Positions 1 through 64,000 of a stretch of DNA of 64,000 nt are shown here, piece by piece. The notes under the pieces are model-generated. The model ran no database searches, was not told the DNA's origin, and was given only the letters and a program-made list of their open reading frames with translations. A program made the translations under genes and the position numbers. Source of the stretch: Pegea sp. RAD2-039 (lineage: Eukaryota; Chordata; Thaliacea; Salpida; Salpidae); NCBI GenBank assembly GCA_034620365.1, contig JAQGEQ010000372.1, positions 95,498 through 159,497 on the forward strand. Direction: 5' to 3'. The first letter of the stretch is position 1; the number at the start of each line of letters is the position of its first letter.

Positions 1-119
1 ATCAATTTTATAAAATTACACCAAAAAAAAAATCTTAAAATCAAAACTTGAATCTTTTGCAAACCGTCAATGAACGATTTCAAGTTTCAATATTTAAGCT
101 TCAAGATTGTAAAAACAAT

Positions 120-3091
120 TTATCGATTCCTTCTGGATATCCTCACGCTAGATCTTCGACATCGGCGATTTTTCTTCCAACGATAATAAAATTGGACGAC
201 TTCTTTAACCGTTTTGTCTTTGAGCTGTATAAGTAAAGTTATAAATATATTAGATATTTATGTAATCTTAATAACAATCACAAAAAGTAATTTCTTTTGT
301 TTCGAAAAGTATTCAAAATGGATTAAATTGTTTACAGTTGACTCAAAAAATAAAAAGGATATAGCTAATGAATTTACTAACATAGTCCTTCTGTATATTC
401 ATGAAATTCTTTTTGTGTTTACGGAAACCCCTTACAAACATTTTACGATCATTGATGGTCCAATTTTCCATAAAAGGAGTATTTTTTTGCTTGATAGAGT
501 AAGCTTCAAAAGCCTTAAAATAAAATAACAGTTTAAGCTTTAGAATAAAATCGGAAGAATTTCAAAAGATATTTTTTTAATTGTAAGACTTTAACATTTA
601 TTGGGAATGTAAAGGAAATAAGAAATAAGTGAACTGTTAATATTTATCTGTTTTATCATTTACCTTTTTAACGTCATAATCATTTTTAGATAAGACTTCA
701 AATGCTTCCTCATAGAAAATTTCTGAATGATTTTTCTTACCATCACTTGCTGGATTTTGTTCAGAGCAAGTGGAAATAAAATGTTTTGCTTAAAAAAAAT
801 AGAATATTAAAATTGTCATTGCTGGTGAACTATTGTTTCAACAAACTTAATAAAAACATATTTTAAATTTAAAAATCTTATTTATTATTTACAGGTTAAT
901 ACTTTTGAGTTTTAATTTATCAACTATTACAAATGTCCATCTTTGAAAAAACCTACCATCTTCATCAGATAAACGCTTCGAGTCAAAAGTTAGCTTTGAC
1001 AACTCAACTTCTTCAAAAGTTCTGTTAATCTCTGGTAAATTGGTAATCTACAAATATACTTTAGTAATTGCTCAAATACAGTAAATTATAAATTACTTGA
1101 TATTGTTCACCAATCCTCTGCTTTACTCTATGTTTATCCCAACACTCAATCAATTCAGAAAATTCATTTCTGACTAGATAAAAAAATTGAGAATTTTTGT
1201 TGTTACTTAAATTGCAATAAGAGTACAAGCAAAATAAATGATAAGAAATATAATTTTTCTTTTTACAGTTATAAAAAGATTAGTTAGAAAAAGTAAACTA
1301 ACAAAAAAGTTACGAAAGTATATAATCTTTGTTATTAGAGTTAGCTAAATAAATAGTACTACTACAAAATAAATTATACAGTATATTTTATCTAAATAAT
1401 TGATGGTATCCTTATAAAAAAACCAGTAATTGCTGAAAACAAAATTTTTAATTAACTATTAATATTGAACTCTATGGATATTTCTTAACCTTATAAAGAA
1501 AAGGAAGATAAGTGCACCTTGTTACTGGATAAAAAATAACATCAATACTTTTAATTAAAATCTTAAAGATAACAGTTTGGAGTCTCAATATATCAGTATT
1601 TACTTTAGACTTCTCTATTTTTAAAACTTACATTCTTCATCAGAGAATGAGCTTGAGTCAACATCTACATTTGAATTTTGACAGTCGCCAGCGGTATTTT
1701 CTACGTTTGGTGGGCTTTCAACCTATAAAATTTTTATTAGACCTGACCATTTATTGAAAATTTTTTCTTACTTGACATTGTTCATCAGTCTGTGATTCGC
1801 TTCTAGTTTCATCACAAAGATCTGGAAAATGGTCTAAATTGTCATTTGATTTTTTCTTAACTAAACAGACACTTTAGATAAAGTTAATGATTCATTGAAA
1901 AGCATTGAATTATAAAAAAACTACATTAGTTTTTGAACAAACTAATAAATTTAGTTTTTTAGTTTAAAATCGTAATGAAGATTTTATAAAATTAAAAATA
2001 GTTCTTTAATGTTGAAAACCAATTTAGTTTGCAAGTTAAATAGCAGAATAATTTTGCTGTTTTACCAGTTTCATAGTTACATAGCTCAATCGAAATTCTT
2101 TCAAGAAATGACAAAAACACAAAAAAAAATTAAAAATTATCAAAACTATTCTGCCAAAAGTAAAATAACAAATAAGTAAAAACCAATACACATATAGATT
2201 TTAAGCACAGATGGATTTACCGTTTTGTTGACTGGAATTGGTTGGAACATTCTTTTTTTGTTGGCTCTCCTGGGTTGTTTTTCGTTTGCATTTGAGTTCG
2301 GTAGAACTATTAGATTCTGTTTTATTTTCATTGGAAGGATCAGTTGATAATTGTGTATGAATTGGTTCATCTAGCTGATTGCTTGATGAAGGATTTTCAT
2401 TTGAAATTTCTTCCAGATTATTTTCCTTTTAACGTGAAAATGTTATTTAAACTTTCATGATTGCTATAACTACTTACCCTTTCATTAGTAAGTTCATAAT
2501 CACCCCACATTTCCCCCATTAAAATCTTGTTTCTAATATGTTGTGGCTTCTAAAGAAATAAAGTAGTTTTATAAAATCAACTGTAAAAAAATAACTTACA
2601 ATCACAGCTATAACATCAGGATTTCGTCCACCTGGCTTTCTACCATCTTGAATGCCTGTCAGATTTTATATAAAAAATGACAAAAGAAAAATTATTTAGT
2701 AAACTCACCTTTCATATTCATTCCTATGTCAAGACAAGTTTTAAAGCGACAATACTGGCATTTTCCTAAATCTTTTACAGCACAATTCTTGGTATACATA
2801 CAAATGTAAGTTTTTCTGGACTTAACAGTTCGCCAGAAAAAGCATTTACATGCTTCGCAGCAAATCACTCCGTAGTGCTTGCTATTACGGACAACTTTGC
2901 TTTTCTTGACAACTTTGCGTTTCTTGACAACTTTGCGTTTAATGAGATCCAGACAGACCACACATTTTGGTTTTTCATCCTTGTTAGCTAAAAAAAAGTG
3001 GTTAATATCTAGGACAAATAATTTTTGTCCAAAACTTACTTTTGTTGACATGTTTTTTCACATAAGATTTGCGGTCAGCAGTAGACTCCAT
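120..3091 (-). CDS. Nuclear-receptor zinc finger fused to ELM2-SANT, copy 1 (13 exons, 466 aa)
   Basis: Exons by hand (minus strand): 3091-3040, 2987-2709, 2655-2600, 2549-2478, 2425-2221, 2097-2066, 1855-1772, 1722-1632, 1173-1097, 1047-957, 788-664, 513-382, 224-120 (stop TAA). All introns are GT-AG and all phases agree. Residues 26-97 are a C4 nuclear-receptor finger pair (C26, C29, C61, C64; C80, C86, C94, C97) with P-box CEACKC, followed by the C-terminal extension GRKPGGRNP (about 115-123). Residues 130-290 are a polar Ser/Asn/Glu hinge. ELM2 follows (RIGEQYQITNLPEIN at 310-324, helical part to about 395), then SANT (about 404-452, W406, W448, ending VKEVVQFYYRWKK). ELM2-SANT proteins bind HDAC1/2; the finger should bind DNA half-sites. 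There is no ligand-binding domain. The likely role, inferred, is a ligand-independent DNA-targeted repressor in the nucleus. Confidence 0.85.
2890..2943 (-). repeat. Three 18-bp coding repeats inside zinc finger I (copy 1)
   Basis: Three tandem 18-bp units (2890-2907, 2908-2925, 2926-2943; the last diverges at its final bases) encode the six-residue unit K-R/S-K-V-V-K between the first and second Cys pairs of finger I. They lengthen the C29-C61 spacing to 31 residues, against 13 in ordinary nuclear receptors. Confidence 0.85.
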
Positions 3092-5885
3092 AGCAATTGT
3101 TATTAAATAAAAACCTGTTTCCACTAAAGTAAAAAGTTTAAGAAAAAACAATTAGCTTTTGACAAAATTATATTTAGATAAGTTAACTAATTAATAAAAA
3201 CTGTTTCAGTTATTTTACAGATCTTCAACCTTATTTATAAAACTTAGTTTAGTTAATCATAATTCTTATTAAGTTCAAACTTTCTTTTAGTTTATGAAAT
3301 AAAATAGCTAAATATCTACCAACCCTTAAATAATTTAATTTTGCAAACTAACAAAAGCTGATTTTAAAATATTCCCTAAATAAATATTTTTCAGAATATA
3401 ATTTAGCTTTAATATCGCCACTTATATAACACTGTTTCGTTTATTACAGAGGTTGTATAAATAGAATAGCAACAAAAAATATCTGTCGGTCCATCTGTTT
3501 TATCTATTAGCAATTCTACGCTACTTTGCCTTCAATAGAAAAATATGCTATTTTCGTTATTTTACAGCATAAACAAACAAAAACCGATTTTGCATTGATA
3601 AGTAGAAAGAGAATAAAGTAAACATTCAACAGACAGGAAAGCTAAAAAAGTTATTTGTGTGAAAATACAGATGGCAAATAAATCTTTGATCATATCTTTA
3701 GTCTGGAAACTTTTAATAATATATTCAGGAAATTAAAAAAAAATTTGAAATCATTTTTACCATTTTTTTTTAATTAAAACTGGTAAAAGGTTAAATTTTC
3801 TAATTTCTTAATTCATTATTTTTTAGGCTCTAAAATTTGTTAACCGAAAGAAAAAAAGCTTATTAGCTTTGAATATTCACATTTATTTCGTTTCTAACTA
3901 TTAATGAAATTGTAAATACTAATAGTTCAACAAAATAGAATATTTCATTAAAAAAGACGTTAAGTTTGTCATAACTTGTCTTATTATTGTTGGAAACAAG
4001 TTTTGTTTATAGGACAAGCTACAATCAAATCAATTTTTTTAACAAAATCAAAAGTTTCCTACAAAACTGAAATTTTGTTTGATTCCAACAAAGAAATATA
4101 ATAACAATTTGTATCTCTACATACAAAATACCTTTTCATGGTATAAACTAAAAACCTTTGATCTGAAATTAAATGTTAGTAAAAAAACCTGAATCAAACC
4201 AAAAAACGCTTACAGCTGAGAAATTATAAAAATATTAACTCCAATCATTAATCAAGCACTAATGATTATTCTATCTAATAAAAGTTGCTAAACTTTTGAA
4301 AAGCAACATAGCAGCTTAGATCTTACTAAGTCTAAGGATAACTTTTACCATATCAAGTATTAGGTAATGTATGTTATGGCAAGCAAAAATCAATTTCTTT
4401 TATATTTAATTCTGTTTGTTTAAACAAAAATTCAACCTTTGTTATTAACAACAACTTTGTTTTGCTTCGAAAAATTTTGTTTTAAAATCAAGTATTAGAT
4501 AAACAAACAGTTTATTATTGCACTGTTTAATTTCATTGGAAATTTTGCCAGTAGTTTTCATCAAAATAGATTTTACCACAATCACGACGTGGTTTTATAA
4601 TTATAATTGCATGCAAAAATAAAAGAAGCTCACTCGGTTCCTCTGTTTTATCTATTATTACTTTTACGGTACTTTAACCTCAATAATAATTACCAATATA
4701 ACAATAATTATTAAAGTAACAATGAAAATTCACAAATCTTGAAAAACAACGGATAAAAAACTGTTCAACTTTATAAGAAATTTTCCAAAAAATTAAAATG
4801 GCTGACTGGGCAAAAACTTAACTACAAACAGCTAAAATATTTCGTGAAAACCCTTTTTACTTACTTGCTATGCGATCATCAATACTTATGTCTTGTGAAA
4901 AGCTATATTGGATATTCATATTGGATATATTAAAACAGAGATAATACAAAAAAAAGGCGTTTAGAACTGACTCACTATTTTTGAGCGACACCATGAGAGA
5001 CAAGAGTAAAAAGAGAATCGATAATAGAAACTACATTTGAAGCACGTCACTGATATTTCCTCCTCAAATTTTTGCAAATGAAAAAGATAATTTTCAGAAA
5101 TGTACTGAAATCTAATTGATATGTTTTTCTTTCAACATTCTAACTCCACTTCTGATTATTCAGTATAAGCACGTTTCTATGTAGGCCATTATACACAACG
5201 CTTATGCCACATTTACAGTACCGACATATATTTGATTATTATTTAAAAAGTTTTAGATAAACCCTAAATTAGAAATCCTAATAAGTAATAACTAATTGTT
5301 ATTAACTACTGACGTTTGCATTTGATTTGTCATACTATTGTCGAACCTTGGTTTAAGCAGTTTGTTATAAAACAGAAAAGACTAATAACTCCTCGATTCT
5401 AAATTGGAATAATGAATATAAACAGGTCCAAATTTTGAGACCACGGAACTTAACAAACAACATATTTAACTAAAATAATTGGCCTTAGAAAATATTTTGT
5501 AGAAAAATTTTACTAAAACAGCAAAAACACATAGTACTTTAAAACTTAAAGTACTCTTTTAAAAGTAACAAATTTACTTTAACCACTTCTACACAAAAAT
5601 TAATTAAAAAACATAGTTTGAAAATTAAAACAAAATACTTTAAACTAACGCTCTTAAATAAAAAATTATATATTAAAACAATTTCTTTCAAATGTAGGTA
5701 GCACAATTAAATATGAAAATAATATTTTCTGCCTGAAATATGAAATGATTAAAACTGGAAACTTCAATCATGTGATCCATCAAAACGTAACTTTATCGCT
5801 AATTGCTTTTGAGTCATTTTAAATAAGTTAACAATTGATGAAATACAATATTCATAAAAATATATGATTCTTTTTCCTCTTATAG
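3092..5885. other. Non-coding AT-rich spacer, unit 1
   Basis: No gene is supported here. The segment is the 5' flank of the receptor-SANT gene and is almost identical to 34,102-36,896 in unit 3. Only its start (to about 3,730) survives in unit 2. The part 5,217-5,600 recurs at 10,440-10,830 and 28,370-28,760. Confidence 0.7.
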
Positions 5886-6372
5886 AGGAGCATACTTCTT
5901 GCTCGATTGATCGATCAACCTCTGATTGACATCAACTAGATCAACCAGCGCTGGAATGTTGTTGACGTGTTCGTGACGTCATCACAATTACGCCATAATC
6001 TGATTAAAAGTTTCTAGAATCGGTTTCCTCTCATCAACAGGTAATTAATCCTTTTTTTTTCATCTCATCTTCTCCTCATGACGTAATTATTTTAGATTAG
6101 CATTATGTTTCAGGAAAGTTCGTGAGTTTGCAAGATTGCTTCCAGATGTATCAAGTGTGACGTCCTCACATGTGCACGATTATGACGTCATCTGTTCTAT
6201 GCAGGCTGTTCAATTGATGCCTCAAATCTGTGAGTGTTTCGATGAATATGCAAATAAGGTCGATGAAACACTTTGGGATGTCATCTTCGACAAATTCCAA
6301 TCTCCTTTACGACACCTATCGACCTATTTAAAAGAAGTTTGCGGAAATGGTCGAATCAACTCTCGATTTTGA
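5886..6372 (+). pseudogene. MSH2-like mismatch-repair gene fragment (two exons), copy 1
   Basis: Exon 5886-6040, with acceptor TTATAG before it and donor AG/GTAATT after it, joins exon 6114-6372 in frame. The first reads LARLIDQPLIDIN-stop-INQRW and later NRFPLINR; the second continues KVREFARLLPD and a helical stretch to LSTYLKEVC. This follows MutS domain III of MSH2 (the family's LRQPL..INERLD..V and RFPDLNRLAKKF region), so the fragment covers only the lever/core part; the ATPase domain is absent. In-frame TAG codons at 5937-5939 and 6015-6017 interrupt it. Introns are retained, so it came from DNA duplication rather than retroposition. Base composition is less AT-rich than its surroundings. 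MSH2 is the best match, but another MutS homologue cannot be excluded. Confidence 0.7.
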
Positions 6373-8291
6373 GTAGGTATGACGTCATTGAATAGACTGA
6401 GTAAAAGATTGAATAAAACTGAAACTGTATTTAGGATTGTAGATAGTTGACTATTTGCAATTTAGAATAGTCTTCAGGATGAATTGCAAAGATGAAAAAA
6501 GATTAGAAGAAAGAAGAATGGAGCTGGTATTTGTTGGCTTTACAGTTTTGTCGAACTATAATTTAGGTGGAATGTGAATACATCAGTTGATTACAATTAA
6601 TTTACAGAAATTTATTTCTGTTTATACTTATCGGATGATATTTTACAAAATTAATTTTAGCGGTGAATGCATCAATTATAGAAATGGTTTTATTGCGATT
6701 CATGTCCCTTATTATATGACAGAAGTGTACATATTTATTAAAATAATCAACAAACTTTTTATTAAAAATGAATTTATCAGTACTAATGAGATTATGCATC
6801 AAAAATCTTCAAAAGTATTAAAAGTTTTTTAAGTTAAAATTTTGAAATATTCCTACCAGAATTTATTTAACTTACATTAAATGACGTCAATTACTATGTC
6901 ATCTGATACCATCTTATTTTAACTTAGTTAAAGTTTTACAGAGATCAACAGATGTTGCTTTGTTTACATAACTTTAAGATGATCTTTAACAAAACAACTT
7001 TAATAATATTCTTTTGAATTTTTTCTTTGCAGCTGTCAATATGTCTTAAAGTAATTGAATTCAGTTACTAATTCGGGTCTATAATTTTATTAACAATCAA
7101 CAAATATAAAGGTGTTTTATAAAATTTACTTTATTTTCATAGAACATATTGTAAAAAAAGCTTGTACATTAAATATAATCTATTTGTTATTGCAAACTGT
7201 TTTGTTTGACAACTTAGCTTGGTTAATTTTATGATTAAATGAATTAGAAAAAAAAAATATATAAACGTTTGCCTTTCAGTTAATTTAGGCTAATTGTATC
7301 TTATTGAATTTCTTTTTACCAAATCTATAATTTCTTTATTCACTTCAAATCTGTATATTGCATAATGGTCATCGGTTTTTTATAAAATCTCAACGTGAGA
7401 CATAGCTGTAGCTATGATCACAAAATTTTGGTTGCAAAATCGAAAAAATTATAATAGCTTTACGGAAAACCTTATTAAATTTAAAGTTAACTTATTTTTG
7501 TATCTTCTATTATCACTTCTTTATAGAGCATATGGAGTTATTTAACTGACGTTTTGTTAATCTAAAAATAGTTTGTTTTTTGTATGAAGCAAACACTTTT
7601 GCTTATCAAAATAATAAAAGGGAAACAGATGAAAAATAGAAATATACCAATGCAACTAAGAATGTCATTTATACTTACAGTGTAATATAAGTACAATAAA
7701 TTTCATTATTTTTTTCTCAATAGTATTTGCATTTGACACAATTCAAAACAAATAAGTAAACTGTTTTTATCAGTTTATTATTTAACTGAATCATTGATTG
7801 AATAATTCAAAGATCGATCAAACTTTTTTTTTATAGATAATCAAATAATTCTTATTTAAAAGAATAAAATACATTAGGTTTTGTAAAACTAAAGGATTGT
7901 TGTCCAATCAATACTTTCCATAAGTAAGTAATTGTCACTGTAGAATAAACACGTGACTAAGAGAGAAAAAAAAGAGAAAGGTTATTTTGAGAGTATAGTT
8001 TTGATATATTTATAAGTAACTGCCGGCTTGGTTAGTTTTGTAACATATTTTTTGAGAAAGACTTAGCAATTTTTGTTATTATGGTATTTTTAAATGCTTG
8101 TAAAGTTAGTTATTTTCAAATTAAGAAGATTAGCCATTAGTAGATATAGAAGTTTTTTCTAATATTTTGTTGTTACTTCTGACTGCAAATCTAAATAGAC
8201 TTGTAGTGCTTACTTCAAAGAATTATTGAGATATTATAATTATTAAGCTGAAAACTTTAATTTCTAGGAATTGTGTTTTAAAAAACTGAAA
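6373..8291. other. Spacer upstream of CAF1 copy 1
   Basis: No gene is supported. The segment contains small ORFs without recognisable features, a TGACGTCA palindrome at 6882-6889 and an E-box at 7950-7955. It is repeated in units 2 and 3, and 6,700-7,780 has an older, more decayed copy at about 41,500-42,600. Confidence 0.6.
7950..7955. promoter_or_regulatory. Conserved CACGTG E-box upstream of CAF1 copy 1
   Basis: CACGTG followed by AC and a polypurine run lies about 340 bp before the CAF1 start. It is conserved at the matching place in all three units (25,870-25,875 and 38,972-38,977). A bHLH-type binding site is inferred only from the motif. Confidence 0.35.
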
Positions 8292-9574
8292 ATGAGTTTT
8301 AGCATACCTGTCTCGCAACAGCACCATACTGTTGAGGTTTATCAAATGAATTTAAAGCAAGCATTCGCCCAGATAAAGCTTGCTTTAATGACATATAAAG
8401 TCATCTCAATTGTAAGTTTCTAATTATTAATAACTAATTGTATCTTTAAAACTTTTAAACTTAAGGATCTCTACAATTATTTTATTTTTAGGACACGGAG
8501 TTTCCCGGCGCTATATTCAAAGAACCTAAATTCTTAGCCCCGGAAGAAAAATATCTGTACATTAAGAAAAATGTTGATGCTGTTAAGTTAATACAATTAG
8601 GAATCACTTTAATGAACGAAAAGGGTGAATTGGCAACACCTGTATGTTGTTGGAATTTCAATTTCCGGTTCAACATCAGGTATGTAGGAAATGATTTACA
8701 TAAATTTTAATGTAAATGTTGTAGAATCAAAACCATTAAATTTCTTAATGCTTGTACAGACAAGATGCAAGCTGCCAAAAGTCCATTGAGTTTCTTCAAA
8801 AAAATGGCGGAATTAATTTTGCTGTGCTTCCAGCTATTGGAGTGGATATAGAAGACTTTAGAAAATTTGCTGTTGAGGCAAAGCTTTTCTACAATGATTT
8901 AAACACATTTATAGTGTTCCATGGGTATGTATATTTCAATTGATTTAATTAATTGGTTATTACTTTAATCCCATAATGTATACAAGGAAGCTAAGCTAAC
9001 AAAATAAATTTGCAAATTTTACCAGGCAATACGACATTTTTTTCCTGTTGAAAGCCATTGCAAGATCACTTCCGGCTAATAGAGAGGAGTCACAAATCCT
9101 AATTCGTTCCATTTTTGGAAAGATACTTGATTTGAAGTACATTCTTTTACACGATGATAATGTAAGTTTCTCATGTCTGCAAAATATATCATGATTTTTA
9201 ACAATTAGTTAAAATCTTAGCGTAAAGGGTATGGACTACAAAGACTAGCTGATGAATTAAATGTTTCTCGGATTGGTAGTGCACATTCAGCTGGAAGTGA
9301 TAGCAATTTGGCAGGAAGAACATTTTTTGCCGCACGTGATGTAAGTATACTTGCTTAAAAAAAAGGAATCTATATTAATCAATTTGTTGCTTATTATATA
9401 AACTCTTTATATATTAAAATATTCTACCTGAAAAATTAAAACGTAATTTAATTTAGATTTTATTTTTGACAGATGTATCATCTGTTTGGAAACGATCAAA
9501 TACAAGCACATGAGTTGAAGATTGCTGGTTATGATTCATTTTGTTTTACAAATGGCAAACATTGTTATTATTAG
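8292..9574 (+). CDS. CNOT7: CCR4-NOT deadenylase subunit CAF1/CNOT7-like, copy 1 (6 exons, 276 aa)
   Basis: Exons 8292-8411, 8492-8679, 8760-8924, 9026-9161, 9221-9340 and 9473-9574 splice in frame with GT-AG introns of 59-132 nt. The product is a DEDDh 3'-5' exoribonuclease that shortens mRNA poly(A) tails within the CCR4-NOT complex. Visible motifs are DTEFPG (D41, E43), FHGQYD (D161), and AHSAGSD (H225, D230). These sit within one residue of the catalytic positions in animal CNOT7 (D40, E42, D161, H225, D230), and the length of 276 is close to the usual 285. The start is the first ATG after a TTTCTAG acceptor-like site 25 nt upstream. All active-site residues are present, so it should be active. 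The gene symbol gives the family, not a one-to-one orthologue. Confidence 0.93.
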
Positions 9575-11016
9575 TTAAACAATTTCACTTTTGTATGTAT
9601 ATAAATTGTTGTGCGATCTTTATTCTATAGCGTTTGATTTATCATTAAAATACTCTTAAAAGTAAAGTGTTATTACTACTATTATATAAAAATCTTATTA
9701 GATTTATTTACTTTGAAAGTTGAAAGTATGTTTATTTTTAATAATTTACAGGAAATTAAAAAAAAATTATTAAAAAAGTAGTTTTAAGAGATTTATTATT
9801 TATTGTTTTTAAACAATTGATTCTATATGCAAAATAATGTTATTTTCATAATTTTGAAAGCAGATATCGTTAGAGATTGCTTTGTTAAATGTCATCTGCT
9901 AGTCATAAAAGGTAAACCCTCTCTGTATATCTTTAAGACCTAATCCAATTTTCATAATAGTATAACAACTGTTTTAAATGAACAGATAACCTTTTAACGA
10001 GGAACAATTAAGCAGAAGTTATGAATTTTCCAAAAGATTAACGTCAATTATCTTAATAAATTTTTAATTAATTTAGATATATCTCTACTGAAACGTTCTG
10101 TACTATAATTGATAATCAATCAAATTAACTGACAGAACAATGCAATTTTAAAACCAAATGACAGAGTACACACGACTGATGGTGTACATAAGGGCAAATT
10201 TGTAATAGCATTTTTTAAATTTGTAACAAAGAAGTAGATTTTAATCTACCGGAGAACCGATGACAACTCAACATTTCATTTATACTTAGATACTACTTTA
10301 AGTTAAATGTTTGTTTTTATTTTATTTTCAATAATAATTGCATTAGGCTCATGTTAAAAGCTATTAATCTAAGTTATAAAGGGTTTTTTGATGTTAATTA
10401 CTTAGTCATAGCAATGATTGAAAATTCAATAATATGAGTAATATAGTACCAACATATATTTGATTACTATTTAAGAAGTTTTAGATAAAACCTAAATTAG
10501 AATTCCTAATAAGTAATAATTAATTCTTATTAACCACTATCGTTTGCATTTGATTTGTCATACTATTTCTGAACTTTGGTTTAAGCGGTTTTTTATAAAA
10601 CAGAAAAAACTAACAGTTTCTATATTTTATTGTGGAATAACTGAAGCAAGCGGGTCCAAATTTTGAGACCAAGGAACTTAACAAACAATATATTTAACTA
10701 AAATGATTGGCCTCAGAAAATGTTTTGTTTAAAGATTTCACTTAAAAATGCAAAAACAAACCGAACTTTATAACTTAAAGTACTGTTTTTAAGTATACAA
10801 ATTTAGTTTAACCACATCTATACACAAATTATTCTGAAAGTTAAAGCAAAAAAATGTTTACAAGGCTTTATATTTCTTGTTAAGTTCTCTAAAAAAATGA
10901 CAATCTGACAAATATTCAGTGTTATTTACAGACGTAGTTTAGAATTTGTTAGAATTAATATCAAGATTCTTTAAAAAAGTTTATATTCTAGTAATTGTAA
11001 ATCGATAAAAGATTAA
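9575..11016. other. Spacer downstream of CAF1 copy 1
   Basis: No gene is supported. The segment 10,440-10,830 is a diverged copy of 5,217-5,600, so this spacer carries the left part of a further, largely lost array unit. Confidence 0.6.
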
Positions 11017-12064
11017 CTAATTATCATCAACATATTTTGTTAACTCTTTTAACCCATATTTTATCAAAATATCAATATAATTTTTCATCATATCTTCTTT
11101 TACAAATGCTGCTGAATAATCCTTAAATTCTATCAAAGGACGCATCAGCAAATATTCATCTAGTATCCTATCACCTGGTAAGCCTTCATATTGGTCAACT
11201 CCAGTTATGTGAGTTACAAGTATCTGCAAAATTTATGGAACAGACAACTCTTCAATCATGTACAAATAAACGACTTTCTAGGGTTTAATATTCTTCACAT
11301 TTATGCGTATTGTGTCGTGATAAGTTTGAAGTTTCAAGTTATATGGCTTTTGTATGAAAAACATGATTGTTAAACATTCTACTAGAACCGAAACACAATT
11401 TTTTATCTTTCTGAGACAATTTTAGCTTAGAGTAGTTCATCCAACAGTTCTTACTACAATTAGTTTTTATGGCTTGCATGTTCTTATCAAATAATTGATT
11501 TTTATCTTAGATAAGCTTTGCAAGTTTTTCTGCATCCCTTGATTTTCTATTTATAGTGTTTCTTTCATTGATTTTAACTTTAACATATTTTTCTCAATTG
11601 CATTTAAATTACTTTTGTTTCCTGCAGATTTCAAATCTACATCAGAATGTTCAGAATTTTGTAGCTGTTCTCGTCTTTTTAATCGCTCACAGCGATCGAA
11701 CTTTTGTTTGAATTTTTTGTGAAAATCTTGCAGAATTTTGCTTTGATCTCCCTCTAAAAAATCCATCAAATCATTTTCATCAGTAATTTCATCAATTTCG
11801 TCTCTGTCAGTATCTTCATTAAGATCAAGTGAAAAATTGCTACTGCTCTCACTACTAGTAGAATAAACTTTGTCAGCTTTTTCACACATATCATTTGCCT
11901 TTCTTTTCTTGATTGTTCTTAAAACAAACAAATTTGACTGAAATTGTGATTTACCATTTTTTGTAGAACTTTTCATTTCCTCAAAATTAAAATAATCCTT
12001 TCTGAAGCACGGACCCATGATCTTAACAAGATCGTCTTGATTCGTAAGCAATTGAAAATCTGGA
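11017..12064 (-). CDS. Unrecognised locus X, copy X1a (charged nuclear-type protein)
   Basis: Two open blocks lie on the minus strand. The upstream one (12064-11551) begins after a GTTAG acceptor and reads SPDFQLLTNQDDLVKIMGP, a basic patch KKRK, an acidic Ser/Asp/Glu stretch, then a Lys/Glu coiled-coil-like end and stop TAA. The second (about 11226-11017) follows a TTTTGCAG acceptor and reads ILVTHITGVDQYEGLPGDR to a YVDDN end. I do not recognise the family and found no clear donor joining the two blocks. Upstream of the second block the MYMIEELS reading is broken by TAA in this copy but open in the X2 copies. The patches suggest a nuclear protein, by inference only. The second subfamily (X2) shares both blocks, so the pair was one gene or two adjacent genes before duplication. 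Confidence 0.45.
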
Positions 12065-14994
12065 CTAACATAAAGAAGTTTTTGGGAATAATTAGAAAAT
12101 TAATTTTCTAAACAATATAAACCCCTAACAACTTTAGCCTTTCAAAGATAAATTAATGATATCAAATGTACTTAAATCCTCAATCTCAAAATCAATTCAA
12201 CTATTTTAACTTAAATTTATACTGTATCAGCTAATTTATTACATAATTTTACCTAAAAGTAAATAGAAGACTAAATATAATCTTACAGTAATAGATTGAC
12301 TTGTCGCTTTATGTTTGTTTCTTGTAATACGTTACTTTTTACATTTTCCACTTCTTCAGGATAACAAAAGTAATTAAGAGGCTTTCTGTAAGATTTCCGC
12401 TTTAGTCAAGACATTTAAATTATGTAGTGTTTTTAACGCCACTGAACTAGTTATGGATTGTATGGCTACTAGAAAAATAGTGTGTTGGTTGCTAAGTTGC
12501 ACAACTGTTCAAAACTATTTTACTATTTTGGTTTTGTTAGCAGAATCAATCAAATTAATGTTTGCTCTCAAATCTATTTTAATCCAACAATCATCGTAAA
12601 TACTGTATATAAGTAAATAAGATTAAATTATGCAACACTTTTGCAATTGACTTTATTTAGAAATGAAGTTAATCGACGTTTTCAAATTTAAAGAAAGAAA
12701 TATAAGCATTGAAATATTCCTACAGATTCATTTGTTTTATAAATCTTAATCTGTTGCATGACTAGAAAGTTATATTGTGAGTTTGTAATTTTTTTAATGT
12801 TAGAACAGTTGACAAAAGTGTTCAGACGAAAAACAAATTTTTAAGTAGATGTGATTATAGCGAAAATTGATTTTATATATTTACTGATAACTCAATCAAA
12901 ACAAAAACTGATGCGATAGCACCAAAGAAGTAGTTTTAATCTATGTCAATTATAAAGGCACAACGTGAATTTTAAGTACACTCATTTTCTAAAATGATTT
13001 ACTTTTATTTAAAATGAAAAACTTGCCAATAATACTATCTGTATTTATATGAAATATTAGTTTTTTTAGGATGCTATAATTACAAACTTTACTATATTTA
13101 CTTTCAATTCTTTTTAAACCATTCTTACGTCAAATTCAAATAAAAAGCCAATTAGGTGTGTTTATTTCTTTTAAGATCGAAAGATTTTATTAAATCATCT
13201 ATTTTCATCTACAGAGTAACATTTAGATGTAACACTAACTGAACATTTAGTATTCAAAAAAACCTTTTTGCCGACATTATATGTCCCATTTTTCATATTT
13301 CTTCAAAATCCATGCTAATTATTTTTATTAAAAAACACAAACATAACATAAAAATAATTATTTCTTTACCTGCTTTCAAAGTTTATGGAAATAATAATTT
13401 TTTTATATATAGAATCCAAGGTCAAAAAAACAATTAATAATTAATCACGTTGGCGCATTTTTTTAGCGACCAAATTTTCTACCAAAATTTTGTAAACATT
13501 AAACCAACATATCTAAACCGTTGATTTAGATGTCTTATGTTACTGCAACTTATTAATTATTTTTTTTAAGGTGTTACTTTATAAGAAGTTTAGAAATTCT
13601 TTAGTGTAAAAGTAAAATTTTCATTTAATATTTTCTTGGTGCTAGTCTTCATCTTAGTATAGTCTTCATCAGCAAAAATATATTTTTTGTTTAGGTTTTA
13701 TTTATCTATTAATAATCATGTTTTTTATAATTTTTGACCAATGTACTGTATAAATTAAGATGAGATGAATCACTTCAAATTTACCATTATCATACTTTTA
13801 AAATTATTATAATTTAATATAGCTGAATCTTTTCACACAAATAGTATTTTAAAAAATTCCCTTTTTGGTTTAACATAAAAATTGTTATTATTAATTTTAT
13901 ATCAAAAGATTTGTAATTTTATCATAGCTTTCTTTGTTTGAAAACTAGATTAAATAATAGACCTGGCTATTTTTTTTAAATGTAATGATTCCAAAAACAA
14001 CTTGCATCTTTTCATGTCAGTTTTTTTTTACTTCTCCTACAATCATAGCTAATTAATTTTGTTAGAAAAAAGAAATAACTAAAAAATGATTATCACTATA
14101 TTATTTTCGAATTACAGCTTTTCTTTCAACTCACATCATATAAAAATTTATTATACTAAGTCCAATGTTTGTCAAGCAATTAATTTTGAGTAATGATACT
14201 AACCTATCATCTAATAATTATCATTGTAAATCTAGCTTTATATAGGACTGTGTTGTAAATAACAACATTGCTTAGTTAAAAGAACAACTTTCTTTATAAT
14301 GTAAGGGTTTTCAAATAAAAAAATTCAATTATACATTATTTTATTTATGAACAGAATATTCTAGTAGTTTATAATAATTCAAAAGAGTTTGTTCATAATG
14401 ATGAACTCTATTTAAAGCTTTGTTTGCAAGTTTGGTTGTTTGACTTTAATAGATAAGTAAAACAGTTATGATTTTTGTATCTTCAGAAAAAAACTTAATA
14501 TTTTTAATATAATGTACCACTATATAAATTATAAGAAAGGAGATAAAATAATTACAGAAAATGTTATGTGATGAAGTTCATATTGTGATGGTAAGTTGTA
14601 CACGTGGTTAGACTGCAGACTCATAGTTTTAAATAAAATTCATTTATACATCAGTTTACAGTTACTGAAGGTGACGGTTATCAGCAATTATTAGACTTCT
14701 AAAATTAATAACATTTCGGAATGATAGTCTGATTTTTTGTATTCACACAACTTGCAATTAATAAGTTTTAAAATTTTTTACATCTTTAAGAAATTGCTGC
14801 TAATTTGTTTTATTAATTTATGTGAGACTCTCTACATCGCTTGTTTTAGATGAAGCAAGTGGATTTCTTCTTTATTGAATTTATTTTGTTTAACATCAAT
14901 TTTCAAGTAATCTTAAATTTTCTTGTTTAGGAGGAAAAACAAGTGAAGATGGAATGTATCAAATAAGGTTTGTGATTGGTTGTTTGAAAACATG
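12065..14994. other. Non-coding stretch before the TPP2 pseudogene
   Basis: The segment 12,300-12,600 is shared with 19,840-20,090, 30,220-30,480 and 45,760-46,020. From about 12,600 to 14,900 the sequence has no counterpart elsewhere in the window, is very AT-rich, and shows no gene that I can support. Confidence 0.5.
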
Positions 14995-17690
14995 CAGATA
15001 TCAAGGCGTTACTAGAATCACATGGGATACACGTACATTCCATTACTGCAGCTCACGTGCCTGAGAATCCCAAGTTAAATAGGATCGCTCAAGGTGCTCA
15101 TAGCAGTACTATAAGGATCAGAGATAGTCATTTGTATACAATGAAGACTGGAAGATTTTTAGCTGGAGCTGTAAGTAAAATTTGCTGCTGAAACACTACA
15201 ATTTCACCAAGAATTTTATTTATGACTAAAATAGTGAAGTATAGATGTCATCTAGAACTCTTAGCTACGAAGATGCTTATCATTGGCCAAACCAAGGGTA
15301 CGTTTTTATAACAACAATTTGATCAATTTGTAAATTGTATGAAAATTCACTTTTTTGTTTCAGAAAAGCTGTGAAAGATTCTGCAGAAACCGTCACAGAA
15401 CAAAATTTGATTTGTGTATGAAGTTCCAATAACAGCAGCCCTTGCATAAACGCTGTTGGTGCCCCAGGAGGGACCAGTCCTCAAGTTATTGGTTTGTTGT
15501 TGTCATTTTGTTATAACCATCTTCTGATTTGAAGTCTAAGGTGTTGGGGCCTGGCTATTACCTGAGATGATGACCACTGAGTACTCTTTAAAGGACAAAA
15601 TACTGTGAAACGAGTAAATACAGGTGAACATCGACATATCTCTAACTTTCAGAATTGCAGTATGACTTGTCTATAGGTGTATTAATCTCAGCACCAGGTG
15701 GCGCTATCACATATAATCCTAATTTGACAATTCGACTCGGTGGTCAATTGATGATTGGAACAACAATGGCGTCACCAAACGATTGCGGAGAACTTGCTCT
15801 AGTTCACTCAGGTGACTAACCACTTGGCTAATGACATGTTTGAACAGTTTGTTGGTTTACGTTAAAATTTCATGAGCTGACTTGGACTTTATCCGCTGTT
15901 TAAAAGGCGCTGGTCACCACTGCAACATTTCTAAAAAGAAGTTTGAAACATATCTTCAAGTAGCTGGTCTTCTGCACGTAATATTCACGTGATGGTACCT
16001 TCTCGAGTCTAATTTCTCAGTTTTAGGTGATGGAGTACTTGGAGTATTTGAAAATTATTCGAATCGAATTCATTCAATTATTGATTATAAGATCACAACC
16101 AAGAAAAAACACTTTAATCTTACCAAGTATTTAGTTATGTCTAAAATATAGAAGTATAGATGTCATCTAGAACTCTTAGCTACGGAGATGCTTATCATTG
16201 GCCTAACCAAGGGTACGTTTTAGTAACAACAATTTGATCAATTTGTAAATTGTCTGAAAATTCACTTTTTTGTTTCAGAAAAGCTGTGAAAGACTCTGCA
16301 GATACCGTCACAGAAAATAAATTGATTTGTGTATGAAGTGCCAATATCAGCAGCCCTTGCGAAACCACTGTTGGTGCCCCAGGAGGGACCAGTCCTCATG
16401 TTATTGGTTTGTTGTTGTCATTTTGTTAAAACCATCTTCTGATTTGAAGTTTAAGGTGTTGGGGCCTGGCTATCACCTGAGATGATGACCACTGAGTACT
16501 CTTTAAAGAACAAAATACTGTGAAACGAGTAAATACAGGTGAACTTCGACATATTTCCAACTTTCAAAATTGCAGTATGAATGGTTATATAGGTGTAACA
16601 TTCTCAGCAACTGGTGGCGCTATCACATCTGTTCCTAATTAGACGATACAAGGTGTTCAATTGATGAATGGAACAAAGATGGCACAATGGAACAAATCTT
16701 CTTGAATTTAATTTGTCAGTTTTAGATGATGGAGTGCTAGGAGATTTTGAAAAGATATTAAAAGATTGATTCATTCAAATATCATTTCAAGATCTCAAGT
16801 AATAATAAGACACATGGTAAGTATCAGACTGAATCGAGTACGATTTCCTTAATTGGTATTTCAGGGATCTATTTCCGTTCGTTACTCGAATGCAAGAAAT
16901 CGAAAACAGTGACAGTAATCATTAAACCTACTTGGCATCCATCAAAAAATGAGTGAAGCTCCTATTGATCTCATTCAGATTTCCTATTACGATTGTTGTA
17001 GAGTCGGAAAAGGAGTTTGCCTACTCATCTAAACTCTCACTGATTTGTATATCAGACTACCTTTTTCCATTCATTTTGATGTATATTCCAATCATCGAGA
17101 AACTCTGATTGGTGAAACAAAAAGACTTCTAGTGTTGTTACTAGCAACGAAGCTGTTCTTACCTATGTAGCGCCACTAGTGGATGACAAGCAAAAAGCTT
17201 ATTTTGATTTAGATATTAATACAGATTTGTTTGTAGGATCCCAAAGAATACACGCGGAGGAATCTACTTTATCGGAACTTTTACTCTTCCAAAAGATGAA
17301 GTTAAAAAGAAAGCGGTGTGTTGAAAGAGAATTCTTCAACCTCACTTCGAATACCTCGTTCTTCTTCATATGATCACATTTTTTCAAGTTTTTCGTAATA
17401 CCTGAAACACTCACTTATTCGTGGCGGTCCCAATGTCCACTTACAGGTCAGTCCCAATGTCTTTCTGATTTTTGTTCACATTTTGATGTTTAAGGGAGGA
17501 GTACCTATTTATATGTGTGTAGCAAGATTGTGGTCTAATTCCTTAGAATCAGAATTTTAATGGAAACTTCAGTTTACGGGTGTAGGACCAAATGCTTTAA
17601 AATCATCAAAAGTGACTTTAAAACTTTCTATTTTCAATTTACAAATAATCCTTTTTCAGCATTCTACAGTTTGTTGCTAGTGAATCAGCT
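14995..17690 (+). pseudogene. Decayed tripeptidyl-peptidase II (TPP2) gene with internal duplication
   Basis: Frame-shifted exons match TPP2, a giant cytosolic subtilisin-type peptidase. 14995-15170 reads ESHGIHVHSITAAHVPENP (catalytic-His block) to TMKTGRFLAGA. 15245 onward reads LSYEDAYHWPNQG, then NAVGAPGGTSPQVIG, GVGAWLLPEMM and TEYSLKDKI. 15690-15810 reads [11 protein letters not shown] and [12 protein letters not shown] second copy of this block starts at 16160. Farther on come GIYFRSL, FRFPITIVVESEKEF (about 17,000), GGIYFIGTFTLPKDEVKKK (about 17,250-17,320) and VARLWSNSLESEF (about 17,520). The nucleophile Ser is Thr in the first copy (15763-15765) and Lys in the second (16676-16678). 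Numerous stops and frameshifts exist, and the C-terminal blocks are out of family order. Introns persist, so it is a duplicated and decayed gene, not a processed copy. Confidence 0.8.
15225..16690 (+). repeat. Internal tandem duplication within the TPP2 pseudogene
   Basis: The block from about 15,230 to 15,800 recurs from about 16,145 to 16,690, offset by 915 bp at the LSYEDAYHW / LSYGDAYHW exon. It includes the following introns and the APGG and nucleophile exons. The two copies carry different disabling changes. Confidence 0.8.
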
Positions 17691-17699
17691 GTACCAAAC

Positions 17700-18559
17700 C
17701 TGCTACAGATAGCAAAGAAGAGTTATTATGAAATTAGTATTATTGGTTATATTCTTCCTTTACTTGTGTAGAATAAATTATATGATCGATATTTTGTTCA
17801 ATGACTTGAGGCCTAAAAATGATTACCACCAGTAAATCTACTCATGAAATTGAATGGTTAATAGTTCAATTTCTAACTATTTTATTTATTTCCATCAAAT
17901 TGATTAAAAACTCTTTCAAAATATCATAAACAACCAAAAGAAACTCTCTGTTGGTAAAACACAAACATCTTTATTTTCAGACTTTTTGTAAAAAATAGTA
18001 TTTATTTTTTCTAATTAACAGAATCTATTTTTATCATATCACATCTCCATGGTTTGCGTGTTTACTCGTATTTAAGTTGTTTTCCACCAAAGATTGATCG
18101 TTTTCATAATTTATCTTCGACTTCAATCAAAGTTGTGTATTATAATATTGCATTATGGTGTTCGCCTTTAATACTGCATCTGATGCTTGTGGACGGATGA
18201 CGTCTGAGGTTCTGCAACTACTATGATCGAGTGATTCTCAAGAAATTCTGACTCATCCACTGTAATTCTATCTATTAGCTATAAGAGCTATTGAACTTGT
18301 AGAATTTAGAATTGTCATAGTTAATAAAATGATTCAAAGAGTTTCAACTTGTTTTTATCATAAAAATTGTTTAAAAATTTGTTGACAACCATATTCCAAC
18401 TAGACTTTTGAATTCATAGACTTTTCATTTGTATAAATTACAATTAAATCAACACTAAATATGAATATACAATTGTAATTTCAATAACTCTAAATTAGAA
18501 TTAATATCAAAGCTCTTAAAAAAAATTTCATATTCTAGTAGTGATAGAAGCGTAACTAA
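17700..18559. other. Spacer between TPP2 pseudogene and X2a
   Basis: No gene is supported. The segment is closely repeated at about 43,680-44,490 in unit 3, which shows that TPP2 relic plus X2 moved as one block. Confidence 0.55.
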
Positions 18560-19570
18560 TTATCATCAACATTTTTAGTTAACTCTTGTAACCAATTTTC
18601 TTTTCAAAATATATGTTTAATCTTTCATCATATCCTCACTTACAAACGCTGCTGAATATTCCTTAAACTCTATTAAGGGACGCCTCAGCAAATATTCAAC
18701 TAGTATCCTATTACCTGGCAAGCCTTCACATTGGCCAACTCCAGTTATGTGAGTTACAAGCGTCTGCAAAATTTCTGAAACAGACAACTCTTCAATCATG
18801 TACAAACAAAAGACTTTCTTGGTTTAATACACATTTATGCATATCGTGATAAGTGTGAAGTTTAAAGTGACATGGATTTTGTATGAAAATCATGATTGTT
18901 TCTACTAGAGCCAAAAAACAATTTTTTTATTTTTTTTAGACAATTTTAGTTTAGAGTAGTTAATCCAACAGTTCTTACTTCTATTAATGTTATGACTTCT
19001 ATGTCTCTATCAAAATATTAATTTTTTATCTTAGATAAGCTTTGCAAGTATTTTTGCATCTTTTGATTTTCCATTTTTATTGTCTCTTTCATTGATTTCA
19101 ACTTTAACACTTTTAATCTCAATTGAAATTAAATTACTTTTGTTTCCTGCAGATTTTATCTGCCTCAGAATGTTCAGAATATTGTAGCTGTTCTTGTTTT
19201 CTTAATCGCTCACAGCGATCAAACTTTTGCTTGAACTTTCTGTGAAAATCTTGCTGATTTTTGCTTTGATCTCCCTCTAAAAAATCTATAAAATCATTTT
19301 CATCAGTACTTTCATCAATCTCGTTTATGTCAGTATCCTCATTAAGATCAAGTGAAAAATTGCTACAGCTCTCACTACTAATAGAGTAAATTTTGTCAGC
19401 TTTTTCACACATATCATTTGCCTTTCTTTTCTTGGTTGTTCGTAAAACAAACAAATTTGACTGAAATTGTGATTTACCATTTTTTGTAGAAATTTTCATT
19501 TCATAACATTAAAATAATCCTTTCTGAAGCACGGACACATGATCTTAATAAAATCATCTTGATTCGTAAG
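18560..19570 (-). pseudogene. Locus X, copy X2a (frameshifted)
   Basis: Same two blocks as X1a. The block at 18805-18617 reads MYMIEELSVSEILQ and HITGVGQCEGLPGNR. The charged block (about 19560-19134) has lost the reading frame near 19,500, where the X1 copies read DYFNFEEM, and again near 19,140 before the Lys-rich end. The change from VKED to VSED creates a strong GTAAGTG donor-like site in block two that X1 copies lack. Function is unknown, and the copy appears broken. Confidence 0.5.
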
Positions 19571-20765
19571 CTATTGAAAATCTGGACTAGCATAAAGAAG
19601 TTTTAGGGAAAAATAAAAGAATTAAATTTCTAAACAATATAAAAGCCTTACAATTTAAGCCTTTCAGAGATAATTTAATGATATCAAATAAACTTAAATC
19701 CTCAATCTCTGAATCAATTCAACTATTTTAACTTAAAATGATACTCCATCAGCTAATTTATTATATAGTTTTACCAAAAAGTAAATAGAAGACTAAATAT
19801 AATCTTACGGTAAGAGACTGACTTGTCGCTTTATGTTTGTTTCTTGTAATACGTTGCATTTGCACTTTCCACATCTTCAGGATAACAAAAGTAATTAAAA
19901 GGCTTTCTGAACAATTTCTGCTTTAGTCAAGACATTTACAGTATGTAGTGTTTTAATGCCACTGAAGAAGTTAGGGATTGTATGGCTACTAGAAAAATAG
20001 TGTGTTGGTTGCTAAGTTGCACAACTGTTCAAAACTATTTTACTATTTTATTTTGTTAGCAAATTCGATCAAACTAATCTTTGCTCTCACATATATTTGA
20101 ATCAGAGAATGATTTTAAATACTGAATATAAGGAGTTTAAAACGGAGTTTCAAATGTTTCTTCAGTTACATATTGCAAAAAAGTTTAAATTTAAAGAATG
20201 TACCATAAACTGAATATTGATTAAACTCTTAATTAAACATATGTTCAAAAACATTTGACAAAGAAGTTTGGATTATGAATCAATCTTTATGTTAAAGTCA
20301 TTCATCTGTGACACTTTACTTAACATGAAACGTGAAACTTCACACAAAACTCATATGTTGTATGCATCACTTAATATTAATCAACTGTACACACTTAATG
20401 ATTTTTAATCTAACTCTAATGAAACTTGATTGTTAGTTAAAATAGCTCTTTGTCAAAAACCTTAGTTATTTTCTTTTTTCTACCTCTAATAATAATTGCT
20501 TGGCTTTACCTTTAGCTACTAATTTGAAAATATTTTAACAACAAACTAACTTGAAGTAAAAATTTTTGAAATTGTAGTTAGCAGCCTGCTGTTTACAAAA
20601 AAAAAGTAACAATTCGGAAATTTTGTAATCACGTTTTAATATTTACATCAATTTTATAAAATTACACCAAAAAAAAAATCTTAAAATCAAAACTTTAATC
20701 TTTTGCAAACCGTCAATGAACGATTTCAAGTTTCAATATTTAAGCTTCAAGATTGTAAGAACAAT
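19571..20765. other. Spacer, end of unit 1
   Basis: The segment is shared with unit 2 (about 29,980-31,168) and unit 3 (about 45,530-46,740). No gene is supported. Confidence 0.55.
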
Positions 20766-23698
20766 TTATCGATTCCTTCTGGATATCCTCACGCTAGATC
20801 TTCGACATCGGCGATTTTTCTTCCAACGATAATAAAATTGGACGACTTCTTTAACCGTTTTGTCTTTGAGCTGTATAAGTAAAGTTATAAATATATTAGA
20901 TATTTATGTAATCTTAATAACAATCACAAAAAGTAATTTCTTTTTTTTCTAAAAGTATTCAAAATGGATTAAATTGTTTACAGTTGACTCAAAAAATAAA
21001 AAGGATATAGCTAATGAATTTACTAACATAGTCCTTCTGTATATTCATGAAATTCTTTTTGTGTTTACGGAAACCCCTTACAAACATTTTACGATCATTG
21101 ATGCTCCAATTTTCCATAAAAGGAGTGTTTTTTTGCTTGATAGAATAAGTTTCAAAAGCCTTAAAATACAATCATAGTTTAAGCTTTAGAAAAAAATCGG
21201 AAGAATTTCAAAATATATTTTTTTAATTGTCAAATTGTAAGACTTTAACATTTATTGGGAATGTAAACCAAATAAAAAACAAGTGAATTGTTAATATTTA
21301 TGTATTTTATCATTTACCTTTTTAACGTTATAGTCATTTTTAGATAAGACTTCAAATGCTTCCTCATAGAAAATTTCTGAATGATTTTTCTTACCATCAC
21401 TTGTTGGATTTTGTTCAGAGCAAGTGGATATAAAATTTATTGCTTAAAAAATAACAGAAAATTAAAATAGTCATTGCTGTTGAACTATTGTTTCAACAAA
21501 CTTAATAAAAACATACTTTAAATTTAAAAATCTTATTTTTTAATTACAGGTTAATACTTTTGAGTTTTAATTTATTAACTATTACAAATGTCCATCTTTG
21601 AAAAAACCTACCATCTTCATCAGATAAACGCTTCGAGTCAAAAGTTAGCTTTGACAACTCAACTTCTTCAAAAGTTCTGTTAATCTCTGGTAAATTGGTA
21701 ATCTACAAAAATATTTTAGTAATTGCTCAAATACAGTAAATTATGAATTACTTGATATTGTTCACCAATCCTCTGCTTTACTCTATGTTTATCCCAACAC
21801 TCAATCAATTCAGAAAATTCATTTCTGACTAGTTAAAAAAATTGAGAATTTTTTTTGTTACTTAAATTGCAATAAGAGTACAAGCAAGCTTAATGATAAG
21901 AAATATAATTTTTCTTTTTACAGTTATAAAAAGATTAGTTAGAAAAGTAAACTAACAAAAAAGTTACGAAAGTATATAATCTTTGTTATTAGAGTTAGCT
22001 AAATAAATAGTACTACCGCAAAATAAATTATACAGTATATTTTATCTAAATAATTGATGGTATCATTATAAAAAAACCAGTAATTGCTGAAAACAAAATT
22101 TTTAATTAACTATTAATCATGAACTCTAAGGATATTTCTTAACCTTACAAAGAAAAGTTACCGGTAAAAAATAACATCAATACTTTTAATTGAAATCTTA
22201 AAGATAACAATTTGGAGTCTCAATATTTACTTGAGACTTTTCTATTTTTAAAACTTACATTTTTCATCAGAGAATGAGCTTGAGTCAACATCTACATTTG
22301 AATTTTGACAGTCGCCAGCGGTATTTTCTAAGTTTGGTGGGCTTTCAACCTGAATAATTTTCATTAGACCTGACCATTTATTGAAAATTTTTTCTTACTT
22401 GACATTGTTCATCAGTCTGTGATTCGCTTCTAGTTTCATCGCAAAGATCTGGAAAATGGTCTAAATTGTCATTTGATTTTTTCTTAACTAAACAGACATT
22501 TTAGATAAAGTTCATGATTCAACGAAAAGCATTGAATTATAAAAAAAATACATTAGTTTTTGAACAAACTAATAAATTTAATTTTTTAGTTTATAAACGA
22601 AATGAAGAGATTACAAAATTAAGTATAGTTCTTTAATGTTGAAAACCAATTTAGTTTGCAAGTTAAATAGCAGAATAATTTTGCTGTTTTACCAGTTTCA
22701 TAGTTACATAGCTCAATCGAAATTCTTTCAAGAAATGACAAAAACACAAAAAAAATTGATAATAATCAAAACTATTCTGCCAAAAGTAAAATAACAAATA
22801 AGTAAAAACCAATACACGTATAGATTTTAAACAAAGATGGATTTACCGTTTTGTTGAGTGAAACCGGTTGGAACATTCTTTTTCTGTTGGCTCTCTTGGA
22901 TTGTTTTTCGTTTGCATTTGGGTTCGGTAGAACTATTAGATTCTGTTTTATTTTCATTGGAAGGATCAGTTGATAATTGTGTATGAATTGGTTCATCTAG
23001 CTGATTGCTTGATGAAGGATTTTCATTTGAAATTTCTTCCAGATTATTTTCCTTTTAACGTGAAAATGTTATTTAAACTTTCATGATTCTTATAACTACT
23101 TACCCTTTCATTATTAAGTTCATCATCACCCCACATTTCCCCCATTAAAATCTTGTTTCTAATATGTTGTGGCTTCTAAAGAAATAAAGTAGTTTTAAGA
23201 AATCAACTGTAAAAAAATAACTCACAATCACAGCTATAACATCAGGATTTCGTCCACCTGGCTTTCTACCATCTTGAATGCCTGTCAAATTTGATATAAA
23301 AAATGACAAAAGAAAAATTATTTAGTAAACTCACCTTTCATATTCATTCCTATGTCAAGACAAGTTTTAAAGCGACAATACTGGCATTTTCCTAAATCTC
23401 TTAAAGCACAATTCTTGGTGTACATACAAATGTAAGTTTTTCTGGATTTAACGGTTCGCCAGAAAAAGCATTTACATGCTTCGCAGCAAATCACTCCGTA
23501 GTGCTTGCCTTTACGGACAACTTTGCGTTTCTTGACAACTTTGCGTTTAATGAGATCCTGACAGACCACACATTTTGGTTTTTCATCCTTGTTAGCTAAA
23601 AAAAGTGGTTAATATCTAGGACAAATAAATTTTGTCTAAAACTTACTTTTGTTGATATGTTTTTTCACATAAGATTTGCGGTCAGCAGTAGACTCCAT
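20766..23698 (-). CDS. Nuclear-receptor zinc finger fused to ELM2-SANT, copy 2 (about 460 aa)
   Basis: Same 13-exon layout as copy 1: start ATG 23698, zinc-finger exon 23595-23335, hinge exon 23051-22847, exon 8 at 22349-22259, last exon 20870-20766. Splice sites and phases are kept and I saw no internal stop in the exons checked. The finger exon is 18 nt shorter than in copy 1 (two repeat units, C-x25-C between Cys pairs). Differences from copy 1 include A/L and V/R changes around finger II (NCALRDLGKC) and E to K at the end of exon 8. ELM2 and SANT residues are retained (ENWSINDRKMFVRGFRKH). It is probably functional and very similar to copy 3. Confidence 0.8.
23516..23551 (-). repeat. Two 18-bp coding repeats inside zinc finger I (copy 2)
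   Basis: Units 23516-23533 and 23534-23551 are homologous to the three units of copy 1. They encode two K-R-K-V-V-type hexapeptides between the Cys pairs. Confidence 0.85.
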
Positions 23699-26212
23699 AA
23701 CAATTGTTATTAAATAAAAACCTGCTTCCATTAAAGTAAAAAGTTTAAGAAAAAACAATCAGCTTTTGACGAAATCATATTTATATAAGTTAACTAATTA
23801 GAGAAAACTGTTTCAGTTATTTTACAGATCTTCAACCTTATTCATGAAACTTAATTTAGTTAATCATTATTCTTATTAATTTTAAACTTTCTTTTAGTCT
23901 TCAAAATAAAATAGCTAAATATCTACCAACCCTTAAATAATTCAATTTTGCAAACTAAAAAAAGCTCATTTTAAAATATTCCCTAAATAAATATTTTTTA
24001 GAATATAATTTAGCTTTAATAACGCCACTTATATAACACTGTTTCGTTTATTACAGAGGTTGTATAAATAGAATAGCAACAAAAAATATCTGTCAGTCCA
24101 TCTGTTTTATCTATTAGCAATTCTACGCTACTTTACCGTCAATAGAAAAATATGCTATTCTTGTTATTTTACAGCATAAACAAGCTAAAACCGATTTTGC
24201 ATTGATAAGTAGAAAGAGAATAAAGTAAACATTCAACAGACAGGAAAGCTAAAAAAGTTATTTGTGTGAAAATACAGATGGCAAATAAATCTTTGATCAT
24301 ATCTTTAGTCTGGAAACTTCTAATATTATATTCAGGAAATTATATAGGATTGTAGATAGATGACTATTTGCAATTTAGAATAGTCTTCAGGATGAATTGC
24401 AAAGATTAAAAAAGATTAGAAGAATGAAGAATGGAGCTGGTATTTGTTGGATTTACAGTTTTGTCGAACTATAATTTAGGTGGAATGTGAATACATCAGT
24501 TGATTACAATTAATTTACAGAAATTGATTTCTGTATATACTTATCGGATGATATTTTACAAAGGTAATTTTAGCGGTGAATGCATCAATTATAGAAATGG
24601 TTTTATAGAGATTCACGTCCCATATTATAAGACAGAAGTGTACATATTTATTAAAATATCAACGAACTTTCTATAAAAAAAGAATTTATCAGTACTAATG
24701 AGATTATGCATCAAAAATCTTCAAAAGTATTAAAAGTTTTTAAACGTTAAAATTTTGAAATATTCCTACCAGAATTTTTTTAACTTACAATATATGACGT
24801 CAACTACTATGTCATCTGATACCTTCTAATTTTATCTTTGTTAAAGTTTTACAGAGATCAACAGATGTTGATTTGTTTACATAACTTTAAGATGATCTTT
24901 AACAAAACAACTTTAATAATATTCTTTTGAATTTTTTCTTTGCAGCTGTCAATATGTCTCAAAGTAATTGAATTCAGTTACTAATTCGGGTCTATAATTT
25001 TATTAACAATCAACAAATATAAAGGTGTTTTATAAAATTTACTTTATTTTCATAGAACTTATTGTAAGAATAGCTTGTAAATTAAATATAATCTATTTGT
25101 TATTGCAAACTGTTTTGTTTGACAACTTAGCTTGGTTAATTTTATGATTAAATGAATTAGAAAAAAAAAATATATAAACGTTTGCCTTTCAGTTAATTTA
25201 GGCTAATTGTATCTTATTGAATTTCCGTTTACCAAATCTATAATTTCTTTATTCACTTCAAATCTGTATTTTGCATAATGGTCATCAGTTTTTTATAAAA
25301 TCTCAACGTGAGACATAGCTGTAGCTATTATCACAAAATTTTGGTTGCAAAATCGAAAAAATTATAATAGCCTTATAGAAAACCTTATTAAATTTAAAAC
25401 TAACTTATTTTTGTATTTTCTAATATCATTTGTTTAAGAAGCATACGAAGTTATTTAACTGACGTTTTGTTAATCTAAAAATAGTTTGTTTTTTGTATGA
25501 AGCAAACACTTTTGCTTATCAAAACAATAAAAGGGAAACAGATGAAAAATAGAAATATACCAATGCAACTAAGAAAGTCATTTATACTTACAGTGTAATA
25601 TAAGTACAATAAATTTCATTATTATATTTCTCATTAATATTTGCATTTCACACAATTCAAAACAAATAAGTAAACTGTTTTTATCAGTTAATTATTTAAC
25701 TGAATCAATGATTGAATAATTAATAATTCAAAGATTGATCAAACTTTTTTTTATAGATAATCAAATATTTCTTATTTAAAAGAATAAAATACATTAGGTT
25801 TTGTAAAATTAAAGGATTGTTGTCCAATCAATACTTTCCATAAGTAAGTAACTGTCACTGTAGAATAAACACGTGACTAAGAGAGAAAAAAAAGAGAAAG
25901 GTTCTTTTGAGAGTATAGTTTTGATATATTTATAAGTAAATGCCGGTTTAGTTAGTTTTGTAACATATTTTTTGAGAAAAACTTAGCAATTTTTGTTATT
26001 ATGGTATTTTTATATGCTTGTATAGTTAGTTATTTTCAAATTAAGAAGATTAGCCATTAGTAGATATAGAAGCTTTTTTCTAATATTTTGTTGTTACTTC
26101 TGACTGTAAATCTGAATAGACTTGTAGAGCTTACTTCAAAGAATTATTGAGATATTATAATTATTAAGCTGAAAACTTTAATTTCTAGAAATTGTGTTTT
26201 AAAAATCTGAAA
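23699..26212. other. Spacer of unit 2 with deletion junction at about 24,342
   Basis: Sequence matches unit 1 up to about 3,735, then resumes at about 6,430, so roughly 2.7 kb containing the MSH2-like fragment is missing. The rest matches the CAF1 5' flank, with the E-box at 25,870-25,875. No gene is supported. Confidence 0.7.
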
Positions 26213-27495
26213 ATGAGTTTTAGCATACCTGTCTCGCAACAGCACCATACTGTTGAGGTTTATCAAATGAACTTAAAGCAAGCATTCGCCCAGATAAAGC
26301 TTGCTTTAATGACATATAAAGTCATCTCAATTGTAAGTTTCTAATTATTAATAACTAATTGTAACTTTAAAACTTTTAAACTTAAGGATCTCTACAATTA
26401 TTTTATTTTTAGGACACGGAGTTTCCCGGCGCTATATTCAAAGAACCTAAATTCTTAGCCCCGGAAGAAAAATATCTGTACATTAAGAAAAATGTTGATG
26501 CTGTTAAGTTAATACAATTAGGAATCACTTTAATGAACGAAAAGGGTGAATTGGCAACACCTGTATGTTGTTGGAATTTTAATTTCCGGTTCAACATCAG
26601 GTATGTAGGAAATGATTTACATAAATTTTAATGTAAATGTTGTAGAATCAAAACCATTAAATTTCTTAATGCTTGTACAGACAAGATGCAAGCTGCCAAA
26701 AGTCCATAGAGTTTCTTCAAAAAAATGGCGGAATTAATTTTGCTGTGCTTCCAGCTATTGGAGTAGATATTGAAGACTTTAGAAAATATGCTGTTGAGGC
26801 AAAGCTTTTCTACAATGATTTAAACACATTTATAGTGTTCCATGGGTATGTATATTTCAATTGATTTAATTAATTGGTTATTACTTTAATCCCATAATAT
26901 ATACAAGGAAGCTAAGCTAACAAAATAAATTTGCAAATTTTACCAGGCAATACGACATTTTTTTCCTGTTGAAAGCCATTGCAAGATCACTTCCGGCCAG
27001 TAGAGAAGAGTCACAAATCCTAATTCGTTCTATTTTTGGAAAGATAATTGATTTGAAGTACATGCTTTTACATGATGATAATGTAAGTTTCTCATGTCTG
27101 CAAAATATATCATGATTTTTAACAATTAGTTAAAATTTTAGCGTAAAGGGTATGGATTACAAAGACTAGCTGATGAATTAAATGTCTCTCGGATTGGTAC
27201 TGCACATTCAGCTGGAAGTGATAGCAATTTGGCAGGAAGAACATTTTTTGCTGCACGTGATGTAAGCATACTTGCATAAATATAAGGAATCTATGTAAAT
27301 CAGTTTGATGCTTACTATATAAACTCTTTATATATTGAAATATTTTACCTGAAAAATTAAAACGTAATTTAATTTAGATTTTATTTTTGACAGATGTATC
27401 ATCTCTTTGGAAACGATCAAATACAAGCACACGAGTTGAAGATTGCTGGTTATGATTCATTTTGTTTTACAAATGGCAAACATTGTTATTATTAG
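26213..27495 (+). CDS. CNOT7: CCR4-NOT deadenylase CAF1/CNOT7-like, copy 2 (6 exons)
   Basis: Same six exons and introns as copy 1, beginning [18 protein letters not shown] and ending FTNGKHCYY. Motifs DTEFPG, FHGQYD and AHSAGSD are intact, so all five DEDDh residues are present and activity in CCR4-NOT mRNA deadenylation is expected. Only a handful of conservative changes separate it from copy 1 (for example L to I and I to M in the FGKI-DLKY-LL segment). Its 5' flank, including the E-box and the TTTCTAG acceptor-like site, is conserved. Confidence 0.93.
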
Positions 27496-28937
27496 TTAAA
27501 CAATTTTACTTTTGTATGTAAATAAATTGTTGTGTGATCTTTATTTTATAGCGTTTGATTTAGCATTAAAATACTCTTAAAAGTAAAGTGTTATTACTAC
27601 TATTATTTAAAAATCTTATAGGATTTATTTACTTTGAAAGTTGAAAGTATGTTTACTTTTAATAATTTACAGGAAATTAAAAAAAAATTATTAAACAAGT
27701 GGATTTTAGAGATTTATTATTTAGTGTTTTTAAACAATTGATTCTATATGCAAAATAATGTTATTTTCATAATTTTGAAAGCAGATATCGTTAGAGATTG
27801 CTTTGTTAAATGTCATCTGATAGTCATAAAAGGTAAACCCTCTCTGTATATCTTTAAGACCTAATCCAATTTTCATAATAGTATAACAACTGTTTTAAAT
27901 GAACAGATAACCTTTTAACGAGGAACAATTAAGTAGAAGTTATGAATTTTCCAAAAGATTAATGTCAATTATCTTAATAAATTTTTAATCAATTTAGATA
28001 TATCTCTACTGAAAAGTTCTGTACTATAATTGATAATCAATCAAATTAACTGACAGAACAACGCAATTTTAAAAGCAAATGACAGAGTACACACGACTGA
28101 TGGTGTACATAAGGGCAAATTTGTAACAGCATTTTTTAAATTTGTAACAAAGAAGTAGATTTTAATCTACCGGAGAACCGATGATAACTCAACATTTCAT
28201 TTATACTTAGATACTACTTTAAGTTAAATGTTTGTTTTTATTTTATATTCAATAATAATTGCATTAGGCTCATGTTAAAAGCTATTAATCTAAGTTATAA
28301 AGGGTTTTTTGATGTTAATTACTTAGTCATAGCAATGATTGAAAATTCAATAATATGAGTAATATAGTACCAACATATATTTGATTGCTATTTAAAAAGT
28401 TTTTGATAAAACCTAACTTAGAATTCCTAATAAGTAATAATTAATTGTTATTAACCACTATCGTTTGCATTTGATTTGTCATACTATTTCTGAACTTTGG
28501 TTTACGCGGTTTTTTATAAAACAGAAAAAACTAACAGTTTCTATATTTTATTTTGGAATAACTGAAGCAAACGGGTCCAAATTTTGAGACCAAGGAACTT
28601 AACAAACAACATATTTAACTAAAATAATTGGTCTCAGAAAATGTTTTGTTTAAAGATTTCACTTAATAATGCAAAAACAAACCGAACCTTATAACTTAAA
28701 GTACTGTTTTTAAGTATACAAATTTAGTTTAACCACATCTATACACGAATTAATCTGAAAGTTAAAGCAAAAAAACGTTTACAAGGCTTTATGTTTCTTG
28801 TTAAGTTCTCTAAAAAAATGACAATCTGACAAATATTCAGTATTATTTACAGACGTAGTTTAGAATTTGTTAGAATTAATATCAAGATTCTTTAAAAAAG
28901 TTTATATTCTAGTAATTGTAAATCGATAAAAGATTAA
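27496..28937. other. Spacer downstream of CAF1 copy 2
   Basis: Counterpart of 9,575-11,016, including the 5,217-5,600-like repeat at about 28,370-28,760. No gene is supported. Confidence 0.6.
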
Positions 28938-29985
28938 CTAATTATCATCAACATATTTTGTTAACTCTTTTAACCAATATTTTATCAAAATATCAATATA
29001 ATTTTTCATCATATCTTCTTTTACAAATACTGCTGAATAATCCTTAAATTCTATCAAAGGACGCATCAGCAAATATTCATCTAGTATCCTATCACCTGGT
29101 AAGCCTTCATATTGGTCAACTCCAGTTATGTGAGTTACAAGTATCTGCAAAATTTATGGAACAGACAACTCTTCAATCATGTACAAGTAAACGACTTTCT
29201 AGGGTTTAATATTCTTCACATTTATGCGTATTGTGTCGTGATAAGTGTGAAGTTTCAAGTTATATGGCTTTTGTATGAAAAACATGATTGTTAAACATTC
29301 TACTAGAACCGAAACACAATTTTTTATCTTTCTGGGACAATTTTAGTTTAGAGTAGTTCATCCAACAGTTCTTACTATAATTAGTTTTTATGGCTTGTAT
29401 GTTTGTATCAAATAATTGATTTTTATCTTAGATAAGCTTTGCAAGTTTTTCTGCATCCCTTGATTTTCTATTTATAGTGTTTCTTTCATTGATTTTAACT
29501 TTAACATATTTTTCTCAATTGCATTTAAATTACTTTTGTTTCCTGCAGATTTCAAATCTACATCAGAATATTCAGAATTTTGTAGCTGTTCTTGTCTTCT
29601 TAATCGCTCACAGTGATTGAACTTTTGTTTGAATTTTTTGTGAAAATCTTGCAGAATTTTGCTTTGATCTCCCTCTAAAAAATCCATCAAATCATTTTCA
29701 TCAGTAATTTCATCAATTTTGTCTATGTCAGTATCCTCATTAAGATCAAGTGAAAAATTGCTACTGCTCTCACTACTAGTAGAATAAACTTTGTCAGCTT
29801 TTTCACACATATCATTTGCCTTTCTTTTCTTGATTGTTCTTAAAACAAACAAATTTGACTGAAATTGTGATTTACCATTTTTTGTAGAACTTTTCATTTC
29901 CTCAAAATTAAAATAATCCTTTCTGAAGCACGGACCCATGATCTTAACAAGATCGTCTTGATTCGTAAGCAATTGAAAATCTGGA
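28938..29985 (-). CDS. Unrecognised locus X, copy X1b
   Basis: Near-identical to X1a. The charged block from about 29985 to 29472 (LTNQDDLVKIMGP to KLKSMKETL, stop) and the second block from about 29147 to 28938 (ILVTHITGVDQYEG to YVDDN, stop) are both open. That both blocks stay open in the two X1 copies supports real coding sequence, though the family is unknown and the splice between blocks is unresolved. As in X1a, the stretch upstream of the second block contains TAA. Confidence 0.45.
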
Positions 29986-30454
29986 CTAACATAAAGAAGT
30001 TTTTGGGAATAATTAGAAAATTAAATTTCTAAACAATATAAACCCCTAACAACTTTAGCCTTTCAAAGATAAATTAATGATATCAAATGTACTTAAATCC
30101 TCAATCTCAAAATCAATTCAACTATTTTAACTTAAATTTATACTGGATCAGCTAATTTATTACATAATTTTACCTAAAAGTAAATAGAAGACTAAATATA
30201 ATCTTACAGTAATAGATTGACTTGTCGCTTTATGTTTGTTTCTTGTAATACGTTACTTTTCACACTTTCCACTTCTTCAGGATAACAAAAGTAATTAAGA
30301 GGCTTTCTGTAAGATTTCTGCTTTAGTCAAGACATTTAAATTATGTAGTGTTTTTAACGCCACTGAAGTAGTTAGGGATTGTATGGCTACTAGAAAAATA
30401 GTGTGTTGGTTGCTAAGTTGCACAACTGTTCAAAACTATTTTACCATTTTAGTT

Positions 30455-30475
30455 TTGTTAGCAGAATCGATCAAA
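30455..30475. other. Recombination junction between X1 and X2 flanks
   Basis: Left of this point the sequence follows the X1 flank (GTTAGCAGAATC as at about 12,535). Right of it the sequence follows the X2 flank (GATCAAACTAATC, then ATATATTTGAATCAGAGAAT as at about 20,065-20,115). The TPP2 segment and X2 that separate the two flanks in unit 1 are absent here. Confidence 0.65.
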
Positions 30476-31168
30476 CTAATCTTTGCTCTCACATATATTT
30501 GAATCAGAGAATGATTTTAAATACTGAATATAAGGAGTTTAAAACGGAGTTTCAAATGTTTCTTCAGTTACATATTGCAAAAAGGTTTAAATTTAAAGAA
30601 TGTACCATAAACTGAATATTGATTAAACTCTTAATTAAACATATGTTCAAAAACATTTGACAAAGAAGTTTGGATTATGAATCAATCTTTATGTTAAAGT
30701 CATTCATCTGTGACACTTTACTTAACATGAAACGTGAAACTTCACACAAAACTCATATGTTGTATGCATCACTTAATATTAATCAACTGTACACACTTAA
30801 TGATTTTTAATCTAACTCTTATGAAACTTGATTGTTAGTTAAAATAGCTCTTTGTCAAAAACCTTAGTTATTTTCTTTTTTCTACCTCTAATAATAATTG
30901 CTTGGCTTTACCTTTAGCTACTAATTTGAAAATATTTCAACAACAAACTAACTTGAAGCAAAACTTTTTGAAATTGTAGTTAGCAGCCTGCTGTTTACAA
31001 AAAAAAAAGTAACAATTCGGAAATTTTGTAATCACGTTTTAATATTTACATCAATTTTATAAAATTACACCAAAAAAAAAATCTTAAAATCAAAACTTTA
31101 ATCTTTTGCAAACCGTCAATGAACGATTTCAAGTTTCAATATTTAAGCTTCAAGATTGTAAAAACAAT

Positions 31169-34101
31169 TTATCGATTCCTTCTGGATATCCTCACGCTAG
31201 ATCTTCGACATCGGCGATTTTTCTTCCAACGATAATAAAATTGGACGACTTCTTTAACCGTTTTGTCTTTGAGCTGTATAAGTAAAGTTATAAATATATT
31301 AGATATTTATGTAATCTTAATAACAATCACAAAAAGTAATTTCTTTTTTTTCTAAAAGTATTCAAAATGGATTAAATTGTTTACAGTTGACTCAAAAAAT
31401 AAAAAGGATATAGCTAATGAATTTACTAACATAGTCCTTCTGTATATTCATGAAATTCTTTTTGTGTTTACGGAAACCCCTTACAAACATTTTACGATCA
31501 TTGATGCTCCAATTTTCCATAAAAGGAGTGTTTTTTTGCTTGATAGAATAAGTTTCAAAAGCCTTAAAATACAATCATAGTTTAAGCTTTAGAAAAAAAT
31601 CGGAAGAATTTCAAAATATATTTTTTTAATTGTCAAATTGTAAGACTTTAACATTTATTGGGAATGTAAACCAAATAAAAAACAAGTGAATTGTTAATAT
31701 TTATGTATTTTATCATTTACCTTTTTAACGTTATAGTCATTTTTAGATAAGACTTCAAATGCTTCCTCATAGAAAATTTCTGAATGATTTTTCTTACCAT
31801 CACTTGTTGGATTTTGTTCAGAGCAAGTGGATATAAAATTTATTGCTTAAAAAATAACAGAAAATTAAAATAGTCATTGCTGTTGAACTATTGTTTCAAC
31901 AAACTTAATAAAAACATACTTTAAATTTAAAAATAAGATTTTTAAATTACAGGTTAATACTTTTGAGTTTTAATTTATTAACTATTACAAATGTCCATCT
32001 TTGAAAAAACCTACCATCTTCATCAGATAAACGCTTCGAGTCAAAAGTTAGCTTTGACAACTCAACTTCTTCAAAAGTTCTGTTAATCTCTGGTAAATTG
32101 GTAATCTACAAAAATATTTTAGTAATTGCTCAAATACAGTAAATTATGAATTACTTGATATTGTTCACCAATCCTCTGCTTTACTCTATGTTTATCCCAA
32201 CACTCAATCAATTCAGAAAATTCATTTCTGACTAGTTAAAAAAATTGAGAATTTTTTTTGTTACTTAAATTGCAATAAGAGTACAAGCAAGCTTAATGAT
32301 AAGAAATATAATTTTTCTTTTTACAGTTATAAAAAGATTAGTTAGAAAAGTAAACTAACAAAAAAGTTACGAAAGTATATAATCTTTGTTATTAGAGTTA
32401 GCTAAATAAATAGTACTACCGCAAAATAAATTATACAGTATATTTTATCTAAATAATTGATGGTATCATTATAAAAAAACCAGTAATTGCTGAAAACAAA
32501 ATTTTTAATTAACTATTAATCATGAACTCTATGGATATTTCTTAACCTTACAAAGAAAAGTTACCGGTAAAAAATAACATCAATACTTTTAATTGAAATC
32601 TTAAAGATAACAATTTGGAGTCTCAATATTTACTTGAGACTTTTCTATTTTTAAAACTTACATTTTTCATCAGAGAATGAGCTTGAGTCAACATCTACAT
32701 TTGAATTTTGACAGTCGCCAGCGGTATTTTCTACGTTTGGTGGGCTTTCAACCTGAATAATTTTCATTAGACCTGACCATTTATTGAAAATTTTTTCTTA
32801 CTTGACATTGTTCATCAGTCTGTGATTCGCTTCTAGTTTCATCGCAAAGATCTGGAAAATGGTCTAAATTGTCATTTGATTTTTTCTTAACTAAACAGAC
32901 ATTTTAGATAAAGTTCATGATTCAACGAAAAGCATTGAATTATAAAAAAAATACATTAGTTTTTGAACAAACTAATAAATCTAGTTTTTTAGTTTATAAA
33001 CGAAATGAAGAGATTACAGAATTAAGTATAGTTCTTTAATGTTGAAAACCAATTTAGTTTGCAAGTTAAATAGCAGAATAATTTTGCTGTTTTACCAGTT
33101 TCATAGTTACATAGCTCAATCGAAATTCTTTCAAGAAATGACAAAAACACAAAAAAAATTGATAATGATCAAAACTATTCTGCCAAAAGTAAAATAACAA
33201 ATAAGTAAAAACCAATACACGTATAGATTTTAAACAAAGATGGATTTACCGTTTTGTTGAGTGAAACCGGTTGGAACATTCTTTTTTTGTTGGCTCTCTT
33301 GGATTGTTTTTCGTTTGCATTTGGGTTCGGTAGAACTATTAGATTCTGTTTTATTTTCATTGGAAGCATCAGTTGATAATTGTGTATGAATTGGTTCATC
33401 TAGCTGATTGCTTGATGAAGGATTTTCATTTGAAATTTCTTCCAGATTATTTTCCTTTTAACGTGAAAATGTTATTTAAACTTTCATGATTCTTATAACT
33501 ACTTACCCTTTCATTATTAAGTTCATCATCACCCCACATTTCCCCCATTAAAATCTTGTTTCTAATATGTTGTGGCTTCTAAAGAAATAAAGTAGTTTTA
33601 AGAAATCAACTGTAAAAAAATAACTTACAATCACAGCTATAACATCAGGATTTCGTCCACCTGGCTTTCTATTATCTTGAATGCCTGTCAAATTTGATAT
33701 AAGAAATGACAAAAGAAAAATTATTTAGTAAACTCACCTTTCATATTCATTCCTATGTCAAGACAAGTTTTAAAGCGACAATACTGGCATTTTCCTAAAT
33801 CTCTTAAAGCACAATTCTTGGTATACATACAAATGTAAGTTTTTCTGGATTTAACGGTTCGCCAGAAAAAGCATTTACATGCTTCGCAGCAAATCACTCC
33901 GTAGTGCTTGCCTTTACGGACAACTTTATGTTTCTTGACAACTTTGCGTTTAATGAGATCCTGACAGACCACACATTTTGGTTTTTCATCCTTGTTAGCT
34001 AAAAAAAGTGGTTAATATCTAGGACAAATAATTTTTGTCGAAAACTTACTTTTGTTGACATGTTTTTTCACATAAGATTTGCGGTCAGCAGTAGACTCCA
34101 T
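31169..34101 (-). CDS. Nuclear-receptor zinc finger fused to ELM2-SANT, copy 3 (about 460 aa)
   Basis: Start ATG 34101, zinc-finger exon 33998-33738, stop at 31171-31169; the other exons align one for one with copy 2. Two repeat units sit in finger I, one with R to H (KKHKVV). The C-terminal extension reads QDNRKPGGRNP rather than QDGRKPGGRNP, a change in the minor-groove-contacting region. ELM2 and SANT exons are nearly identical to copy 2. It appears intact. Neighbours are the MSH2-like fragment and CAF1 copy 3, both on the opposite strand. Confidence 0.8.
33919..33954 (-). repeat. Two 18-bp coding repeats inside zinc finger I (copy 3)
   Basis: Two units, 33919-33936 and 33937-33954. The first has a G to A change that converts Arg to His compared with copy 2. 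Confidence 0.85.
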
Positions 34102-36896
34102 AACAATTGTTATTAAATAAAAACCTGTTTCCATTAAAATAAAAAGTTTAAGAAAAAACAATCAGCTTTTGACGAAATCATATTTAGATAAGTTAACTAA
34201 TTAATAAAAACTGTTTCAGATATTTTACAGATCTTAAACCTAATTCATAAAACTTAGTTTAGTTAATCATTATTCTTATTAAGTTCAAACTTTCTTTTAG
34301 TTTACAAAATAAAATAGCTAAATATCTACCAACCCTTAAATAATTTAATCTTGCAAACTAACAAAAGCTCATTTTAAAATATTCCCTAAATAAATATTTT
34401 TCAGAATATAATTTAGATTTCATAACGCCACTTATATAACACTGTTTCGTTTATTACAGAGGTTGTATAAATAGAATAGCAACAAAAAATATCTGTCGGT
34501 CCATCTGTTTTATCTATTAGCAATTCTACGCTACTTTACCTTCAATAGAAAAATATGCTATTTTCGTTATTTCACAGCATAAACAAACAAAAACCGATTT
34601 TGCATTGATAAGTAGAAAGAGAATAAAGTAAATATTCAACAGACAGGAAAGCTAAAAAAGTTATTTGTGTGAAAATACAGATGGCAAATAAATCTTTGAT
34701 CATATCCTTAGTCTGGAAACTTTTAATAATATATTTAGGAAATTAAAAAAAAAAAATTGAAATTATTTTTACCATTTCTTTTTAATAAAAACTACTAAAA
34801 GGTTAAATTTTCTAAATTCTTATTTCATTATTTTTTAGGCTCTAAAATTTGCTAACCGAAAGAAAAAAAGCTTATTAGCTTTGAATATTCATATTTATTT
34901 CGTTTCTAACTATTAATGAAATTGTAAATACTAATAGTTCAACAAAATAGAAGATTTCATTAAAAAAGACGTTAAGTTTGTCATAACTTGTCTTATTATT
35001 GTTAGAAACAAGTTTTGTTTATAGGACAAGCTACAATCAAATCAATTTTTTTAACATAATCAAAAGTTTCCTACAAAACTGAAATTTTGTTTGATTCCAA
35101 CAAAGAAATATAATAACAATTTGTATCTCCACATACAAAATACCTTTTCATGGTATAAGCTAAAAACCTTTGATCTGAAATTAAAAATTAGTAAAAAAAC
35201 CTGAACCAAACCAAAAAACGCTTACAGCTGAGAAATTAAAAAAATATTAACTCCAATCATTAATCAAGCACTAATGATTATTCTATCTAATAAAAGTTGC
35301 TAAACTTTTGAAAAGCAACATAGCAGCTTAGATCTTACTAAGTCTAAGGATAACTTTTACCATATCAAGTATTAGGTAATGTATGTTATGGCAAGCAAAA
35401 ATCAATTTCTTTTATATTTAATTCTGTTTGTTTAAACAAAAATTCAACCTTTGTTATTAACAACAACTTTGTTTTGCTTCGAAAAATTTTGTTTTAAAAT
35501 CAAGTATTAGATAAACAAACAGTTTATTATTGCACTGTTTAATTTCATTGGAAATTTTGCCGGTAGTTTTCATCAAAATAGATTTTACCACAATCACGAC
35601 GTGGTTTTATAATTATAATTGCATGCAAAAATAAAAGAAACTCACTCGGTTCCTCTGTTTTATCTATTATTAATTTTACGGTACTTTAACCTCAATAATA
35701 ATTACCAATATAACAATAATTATTAAAGTAACAATGAAAATTCACAAATCTTGAAAAACAACGGATAAAAAACTGTTCAACTTTATAAGAAATTTTCCAA
35801 AAAATTAAAATGGCTGACTAGGCAAAAACTTAACTACAAACAGCTAAAATATTTCGTGAAAACCCTTTTTACTTACTTGCTATGCGATCATCAATACTTA
35901 TGTCTTGTGAAAAGCTATATTGGATATTCATATTGGATATATTAAAAAAGAGATAATACAAAAAAAGGCTTTTAGAACTGACTCACTATTTTTGAGCGAC
36001 ACCATGAGAGACCAGAGTAAAAAGAGAATCGATAATAGAAACTACATTTGAAGCACGTCACTGATATTTCCTCCTCAAATTTTTGCACATGAAAAAGATA
36101 ATTTTCAGAAATGTACTGAAATCTAATTGATATGTTTTTCTTTCAACATTCTAACTCCACTTCCGATTATTCAGTATAAGCACGTTTCTATGTAGGCCAT
36201 TATACACAACGCTTATGCCACATTTACAGTACCGACATATATTTGATTATTATTTAAAAAGTTTTAGATAAACCCTAAATTAGAAATCCTAATAAGTAAT
36301 AACTAATTGTTATTAACTACTGACGTTTGCATTTGATTTGTCATACTATTGTCGAACCTTGGTTTAAGCAGTTTGTTATAAAACAGAAAAGACTAATAAC
36401 TCCTCGATTCTAAATTGGAATAATGAATATAAACAGGTCCAAATTTTGAGACCACGGAACTTAACAAACAACATATTTAACTAAAATAATTGGCCTTAGA
36501 AAATATTTTGTAGAAAAATTTTACTAAAATAGCAAAAACACATAGTACTTTAAAACTTAAAGTACTCATTTAAAAGTAGCAAATTTTCTTTAACCACTTC
36601 TACACAAAAATTAATTAAAAAACATAGTTTGAAAATTAAAACAAAATACTTTAAACTAACGCTCTTAAATAAATAATTATATATTAAAACAATTTCTTTC
36701 AAATGTAGGTAGCACAATTAAATATGAAAATAATATTTTCTGCCTGAAATATGAAATGATTAAAACTGGAAACTTCAATCATGTGATCCATCAAAACGTA
36801 ACTTTATCGCTAATTGCTTTTGAGTCATTTTAAATAAGTTAACAATTGATGAAATACAATATTCATAAAAATATATGATTCTTTTTCCTCTTATAG
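34102..36896. other. Spacer, unit 3
   Basis: Nearly identical to 3,092-5,885. No gene is supported. Confidence 0.65.
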
Positions 36897-37383
36897 AGGA
36901 GCATACTTCTTTCTCGATTGATCGATCAACCTCTGATTGACATCAATTAGATCAACCAGCGCTGGAATGTTGTTGACGTGTTCGTGACGTCATCATAATT
37001 ACGCCATAATCTGATTAAAAGTTTCTAGAATCGGTTTCCTCTCATCAACAGGTAATTAATCCTTTTTTTTTCATCTCATCTTCTCCTCATGACGTAATTA
37101 TTTTAGATTAGCATTATGTTTCAGGAAAGTTCGTGAGTTTGCAAGATTGCTTCCAGATGTATCAGGTGTGACGTCCTCACATGTGCACGATTATGACGTC
37201 ATCTGTTCTATGCAGGCTGTTCAATTGATGCCTCAAATCTGTGAGTGTTTCGATGAATATGCAAATAAGGTCGATGAAACACTTTGGGATGTCATCTTCG
37301 ACAAATTCCAATCTCCTTTACGACACCTATCGACCTATTTAAAAGAAGTTTGCGAAAATGGTCGAATCAACTCTCGATTTTGA
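36897..37383 (+). pseudogene. MSH2-like fragment, copy 3
   Basis: Same two exons as at 5886-6372, with both ancestral TAG codons and one further stop (TAA where copy 1 reads CAA in the SSQLRHN segment). The second exon remains open (LLPDVSGVTSSHVHDYD to INSRF). The extra stop supports continuing decay after duplication. Confidence 0.7.
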
Positions 37384-39314
37384 GTAGGTATGACGTCATT
37401 GAATAGACTGAGTAAAAGATTGAATAAAACTGAAACTGTATTTATGACTGTAGATAGTTGACTATTTGCAATTTAGAATAGTCTTTAGGATGAATTGCAA
37501 AGATGAAAAAAGATTAGAAGAAAGAAGAATGGAGCTGGTATTTGTTGGATTTACAGTTTTGTCGAAGTATAATTTAGGTGGAATGTGAATACATCAGTTG
37601 ATTACAATTAATTTACAGAAATTGATTTCTGTTTATACTTATCGGATGATATTTTACAAAATTAATTTTAGCGGTGAATGCATCAGTTATAGAAATGGTT
37701 TTATTGCGATTCATGTCCCTTATTATAAGACAGAAGTGTACATATTTATTAAAATAATCAACAAACTTTTTATTAAAAATGAATTTATCAGTACTAATGA
37801 GATTATGCATCAAAAATCTTCAAAAGTATTAAAAGTTTTTAAACGTTAAAATTTTGAAATATTCCTACCAGAATTTATTTAACTTACATTAAATGACGTC
37901 AACTACTATGTCATCTGATACCATCTTATTTTAACTTAGTTAAAGTTTTACAGAGATCAACAGATGTTGCTTTGTTTACATAACTTTAAGATGATCTTTA
38001 ACAAAACAACTTTAATAATATTCTTTTGAATTTTTTCTTTGCAGCTGGCAATATGTCTTAAAGTAATTTAATTCAGTTACTAATTCGGGTCTGTAATTTT
38101 ATTAACAATCAACAAATATAAAGGTGTTTTATAAAATTTACTTTATTTTCATAGAACATATTGTAAGAATAGCTTGTAAATTAAATATAATCTATTTGTT
38201 ATTGCAAACTGTTTTGTTTGACAACTTAGTTTGGTTAATTTTATGATTAAATGAATTAGAAAAAAATATATATATATAAACGTTTGCCTTTCAGTTAATT
38301 TAGGCTAATTGTATCTTATTGAATTTCTTTTTACCAAATCTATAATTTCTTTATTCACTTCAAATCTGTATTTTGCATAATGGTTATCGGTTTTTTATAA
38401 AATCTCAACGTGAGACATAGCTGTAGCTATTATCACAAAATTTTGGTTGCAAAATCGAAAAAATTATAATAGCTTTACGGAAAACCTTATTAAATTTAAA
38501 GTTAACTTATTTTTGTATCTTCTATTATCAATTCTTTATAAAGCGTATGGAGTTATTTAACTGACGTTTTGTTAATCTAAAAATAGTTTGTTTTTTGTAT
38601 GAAGCAAACACTCTTGCTTATCAAAACAATAAAAGGGAAACAGATAAAAAATAGAAATATACCAATGCAACTAAGAATGTCATTTATACTTACAGTGTAA
38701 TATAAGTACAATAAATTTCATTATTATATTTTTCATTAATATTTGCATTTGACACAATTCAAAACAAATAAGTAAACTGTTTTTATCAGTTAATTATTTA
38801 ACTGAATCATTGATTGAATAATTAATAATTCAAAGATTGATCAAACTTTTTTTTATAGATAATCAAATATTTCTTATTTAAAAGAATAAAATACATTAGG
38901 TTTTGTAAAATTAAAGGATTGTAGTTCAATCAATACTTTCCAAAAATAAGTAATTGTCACTGTAGACTAAACACGTGACTAAGAGAGAAAAAAAAGGAGA
39001 AAGGTTCTTTTGAGAGTATAGTTTTGATATATTTAGCAGTAACTGCCGGCTTGGTTAGTTTTGTAACATATTTTTTGAGAAAGACTTAGCAATTTTTGTT
39101 ATTATGGTATTTTTATATGATTGTAAAGTTAGTTATTTTCAAATTAAGAAGATTATCCATTAGTAGATTTAGAAGTTTTTTCTAATATTTTGTTGTTACT
39201 TCTGACAGCAAAACTAAATAGACTTGTAGTGCTTACTTCATAGAATTAATGAGATATTATAATTATTAATCTGAAAACTTTAATTTCTAGGAATTGTATT
39301 TTAAAAAACTGAAA
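37384..39314. other. Spacer upstream of CAF1 copy 3
   Basis: Counterpart of 6,373-8,291, with the E-box at 38,972-38,977. No gene is supported. Confidence 0.6.
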
Positions 39315-40592
39315 ATGAGTTTTAGCAGACCTGTCTTGCAACCGCATCATACTGTTGAGGTGTATCAAATGAATTTAAAGCAAGCATTCGCCCAAATAAA
39401 GCTTGCTTTAATGACATATAAAGTCATCTCAATTGTAAGTTTCTAATTATTGATAACTATTTGTAATTTTATAAATTTTAAATTTAAGGATCTATACAAG
39501 TCTTTTATTTTTAGGACACGGAGTTTCCCGGCGCTATATTCAAAGAACCTAAATTCTTACCCCCGGAAAAGAAATATCTTCATATTAAGAAAAATGTTGA
39601 TGCTGTTAAGTTAATACAATTAGGAATCACTTTAATGAACGAAAAGGGTGAATTGGCAACACCTGTATGTTGTTGGAATTTTAATTTCCGGTTTAATATC
39701 AGGTATGCAGAAAATGATTAACATTAATTTTAATGTAAATGTTGTCGAATCAAAACGAGTAAATTTCTTAATGCTTGTACAGACAAGATGCAAGCTGCCG
39801 AACGTCCATTGAGTTTCTTCAAAGAAATGGCGGAATTAATTTTGCTGTACTTCCTGCTGTTGGAGTAGATATTGAAGACTTTAGAAAATATGCTGTTGAG
39901 GCAAAGCTTTTCTACAATGATTTAAACACATTTATAGTGTTCCATGGGTATGTATATTTCAATTTGTTTAATTATTAATAACTTTAATCCCATAACAAGT
40001 ACAAGGAAAACTTTGCTAACAAAATAAATTTGCAAATTTTACCAGGCAATACGACATTTTTTTCCTGTTGAAAGCCATTGCAAGATCACTTCCGGCTAGT
40101 AGAGAGGAGTCACAAATCCTAATTCGTTCAGTTTTTGGAAAGATAATTGATTTGAAGTACATGCTTTTACACGATTACAATGTAAGTTTCTGATGTCTGC
40201 AAAATATATCCTGATTTTAACAATTAGTTAAAATTTTAGCGTAAAGGGTATGGGTTACAAAGACTAGCTGATGAATTAAATGTCTCTCGGATTGGTACTG
40301 CTTATTCTGCTGGGAGTGATAGCAGTTTGGCTGGAAGAACATTTTTTGTCGCACGTGATGTAAGTATACTTGCATAAATATAAACAGTCTTCAAAAATAA
40401 ATTTGATGCTTAAAACATAAACTTTTTTATATTGAAATAGTTAAATTGAAAAATTAAAACATAATTTATTTTAGATATTATGTTTGACAGATGTATCGTC
40501 TGTTTGGAAACGATCAAATACAAGCACACGAGTTGAAGATTGCTGGTTATGATTCATTTTGTTTTACAAATGGCAAACATTGTTATTATTAG
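39315..40592 (+). CDS. CNOT7: CAF1/CNOT7-like copy 3 with catalytic His to Tyr
   Basis: Six exons as in copies 1 and 2, open throughout, ending [15 protein letters not shown] and FHGQYD are kept, but the motif-III histidine is replaced: GTAYSAGSD instead of GTAHSAGSD, giving Y225-x4-D230. It is the most diverged copy (MSFSRPVLQPHHT start, FLPPEKKYLHIKK, FFVARD, MYRLF). In DEDDh nucleases this His is the general base, so activity is probably lowered or lost. The protein may instead act as a CCR4-NOT scaffold or dominant partner, by inference. Tyr serves that role in DEDDy enzymes but with x3 spacing, so activity is not excluded. Confidence 0.9.
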
Positions 40593-42679
40593 TTAAAGAA
40601 TTTTACTTTTGTATGTATATAAATTGTTGTGTGATCTTTATTCTATAGCGTTTGATTTATCATTAAAATACTCTTAAAAGTAAAGTGTTATTACTACTAT
40701 TATTTAAAAATCTTATAGGATTTATTTACTTTGAAAGTTGAAAGTATGTTTACTTTTAATAATTTACAGGAAATTAAAAAAAAATTTATTAGACAAGTGG
40801 TTTTTAGAGATTTATTATTTATTGTTTTTAAACAATTGATTCTAGATGCAAAATAATGTTATTTTCGTAATTTTAGAAAGCAGATATCGTTAGAGATTGC
40901 TTTGTTAAATGTCATGTGATAGTCATAAAAGGTAAACCCTCTCTGTATATCTTTAAGACCTAATCCAATTTTCATAATAGTATAACAACTGTTTTAATTG
41001 AACAGATAACCTTTTAACGAGGAACAATTAAGTAGAAGTTATGAATTTTCCAAAAGATTAACGTCAATAATCTTAATAAATTTTTAATTGATAAAGATAT
41101 ATCTTTACTGAAAAGTTCTGTACTATAATTGATAATCAATCAAATTAACTGACAGAACAACGCAATTTTAAAAGTAAATGACAGAGTACACACAACTGAT
41201 GGTGTAGATATAGGCAAATTTGTAACAGCATTTTTTAAATTTGTAACTAAGAAGTAGATTTTAATCTACCGGAGAAGCGATGATAACTCAACATTTCATT
41301 TATACTTAGATACAACTTTAAGTTAAATGACTGTTTTTATTTTATTTTCAAAAGTAATTGCATTAGACTCATGTTAAAAACTAATAAACTTAATAATAAA
41401 GGGTTTCTTAATGTTAATTACTTAGTCATAGCAATGATTAAAAATTCAATAAAGTGAAATTTGATGTATCGTTGTTTTTTCAACAAAATATTTAAAAATT
41501 GTCCTATAACATTTTAAGTATTTCATGTCCCTTATTATAAGACAGAAGTGTACATATTTATTAAAAATATCAACGAACTTTTTTTAAAAAATGAATTTAT
41601 CAGTACTAATGAGATTATGCATCAAAAATCATCAAAAGTTTTAAAAGTTTCTAAACGTTAAAATTTTGAAATAATCCCACCAGAATTTATTTAACTTACA
41701 TTAAATGACGTCAATTACTATGTCATCTGATGCCATCTTATTTTATCTTTGTTAAATTTTTACAGAGATAAAAAGAAGTGGCTTTGTTTACAGAACTTTT
41801 AAGATGATCTTTAACAAAAGAACTGTAATAATATATTGTTATATCTTTTCTTTACACCTGGTAGTATGCCTTAAAGTAATTGAATTCAGTTACTAATTCG
41901 GGTCCTTAATTTTATTAACAATCAACAAATTTATAGAGGTGTTTCAATTAAATTACTTGGATTTGATAGAACATATTGTAAAAACAGCTAATAAATTGAA
42001 TACAATCTATTTGCTATTGCAAACTGTTTTGTTTGACAACTCAGCTAGGTAAATTTTGTGATTACATGAATTAGCAAACATATATATGTAAAAATGTTTG
42101 CCTTTCAGTTTATTTAGGTTAATTTTATCTTATTGACATTATGTTTACAAAAACTACAAGTTATTCAATCTTTTGAAATCTGTATCTTACATAATTTTGA
42201 TCGGTTTTTTGTTAAAATCTCAACGTGAAAAATTGCTGTAACTATTATCTGAAAATTATGGTTGAAAAAAAAACTTATGATAGCATTTTACAAAACTTTA
42301 TTGAAGTAAAAAATAAGTTATTTTTATATTTGCTAAAAGCATATGTTTATGGAGAATATGGAGTTATCTAATTGACGTTTTTTTAATCTAAAAATTGTTT
42401 TTTTTCTAAGAAGTAAACACTTTTGTTTATCAAAACAAAAATGGCAACAAATGAAAAATAGACTATAATAATGTAAAAAAAGTTTCATTTATACATAGAG
42501 TGTATTATAAGTAAAATAAGTTTCATTAATATATTTTCCATTATTATATGCGTTAGACTCAATTGAAAACAAATAAGTAAACTGTTCTTATCAGTTTTTA
42601 TGAGGCAGAAAGCTTTTCGTAATGACGAATTATACACATATGTCTCAATACTTGATCAATTTACTTACTTGTGGTCGTT
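40593..42679. other. Spacer with relic of a further array unit
   Basis: To about 41,450 it matches the 3' flank of other CAF1 copies. About 41,520-42,600 is a decayed copy of 6,700-7,780 (the 5' flank of CAF1) with no CAF1 after it. No gene is supported. Confidence 0.6.
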
Positions 42680-43020
42680 TGCTGTACAGGTCAGTCCCAG
42701 TGTCTTTCTGATTTTTATTGATATCTTGATATTTAAGGAAGAAGTAGGTATTGATAGGTGATTAGCGAGATGGTGGTTTAATTCATTAGATTCAGAATTC
42801 AAATGGAAACTCCAGTTTACGGTGTAGGACCAAATACTTATAAAAAATCAATGGTGACCTCAAAACTATCTATTTTTAATATACACAAAAACCTTTTCAG
42901 CATAACTCAGTACATTTTTATTGAATCAGCTGTGTTAAACCTGCTACAGAAGGCATTGAAGAGTTATTATGTTCGAAACATTGCATCTACTTACAGTATA
43001 TAGAATCATAATGTCAATAC
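42680..43020 (+). pseudogene. TPP2 C-terminal relic in unit 3
   Basis: Reads LARWWFNSLDSEFKWKLQFT before a stop, matching 17,520-17,600 and the CIARWW-containing C-terminal region of TPP2. It is the only recognisable TPP2 block in this unit and lacks the peptidase domain. An ORF beginning METPVYGVGP in the shifted frame is an artefact of the decay. Confidence 0.6.
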
Positions 43021-44489
43021 GAACTCAGCACTACAGCATCAGTAGCACATTTTCATTTGATTGCTTAATAAAGAGCATCTTATCTGTCGAGTACAACTCC
43101 AATTTTTCTATTTTGCCAAGTTTTTCAAGACGTTATTTTGTTCAATAAAAGTAGCTGATGAATGGATTATGTGCTTATTAAATAATTCAATGTATTGTAA
43201 AACAACACAAATGCTTCCTTAATAGAATTTAAACCATTAAGAATCATCAAAATTTCTGCTTTAAAATTATTATAAACTGTCTACCAATGTAAACAGCAGA
43301 AAATCTGTTATTATTTGGAATGTTTTGGTAGACTGAAACTGCTGTGAATATCATTGATTGACGCTGGTTCAATAATTTGTTGGCTTACTAAAACTGTTAC
43401 AAAAAGTATGAACTTATTTTTTAGTTAAAACGTATGGTGCTGAAAAAGATGATGAATGTCTGTTTGTAATTAGTGACAGTTTTTAAAAAGCAAAATAAAG
43501 CTTAAAACTAATCGGTAATTATTTTTGTAAGATTATGATAAATTTGTCAAAAATTGTTAAGTAGAGTTTAGATAAATAAATGGTTCTTGTGCATAATTAA
43601 TCAACTTCAAAGATTCTTATCAACCATTGTGTTATTTAAATACTATTCAAATTAGTATTATTTGACATCTTTTTCCTTTACTTGTGTAGCAGGATTTATA
43701 TGATCGATGATTTGTTCGGTGTTTTGAGGCCTAAGAATGACCACCACTAGTTAATCTACTCATGAAATTGAATGGTTAGTAGTTCAATTTCTAACTATTT
43801 TATTTAGTTTTTTCAAACTGATTAAAAACTCTTTCAAAATATCATGAACAACCAAGAGAAACTCTTTGTTGGTAAAACACAAACATCTTTATTTTCTGAC
43901 TTTTTGTAAAAAATAATATTTAGTTTTTTCTAATTAACAGATTCTATTTTTATCATATCACATCTGCATGGTTTGTGTGTTTACTCGTATTTAAGTTGTT
44001 CTCAACCAAACATTGATCATTTTCATAGTTTATCTTGGACTTCAATCAAAGTTGTATATTATAATATTGCATTATGGTGTTCGCCTTTAATACTGCATCT
44101 GATGCTTGTGGACGGATGACGTATAAGGTTCTGCACATTACTATGATCGAGTGATTCTCAAAAAATTCTGACTCATCTACTGTAAATCTATCTAATAACT
44201 ACAAGAGCTGTTGAACTTGTAGAATTGTGATTTGTCATAGTTAATAAAATGATTCAACTAGTTTTAACTTGTTTTTATCATATAAATTGTTTAAAATTTT
44301 TTAACAACCAAATTCCAACTAGACTTTTGAATTCATAGACTTTTCATTTGTATAAATTACAATTAAATCAACACTAAACATGAATATACAATTGTAATTT
44401 CAATAACTCAAAATTTTGATGAATATATTTATATTAGAATTAATATTAAAGTTCCTTACAAAATTTTATATTCTAGTAGTGATAGAAGC

Positions 44490-45520
44490 GTAACTAATTA
44501 TCATCCACATATTTTGTTAACTCTTTTAACCAATTTTTTTATCAAAATATATGTTTAATCTTTCATCATATCCTCACTTACAAACGCTGCTGAATATTCC
44601 TTAAACTCTATCAAAAGACGCCTCAGCAAATATTCAACTAGTATCCTATTACCTGGCAAGCCTTCACATTGGCCAACTCCAGTTATGTGAGTTACAAGTA
44701 TCTGCAAAATTTCTGAAACAGACAACTCTTCAATCATGTACAAACAAAAGACTTTCTTGGTTTAATACACATTTATGCATATCGTGATAAGTGTGAAGTT
44801 TAAAGTGACATGGCTTTTGTATGAAAAACATGATTGTTTCTACTAGAGCCAAAAAACAATTTTTTTATCTTTTTTAGACAATTTTAGTTTAGAGTAGTTC
44901 ATCCAACAGTTCTTACTTCTATTAATGTTATGACCTCAATGTCTCTATCAAAATATTAATTTTTTATCTTAGATAAGCTTTGCAAGTATTTTTGCATCCT
45001 TTGATTTTCCATTTTTAATGTCTCCTTGATTGATTTCAACTTTAACACTTTTCATATCGATTGCATTTAAATTACTTTTGTTTCCTGCAGATTTCAAATC
45101 TGCCTCAGAATGTTCAGAATTTTGTAGCTGTTCTCGTCTTCTTAATCGCTCACAGCGATCAAACTTTTGCTTGAATTTTCTGTGAAAATCTTGCTGATTT
45201 TTGCTTTGATCTCCTAAAAAATCTATAAAATCATTTTTATCAGTACTTTCATCATTTTCGTCTATGTCAGTATCCTCATTAAGAGTGAAAAATTGCTACT
45301 GCTCTCACTACTAATAGTGTAAATTTTGTCAGCTTTTTCTCACATATCATTTGCCTTTCTTTTCTTGGTTGTTGGTAAAACAAACAAATTTGACTGAAAT
45401 TGTGATTTACCATTTTTTGTAGAAATTTTCATTTCATCAAAATTAAAATAATCCTTTCTGAAGCACGGACCCATGATCTTGACAAGATCGTCTTGATTCG
45501 TAAGCAATTGAAAATCTGGA
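44490..45520 (-). pseudogene. Locus X, copy X2b (frameshifted)
   Basis: Block two at 44743-44555 (MYMIEELSVSEILQ, GVGQCEGLPGNR) is open. The charged block (about 45490-45000) carries small deletions, including one in the LDLNEDTD region near 45,283 and one in the FLEGDQ region near 45,214, so the X1 frame is lost. Like X2a it has the GTAAGTG donor-like site in block two. Function is unknown. Confidence 0.5.
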
Positions 45521-46740
45521 CTTATATAAAGAAGTTTTTCAGAAAAATAAGAAAATTAAATTTCTAAACAATATAAAAGCCTTACAATTTAAGCCTTTCA
45601 GAGATAACTTAATGATATCAAATAAACTTAAATCCTCAATCTCTGAATCAATTCAACTATTTTAACTTAAATTGATACTCCATCAGCTAATTTATTATAC
45701 AGTTTTACCAAAAAGTAAATAGAAGACTAAATATAATCTTACGGTAAGAGACTGACTTGTCGCTTTATGTTTGTTTCTTGTAATACGTTACGTTTGCACT
45801 TTCCACATCTTCAGTATAACAAAAGTAATTAAAAGGCTTTTTGAACAATTTCTGCTTTAGTCAAGACATTTACAGTATGTAGTGTTTTTAATGCCACTGA
45901 AGAAGTTAGGGATTGTATGGCTACTAGAAAAATAGTGTGTTGGTTGCTAAGTTGCACAACTGTTCAAAACTATTTTACTATTTTGGTTTTGTTAGCAAAA
46001 TTGATCAAACTAATCTTTGTTCTCACATATATTTGAATTAGAGAATGATTTTAAATACTGCATATAAAGAGTGTAAAATTGAATTTCAAATGTTTCTTCA
46101 GTTTCATATTGCAAAAATGTTTAAATTTAAAGAATGTACCTTAAACTGAATATTGATTAAACTCTTAATTAAACATATGTTCAATAACATTTGACAAAGA
46201 AGTTTGGATTATGAATCAATCATTATGTTAAAGTCATTCATTTGTGACACTTTACTTAACATGAAACGTGAAACTTCACACTAAACTCTTATGTTGTAGG
46301 CATTACTTAATATTACTCAACTTTGCACACTTAAAGATTTTTCAATCTAACTCTAATGAAACTTGATTGTTAGTTAAGATAGCTCTTCGTCAAAAACCTT
46401 AGTTATTTTCTTTTTTCTACCTCTAATAATAATTGCTTGGCCTTACCTTTAGCTACTAGTTCTTAAATACTTAAAAACCAAACAAACTTAAAGTATAATG
46501 TTTTGAAAATTTAGTTAGCAGCCTGCTGTTTACAAAAAAGTAACATTACAGAAAATTTTGTAATCACCTTTTACTAATAATATTTACATCAATTTATAAA
46601 TTTAAACCACAAAAACATATTAAAATAAAATCTAAAATCTTTTCTAAACCATCAATCAAAGATATTAAGTTTCAATATGTAAACTTTAAGATTTCAACAA
46701 TAATTTATCGATTCCTTGAAGATATCCTCACTCTAGTTCT

Positions 46741-49175
46741 TCAAGATCGGCGATTTTTCTTCCAACGATAATAAAATTGAACGACTTCTTTAACCGTTTT
46801 GTCTTTGAGCTGTATAAGTAAAGTTATAAATATATTAGATTTTTATTTAATCTTAATAAACATTATACAAAGTAAGTTCTTTTTTTCTAAAAGTATTCAA
46901 AATGGATTAAATTGTTTACAGTTGACTCACAAAATAAAAAGAATGTAGCTAATGAATTTACTAACATAGTCCTGCTGTATATTCATGAAATTCTTCTTGT
47001 GTTTACGCAAACCCTTTTCAAACATTTCACAATCATTGATGGTCCAATTTTCCATAAAAGGAGTTTTTTTTTGCTTGATTGAGTAAGCTTTAAAAGCCTT
47101 AAAATAAAATAACAGTATAAGCTTTAGAATAAAATTGGAAGATTCTCAAAAGATATTTTTTAAATTGTCAAATTAGAAGACCTTGATATTTATTGGAAAT
47201 GTAAAGCAAAAGGCAAATAGGTGAATTGTTAGTATTTATCTGGTATAATACATACCTTTTTAAAGTCATAATCATTTTTAGATAAGACTTCAAATGCTTC
47301 CTCATAGAAAATTTCTGAATGATTTTTCTTACCATCACTTGTTGGATTTTGTTCAGAGCAAGTGGATATAAAATTTATTGCTTAAAAAATAACAGAAAAT
47401 TAAAATAGTCATTGCTGGTGAACTATTGTTTCAACAAACTTTATAAAAACTAACTTTAAGTTTAAAAATGTTATTTATTAATTACAGGTTAATACTTTTG
47501 AGTTTTAATTTATTAACTATTACAAATGTCCATCTTTGAAAAAACCTACCATCTTCATCAGATAAACGCTTCGAGTCAAAAGTTAGCTTTGACAACTCAA
47601 CTTCTTCAAAAGTTCTGTTAATCTTTGGTAAATTGGTAATCTACAAATATATTTTAGTAATTGATCAAATGCAGCTAATTATAAGTTACTTGATATTGTT
47701 CACCAATACTCGGCTTTGTTCTATGTTTATCGCAATAATCATTCACTTCAGAAAATTCCTTTTTAACTAAAAAAAAATTGAGAATTTTTATTGTTACTTA
47801 AATGGCAATAAAAGTACAAACAAAATAAATGATAAGAAATATAAAATTTCTTTTTACAGTTATATAAAGATTAGTTAGAAAAAGTAAACAAATAAAATAG
47901 TTGCGAAACTATATAATCTGTATTATTAGAGTTAGCTAATTTACTAGTATTACCACCAAATAAGTTATACAGTAAATTTTATATAAATAATTGACGGTAT
48001 CCATATAAAAATACTAGTAATTGTTTTGATTTAGTGAATAGTGATGAATTGAATTAATGTGAACCAAGGAATTAGTTAAACAGGAGAACAGCTTCTTAAA
48101 AAAAAACAAATTCAACTTTACCATCTTGTCTTGGAGGTCCTATGTAGCTTCTAAAATCAAGAGATTGCTCAGAGTCCTGCTGCGTGTTGAAAGCTTCGTT
48201 GGTTTGTTGTTGATGAAAATGAAAGCCATGATTTGAAGTAGCAGCCAGGAACTGGTTTCGATCATGCAATTCTTCACCAATGTTCTCTAATTGATCACTA
48301 CGTAAGCTTTGAAGAAACTCTTGTCTTGGACTAATAATTGGATATGGACGATACTGTTGAGGGTAATGGCTTGCTTTGAAATGATTATCAGCTGAATTAT
48401 TACAACCCCGAATTTTAAATGATTCAATTTGTCTATTACTCTGCTGAGGTCTTGAGTAACTCGTTGAAGTTGTCAAAGACATCTGATTGCTATAATTATA
48501 CTCAGCTTGTAGGTGATTCAATGTAGATATGTTATTAATTTCAGTTGTAGCAGTAGCTGATTGCGAGCTGTAATCTTGATCTTGAAGAGATTGATAAAGG
48601 TGGTTCAGCTGAGGTTGTTCTACAACAGGTGTAGAAGTATTTCGTTGATTATTCAGAAATCGATTGTAAAGATGATTGAGTCTAGCATCTTCAACTTGGC
48701 TAGCCTGTCTTGAATCTTCTCTCATGCGTTCAACCATGTATTGAGTTTCGTGAAACCATTGACTACCATAAGACCCCAAAATCTGTTCTTGACTGTACAA
48801 ATGATTTTGAGGCGAGACTTGATAGAGGTTACTGGTTAGGAAACCTGTATAAGCTGGATATTGGAGGCCAGCATAGGAAGGTTCCAAGGCAGCATAACTA
48901 GTTATCACTGGGTAAGCAGAAGAGTAACTTAGTAAACCATATGGATTTTGAAAGCTGTTTTCAGCTATTGAATAATACCCATTATTTAGGCTTATTACAG
49001 ATTGTTGGTAGCTAAGTGTAATGGTTCTACTAGTATCATCCCTAAATGACACAGGTTGATGAGTTGTAGCATCAGTTCTTGGAGGTTGATTAGAATGATT
49101 AACAGCAATTGAGGAAAAATTCTGTTGATTATTCACCATTTCATGATTAATGGTTTCATCTTCATATTCTGCCAT
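46741..49175 (-). CDS. Q/N-rich protein joined to ELM2-SANT, copy 4 (6 exons, about 515 aa)
   Basis: Predicted exons: 49175-48122, 47766-47690, 47640-47550, 47380-47256, 47097-46966, 46809-46741. Exon 1 (351 codons plus 1 nt) starts MAEYEDETINHEMV just after an acceptor-like TTTAG. It is rich in Gln, Asn, Ser and Tyr, with four NHL(Y/Q) motifs, and ends GPPRQDG at donor G/GTAAAG, phase 1. The next exon has a phase-1 acceptor and continues VKKEFSEV to SIGEQYQ (ELM2). SANT ends VKEVVQFYYRWKK, with the stop 12 codons earlier than in copy 1. There is no zinc finger. The role would be HDAC-scaffold-like, with a low-complexity region replacing the DNA-binding domain. If the splice is not used, exon 1 alone reads 8 codons further, to a stop at 48096. 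Confidence 0.65.
48015..48030. other. End of array homology, inside a phase-1 intron
   Basis: Sequence matching intron 8 of copies 1-3 (up to CTAGTAATTG) stops here. Beyond it the Q/N-rich exon and its flank have no counterpart elsewhere in the window. Confidence 0.6.
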
Positions 49176-52100
49176 ATCTAAAGCTTGAAACTTAAACAAA
49201 AAAGACACAGTCAAAAAGTTAAATTAAATTTGAACGGCTCTTAAGTCTGAAATTAGAAGAATGAATAAGTAAAGTATTCTTTATAAAAAATTAATAGAAT
49301 TTATGCTATTTAACTTATTGTAGAATAAAGAGTTCCTGAAAATAATTTGTTAGTGTTTGAGTAAACCTAGAGAAAAAAATTAACTCCTTGTTTATGCTAA
49401 TAAATTTTGTTTAAGCAAATAAAACATTTCAATATTTTAACTTTTGTTATTCAGAAAAAAATCATAAATTTGAATAATGTTCAAAGTATTGAATAAATAT
49501 TTTTAGGTTTCAGATGTTGAAACCAGAAGAGAATGTTTTCATAGTGAGTAAAAACAACAACAACAAACCTAATTTAACCAAAACGTTTTCACTTAAAGAA
49601 AAAAACTGTAGTCAATGAAAAAACAAAAAGCCATTTAAAAAACATAATTTCTTAAACTAATTTATTATCTAAAAAACTATTTCTTTGTATATTAAGGCAC
49701 AATAAACCATTTGATAACTGAATACCTTATATGGCACTTATTACATTTTTTGCCTGATTGCCATTTAGATGGTCTTTTTACTCAAATCAATTTAACCAAT
49801 TCTGACTTTCTGAAAGCTTTTTAACCAAATGTATTGGAAGTTAGAATATTTAAGCTACCAATATCTATATTAAGTAAACTCATTTACATGGTATACTTTC
49901 TAACAAACCCAGTAATTAAAACAAAAATATGAAATCTTACAACTTTTCTTTGCTTATTTCAGCTAAAAGTTCTAACAAATCATTTTCTACAACAAAACTA
50001 TACGAGTAAACTGACCGAACAAATTTTTGAAAATCAAGTAGAAAAGTATATAAAGAAAGATAAAGACTTTTTACAAAACTATCCAGTAAACTAATTATTT
50101 TTTGATGAATTAATATTGACTTCTAGAAAGTTACCTGAGTGATAAAAAATAACACAAGCTAAGAAGAAGAGATTTTCATTATAAAGTTTTATGTTGTAAG
50201 AATTTGATCATCAATAGCTAATAACAATTCTTAACACTGCTCAAACAGTTTTAAATCATCAAGAAAATAATATTTTTTTAAATAAACAACTTTCGAGAGA
50301 AATGAGAAAAAAAAGTATAAAAACAAAATATTGCAAAATAACAAAATTCAAAAACTATTAGATGCAAGTGAAAAATAGTTGAATTTACCAAAATTATATT
50401 TACAAATTATTTAACTGATTCAGAATGTTTAAAACAAATAAATAATATTTGAAATGAAATACTAAAACTTCTAGAAGGAGTATTATCTAATAATTTTTGT
50501 TTAATTCTAATGCTATTGGTTATTATTTAGATTGTAAAATCAGTAACAAGTTTTGAATGTTTTTTAAGAATTCTTCGAAACCTAGTTTTCAAAAGACGAT
50601 GACATATTCAAAATTATAAGTCTTAAACAGTCACAAGTTCGACCTCTTAGATAACTTTGCTTGTGCTAAGAACTTAATAAAATGTAATGACAGACTGATT
50701 TATAAAAGAATGTTTTTAAAAGCTTGCCTAACTTAGAATAATATTACCACAAGAAATAATACTGTACAAAAGCTTTTTTCCTCAGTAAACAAACGAAATT
50801 ATGAAGTTTTGTTTTTAAATTTGTTTTAATATAAACTGAATATTACCTATCTTATGTTTTAATTATTTTAGCAAATGTTAATAATTTTTCAAAAAGTGAT
50901 AACAAACTATCAAATCTAACAAAAATGTTAATGATGTTAATGATATAGCAATAACTATCCATTCACTTAACAAATAAATTGTTTTATTTTTAATAAATCT
51001 AATTTTTTTAGAGTGCTTTTTTCGAAAAATAGAATAAAGAATTACCAGTTAAGCTACAGTATGGAAAGTAGTTTGTATAAAATAAAAATAATTAAGTATT
51101 TTTGAAGCTTATGAGTATAAAGATTTATTTGTTTCTGTTTTTTTTTTCTAATGTCGTTAATTTTCGGCACTTCTGCTTTCTAGTAATGCTATTAAAAATG
51201 GCATTAATTAACTTATATTTTTTCAAGCTTTTATCTTCTTAGATTTTGATGTTATGCATACAATAAATATCTACTATTTCTTCAATAGCATTTCTTAGTA
51301 GTTTTAAACCTGTCTAACATTCAAAAAATTATTATAATCATAGTAAAGAACATGAAGAATAAATGTTTCATTTGTAGCCAGAATTAAGTCTAAGTGACTT
51401 CCACGATAAGCCTTATTTTTCAGTAAATGAATATTGAAAACTATTATTACTATCAACAATCACTTACAGTAACCAGTTGTATATTTAAAACAAAAATTTA
51501 AGTTTTTTCATCTTAATTTTAATCACAAGAAAGGTTTAGGTATAATTAATTTTCAAAACCAACTATTAATACTTTTCAAGAAAATATCTAACACAGCGTA
51601 GATTTTAAAAAGAATATATTAATTTATAGCAGTATTAAAGAAGGAAGTAAGGATGTAATAAAATTCTTTTTATAGTTTTTATACCAAAACTTTTTATCAT
51701 CTCAATCGATTAGTAGTAGACTGCTTAACAATAAAGGATTTTGTAACATGACTGCAAAAAACAAAACTATAATTGTGTTTAAGAGTTTGCTGTTTAACCA
51801 ATAACTCATTACCAAAAATATATATCAACAATTTTTTTGTCTAATGACAAAAACAAGAATTTTTTAGCTTTTGTTGAGTTAACGAATGATAAGATGATAG
51901 ATTATTGCTTGTAAAAAATGATATTGAAGAATAATTTGTTTAAATCTTGCAACAGTTGGTAGACATTTTAAAGTGGTTATATTATTTAACATAAAAGTTT
52001 GCTTGCTTTAAATGATTTGTAGTTTTGTTTGTTTTTCTTCTGTTAATTATATTTTTCTAGTTTTATTCAGGTATTTCATTTGTACTCACTCAGACTAAGC

Positions 52101-52216
52101 TATAGACATAAATATAATTATTTAAATATACTTGTTCAAAAAATCTTGAAATTTTTATATTGAAAATTGAATCATAGAAAAAAAATAGTTTTTTTTTAAT
52201 AAAATCTATTTAACTT
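49176..52216. other. AT-rich non-coding stretch
   Basis: I see no gene, repeat family or conserved motif here beyond homopolymer-rich AT sequence. The 5' end of the copy-4 gene (promoter, possible non-coding exon) should lie in its first part. Confidence 0.5.
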
Positions 52217-53110
52217 TCATCGAAGACTAATCAGAAGACTAGTGGCAGAAGATGATGTCACTGTGATTGTGTATGTATATGAAATCAAGCCATTATCTTG
52301 TAATCCTTCAAAACTTCAAACTGCACTAAACATTGTAGAAAACTGGTCAACGAATTGGTAGCTGAGAATCCAGCCAACAAAGTCTGAACTTATAACTTTC
52401 CTTCGTAAACCAGCTGCAAATTCCTTGGATCAATATTCCATCAATGGATTTATTATTCCAAAAATATATTCGGTTCTTGTCTTCGGCATTACTTTACCAT
52501 TTGACTTTAATTGGCACAATTATGTTACAAAGTCTCTGGAAGATCAATCAACCTTGTCTACACTATTTTAAAGAACTTTAATTCTAAGGATCCTTACTTT
52601 TTTATCAAGCTTTTTAAATTGTACGTACGTCCAATTCTTCAATACATTGTCAGTGCATGCAGCTATATCAAGTTAGTGATGACAAAAAAATCGAATCTGT
52701 TCAGGCAACATTTACGAGATTAGTATGCAGGAAACTTAATATTAAACACGATAGCTATAAACAGCGTCCCAGCTTCTTCAACTTAGATACTCTGTACATT
52801 CAACGAGTCAAATACAAGTTAATCTTTATTCTTAAAATTATCCACAAGTTAATTGTATTTCAGTTTAATGATTTTTTTACCATTAGTCCTTCTCTAAGAT
52901 CTGCTGGGATATTCTCCCAATTGCTGGTATTGAAAGTACTTGAAAGTATCTATAAAGGAAAACAAAGGACGGTCGGTGATGCATTTGCCTTTTGCTCCTC
53001 ATACAACAGATCCTTTAATCGTTATCTAGCCAGTTATCAAAAGCATGTAATTGCTTAGCAATCTGTACAACGCAAAGAAAATGAAACATGTCGAACTTAT
53101 TTCTTAATAA
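52217..53110 (+). mobile_element. LINE (Jockey/L2-type non-LTR) 3' fragment, degraded
   Basis: A reverse-transcriptase C-terminal half starting within the catalytic region, where the family's YADD reads YVYE. It continues with SCNPSKLQTALN, YVRPILQY and then, after a frame change, SVQATFTRLVCRKLN to a 3' UTR ending near TTCTTAATAAATATAATC. It is 5'-truncated and interrupted, hence inactive. It is about 80 percent like the element at 56,064-57,330 by eye and lies in the opposite orientation. Confidence 0.8.
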
Positions 53111-56060
53111 ATATAATCTAATATATATATCTAACGCTTAACAGAAACATTTAAAGATTATTTTTCTTCATACTATGCTTACATTAACATTTTAGCTGAA
53201 GGGTTACAGTAATTTAAAGTCATTTGAAACTATTTCTGAGGAAAACAATAATTTTGATTACAAATAGTTGCAATGAATTCAGTAATATTTTCAACGAGGA
53301 AAAGAAGCAAGTTTAAGTTATGATTTCCTGTCGTTTCATTTGCTTTTTCTCAGATTTATTAACAGTTGATTACAATTTTGAGTTTGTTTTTAGATTTCTT
53401 TCTTACAAGATTTGTTTAAGAACTTTTTTAGTAAGACTATATGCGTTATTTTTTCTTTAAATTCTATTTTCTGTAAGGTTTTTCAAAAACTTTTGCAAGG
53501 TAAACCCAATATCCTATCTTATCAGGTAAGGAATTTTGACTGAACTTAAAATTTATGTCAGAAAATTGTTTGATTGGTCAATACATTAGCAGTAATCTAA
53601 CAAATATTTACTCTGGTTTTCTATTTGTTTGAAACTTTCAACTCTATATTAGATATAGATTTGAATAATATTAGATTTGATGAAACTGAAAGCTGAGAAT
53701 CAAATATCAACAATTTAATAAAAAGTAACAATTAACACCTGGTACGGTTGGTAAATTAAAAATAATTTATAAACCTCTGATTTTTTATCCGATGAGAACT
53801 TTGAAGATTATGCTGATGTCGGTAAAGGAGCTAAATACGAAAACTTTAGGCTTTCATCTTTTAAAGCTACAATGAAATCATATGATTTTAAAGTAGTTAT
53901 GGCTCAATGATTAAACATGTCACTGTAGACCAAACTGACATAGAAATCGACATTCAGATCAAAATTAGAAACCTAAACAGAATGTCAAAGAAGAAGCAGA
54001 ACATTCTGTAGAAAAAATTGATAGAAAGTAAAGAAATTTGTGTCAGCTTGTTTCAGGGTATTCATCTTTAATAAATCAATGTAAAGACGACACGCATGAT
54101 TGAAAACGGTATGAAAAAGTCATTAACTACTCTTTTCTAAAGTACAATCTCATCCTCTAAGCTCTTCAAGTCCTCCGAGAGAAAAATTATTAGAAGATCA
54201 GTTATGCACTAAGTCTCTCAATATTTAATTTAATAAAAAAAATCAATTTGAAAATTTTTCTTTTATTGTGTAATGTCTTATATAAGCTCTGGATTTTAAT
54301 GAATTTATATGAAGGGGTTCTTTTACGTGCCAGGAGATATTATCACATTCTCGTGATGATTTAACTTTTTGCTAAAGACAAAATAGTATATTTGAAAATT
54401 GCATCTGGATTCTTAATTAATCATAATCTTTGAAAACTGCTAACTTTTTAGCTTACAAATCATCTCAAACGTTTTTTTTGTCTGTCAATAACAACTAATT
54501 TTAAAGTATTTTAACATTTTGACGATCATATTGATCACTAGTAATCCTTAATTTAAAAGGATAAATCTCTTATTGGCGACAAATCATAAAGTTGCAACTC
54601 AATAAGACAGCAAAAAATTATAAAATTGCTTTTTCTGAAAAAAAAAAATAGGAAATTTAATATTATTTTAATTTTGAAAAGGATTTTATCACGAAAAACT
54701 ATTAAATCAGAATATTTATGAGATAATGCAAGTTTGCCAATGATGCAAGTATAATAAAAATTTACAATGATAAAAAATGTTATAATTTAAACTGTAAGAA
54801 GTTTATAAAACCTTTAACAAGTCTTTTTTACAAGTTTTTTGAAGCCTAAAATAGCAAGAACATTAATTGATTTAAAAAATTATAACAAACCAATAGTTTC
54901 CATTAAACGTTATTTTATTGTCAGTTTAAAGGATATTTCAGCAATGAAGTTCTTGTGACGTTACTTCATAAAACAAATGTTTATTTCAATCGATAATACT
55001 ATCGTGAACTTTTTGTTGCTTGATAATTTAAACTAATCTATAATGAAAAAAAATCAATGCTTGCTCGTTACAGTGAACATTTTAGAGATAACTGAATAAT
55101 AATAAAAACAAAATGATTTGACATTTTGTTGATTTATTTGAAGTATTTTAATTTTTTAAATTATGAAAATTTAATGAGAGAAAGTGAATTGATTTCAATA
55201 GCAATTTGAAAAGCTTGAGCGATGTATTCATTTAGTGATTCCCTTTTTAAATCATTGTTAAAATTATTAAATGTTTTTTTCTACTTTCAATTCAACGTTT
55301 TGAAGATCCTATAAAAATTTGAAGATTTAAAGGTTTACTTGGCAAACCAATCTTTTCACAAGATAGAAAGTTAACCTAAAATGCTAGGGAAGCTCTAAAC
55401 ATTTTCTAAACTTTAAAACGATTTATATATACAATATCTTGTAAATATGAATTAATCTTTTCATGATAATTTAACTATCAGAAAATTGTGATATTTTATT
55501 TATAAATTACTTAAGAAAATTTCTAGATTTGCATTTATTTGCATTTATTTGCTCAATTTGCTGCTTTTAATTTCTTTTAATGTAAGTTATCCTAAAATAC
55601 ATAAAGTAGTTCGATAAATTATTATAACAATTGTGATAATACAGTTTTATTTAAATTTTACTTCATTTCGTTCAGTTTTTAAATCAATTAAAGTTATTTT
55701 TGCAATATTTAATTTGTTAAATCAATTTTCTTCAATAATTTTAATTTTCATAACTACTGTCAATAAGTCCTGAGCTTCAGCAAGCGAGAAAGAAAGTTTT
55801 AAATTGTTTTTACTTTTTATTTACAAAATTAAAGCTTTTTAACAATAGTAATACGTTTATAACAAACACATGACTAGTAGCATGATAAGAAAGATTCAAA
55901 CAGACTGCAACAAACCAAGAAACATGTAAGCTTTGGTCTGTTTTATACGCTATTGGCTTATTAAGACGTGAGATTTTTGTTTTCACTTAATAATTCTCTG
56001 AATTTAAAGTCAAATTTTAAAAAAGTCTTAAAACTAAAAACGTTATTGAAATAATATTAT
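53111..56060. other. AT-rich stretch with one weak ORF relic
   Basis: At about 53,785-53,915 (+) an unrecognised 43-codon open stretch reads LSDENFEDYADVGKGAKYEN and ends at TGA. It is surrounded by stops and may be decayed coding or mobile DNA. Nothing else is recognisable. Confidence 0.4.
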
Positions 56061-56063
56061 TTA

Positions 56064-57330
56064 TTTATTTATTTCAATAAATGCAAAGAAGGGCACCTGA
56101 AAAGAGCACCTCTCGCTAACACACATTCTCACAAATAACATCTATTTTGCCATAAATATAGTAAGTAAAAGATGTTACACATATTATTTCGATATCACTC
56201 AAAGCATATAACAGTGAACAATTACATGGAATGTTAATAATATAAGAACGAAAAAAAATCACAGTTTAAAAATGACAATGTTGGGAATATTATAACGGTT
56301 CAACTTCTGGTTGAACAATACGAGTGACTTTGACATAGCAATGTCTGATGGCAGCTGATTCTATGTATTAATTGTACGGTATGAGAAACAATTTGCTCTG
56401 ACCAATGTACCAGGTGATACAGGCTTATTAAGGTGTAATGGGTGTCATCTGAGCTGATATAACTTGAAGGAAGGACTAGTAGAAAAGAATTCATCAAACT
56501 GAATGTCAATTAAATTGTGGATAATTTTAAAATAAGATTTAAGTCGTATTTAATCCGTCAGATTTTCAAAGTATCTAAATTGAAGAGACTGAGACGATGT
56601 TTATAACTATCATATTTAATATTAAGTTTCCTAAATACTAATCTTGTAAATGTGGCCTGAACAGGTTCGATTTTTTTGTCATCACTAACTTGCTATTGCA
56701 TCCATGCACTGGCATTGTATTCAAGAATTGGACGTACGTACAATTTGAAAAGATTGATGAAAAAGCATGGGTCCTTAGAATTAAAGGTCTTTGTAATAAT
56801 TTTTTAAAATAGTCAAGGTTGATTGATTTTCCAAAGATTTTGAAAACATATTTGCGCCATTTAAAGTCAGATGATAGAGTAATGCCAAGGTTTAGGACCG
56901 AAGATACTCGTTGAATAATATATCTATTGATGGAGTATTGGTTCAAGCAATTTACAGCTGGTTTACCAGAAAAAGTTATAAGTACAAACTTTGTGGGATA
57001 GATTCTGAGCTGCCAATTCGCAGACCAGTCTTCTATAGTGTGCAATGCAGTTTGAAGTTTTGAAGGATTACAAGATAATAGCTTGATATCATCTGCATAC
57101 ACAAACAATCTTACATCATCTACTGCTACTAATCTTCTGATGAGGTCTTCGATGAAAATTAAAAAGAGAAGGGGACCCAGAACAGAACCCTGAGGAACAC
57201 CACTAGTGATTTGACTAGAAGTAGATAAAGAACTTTCTATACAAGTTTGGTGGGTTCTACCTGATAGGTAATCTTCAATCCACTGTAAGATAAAGCTGTT
57301 GATTTTTATGGCGAATAATTGTAACACTTT
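56064..57330 (-). mobile_element. LINE (Jockey/L2-type) 5'-truncated copy with reverse-transcriptase motifs
   Basis: The minus-strand reading from 57327 contains reverse-transcriptase motifs GVPQGSVLGPLLF and FVYADDIKLL, then SCNPSKLQTALHTIEDW, and the C-terminal domain after a frameshift near 56,650 (IESVQATFTRLVFRKLN). The end reads NQLPSDIA and SLVLFNQKLNRY in shifted frames. The 3' tail is a short AAAT-type repeat (about 56,064-56,078 on the plus strand), typical of this class. No endonuclease domain or ORF1 is present, so it is dead but better preserved than the copy at 52.2 kb. Confidence 0.88.
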
Positions 57331-58040
57331 TTACAATTTTTTTTTGATTATTTGATTTAATATAAATATTACTTAAAACTGTTGTGAAAAAGACATGTTT
57401 TTATAATTGTACCATTTCGTTCACTATTCTTTTTTATTTAAAAGATGTAAACTTAACATCAATGTTCATATCAAGAAAAAATCTTAGAAATCTTTTATGA
57501 AAGGCAAATATCTTTGTAAAATATTTTTTTTTTTCAGTAATTTTACGTTTAAATTTTTTGAATCACTTATTTAGTTTATCAATAAGCTGTATACCTTTCC
57601 GGTAACAATTCTATAATTTGGTTATTTTAATATTTTACTTTAAAAGTTTTGATTTGTCACTTGTTTCATACAGTATGTACAATGAAATCAATTTTGAGCA
57701 AGCTATGTGACGTAAAATAACTTACAAGTTGCCTCAGGTTAAATCATTTTTTCTTAAGTTTTGCACATTTTCTAGATTTGAAATTAATTCAAGTAACGCT
57801 TCTTTTTCGTCTGACCTAGCTTTTGTCAACTACTTATAAAACTCTTCAAAGCTCGGTAAGATTTTTAGTACTTTACTTCGTAAGACAAAAATTTTTAAGT
57901 TGAATAGTTTAATTATTCTTTGGAAGTTTTATTTTGTAACTGCTCCTAAGTTTTGAATGTTTTTCTTAAATTATGATAATAAACTCAAGAAGTTTTAATT
58001 GACAAAATTTTTGTATCTTGCTTAGGAAGCTGCATCTAAA
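57331..58040. other. Upstream flank of the membrane-protein gene
   Basis: AT-rich, no gene. A TTGCTTAG acceptor-like site ends 15 nt before the next ATG. Confidence 0.4.
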
Positions 58041-59214
58041 ATGTCGGAAATTTTAAACGAGTGAGTTAATCTTTTTATTTAAAATATCTAATTACTGCTT
58101 TTATGAAAATTCTAACATGATTTTTTTATAGCTTTCGAGCAATGGTTATCTGCAAACGATTTAATCTCATGTCTAGTTCTATCTTGTTGTTAGTTCTAGC
58201 TCTTGTTTATACAAATTTTGAGCTTTCTTTCAAAGAAGAAATAGTATATATAAGAAAAGGTGATTAACAAATTGTTTGTTTGATCTAATTGATGCTTGTA
58301 TATTGATTTTTAAGCACTTTTAGAACTAAGATATCCAAGATTTCTACCCATACGCATTTTTAAAGTTGATTAAACAAAGTAAGGTATCAGTTAATACTCA
58401 AATGATTAGTATATAAATGTTATTCATAGAAACTTTGTCCGTCCACCTAATGCTGGTGTATGAGTACACGATGTTAGCAAGTTATATGCTTGCTGGAGCT
58501 TATGCAATTCTAAGCTGGATAAACTTTTTGATGAAATTGTCATTAAAGAATCACCGTGCAGTTAGCCGTTTATGCTATGTATCCGCCTTTATAAGTGGTA
58601 AGTTGAATTTCAAAGTTTAATGAGAATAACAAAAGCTTTACTTACTTTCAAATACTATGTTAAATTACGTGCAAGAAGTCGATTGATATTGAAATAAGAT
58701 AATATTTTTTTTTCTTTATTGTGAATCATTAGTTTCTTGTAATGCTTGACTGATTTTAAAGGCTATTTTTTAAACCAATAAAAAGTTTATGATGAATTGT
58801 TTGAAATAATCTCTCCAAATAATGATTCTTTTAGAGCTAATTCTTTTCACATTTAATGGATGCATTATTTTCTTTTGTAAAATTAAATTTTGTTTAATTT
58901 TATTTTAAAAAAGAAGAACCGTTTACAAGCAATATAATTTGAAATAAGTCAAATTTTATTCTATTATAGGATCTCTTTTATCATCGTCACTAATACTTGG
59001 TGCATTATCAGCTCATTGGTTTGAAGGAGCTATAGTCATGAATAAAAACAGAATGATCTGTGATTCTAGTCTCGCCCTTTCGTATTTGTTTTGCAGCGGT
59101 TCTGGTCGACTCTTTTTTTACTCAATTTATGAAGAGATGGATTTTATTGAACCATATTTTGACTACCTTTGGACTTATACATTTGTCGATGAAGAATCTA
59201 TTATAGGTTATTAG
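58041..59214 (+). CDS. Multi-pass membrane protein, family not recognised (4 exons, 186 aa)
   Basis: Exons 58041-58060, 58132-58259, 58430-58597 and 58970-59214 splice in frame (phases 2, 1, 1) with GT-AG introns. The product starts MSEILNDFRAMVICKRF. Four hydrophobic segments are visible: SSSILLLVLALVYT (about 22-35), YTMLASYMLAGAYAILSWI (about 70-88), a long one around SAFISGSLLSSSLILGALSA (about 105-125), and LALSYLFCSGSGRLFFYSI (about 143-161). It ends with an acidic aromatic tail, DEESIIGY. The layout resembles small tetraspan proteins, but I recognise no signature, so function is left open. A candidate extra exon at 58,320 was excluded because it brings a stop, whereas exons 2 and 3 join cleanly. 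Confidence 0.75.
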
Positions 59215-60424
59215 TACCAATGTCTTATGGTCGCTTGTAGAAAATTAAAGGCTTAGGGAGTAAACCCTGAGCGAAAATCTGTAATTTTGTGTTCTTGATT
59301 TCACTATCCTACGTCACTAAACTTTTTCACTGATTGTCCGACCTAAGGAGCAAAAAAGCTTTCAGCGCATGCATCTCTTTAATATGTTTATAGCTTGCGT
59401 GGTCATAGTTTTTGTGAATACACAATTTGCTGAGTTGTCAAGAATATTTTTTATAAAACTGAAATGACTTAAAACCAACTTTAAATTGCACACGATTTTA
59501 GCAATTGACTTTTTTAAACCGCAGAAAAGTATCAATAAACTTTGTCAAAAACACCTCTTATGATGTTATTTAAACGTTTTTTTGTTTTTATTTGGAATAC
59601 TTTTAAAATTAAATTAGTCACAGGCTTCTTCGTAGTAGCATAGATTTTTTACCTATATCAAAATATATAAAACAAAGTGGTATAAGCCAACAGTTGAAAA
59701 AGGTATTCAATTTTAAAGTACACATCTTCCAACATCAAAGATAAAATAAGGTTATTCCATCTATAAAAACTATCTTCAATAAAACTTGATAAAAATTTAT
59801 TCTGAAAATGTGTTTCAATTATTAAGCTAATATATGATTTCGCAATCACTATACAACTTTGGACACTAACCAAACACTGGAAAGTCAAAATAGAAATACA
59901 AAAAATAAAACAATTAAATGTGCTCACTTCTCCCAATAGAGCTTTTTAAAAAGTACTTTGTTACTAAATTTTCTTGGTTGCAAATTTTAAAGTTTAAATA
60001 AATTAAACTTTATTGTATTTATTAATTACATCTACGTCTATCCAGAAAATGATTTATGGTAATATAAACACTTAAAGTGAAATTACAAAAACATATTTTT
60101 ACTTGTTGTATAGGTACTTATATAATTGTATTAATTTGGTGAAATATATAAATCAAATATCTTGATTAAAATAAAATTGATGAATTTCATTAAATTTATA
60201 ATTAAAACTATGCAAATCGTATCAAAAATTCTTTTTACTTTTTTAAATAAAATATAAGATTAAAACTTTTTGAAAATTTTTTTAATGTATATTTGGAATG
60301 TAATTGAATATATTTTGTAGATTTTGAGCTTAAATTTTGTTTGGGGTTTGTTTTCAGTAGAGTATGCTGTTTAAAAAAACAGAGAAAATAAACTATTTAT
60401 ACAACTTTTTTACGATTTGCAAAT
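59215..60424. other. AT-rich stretch without a supported gene
   Basis: A 92-codon minus-strand open stretch (59,936-59,658) is hydrophobic but has no ATG, no splice support and no recognisable motif. Confidence 0.4.
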
Positions 60425-60496
60425 GTCTCTATAGCTGAATGGTAAACAGCGCTGCCTATTAAGCAAACGGGCCGGGTTCAAATCCCGGGTAGAGCA
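60425..60496 (+). tRNA. tRNA-like sequence or head of a tRNA-derived SINE
   Basis: A box-A-like TAGCTGAATGGTA and a perfect box B GGTTCAAATCC lie at normal spacing. The T-arm pairs CCGGG/CCCGG around TTCAAAT. The acceptor pairs imperfectly (TCTCTAT with GTAGAGC, one mismatch), and the anticodon stem keeps only three pairs around loop CTATTAA (would-be anticodon ATT). The weak anticodon arm suggests a pseudogene or SINE head; the downstream TTAACCCTTACCAGGTGG may be the SINE body. Confidence 0.55.
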
Positions 60497-62334
60497 AAAT
60501 CAGTGTTAACCCTTACCAGGTGGCAAAATTCTCCTAAAATGTTACATACTAACGCAAATGAGCTTAAAAAAAAATCACAACAAAATGTTGTTGTGTACAC
60601 ATTTTTTAAAGAAATTTTAACACTTTATAAACAGATATGTTTTTGTTAATATTTTTCAGTTATAAAAATTCAATGTTACCATTTACTACAACAATACAAC
60701 CTTTAAAACTTAAGAAAAAAAACTTTGAAGGGTAGTATTCAGCTTTTTTTGAATAAATACTTATTAAAAATGATTTTTATAGCTTACAAATGTAATATTT
60801 TCACAGTGTATATCAAGAACTTCAAGGAGTACATTAAACGAAGTTTACTTATACCTCATTTTTAAAAGATTCAATTATGATTTAAAAAAACACTTTTGTT
60901 TAAATTAGAGAATGAAATTCTATTACAATAAATTTTATTCAATCTATTTTTCTCTATGTATCTATCAACTCAAGCAGCTATTTTTACTTTGGTGAGTAAT
61001 TGTTTGTCAATAATCTACTACTATCAAACGTTTCTAAACACTTAGCTCTTTTTACTTAATAATGATATTTATTAAGCTTATAGGATATTTATTTTAAGCA
61101 GCTGTAATATTTTTTTAATAATATCAAAATCTGTTTGTGAATAGTTTGTGAAAAAGTCACAAATAAAAAAGAAGGTACAATTAGTTTTATTTCAATTTAT
61201 AATAGAAATCCTTTTTAGCATACTCTGTGAACCAACGATTAAATGTATTTAAATTTTTTCAACATATTTCACCATTTGATATATCTTTAGTTTAATCAAG
61301 AAAAACTAGTAAGTATTTTTGAAGTACATTTCTGCTTTTTGCCCTTAGGCGTTTTATTAATAATCAAATGAACTTAAGCATAATGAAAACATATTTTAAC
61401 AATTTAAGAAAAATATCTCGAATGTTTCCTTTTTGGGGAGACTTAATTTGTAATTTGCAAAACATAACTTGTTTAAATTAAGTGTGACTTTAGCAGAAAT
61501 CCACCATGTACCACATTACTTTGGATGTAATTTCAAATAAGTACTGATGGGCAATAAATATTTTTTATAACATGTTTCGTCGATGATTATTGTTAGAAAT
61601 TGCACTTGACATTTTTTTAATTAATAGTTTAACATTTAGAACAATACAAGAAAGAAATTAAATCAAATAATTAGCAATACATCAGAATCAGAATTGGAGA
61701 AAGTTCAATTTTCTAGTCAAGTTGTAAATACTTAAGATCATTTCTTCTCTATTATTTGAATTAAAGTAACTTTTAAATGAGATAAAATTTATAAAAAACT
61801 AAAAAATATTCAAACCGAGTCCATTTAAACACAATGACATGTTTTAGAGAAATCAAACCACAAATAAATTTCTTGAACTTTTTTCAGTTAACAGTTGAAA
61901 CTTTGTTATTCTGATTAAAATAAAATTCTCAAAGTTAAGTAAATTTGAAAATTTTAAATTTAGACAGTTGATTAGATCTTATCAAACTAATGAAGTGTGA
62001 CCAAGCATATTTTTTTGTTAGTAGCACAAAGAATATTCAATTTATTTCTAAATTGAGCTTCAAACTAGTAGAATTTAATTTATAATAAACTAGTAGTCTT
62101 TACAAAATTCTAAAAAAGTTGTTTTATGTAAGAAGAAAACTTAAGAAATGTGTACTTACAAGCAAAAGTATTTATTTAAAAAGTTTTCCACTAACTTAAG
62201 TAGTAAAAGTAGTACAAGTTCAAGATAAGTTATGTTTCATTTGTTGGTGTATATATATTGCTATGTAGTCGAGTCATACATACTTCTTATGTAGCTTTTT
62301 GTGCTGAAATTCTAGTTTAGTTGCTGTTTTGTTC
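60497..62334. other. AT-rich stretch upstream of the kinase gene
   Basis: No gene is supported. It ends in the kinase promoter region. Confidence 0.4.
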
Positions 62335-62342
62335 TATAAAAG
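62335..62342 (+). promoter_or_regulatory. Candidate TATA box of the kinase gene
   Basis: TATAAAAG lies about 230 bp before the kinase ATG. A TATTTTTAG acceptor-like site at about 62,535-62,543 suggests a 5' UTR intron or trans-splice site between the two. Confidence 0.4.
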
Positions 62343-62570
62343 TGACTTAAGCCTTAAGCTTAAGCTTGTTAACTTGTTTTTCAAGTGAATTGTATTTTGT
62401 TAAAAGTAATAAATCTTATTTTTAATAAATAGAACTATAAAATGAGAGATTCTTTGTCTCATTTAATGTAACTTCTCATGAAATATTACGCTTAAGGATT
62501 TTGACAGTCTTTAGAAACTGCTAATAAACAACTCTATTTTTAGATTTTGATTTAGAAAAGTTGTTTAAGA

Positions 62571-63815
62571 ATGGATAGAAGATATTACTCGGGTAAAAAA
62601 CCTACTACATGGGGCATCATATGGAACCAACAAACAAAACAGTTGATTCATACATTTGAGGAGAATGAAGCCTTTTATAAAATCCAAACAGAATTGAATG
62701 GAAGCTTATCAATAAAAAAAATCACAAATTGGCGTGGTAATCGATGTATGGAACTATCTTCAGACATCCCATCGTTTTATTTGCGTCGAGAACTGGTTGA
62801 GAACTTTTATAAGGTGTCGTTCATAACCAGGAAACAAGCTGATCCAAAATTAAAGGAACACTGTAAATTACATCCGGGAACCATAATTCTTGATAAAACT
62901 TCAAATAAATTTTGTTTCGAAGATTACACGCTTCAAATCATCGTTTTTGATAACAGTATAAGCTTACCACTTTATGTTGGTGAAAAAATGTTGGCAATAG
63001 AAAATATTGGTAGAGGAAGCTTTGGAAAAGTGTATTCTGCTTATTCAGTGGATAGAAAAAAGCTGATTGCAGTGAAAACAATTGAATTCTGTTCAGGTAT
63101 TAATAAGTGGTACGGTAGAGAAATAGCTTTGAAAAACGAGAAGACATATTTGATGAGTATCAAACATCCAAATATTGTTCATGTCTTTAAGGAAGAGAGC
63201 AACATCTCCGACTTCAGTTTGTGTCTTGAATTAGCAGATAAAGGAAACGCTAACCAATTTGCTCGTATGAATATTATCACTCCGGATTTGTTAAACACGA
63301 TGTTTAAACATGTTTTAACAGGAGTGATCTATCTCCACAACAGTGAACTATTACATCGAGATATAAAACCTTCAAATATTCTGGTTTTTTATGATGGAAA
63401 AGATTATAGTTTTAAACTTTCTGATTTTGGATCAGTATGTATGGTGTCAAATGACCCATACATCTTAAAAGCTCATGGAACTCTACCATACCAACCGCCT
63501 GAAGTTGTTCGATCGATTATGTGGAAATTGCCAATTTCATATAAAAAATCGACTGATGTGTTTGCTGTTGGTGCCACATTTTACTTCATCCTGTATAAAG
63601 TCCATCCATTTGAAGCTCTTTATCGCTCTGAAGACTTTAAAGAAAAGCTTAAGAATAGATCATGGACTCAAAATGATCTACAATCTCGTCTGCAAAAAAT
63701 CAAGAATCCACTTTTAAGAAATCTGATAACATCAAGCTGGAACATAGAAGAAAAGAAAAGACCTACTGCCAATCAATTGCTTAATCACATATTTCTAAAG
63801 GATGGAAATCAGTAG
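62571..63815 (+). CDS. Intronless Ser/Thr protein kinase, TBK1/IKK-like catalytic domain (414 aa)
   Basis: One open exon. The kinase domain spans about 140-408: glycine loop GRGSFG (147-152), ATP-binding K169, helix-C E190, catalytic loop HRDIKPSN (262-269, D264), DFG (285-287), PPE for APE (309-311), DVFAVG (329-334) and the conserved R397. The layout of HRDIKPSNIL, KLSDFG and an extended loop before DVFAVGATFYF resembles TBK1/IKK-epsilon. All catalytic residues are present, so it should phosphorylate Ser/Thr. Residues 1-138 form an unrecognised N-terminal domain with beta-rich patches (TTWGIIW, GTIILDKTSNKF); a diverged FHA-like fold is possible but unproven. No ubiquitin-like or coiled-coil tail follows, so it is not a full TBK1. 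The lack of introns contrasts with every other gene here. Confidence 0.88.
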   Translation: MDRRYYSGKKPTTWGIIWNQQTKQLIHTFEENEAFYKIQTELNGSLSIKKITNWRGNRCMELSSDIPSFYLRRELVENFYKVSFITRKQADPKLKEHCKLHPGTIILDKTSNKFCFEDYTLQIIVFDNSISLPLYVGEKMLAIENIGRGSFGKVYSAYSVDRKKLIAVKTIEFCSGINKWYGREIALKNEKTYLMSIKHPNIVHVFKEESNISDFSLCLELADKGNANQFARMNIITPDLLNTMFKHVLTGVIYLHNSELLHRDIKPSNILVFYDGKDYSFKLSDFGSVCMVSNDPYILKAHGTLPYQPPEVVRSIMWKLPISYKKSTDVFAVGATFYFILYKVHPFEALYRSEDFKEKLKNRSWTQNDLQSRLQKIKNPLLRNLITSSWNIEEKKRPTANQLLNHIFLKDGNQ

Positions 63816-63986
63816 GAATAGATCAAATTCCAGCCAGGTTTTTTTGGATCAAATAATTCAAGCATATACAGTCAAAACATTTTAATAATAGTAATATTTT
63901 TCAGTTTAAAATATTCTGTATTATAGGTGGAAAATGTTAGGCTTGTTTTTTTTCTTTAATTATTCATTCATTTTCTCTTAATTTTT

Positions 63987-63992
63987 AATAAA
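63987..63992 (+). terminator. Poly(A) signal of the kinase gene
   Basis: AATAAA lies 172 bp after the kinase stop codon, within AT-rich 3' UTR sequence, close to the window end. Confidence 0.55.
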
Positions 63993-64000
63993 ATCATTAC

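Follow-up and report, generated by a model that had tools for sequence, protein, structure and literature searches.

A gene on the minus strand of the window (the whole 64,000-nucleotide stretch of Pegea sp. RAD2-039 DNA that was analysed) appears to encode a nuclear receptor DNA-binding domain (DBD) and an ELM2-SANT corepressor module in a single chain. This combination, which a preliminary description had noticed, is confirmed as a gene model. The gene is present in four intact copies, the parentage of both halves can be followed in the same genome, and the copies have been under some purifying selection. Taken as a whole, the evidence leans towards a lineage-specific chimera of a GCNF-type receptor and an ELM2-SANT protein, without a ligand-binding domain (LBD) and including repression based on histone deacetylases (HDACs). 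Both halves would be carried on one mRNA, and the product is predicted to bind DNA, recruit HDACs and repress.

After re-splicing, copy 1 of the fusion gene runs from 3091 to 120 on the minus strand in 12 exons (1374 nt, 457 aa, stop codon at 122..120), with all introns of the GT-AG type and all in phase. The limits given previously (120..3091) were correct, and the previous count of 13 exons and 466 aa was slightly off. The features of copy 1 are listed below.

3040..3091, minus strand: exon 1, start codon and residues 1-17
2709..2987, minus strand: exon 2, the two C4 zinc fingers, the first of which carries a Lys/Arg-rich insert
2600..2655, minus strand: exon 3, C-terminal extension of the GCNF type (IQDGRKPGGRN); introns at the same positions and in the same phases as in the GCNF gene on contig C42
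2478..2549, minus strand: exon 4, first hinge exon, located where the GCNF hinge exon is
2221..2425, minus strand: exon 5, Ser/Asn-rich linker
1772..1860, minus strand: exon 6, Asp/Glu-rich linker
1632..1722, minus strand: exon 7, Asp/Glu-rich linker
1174..1631, minus strand: intron 7, inside which, at 1432, the homology of copy 4 stops sharply
1097..1173, minus strand: exon 8, start of ELM2 (RIGEQYQ)
957..1047, minus strand: exon 9, ELM2 (ITNLPEIN..), with Phe at the HDAC-critical Trp position
664..788, minus strand: exon 10, aligned with the region of the C-terminal helices of ELM2
382..513, minus strand: exon 11, first part of SANT
120..224, minus strand: exon 12, remainder of SANT, followed by a basic tail and the stop

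For the receptor half, the pair of C4 fingers with a GGR extension was recovered as first described. Pfam placed zf-C4 at residues 53-108 of the 457-aa product (E 5.2e-14), eight cysteines assigned by eye occupy the zinc-finger positions (26, 29, 61, 64, 80, 86, 94 and 97), and the extension follows. The loop of finger 1 has 25-31 residues instead of 13 and the spacing in finger 2 is 7 residues instead of 9, changes that could alter DNA binding by the fusion. The best solved relative of the DBD in the PDB was NR6A1/GCNF (5krb, 65.7 bits), with NR5A2 close behind (63.4 bits). Within the genome, the best DBD match outside the fusion family was C42:329703-329900 (61.5 bits), the next being on C183 (52.0 bits). 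The C42 gene is clearly a GCNF, as it scored 141.1 bits with NR6A1 and 100.2 bits with the next best. By eye, a phase 1 intron after MN.K, a phase 0 intron after the PGGRN exon and a similar hinge exon following the latter are common to the fusion and the C42 GCNF gene. The fusion has CEACKC in the P-box and FFWR, whereas the C42 GCNF has CEGCKG and FFKR. The fusion was not firmly placed in a small DBD tree, from which five of the eight loci, including the C42 GCNF gene, were missing.

The absence of an LBD also held, as Pfam found no PF00104 in the 457-aa product and none of the at least 13 LBD matches listed for the genome was on C65 or C106. In the C42 GCNF gene, no LBD was recognised by Pfam or PDB searches of the pieces joined by eye. 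In excerpts from PMC10909835, NR6A1 is described solely as a repressor, and it binds either DR0 elements or extended AGGTCA half-sites.

Domain searches of the product, which the preliminary description had called for, gave a mixed outcome for the two halves. The zf-C4 domain was found, whereas SANT at residues 395-440 scored 19.9 bits, under the cut-off of 24.4 (Pfam Myb), and ELM2 was not reported by Pfam; an NCBIfam search returned nothing. The assignment of ELM2 and SANT is still supported, because of homology. The best solved relatives of SANT in the PDB were the HDAC-binding SANTs of RCOR, RERE, MTA, MIDEAS and NCoR, and the ELM2 part aligned co-linearly to RCOR3. A chain of homology leads from the fusion to a gene on C58 (125.7 bits), from there to a gene on C3 (84.2 bits) and from the C3 gene to Pfam ELM2 (29.3 bits). 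As the latter score is above the Pfam cut-off of 21.7, the chain from the fusion to ELM2 is closed. Searching the genome with Pfam ELM2 gave no match; single exons are short, and no positive control was detected either.

The C58 gene is the closest relative of the module (support 99), compared to 58.5 bits with the C3 gene and no more than 46.6 bits with any of four human sequences (RERE, RCOR1, MTA1 and MIER1). It carries an unfused ELM2-SANT, is homologous to the fusion exon by exon, and its ELM2 is likewise missed by Pfam. Each of the four introns in the ELM2-SANT part of the fusion has a counterpart in it at the same place and in the same phase (0, 1, 0 and 0). None of the at least 100 zf-C4 matches listed for the genome was on C58, therefore no DBD is seen fused to the C58 gene, which was read downstream of its 5' end. 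Each half has an unfused relative, with introns that match, elsewhere in this genome, so both parents can be identified.

The label MIER-like for the C58 gene, and for the parent of the module, is tentative. It was chosen because the C3 gene is nearest to MIER1 (68.5 bits, the best of the four human sequences) and, of the sequences compared with the C58 gene, the C3 gene is its nearest match apart from the fusion family itself. It is tentative because MIER1 gave the lowest score with the fusion module (RERE 46.6, RCOR1 45.4, MTA1 41.3 and MIER1 32.2 bits), and because the C58 gene scored higher with RERE (57.4 bits) than with MIER1 (50.5 bits); its best solved relative was also the RERE SANT. 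An origin from CoREST was considered, since RCOR3 and RCOR1 gave the best PDB scores and RCOR1 had the highest identity (31%) of the four human sequences. It was set aside, as the SANT loop of the fusion is one residue longer than that of RCOR, only 10 to 15 residues out of 48 match in the CoREST-like SANTs of this genome, and a much nearer relative, with every intron in common, is available in the C58 gene. Other SANT genes, named by reading, are CoREST-like at C264:489k and 494k and at C40:213k, with an NCoR-like SANT pair at C3:4312k. A weak match to RERE is located at C17:134k (E 0.002).

The number of copies was initially given as three, which is too few. There are four complete copies (three in the window and one on contig C106, locus L029), at least two loci with only the ELM2-SANT half (copy 4 of the window and L030 on C106) and five loci on C43 in which the DBD core is missing. 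The copies in the window and the open reading frame (ORF) upstream of copy 4 are as follows.

120..3091, minus strand: copy 1, 12 exons, 457 aa
20766..23698, minus strand: copy 2, 12 intact exons, 451 aa
31169..34101, minus strand: copy 3, 12 intact exons, 451 aa
46588..48023, minus strand: copy 4, the block in common with copies 1-3, ELM2-SANT half only
48096..49214, minus strand: family X ORF, located upstream of copy 4

Over the four complete copies, all 44 introns are GT-AG, there are no stops, and exon lengths differ by a single change of 18 nt. The homology of copy 4 to copies 1, 2 and 3 stops at one point in intron 7 (1432, 22086 and 32489, respectively), and its stop codon after SANT is nearer to the start of the last exon than in the other three. 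In all five C43 loci the main match begins at residue 99; L031 and L034 cover without interruption everything from the end of exon 2 up to and including exon 12, and the other three are partial. Stops together with frameshifts or broken acceptors, and dN/dS of 0.74-0.85, were found in the three C43 loci that were tested (L031, L032 and L034).

Copy 4 is probably a derived truncation and not a parent. We also considered that ORF X and the ELM2-SANT half could form a second genuine gene type, as the sequence GATG|GTAAAG in ORF X would, by eye, be in phase with the first exon of copy 4. This was rejected, because the X frames at the two ELM2-SANT loci are 375 and 383 aa versus 416-452 aa in the seven other full-length matches, the stop in the last exon of copy 4 is early, and in four of the five C43 loci a single alignment block spans the break point. 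C43 locus L035 covers the intron 7 break point too, with a gap further on. Family X (351 aa query) is rich in Q, N and Y, has 18 genome matches (in the window and on C65, C106, C148, C79 and C260) and has no Pfam family above the cut-off; on C79 and C148 it is found close to zf-C4 matches.

A mobile-element origin was also set aside, as the reverse transcriptase fragment at 56.6-57.3 kb is outside the fusion gene and the copies are large segmental duplicates. This fragment (ORF 56638-57330, Pfam RVT_1, E 2.6e-19) is overlapped by one arm of an inverted repeat (52205-52892 and 56470-57167, 82% identical). Other elements of the window are a CAF1/CNOT7-like deadenylase exon at 8492-8707 on the plus strand (Pfam CAF1, E 2.1e-5, just above the cut-off), duplicated near 26.4 and 39.5 kb in blocks that are themselves duplicated within the cluster; an ORF of up to 182 aa at 11551-12099 and 29472-30020 on the minus strand, with partial versions at 19134-19508 and 44969-45295, for which a Pfam search of 11551-12099 gave no match; and a protein kinase ORF of 419 aa, stop to stop, at 62556-63815 on the plus strand (Pfam Pkinase, E 2.7e-47).

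Selection was assessed by comparing the intact copies (c1, c2 and c3 in the window and c106 on C106). Exons were less diverged than introns in three of the four pairs tested (c1-c2, P 5e-4; c1-c3, P 3e-4; c1-c106, P 0.017); in c2-c106, exons had diverged by 2.5% and introns by 1.8% (P 0.20). In value, exon and intron divergence were about equal in c3-c106 and c2-c3. A deficit of nonsynonymous changes was significant in two of the three pairs tested (c1-c106, P 0.009; c2-c106, P 0.007; c1-c2, P 0.098). For the whole product, dN/dS was 0.37-0.63 over the six pairs. It was 0.31-0.78 for the DBD half (0.65-0.78 for c1 versus c2 or c3), 0 to 0.97 for the linker (0.97 in c1-c3 and c3-c106) and 0.22-0.34 for ELM2-SANT in five pairs, being undefined in c2-c3, where ELM2-SANT is identical. 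ELM2-SANT was therefore below the DBD half in all five pairs with changes, although the changes are few. The chance of all four copies being free of stops was P = 0.013 in a simple simulation of neutral evolution, which assumed that all base changes are equal, left out indels and had its branch lengths set by hand to match the intron distances. In the C43 locus L031, exons were no less diverged than introns (P 0.40). The evidence for selection on the intact copies is real but moderate.

The claim of a ligand-independent HDAC repressor was upheld in part: one reading frame joins the DBD to the ELM2-SANT module and no LBD was found, but a working HDAC repressor is not yet supported. The ELM2 is degenerate and a critical tryptophan is replaced. 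In the alignment, Phe 328 of the fusion (also Phe in the C58 gene) is at the position of the Trp needed by MIER1/2, so the tryptophan required there for HDAC recruitment is absent, if this Trp is the one in LLWDP, as the MIER1 sequence suggests. The IGxxYQ motif is kept in the ELM2. Lys 414, Tyr 436, Tyr 437 and Lys 440 of the SANT are in invariant alignment columns and are presumably the residues of the inositol-phosphate pocket. Excerpts from published work describe a tryptophan as required for HDAC recruitment by MIER1/2, with MIER3 recruiting little or no HDAC despite its ELM2-SANT (PMC5207708), recruitment of HDAC1 by MIER1 via ELM2 (PMC2546418), and a SANT inositol-phosphate pocket of two Lys and two Tyr (PMC4244562). 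ELM2-SANT proteins account for 13 of 15 HDAC1 binders in a further source, in the excerpts of which no nuclear receptor is among those named (PMC12448893).

The gene model could be an artefact of hand splicing that misjoined neighbouring genes, one of them an LBD-less receptor made of exons 1 to about 5 and the other an ELM2-SANT gene made of exons 8-12. Ends or starts could be concealed in intron 5 (360 nt) and intron 7 (458 nt), which are both long, and in the C58 gene the first ELM2 exon contains an ATG. However, none of the four copies encodes a methionine between residues 143 (hinge exon) and 394 (SANT), which correspond to 137 and 388 where the product has 451 aa, so that a separate ELM2-SANT protein would find no start codon in these exons. 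In addition, linker exons 5-7 keep their frame and splice sites in all four copies, the phases fit over both long introns, and the order of exons is preserved in the diverged C43 loci L031 and L034. Because of the missing methionine and the matching splice phases, we consider two genes improbable, and a single-gene fusion of DBD and ELM2-SANT is strongly favoured by the sequences. It is slightly more improbable that the copies are a recently amplified pseudogene family, with the fusion a rearrangement accident in an unstable repeat region and no functional protein. The C43 loci, with their missing DBD core, with disrupted frames and dN/dS of 0.74-0.85 in the three that were tested and with exons no less diverged than introns in L031, would be expected from such a family, as would the loss of the 5' half from copy 4 and the linker dN/dS of up to 0.97 among intact copies. 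Against this, four copies have remained intact, free of stops beyond what the neutral simulation would readily give, and the exon-intron comparison and the nonsynonymous deficit indicate constraint in most of the pairs tested.

Another possibility is that the chimera is real and expressed and binds DNA, but that its degenerate ELM2 has stopped binding HDACs, so that it would compete passively for GCNF sites as a dominant negative. The failure of Pfam to detect ELM2, the Phe at the essential Trp position, which is common to the C58 gene, and the abundance in this genome of other DBD exons for which no LBD was detected would all fit a competitor. However, the ELM2-SANT is the half with the lower dN/dS, the IGxxYQ motif and the presumed pocket residues are retained, and Trp to Phe is a conservative change. 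We regard this as unlikely, though worth keeping in mind, and the chimera probably has a constitutive repressor role.

The chimera most likely arose from duplicates of two genes. An NR6A/GCNF-type receptor gene would have given the DBD, the GGRN extension and the first hinge exon, and an ELM2-SANT gene resembling the one on C58, tentatively MIER-like, would have given the ELM2-SANT exons. These were probably joined via introns, with the frame kept and the linker exons in between. The protein would most likely bind GCNF-like sites, an extended AGGTCA half-site or a direct repeat, with a preference perhaps shifted by the unusual P-box CEACKC. The ELM2-SANT would tether HDAC1/2, resulting in repression without ligand and without a separate corepressor of the NCoR/SMRT type.

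The genome contains at least 100 zf-C4 matches versus at least 13 LBD matches, which suggests a radiation of LBD-less receptors in this animal. On C138, C150 (L039), C288, C291, C294 and C326, zf-C4 exons of nearly equal score recur every ~4.16 kb, resembling tandem arrays. On C48 (L040), C183 (L037), C204, C212 (L041), C223, C238 and C341, DBDs are found inside long frames, mostly of 401-641 aa; C48 has three DBDs ~6.9 kb apart. The N-terminal part is proline-rich in L037, L040 and L041, and the GGR extension is present in L037 and L041. Whether the fusion is, in full, a one-chain repressor with a GCNF-type DBD and an HDAC-docking module, kept by selection, amplified in a cluster and part of a wider radiation of receptors without LBD, is in our view an even call.

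Receptors normally reach histone deacetylases via the LBD and bridging corepressors. A chain that has both ends would be a natural test of which parts of the receptor-corepressor-HDAC relay are dispensable and, if our reading is true, it would be a repressor that bypasses both the ligand and the separate corepressor. Relatives of both parents are present unfused in this genome and their exon boundaries match, so that the way in which exon shuffling gave rise to the chimera is directly traceable, and with intact, truncated and decayed copies together in one genome, several life stages of the fusion are visible. The preliminary description knew of no described family with this architecture, and no nuclear receptor/ELM2-SANT protein was found among the titles and abstract openings listed by searches of the open PMC literature. 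The constituent domains are of known kinds and their combination appears to be new.

Compared to NR6A1/GCNF, the fusion has the same C4 DBD, PGGRN extension and, with the GCNF of its own genome, two intron positions and phases, but it differs in that no LBD was found, in CEACKC/FFWR, in the long basic loop of finger 1 and in the corepressor module in the same chain. Drosophila Knirps is also a receptor DBD without LBD that acts as a repressor; it recruits separate corepressors and, unlike the fusion, has no ELM2-SANT. With MIER1-3 the fusion has in common the order of ELM2 and SANT and the intron positions and phases of the C58 type, the C58 gene being nearest to the MIER-type C3 gene. It is unlike them in having its own receptor DBD, Phe for the essential Trp of MIER1/2, an end soon after SANT, an ELM2 that is missed by Pfam and higher scores with RERE and RCOR1 than with MIER1. 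A precedent for an ELM2-SANT that shares its chain with a different chromatin- or DNA-binding domain is provided by TRERF1, ZNF541, MIDEAS and the MTA and RERE families, whose fingers are of the C2H2 or GATA type, whereas those of the fusion are the C4 fingers of a nuclear receptor.
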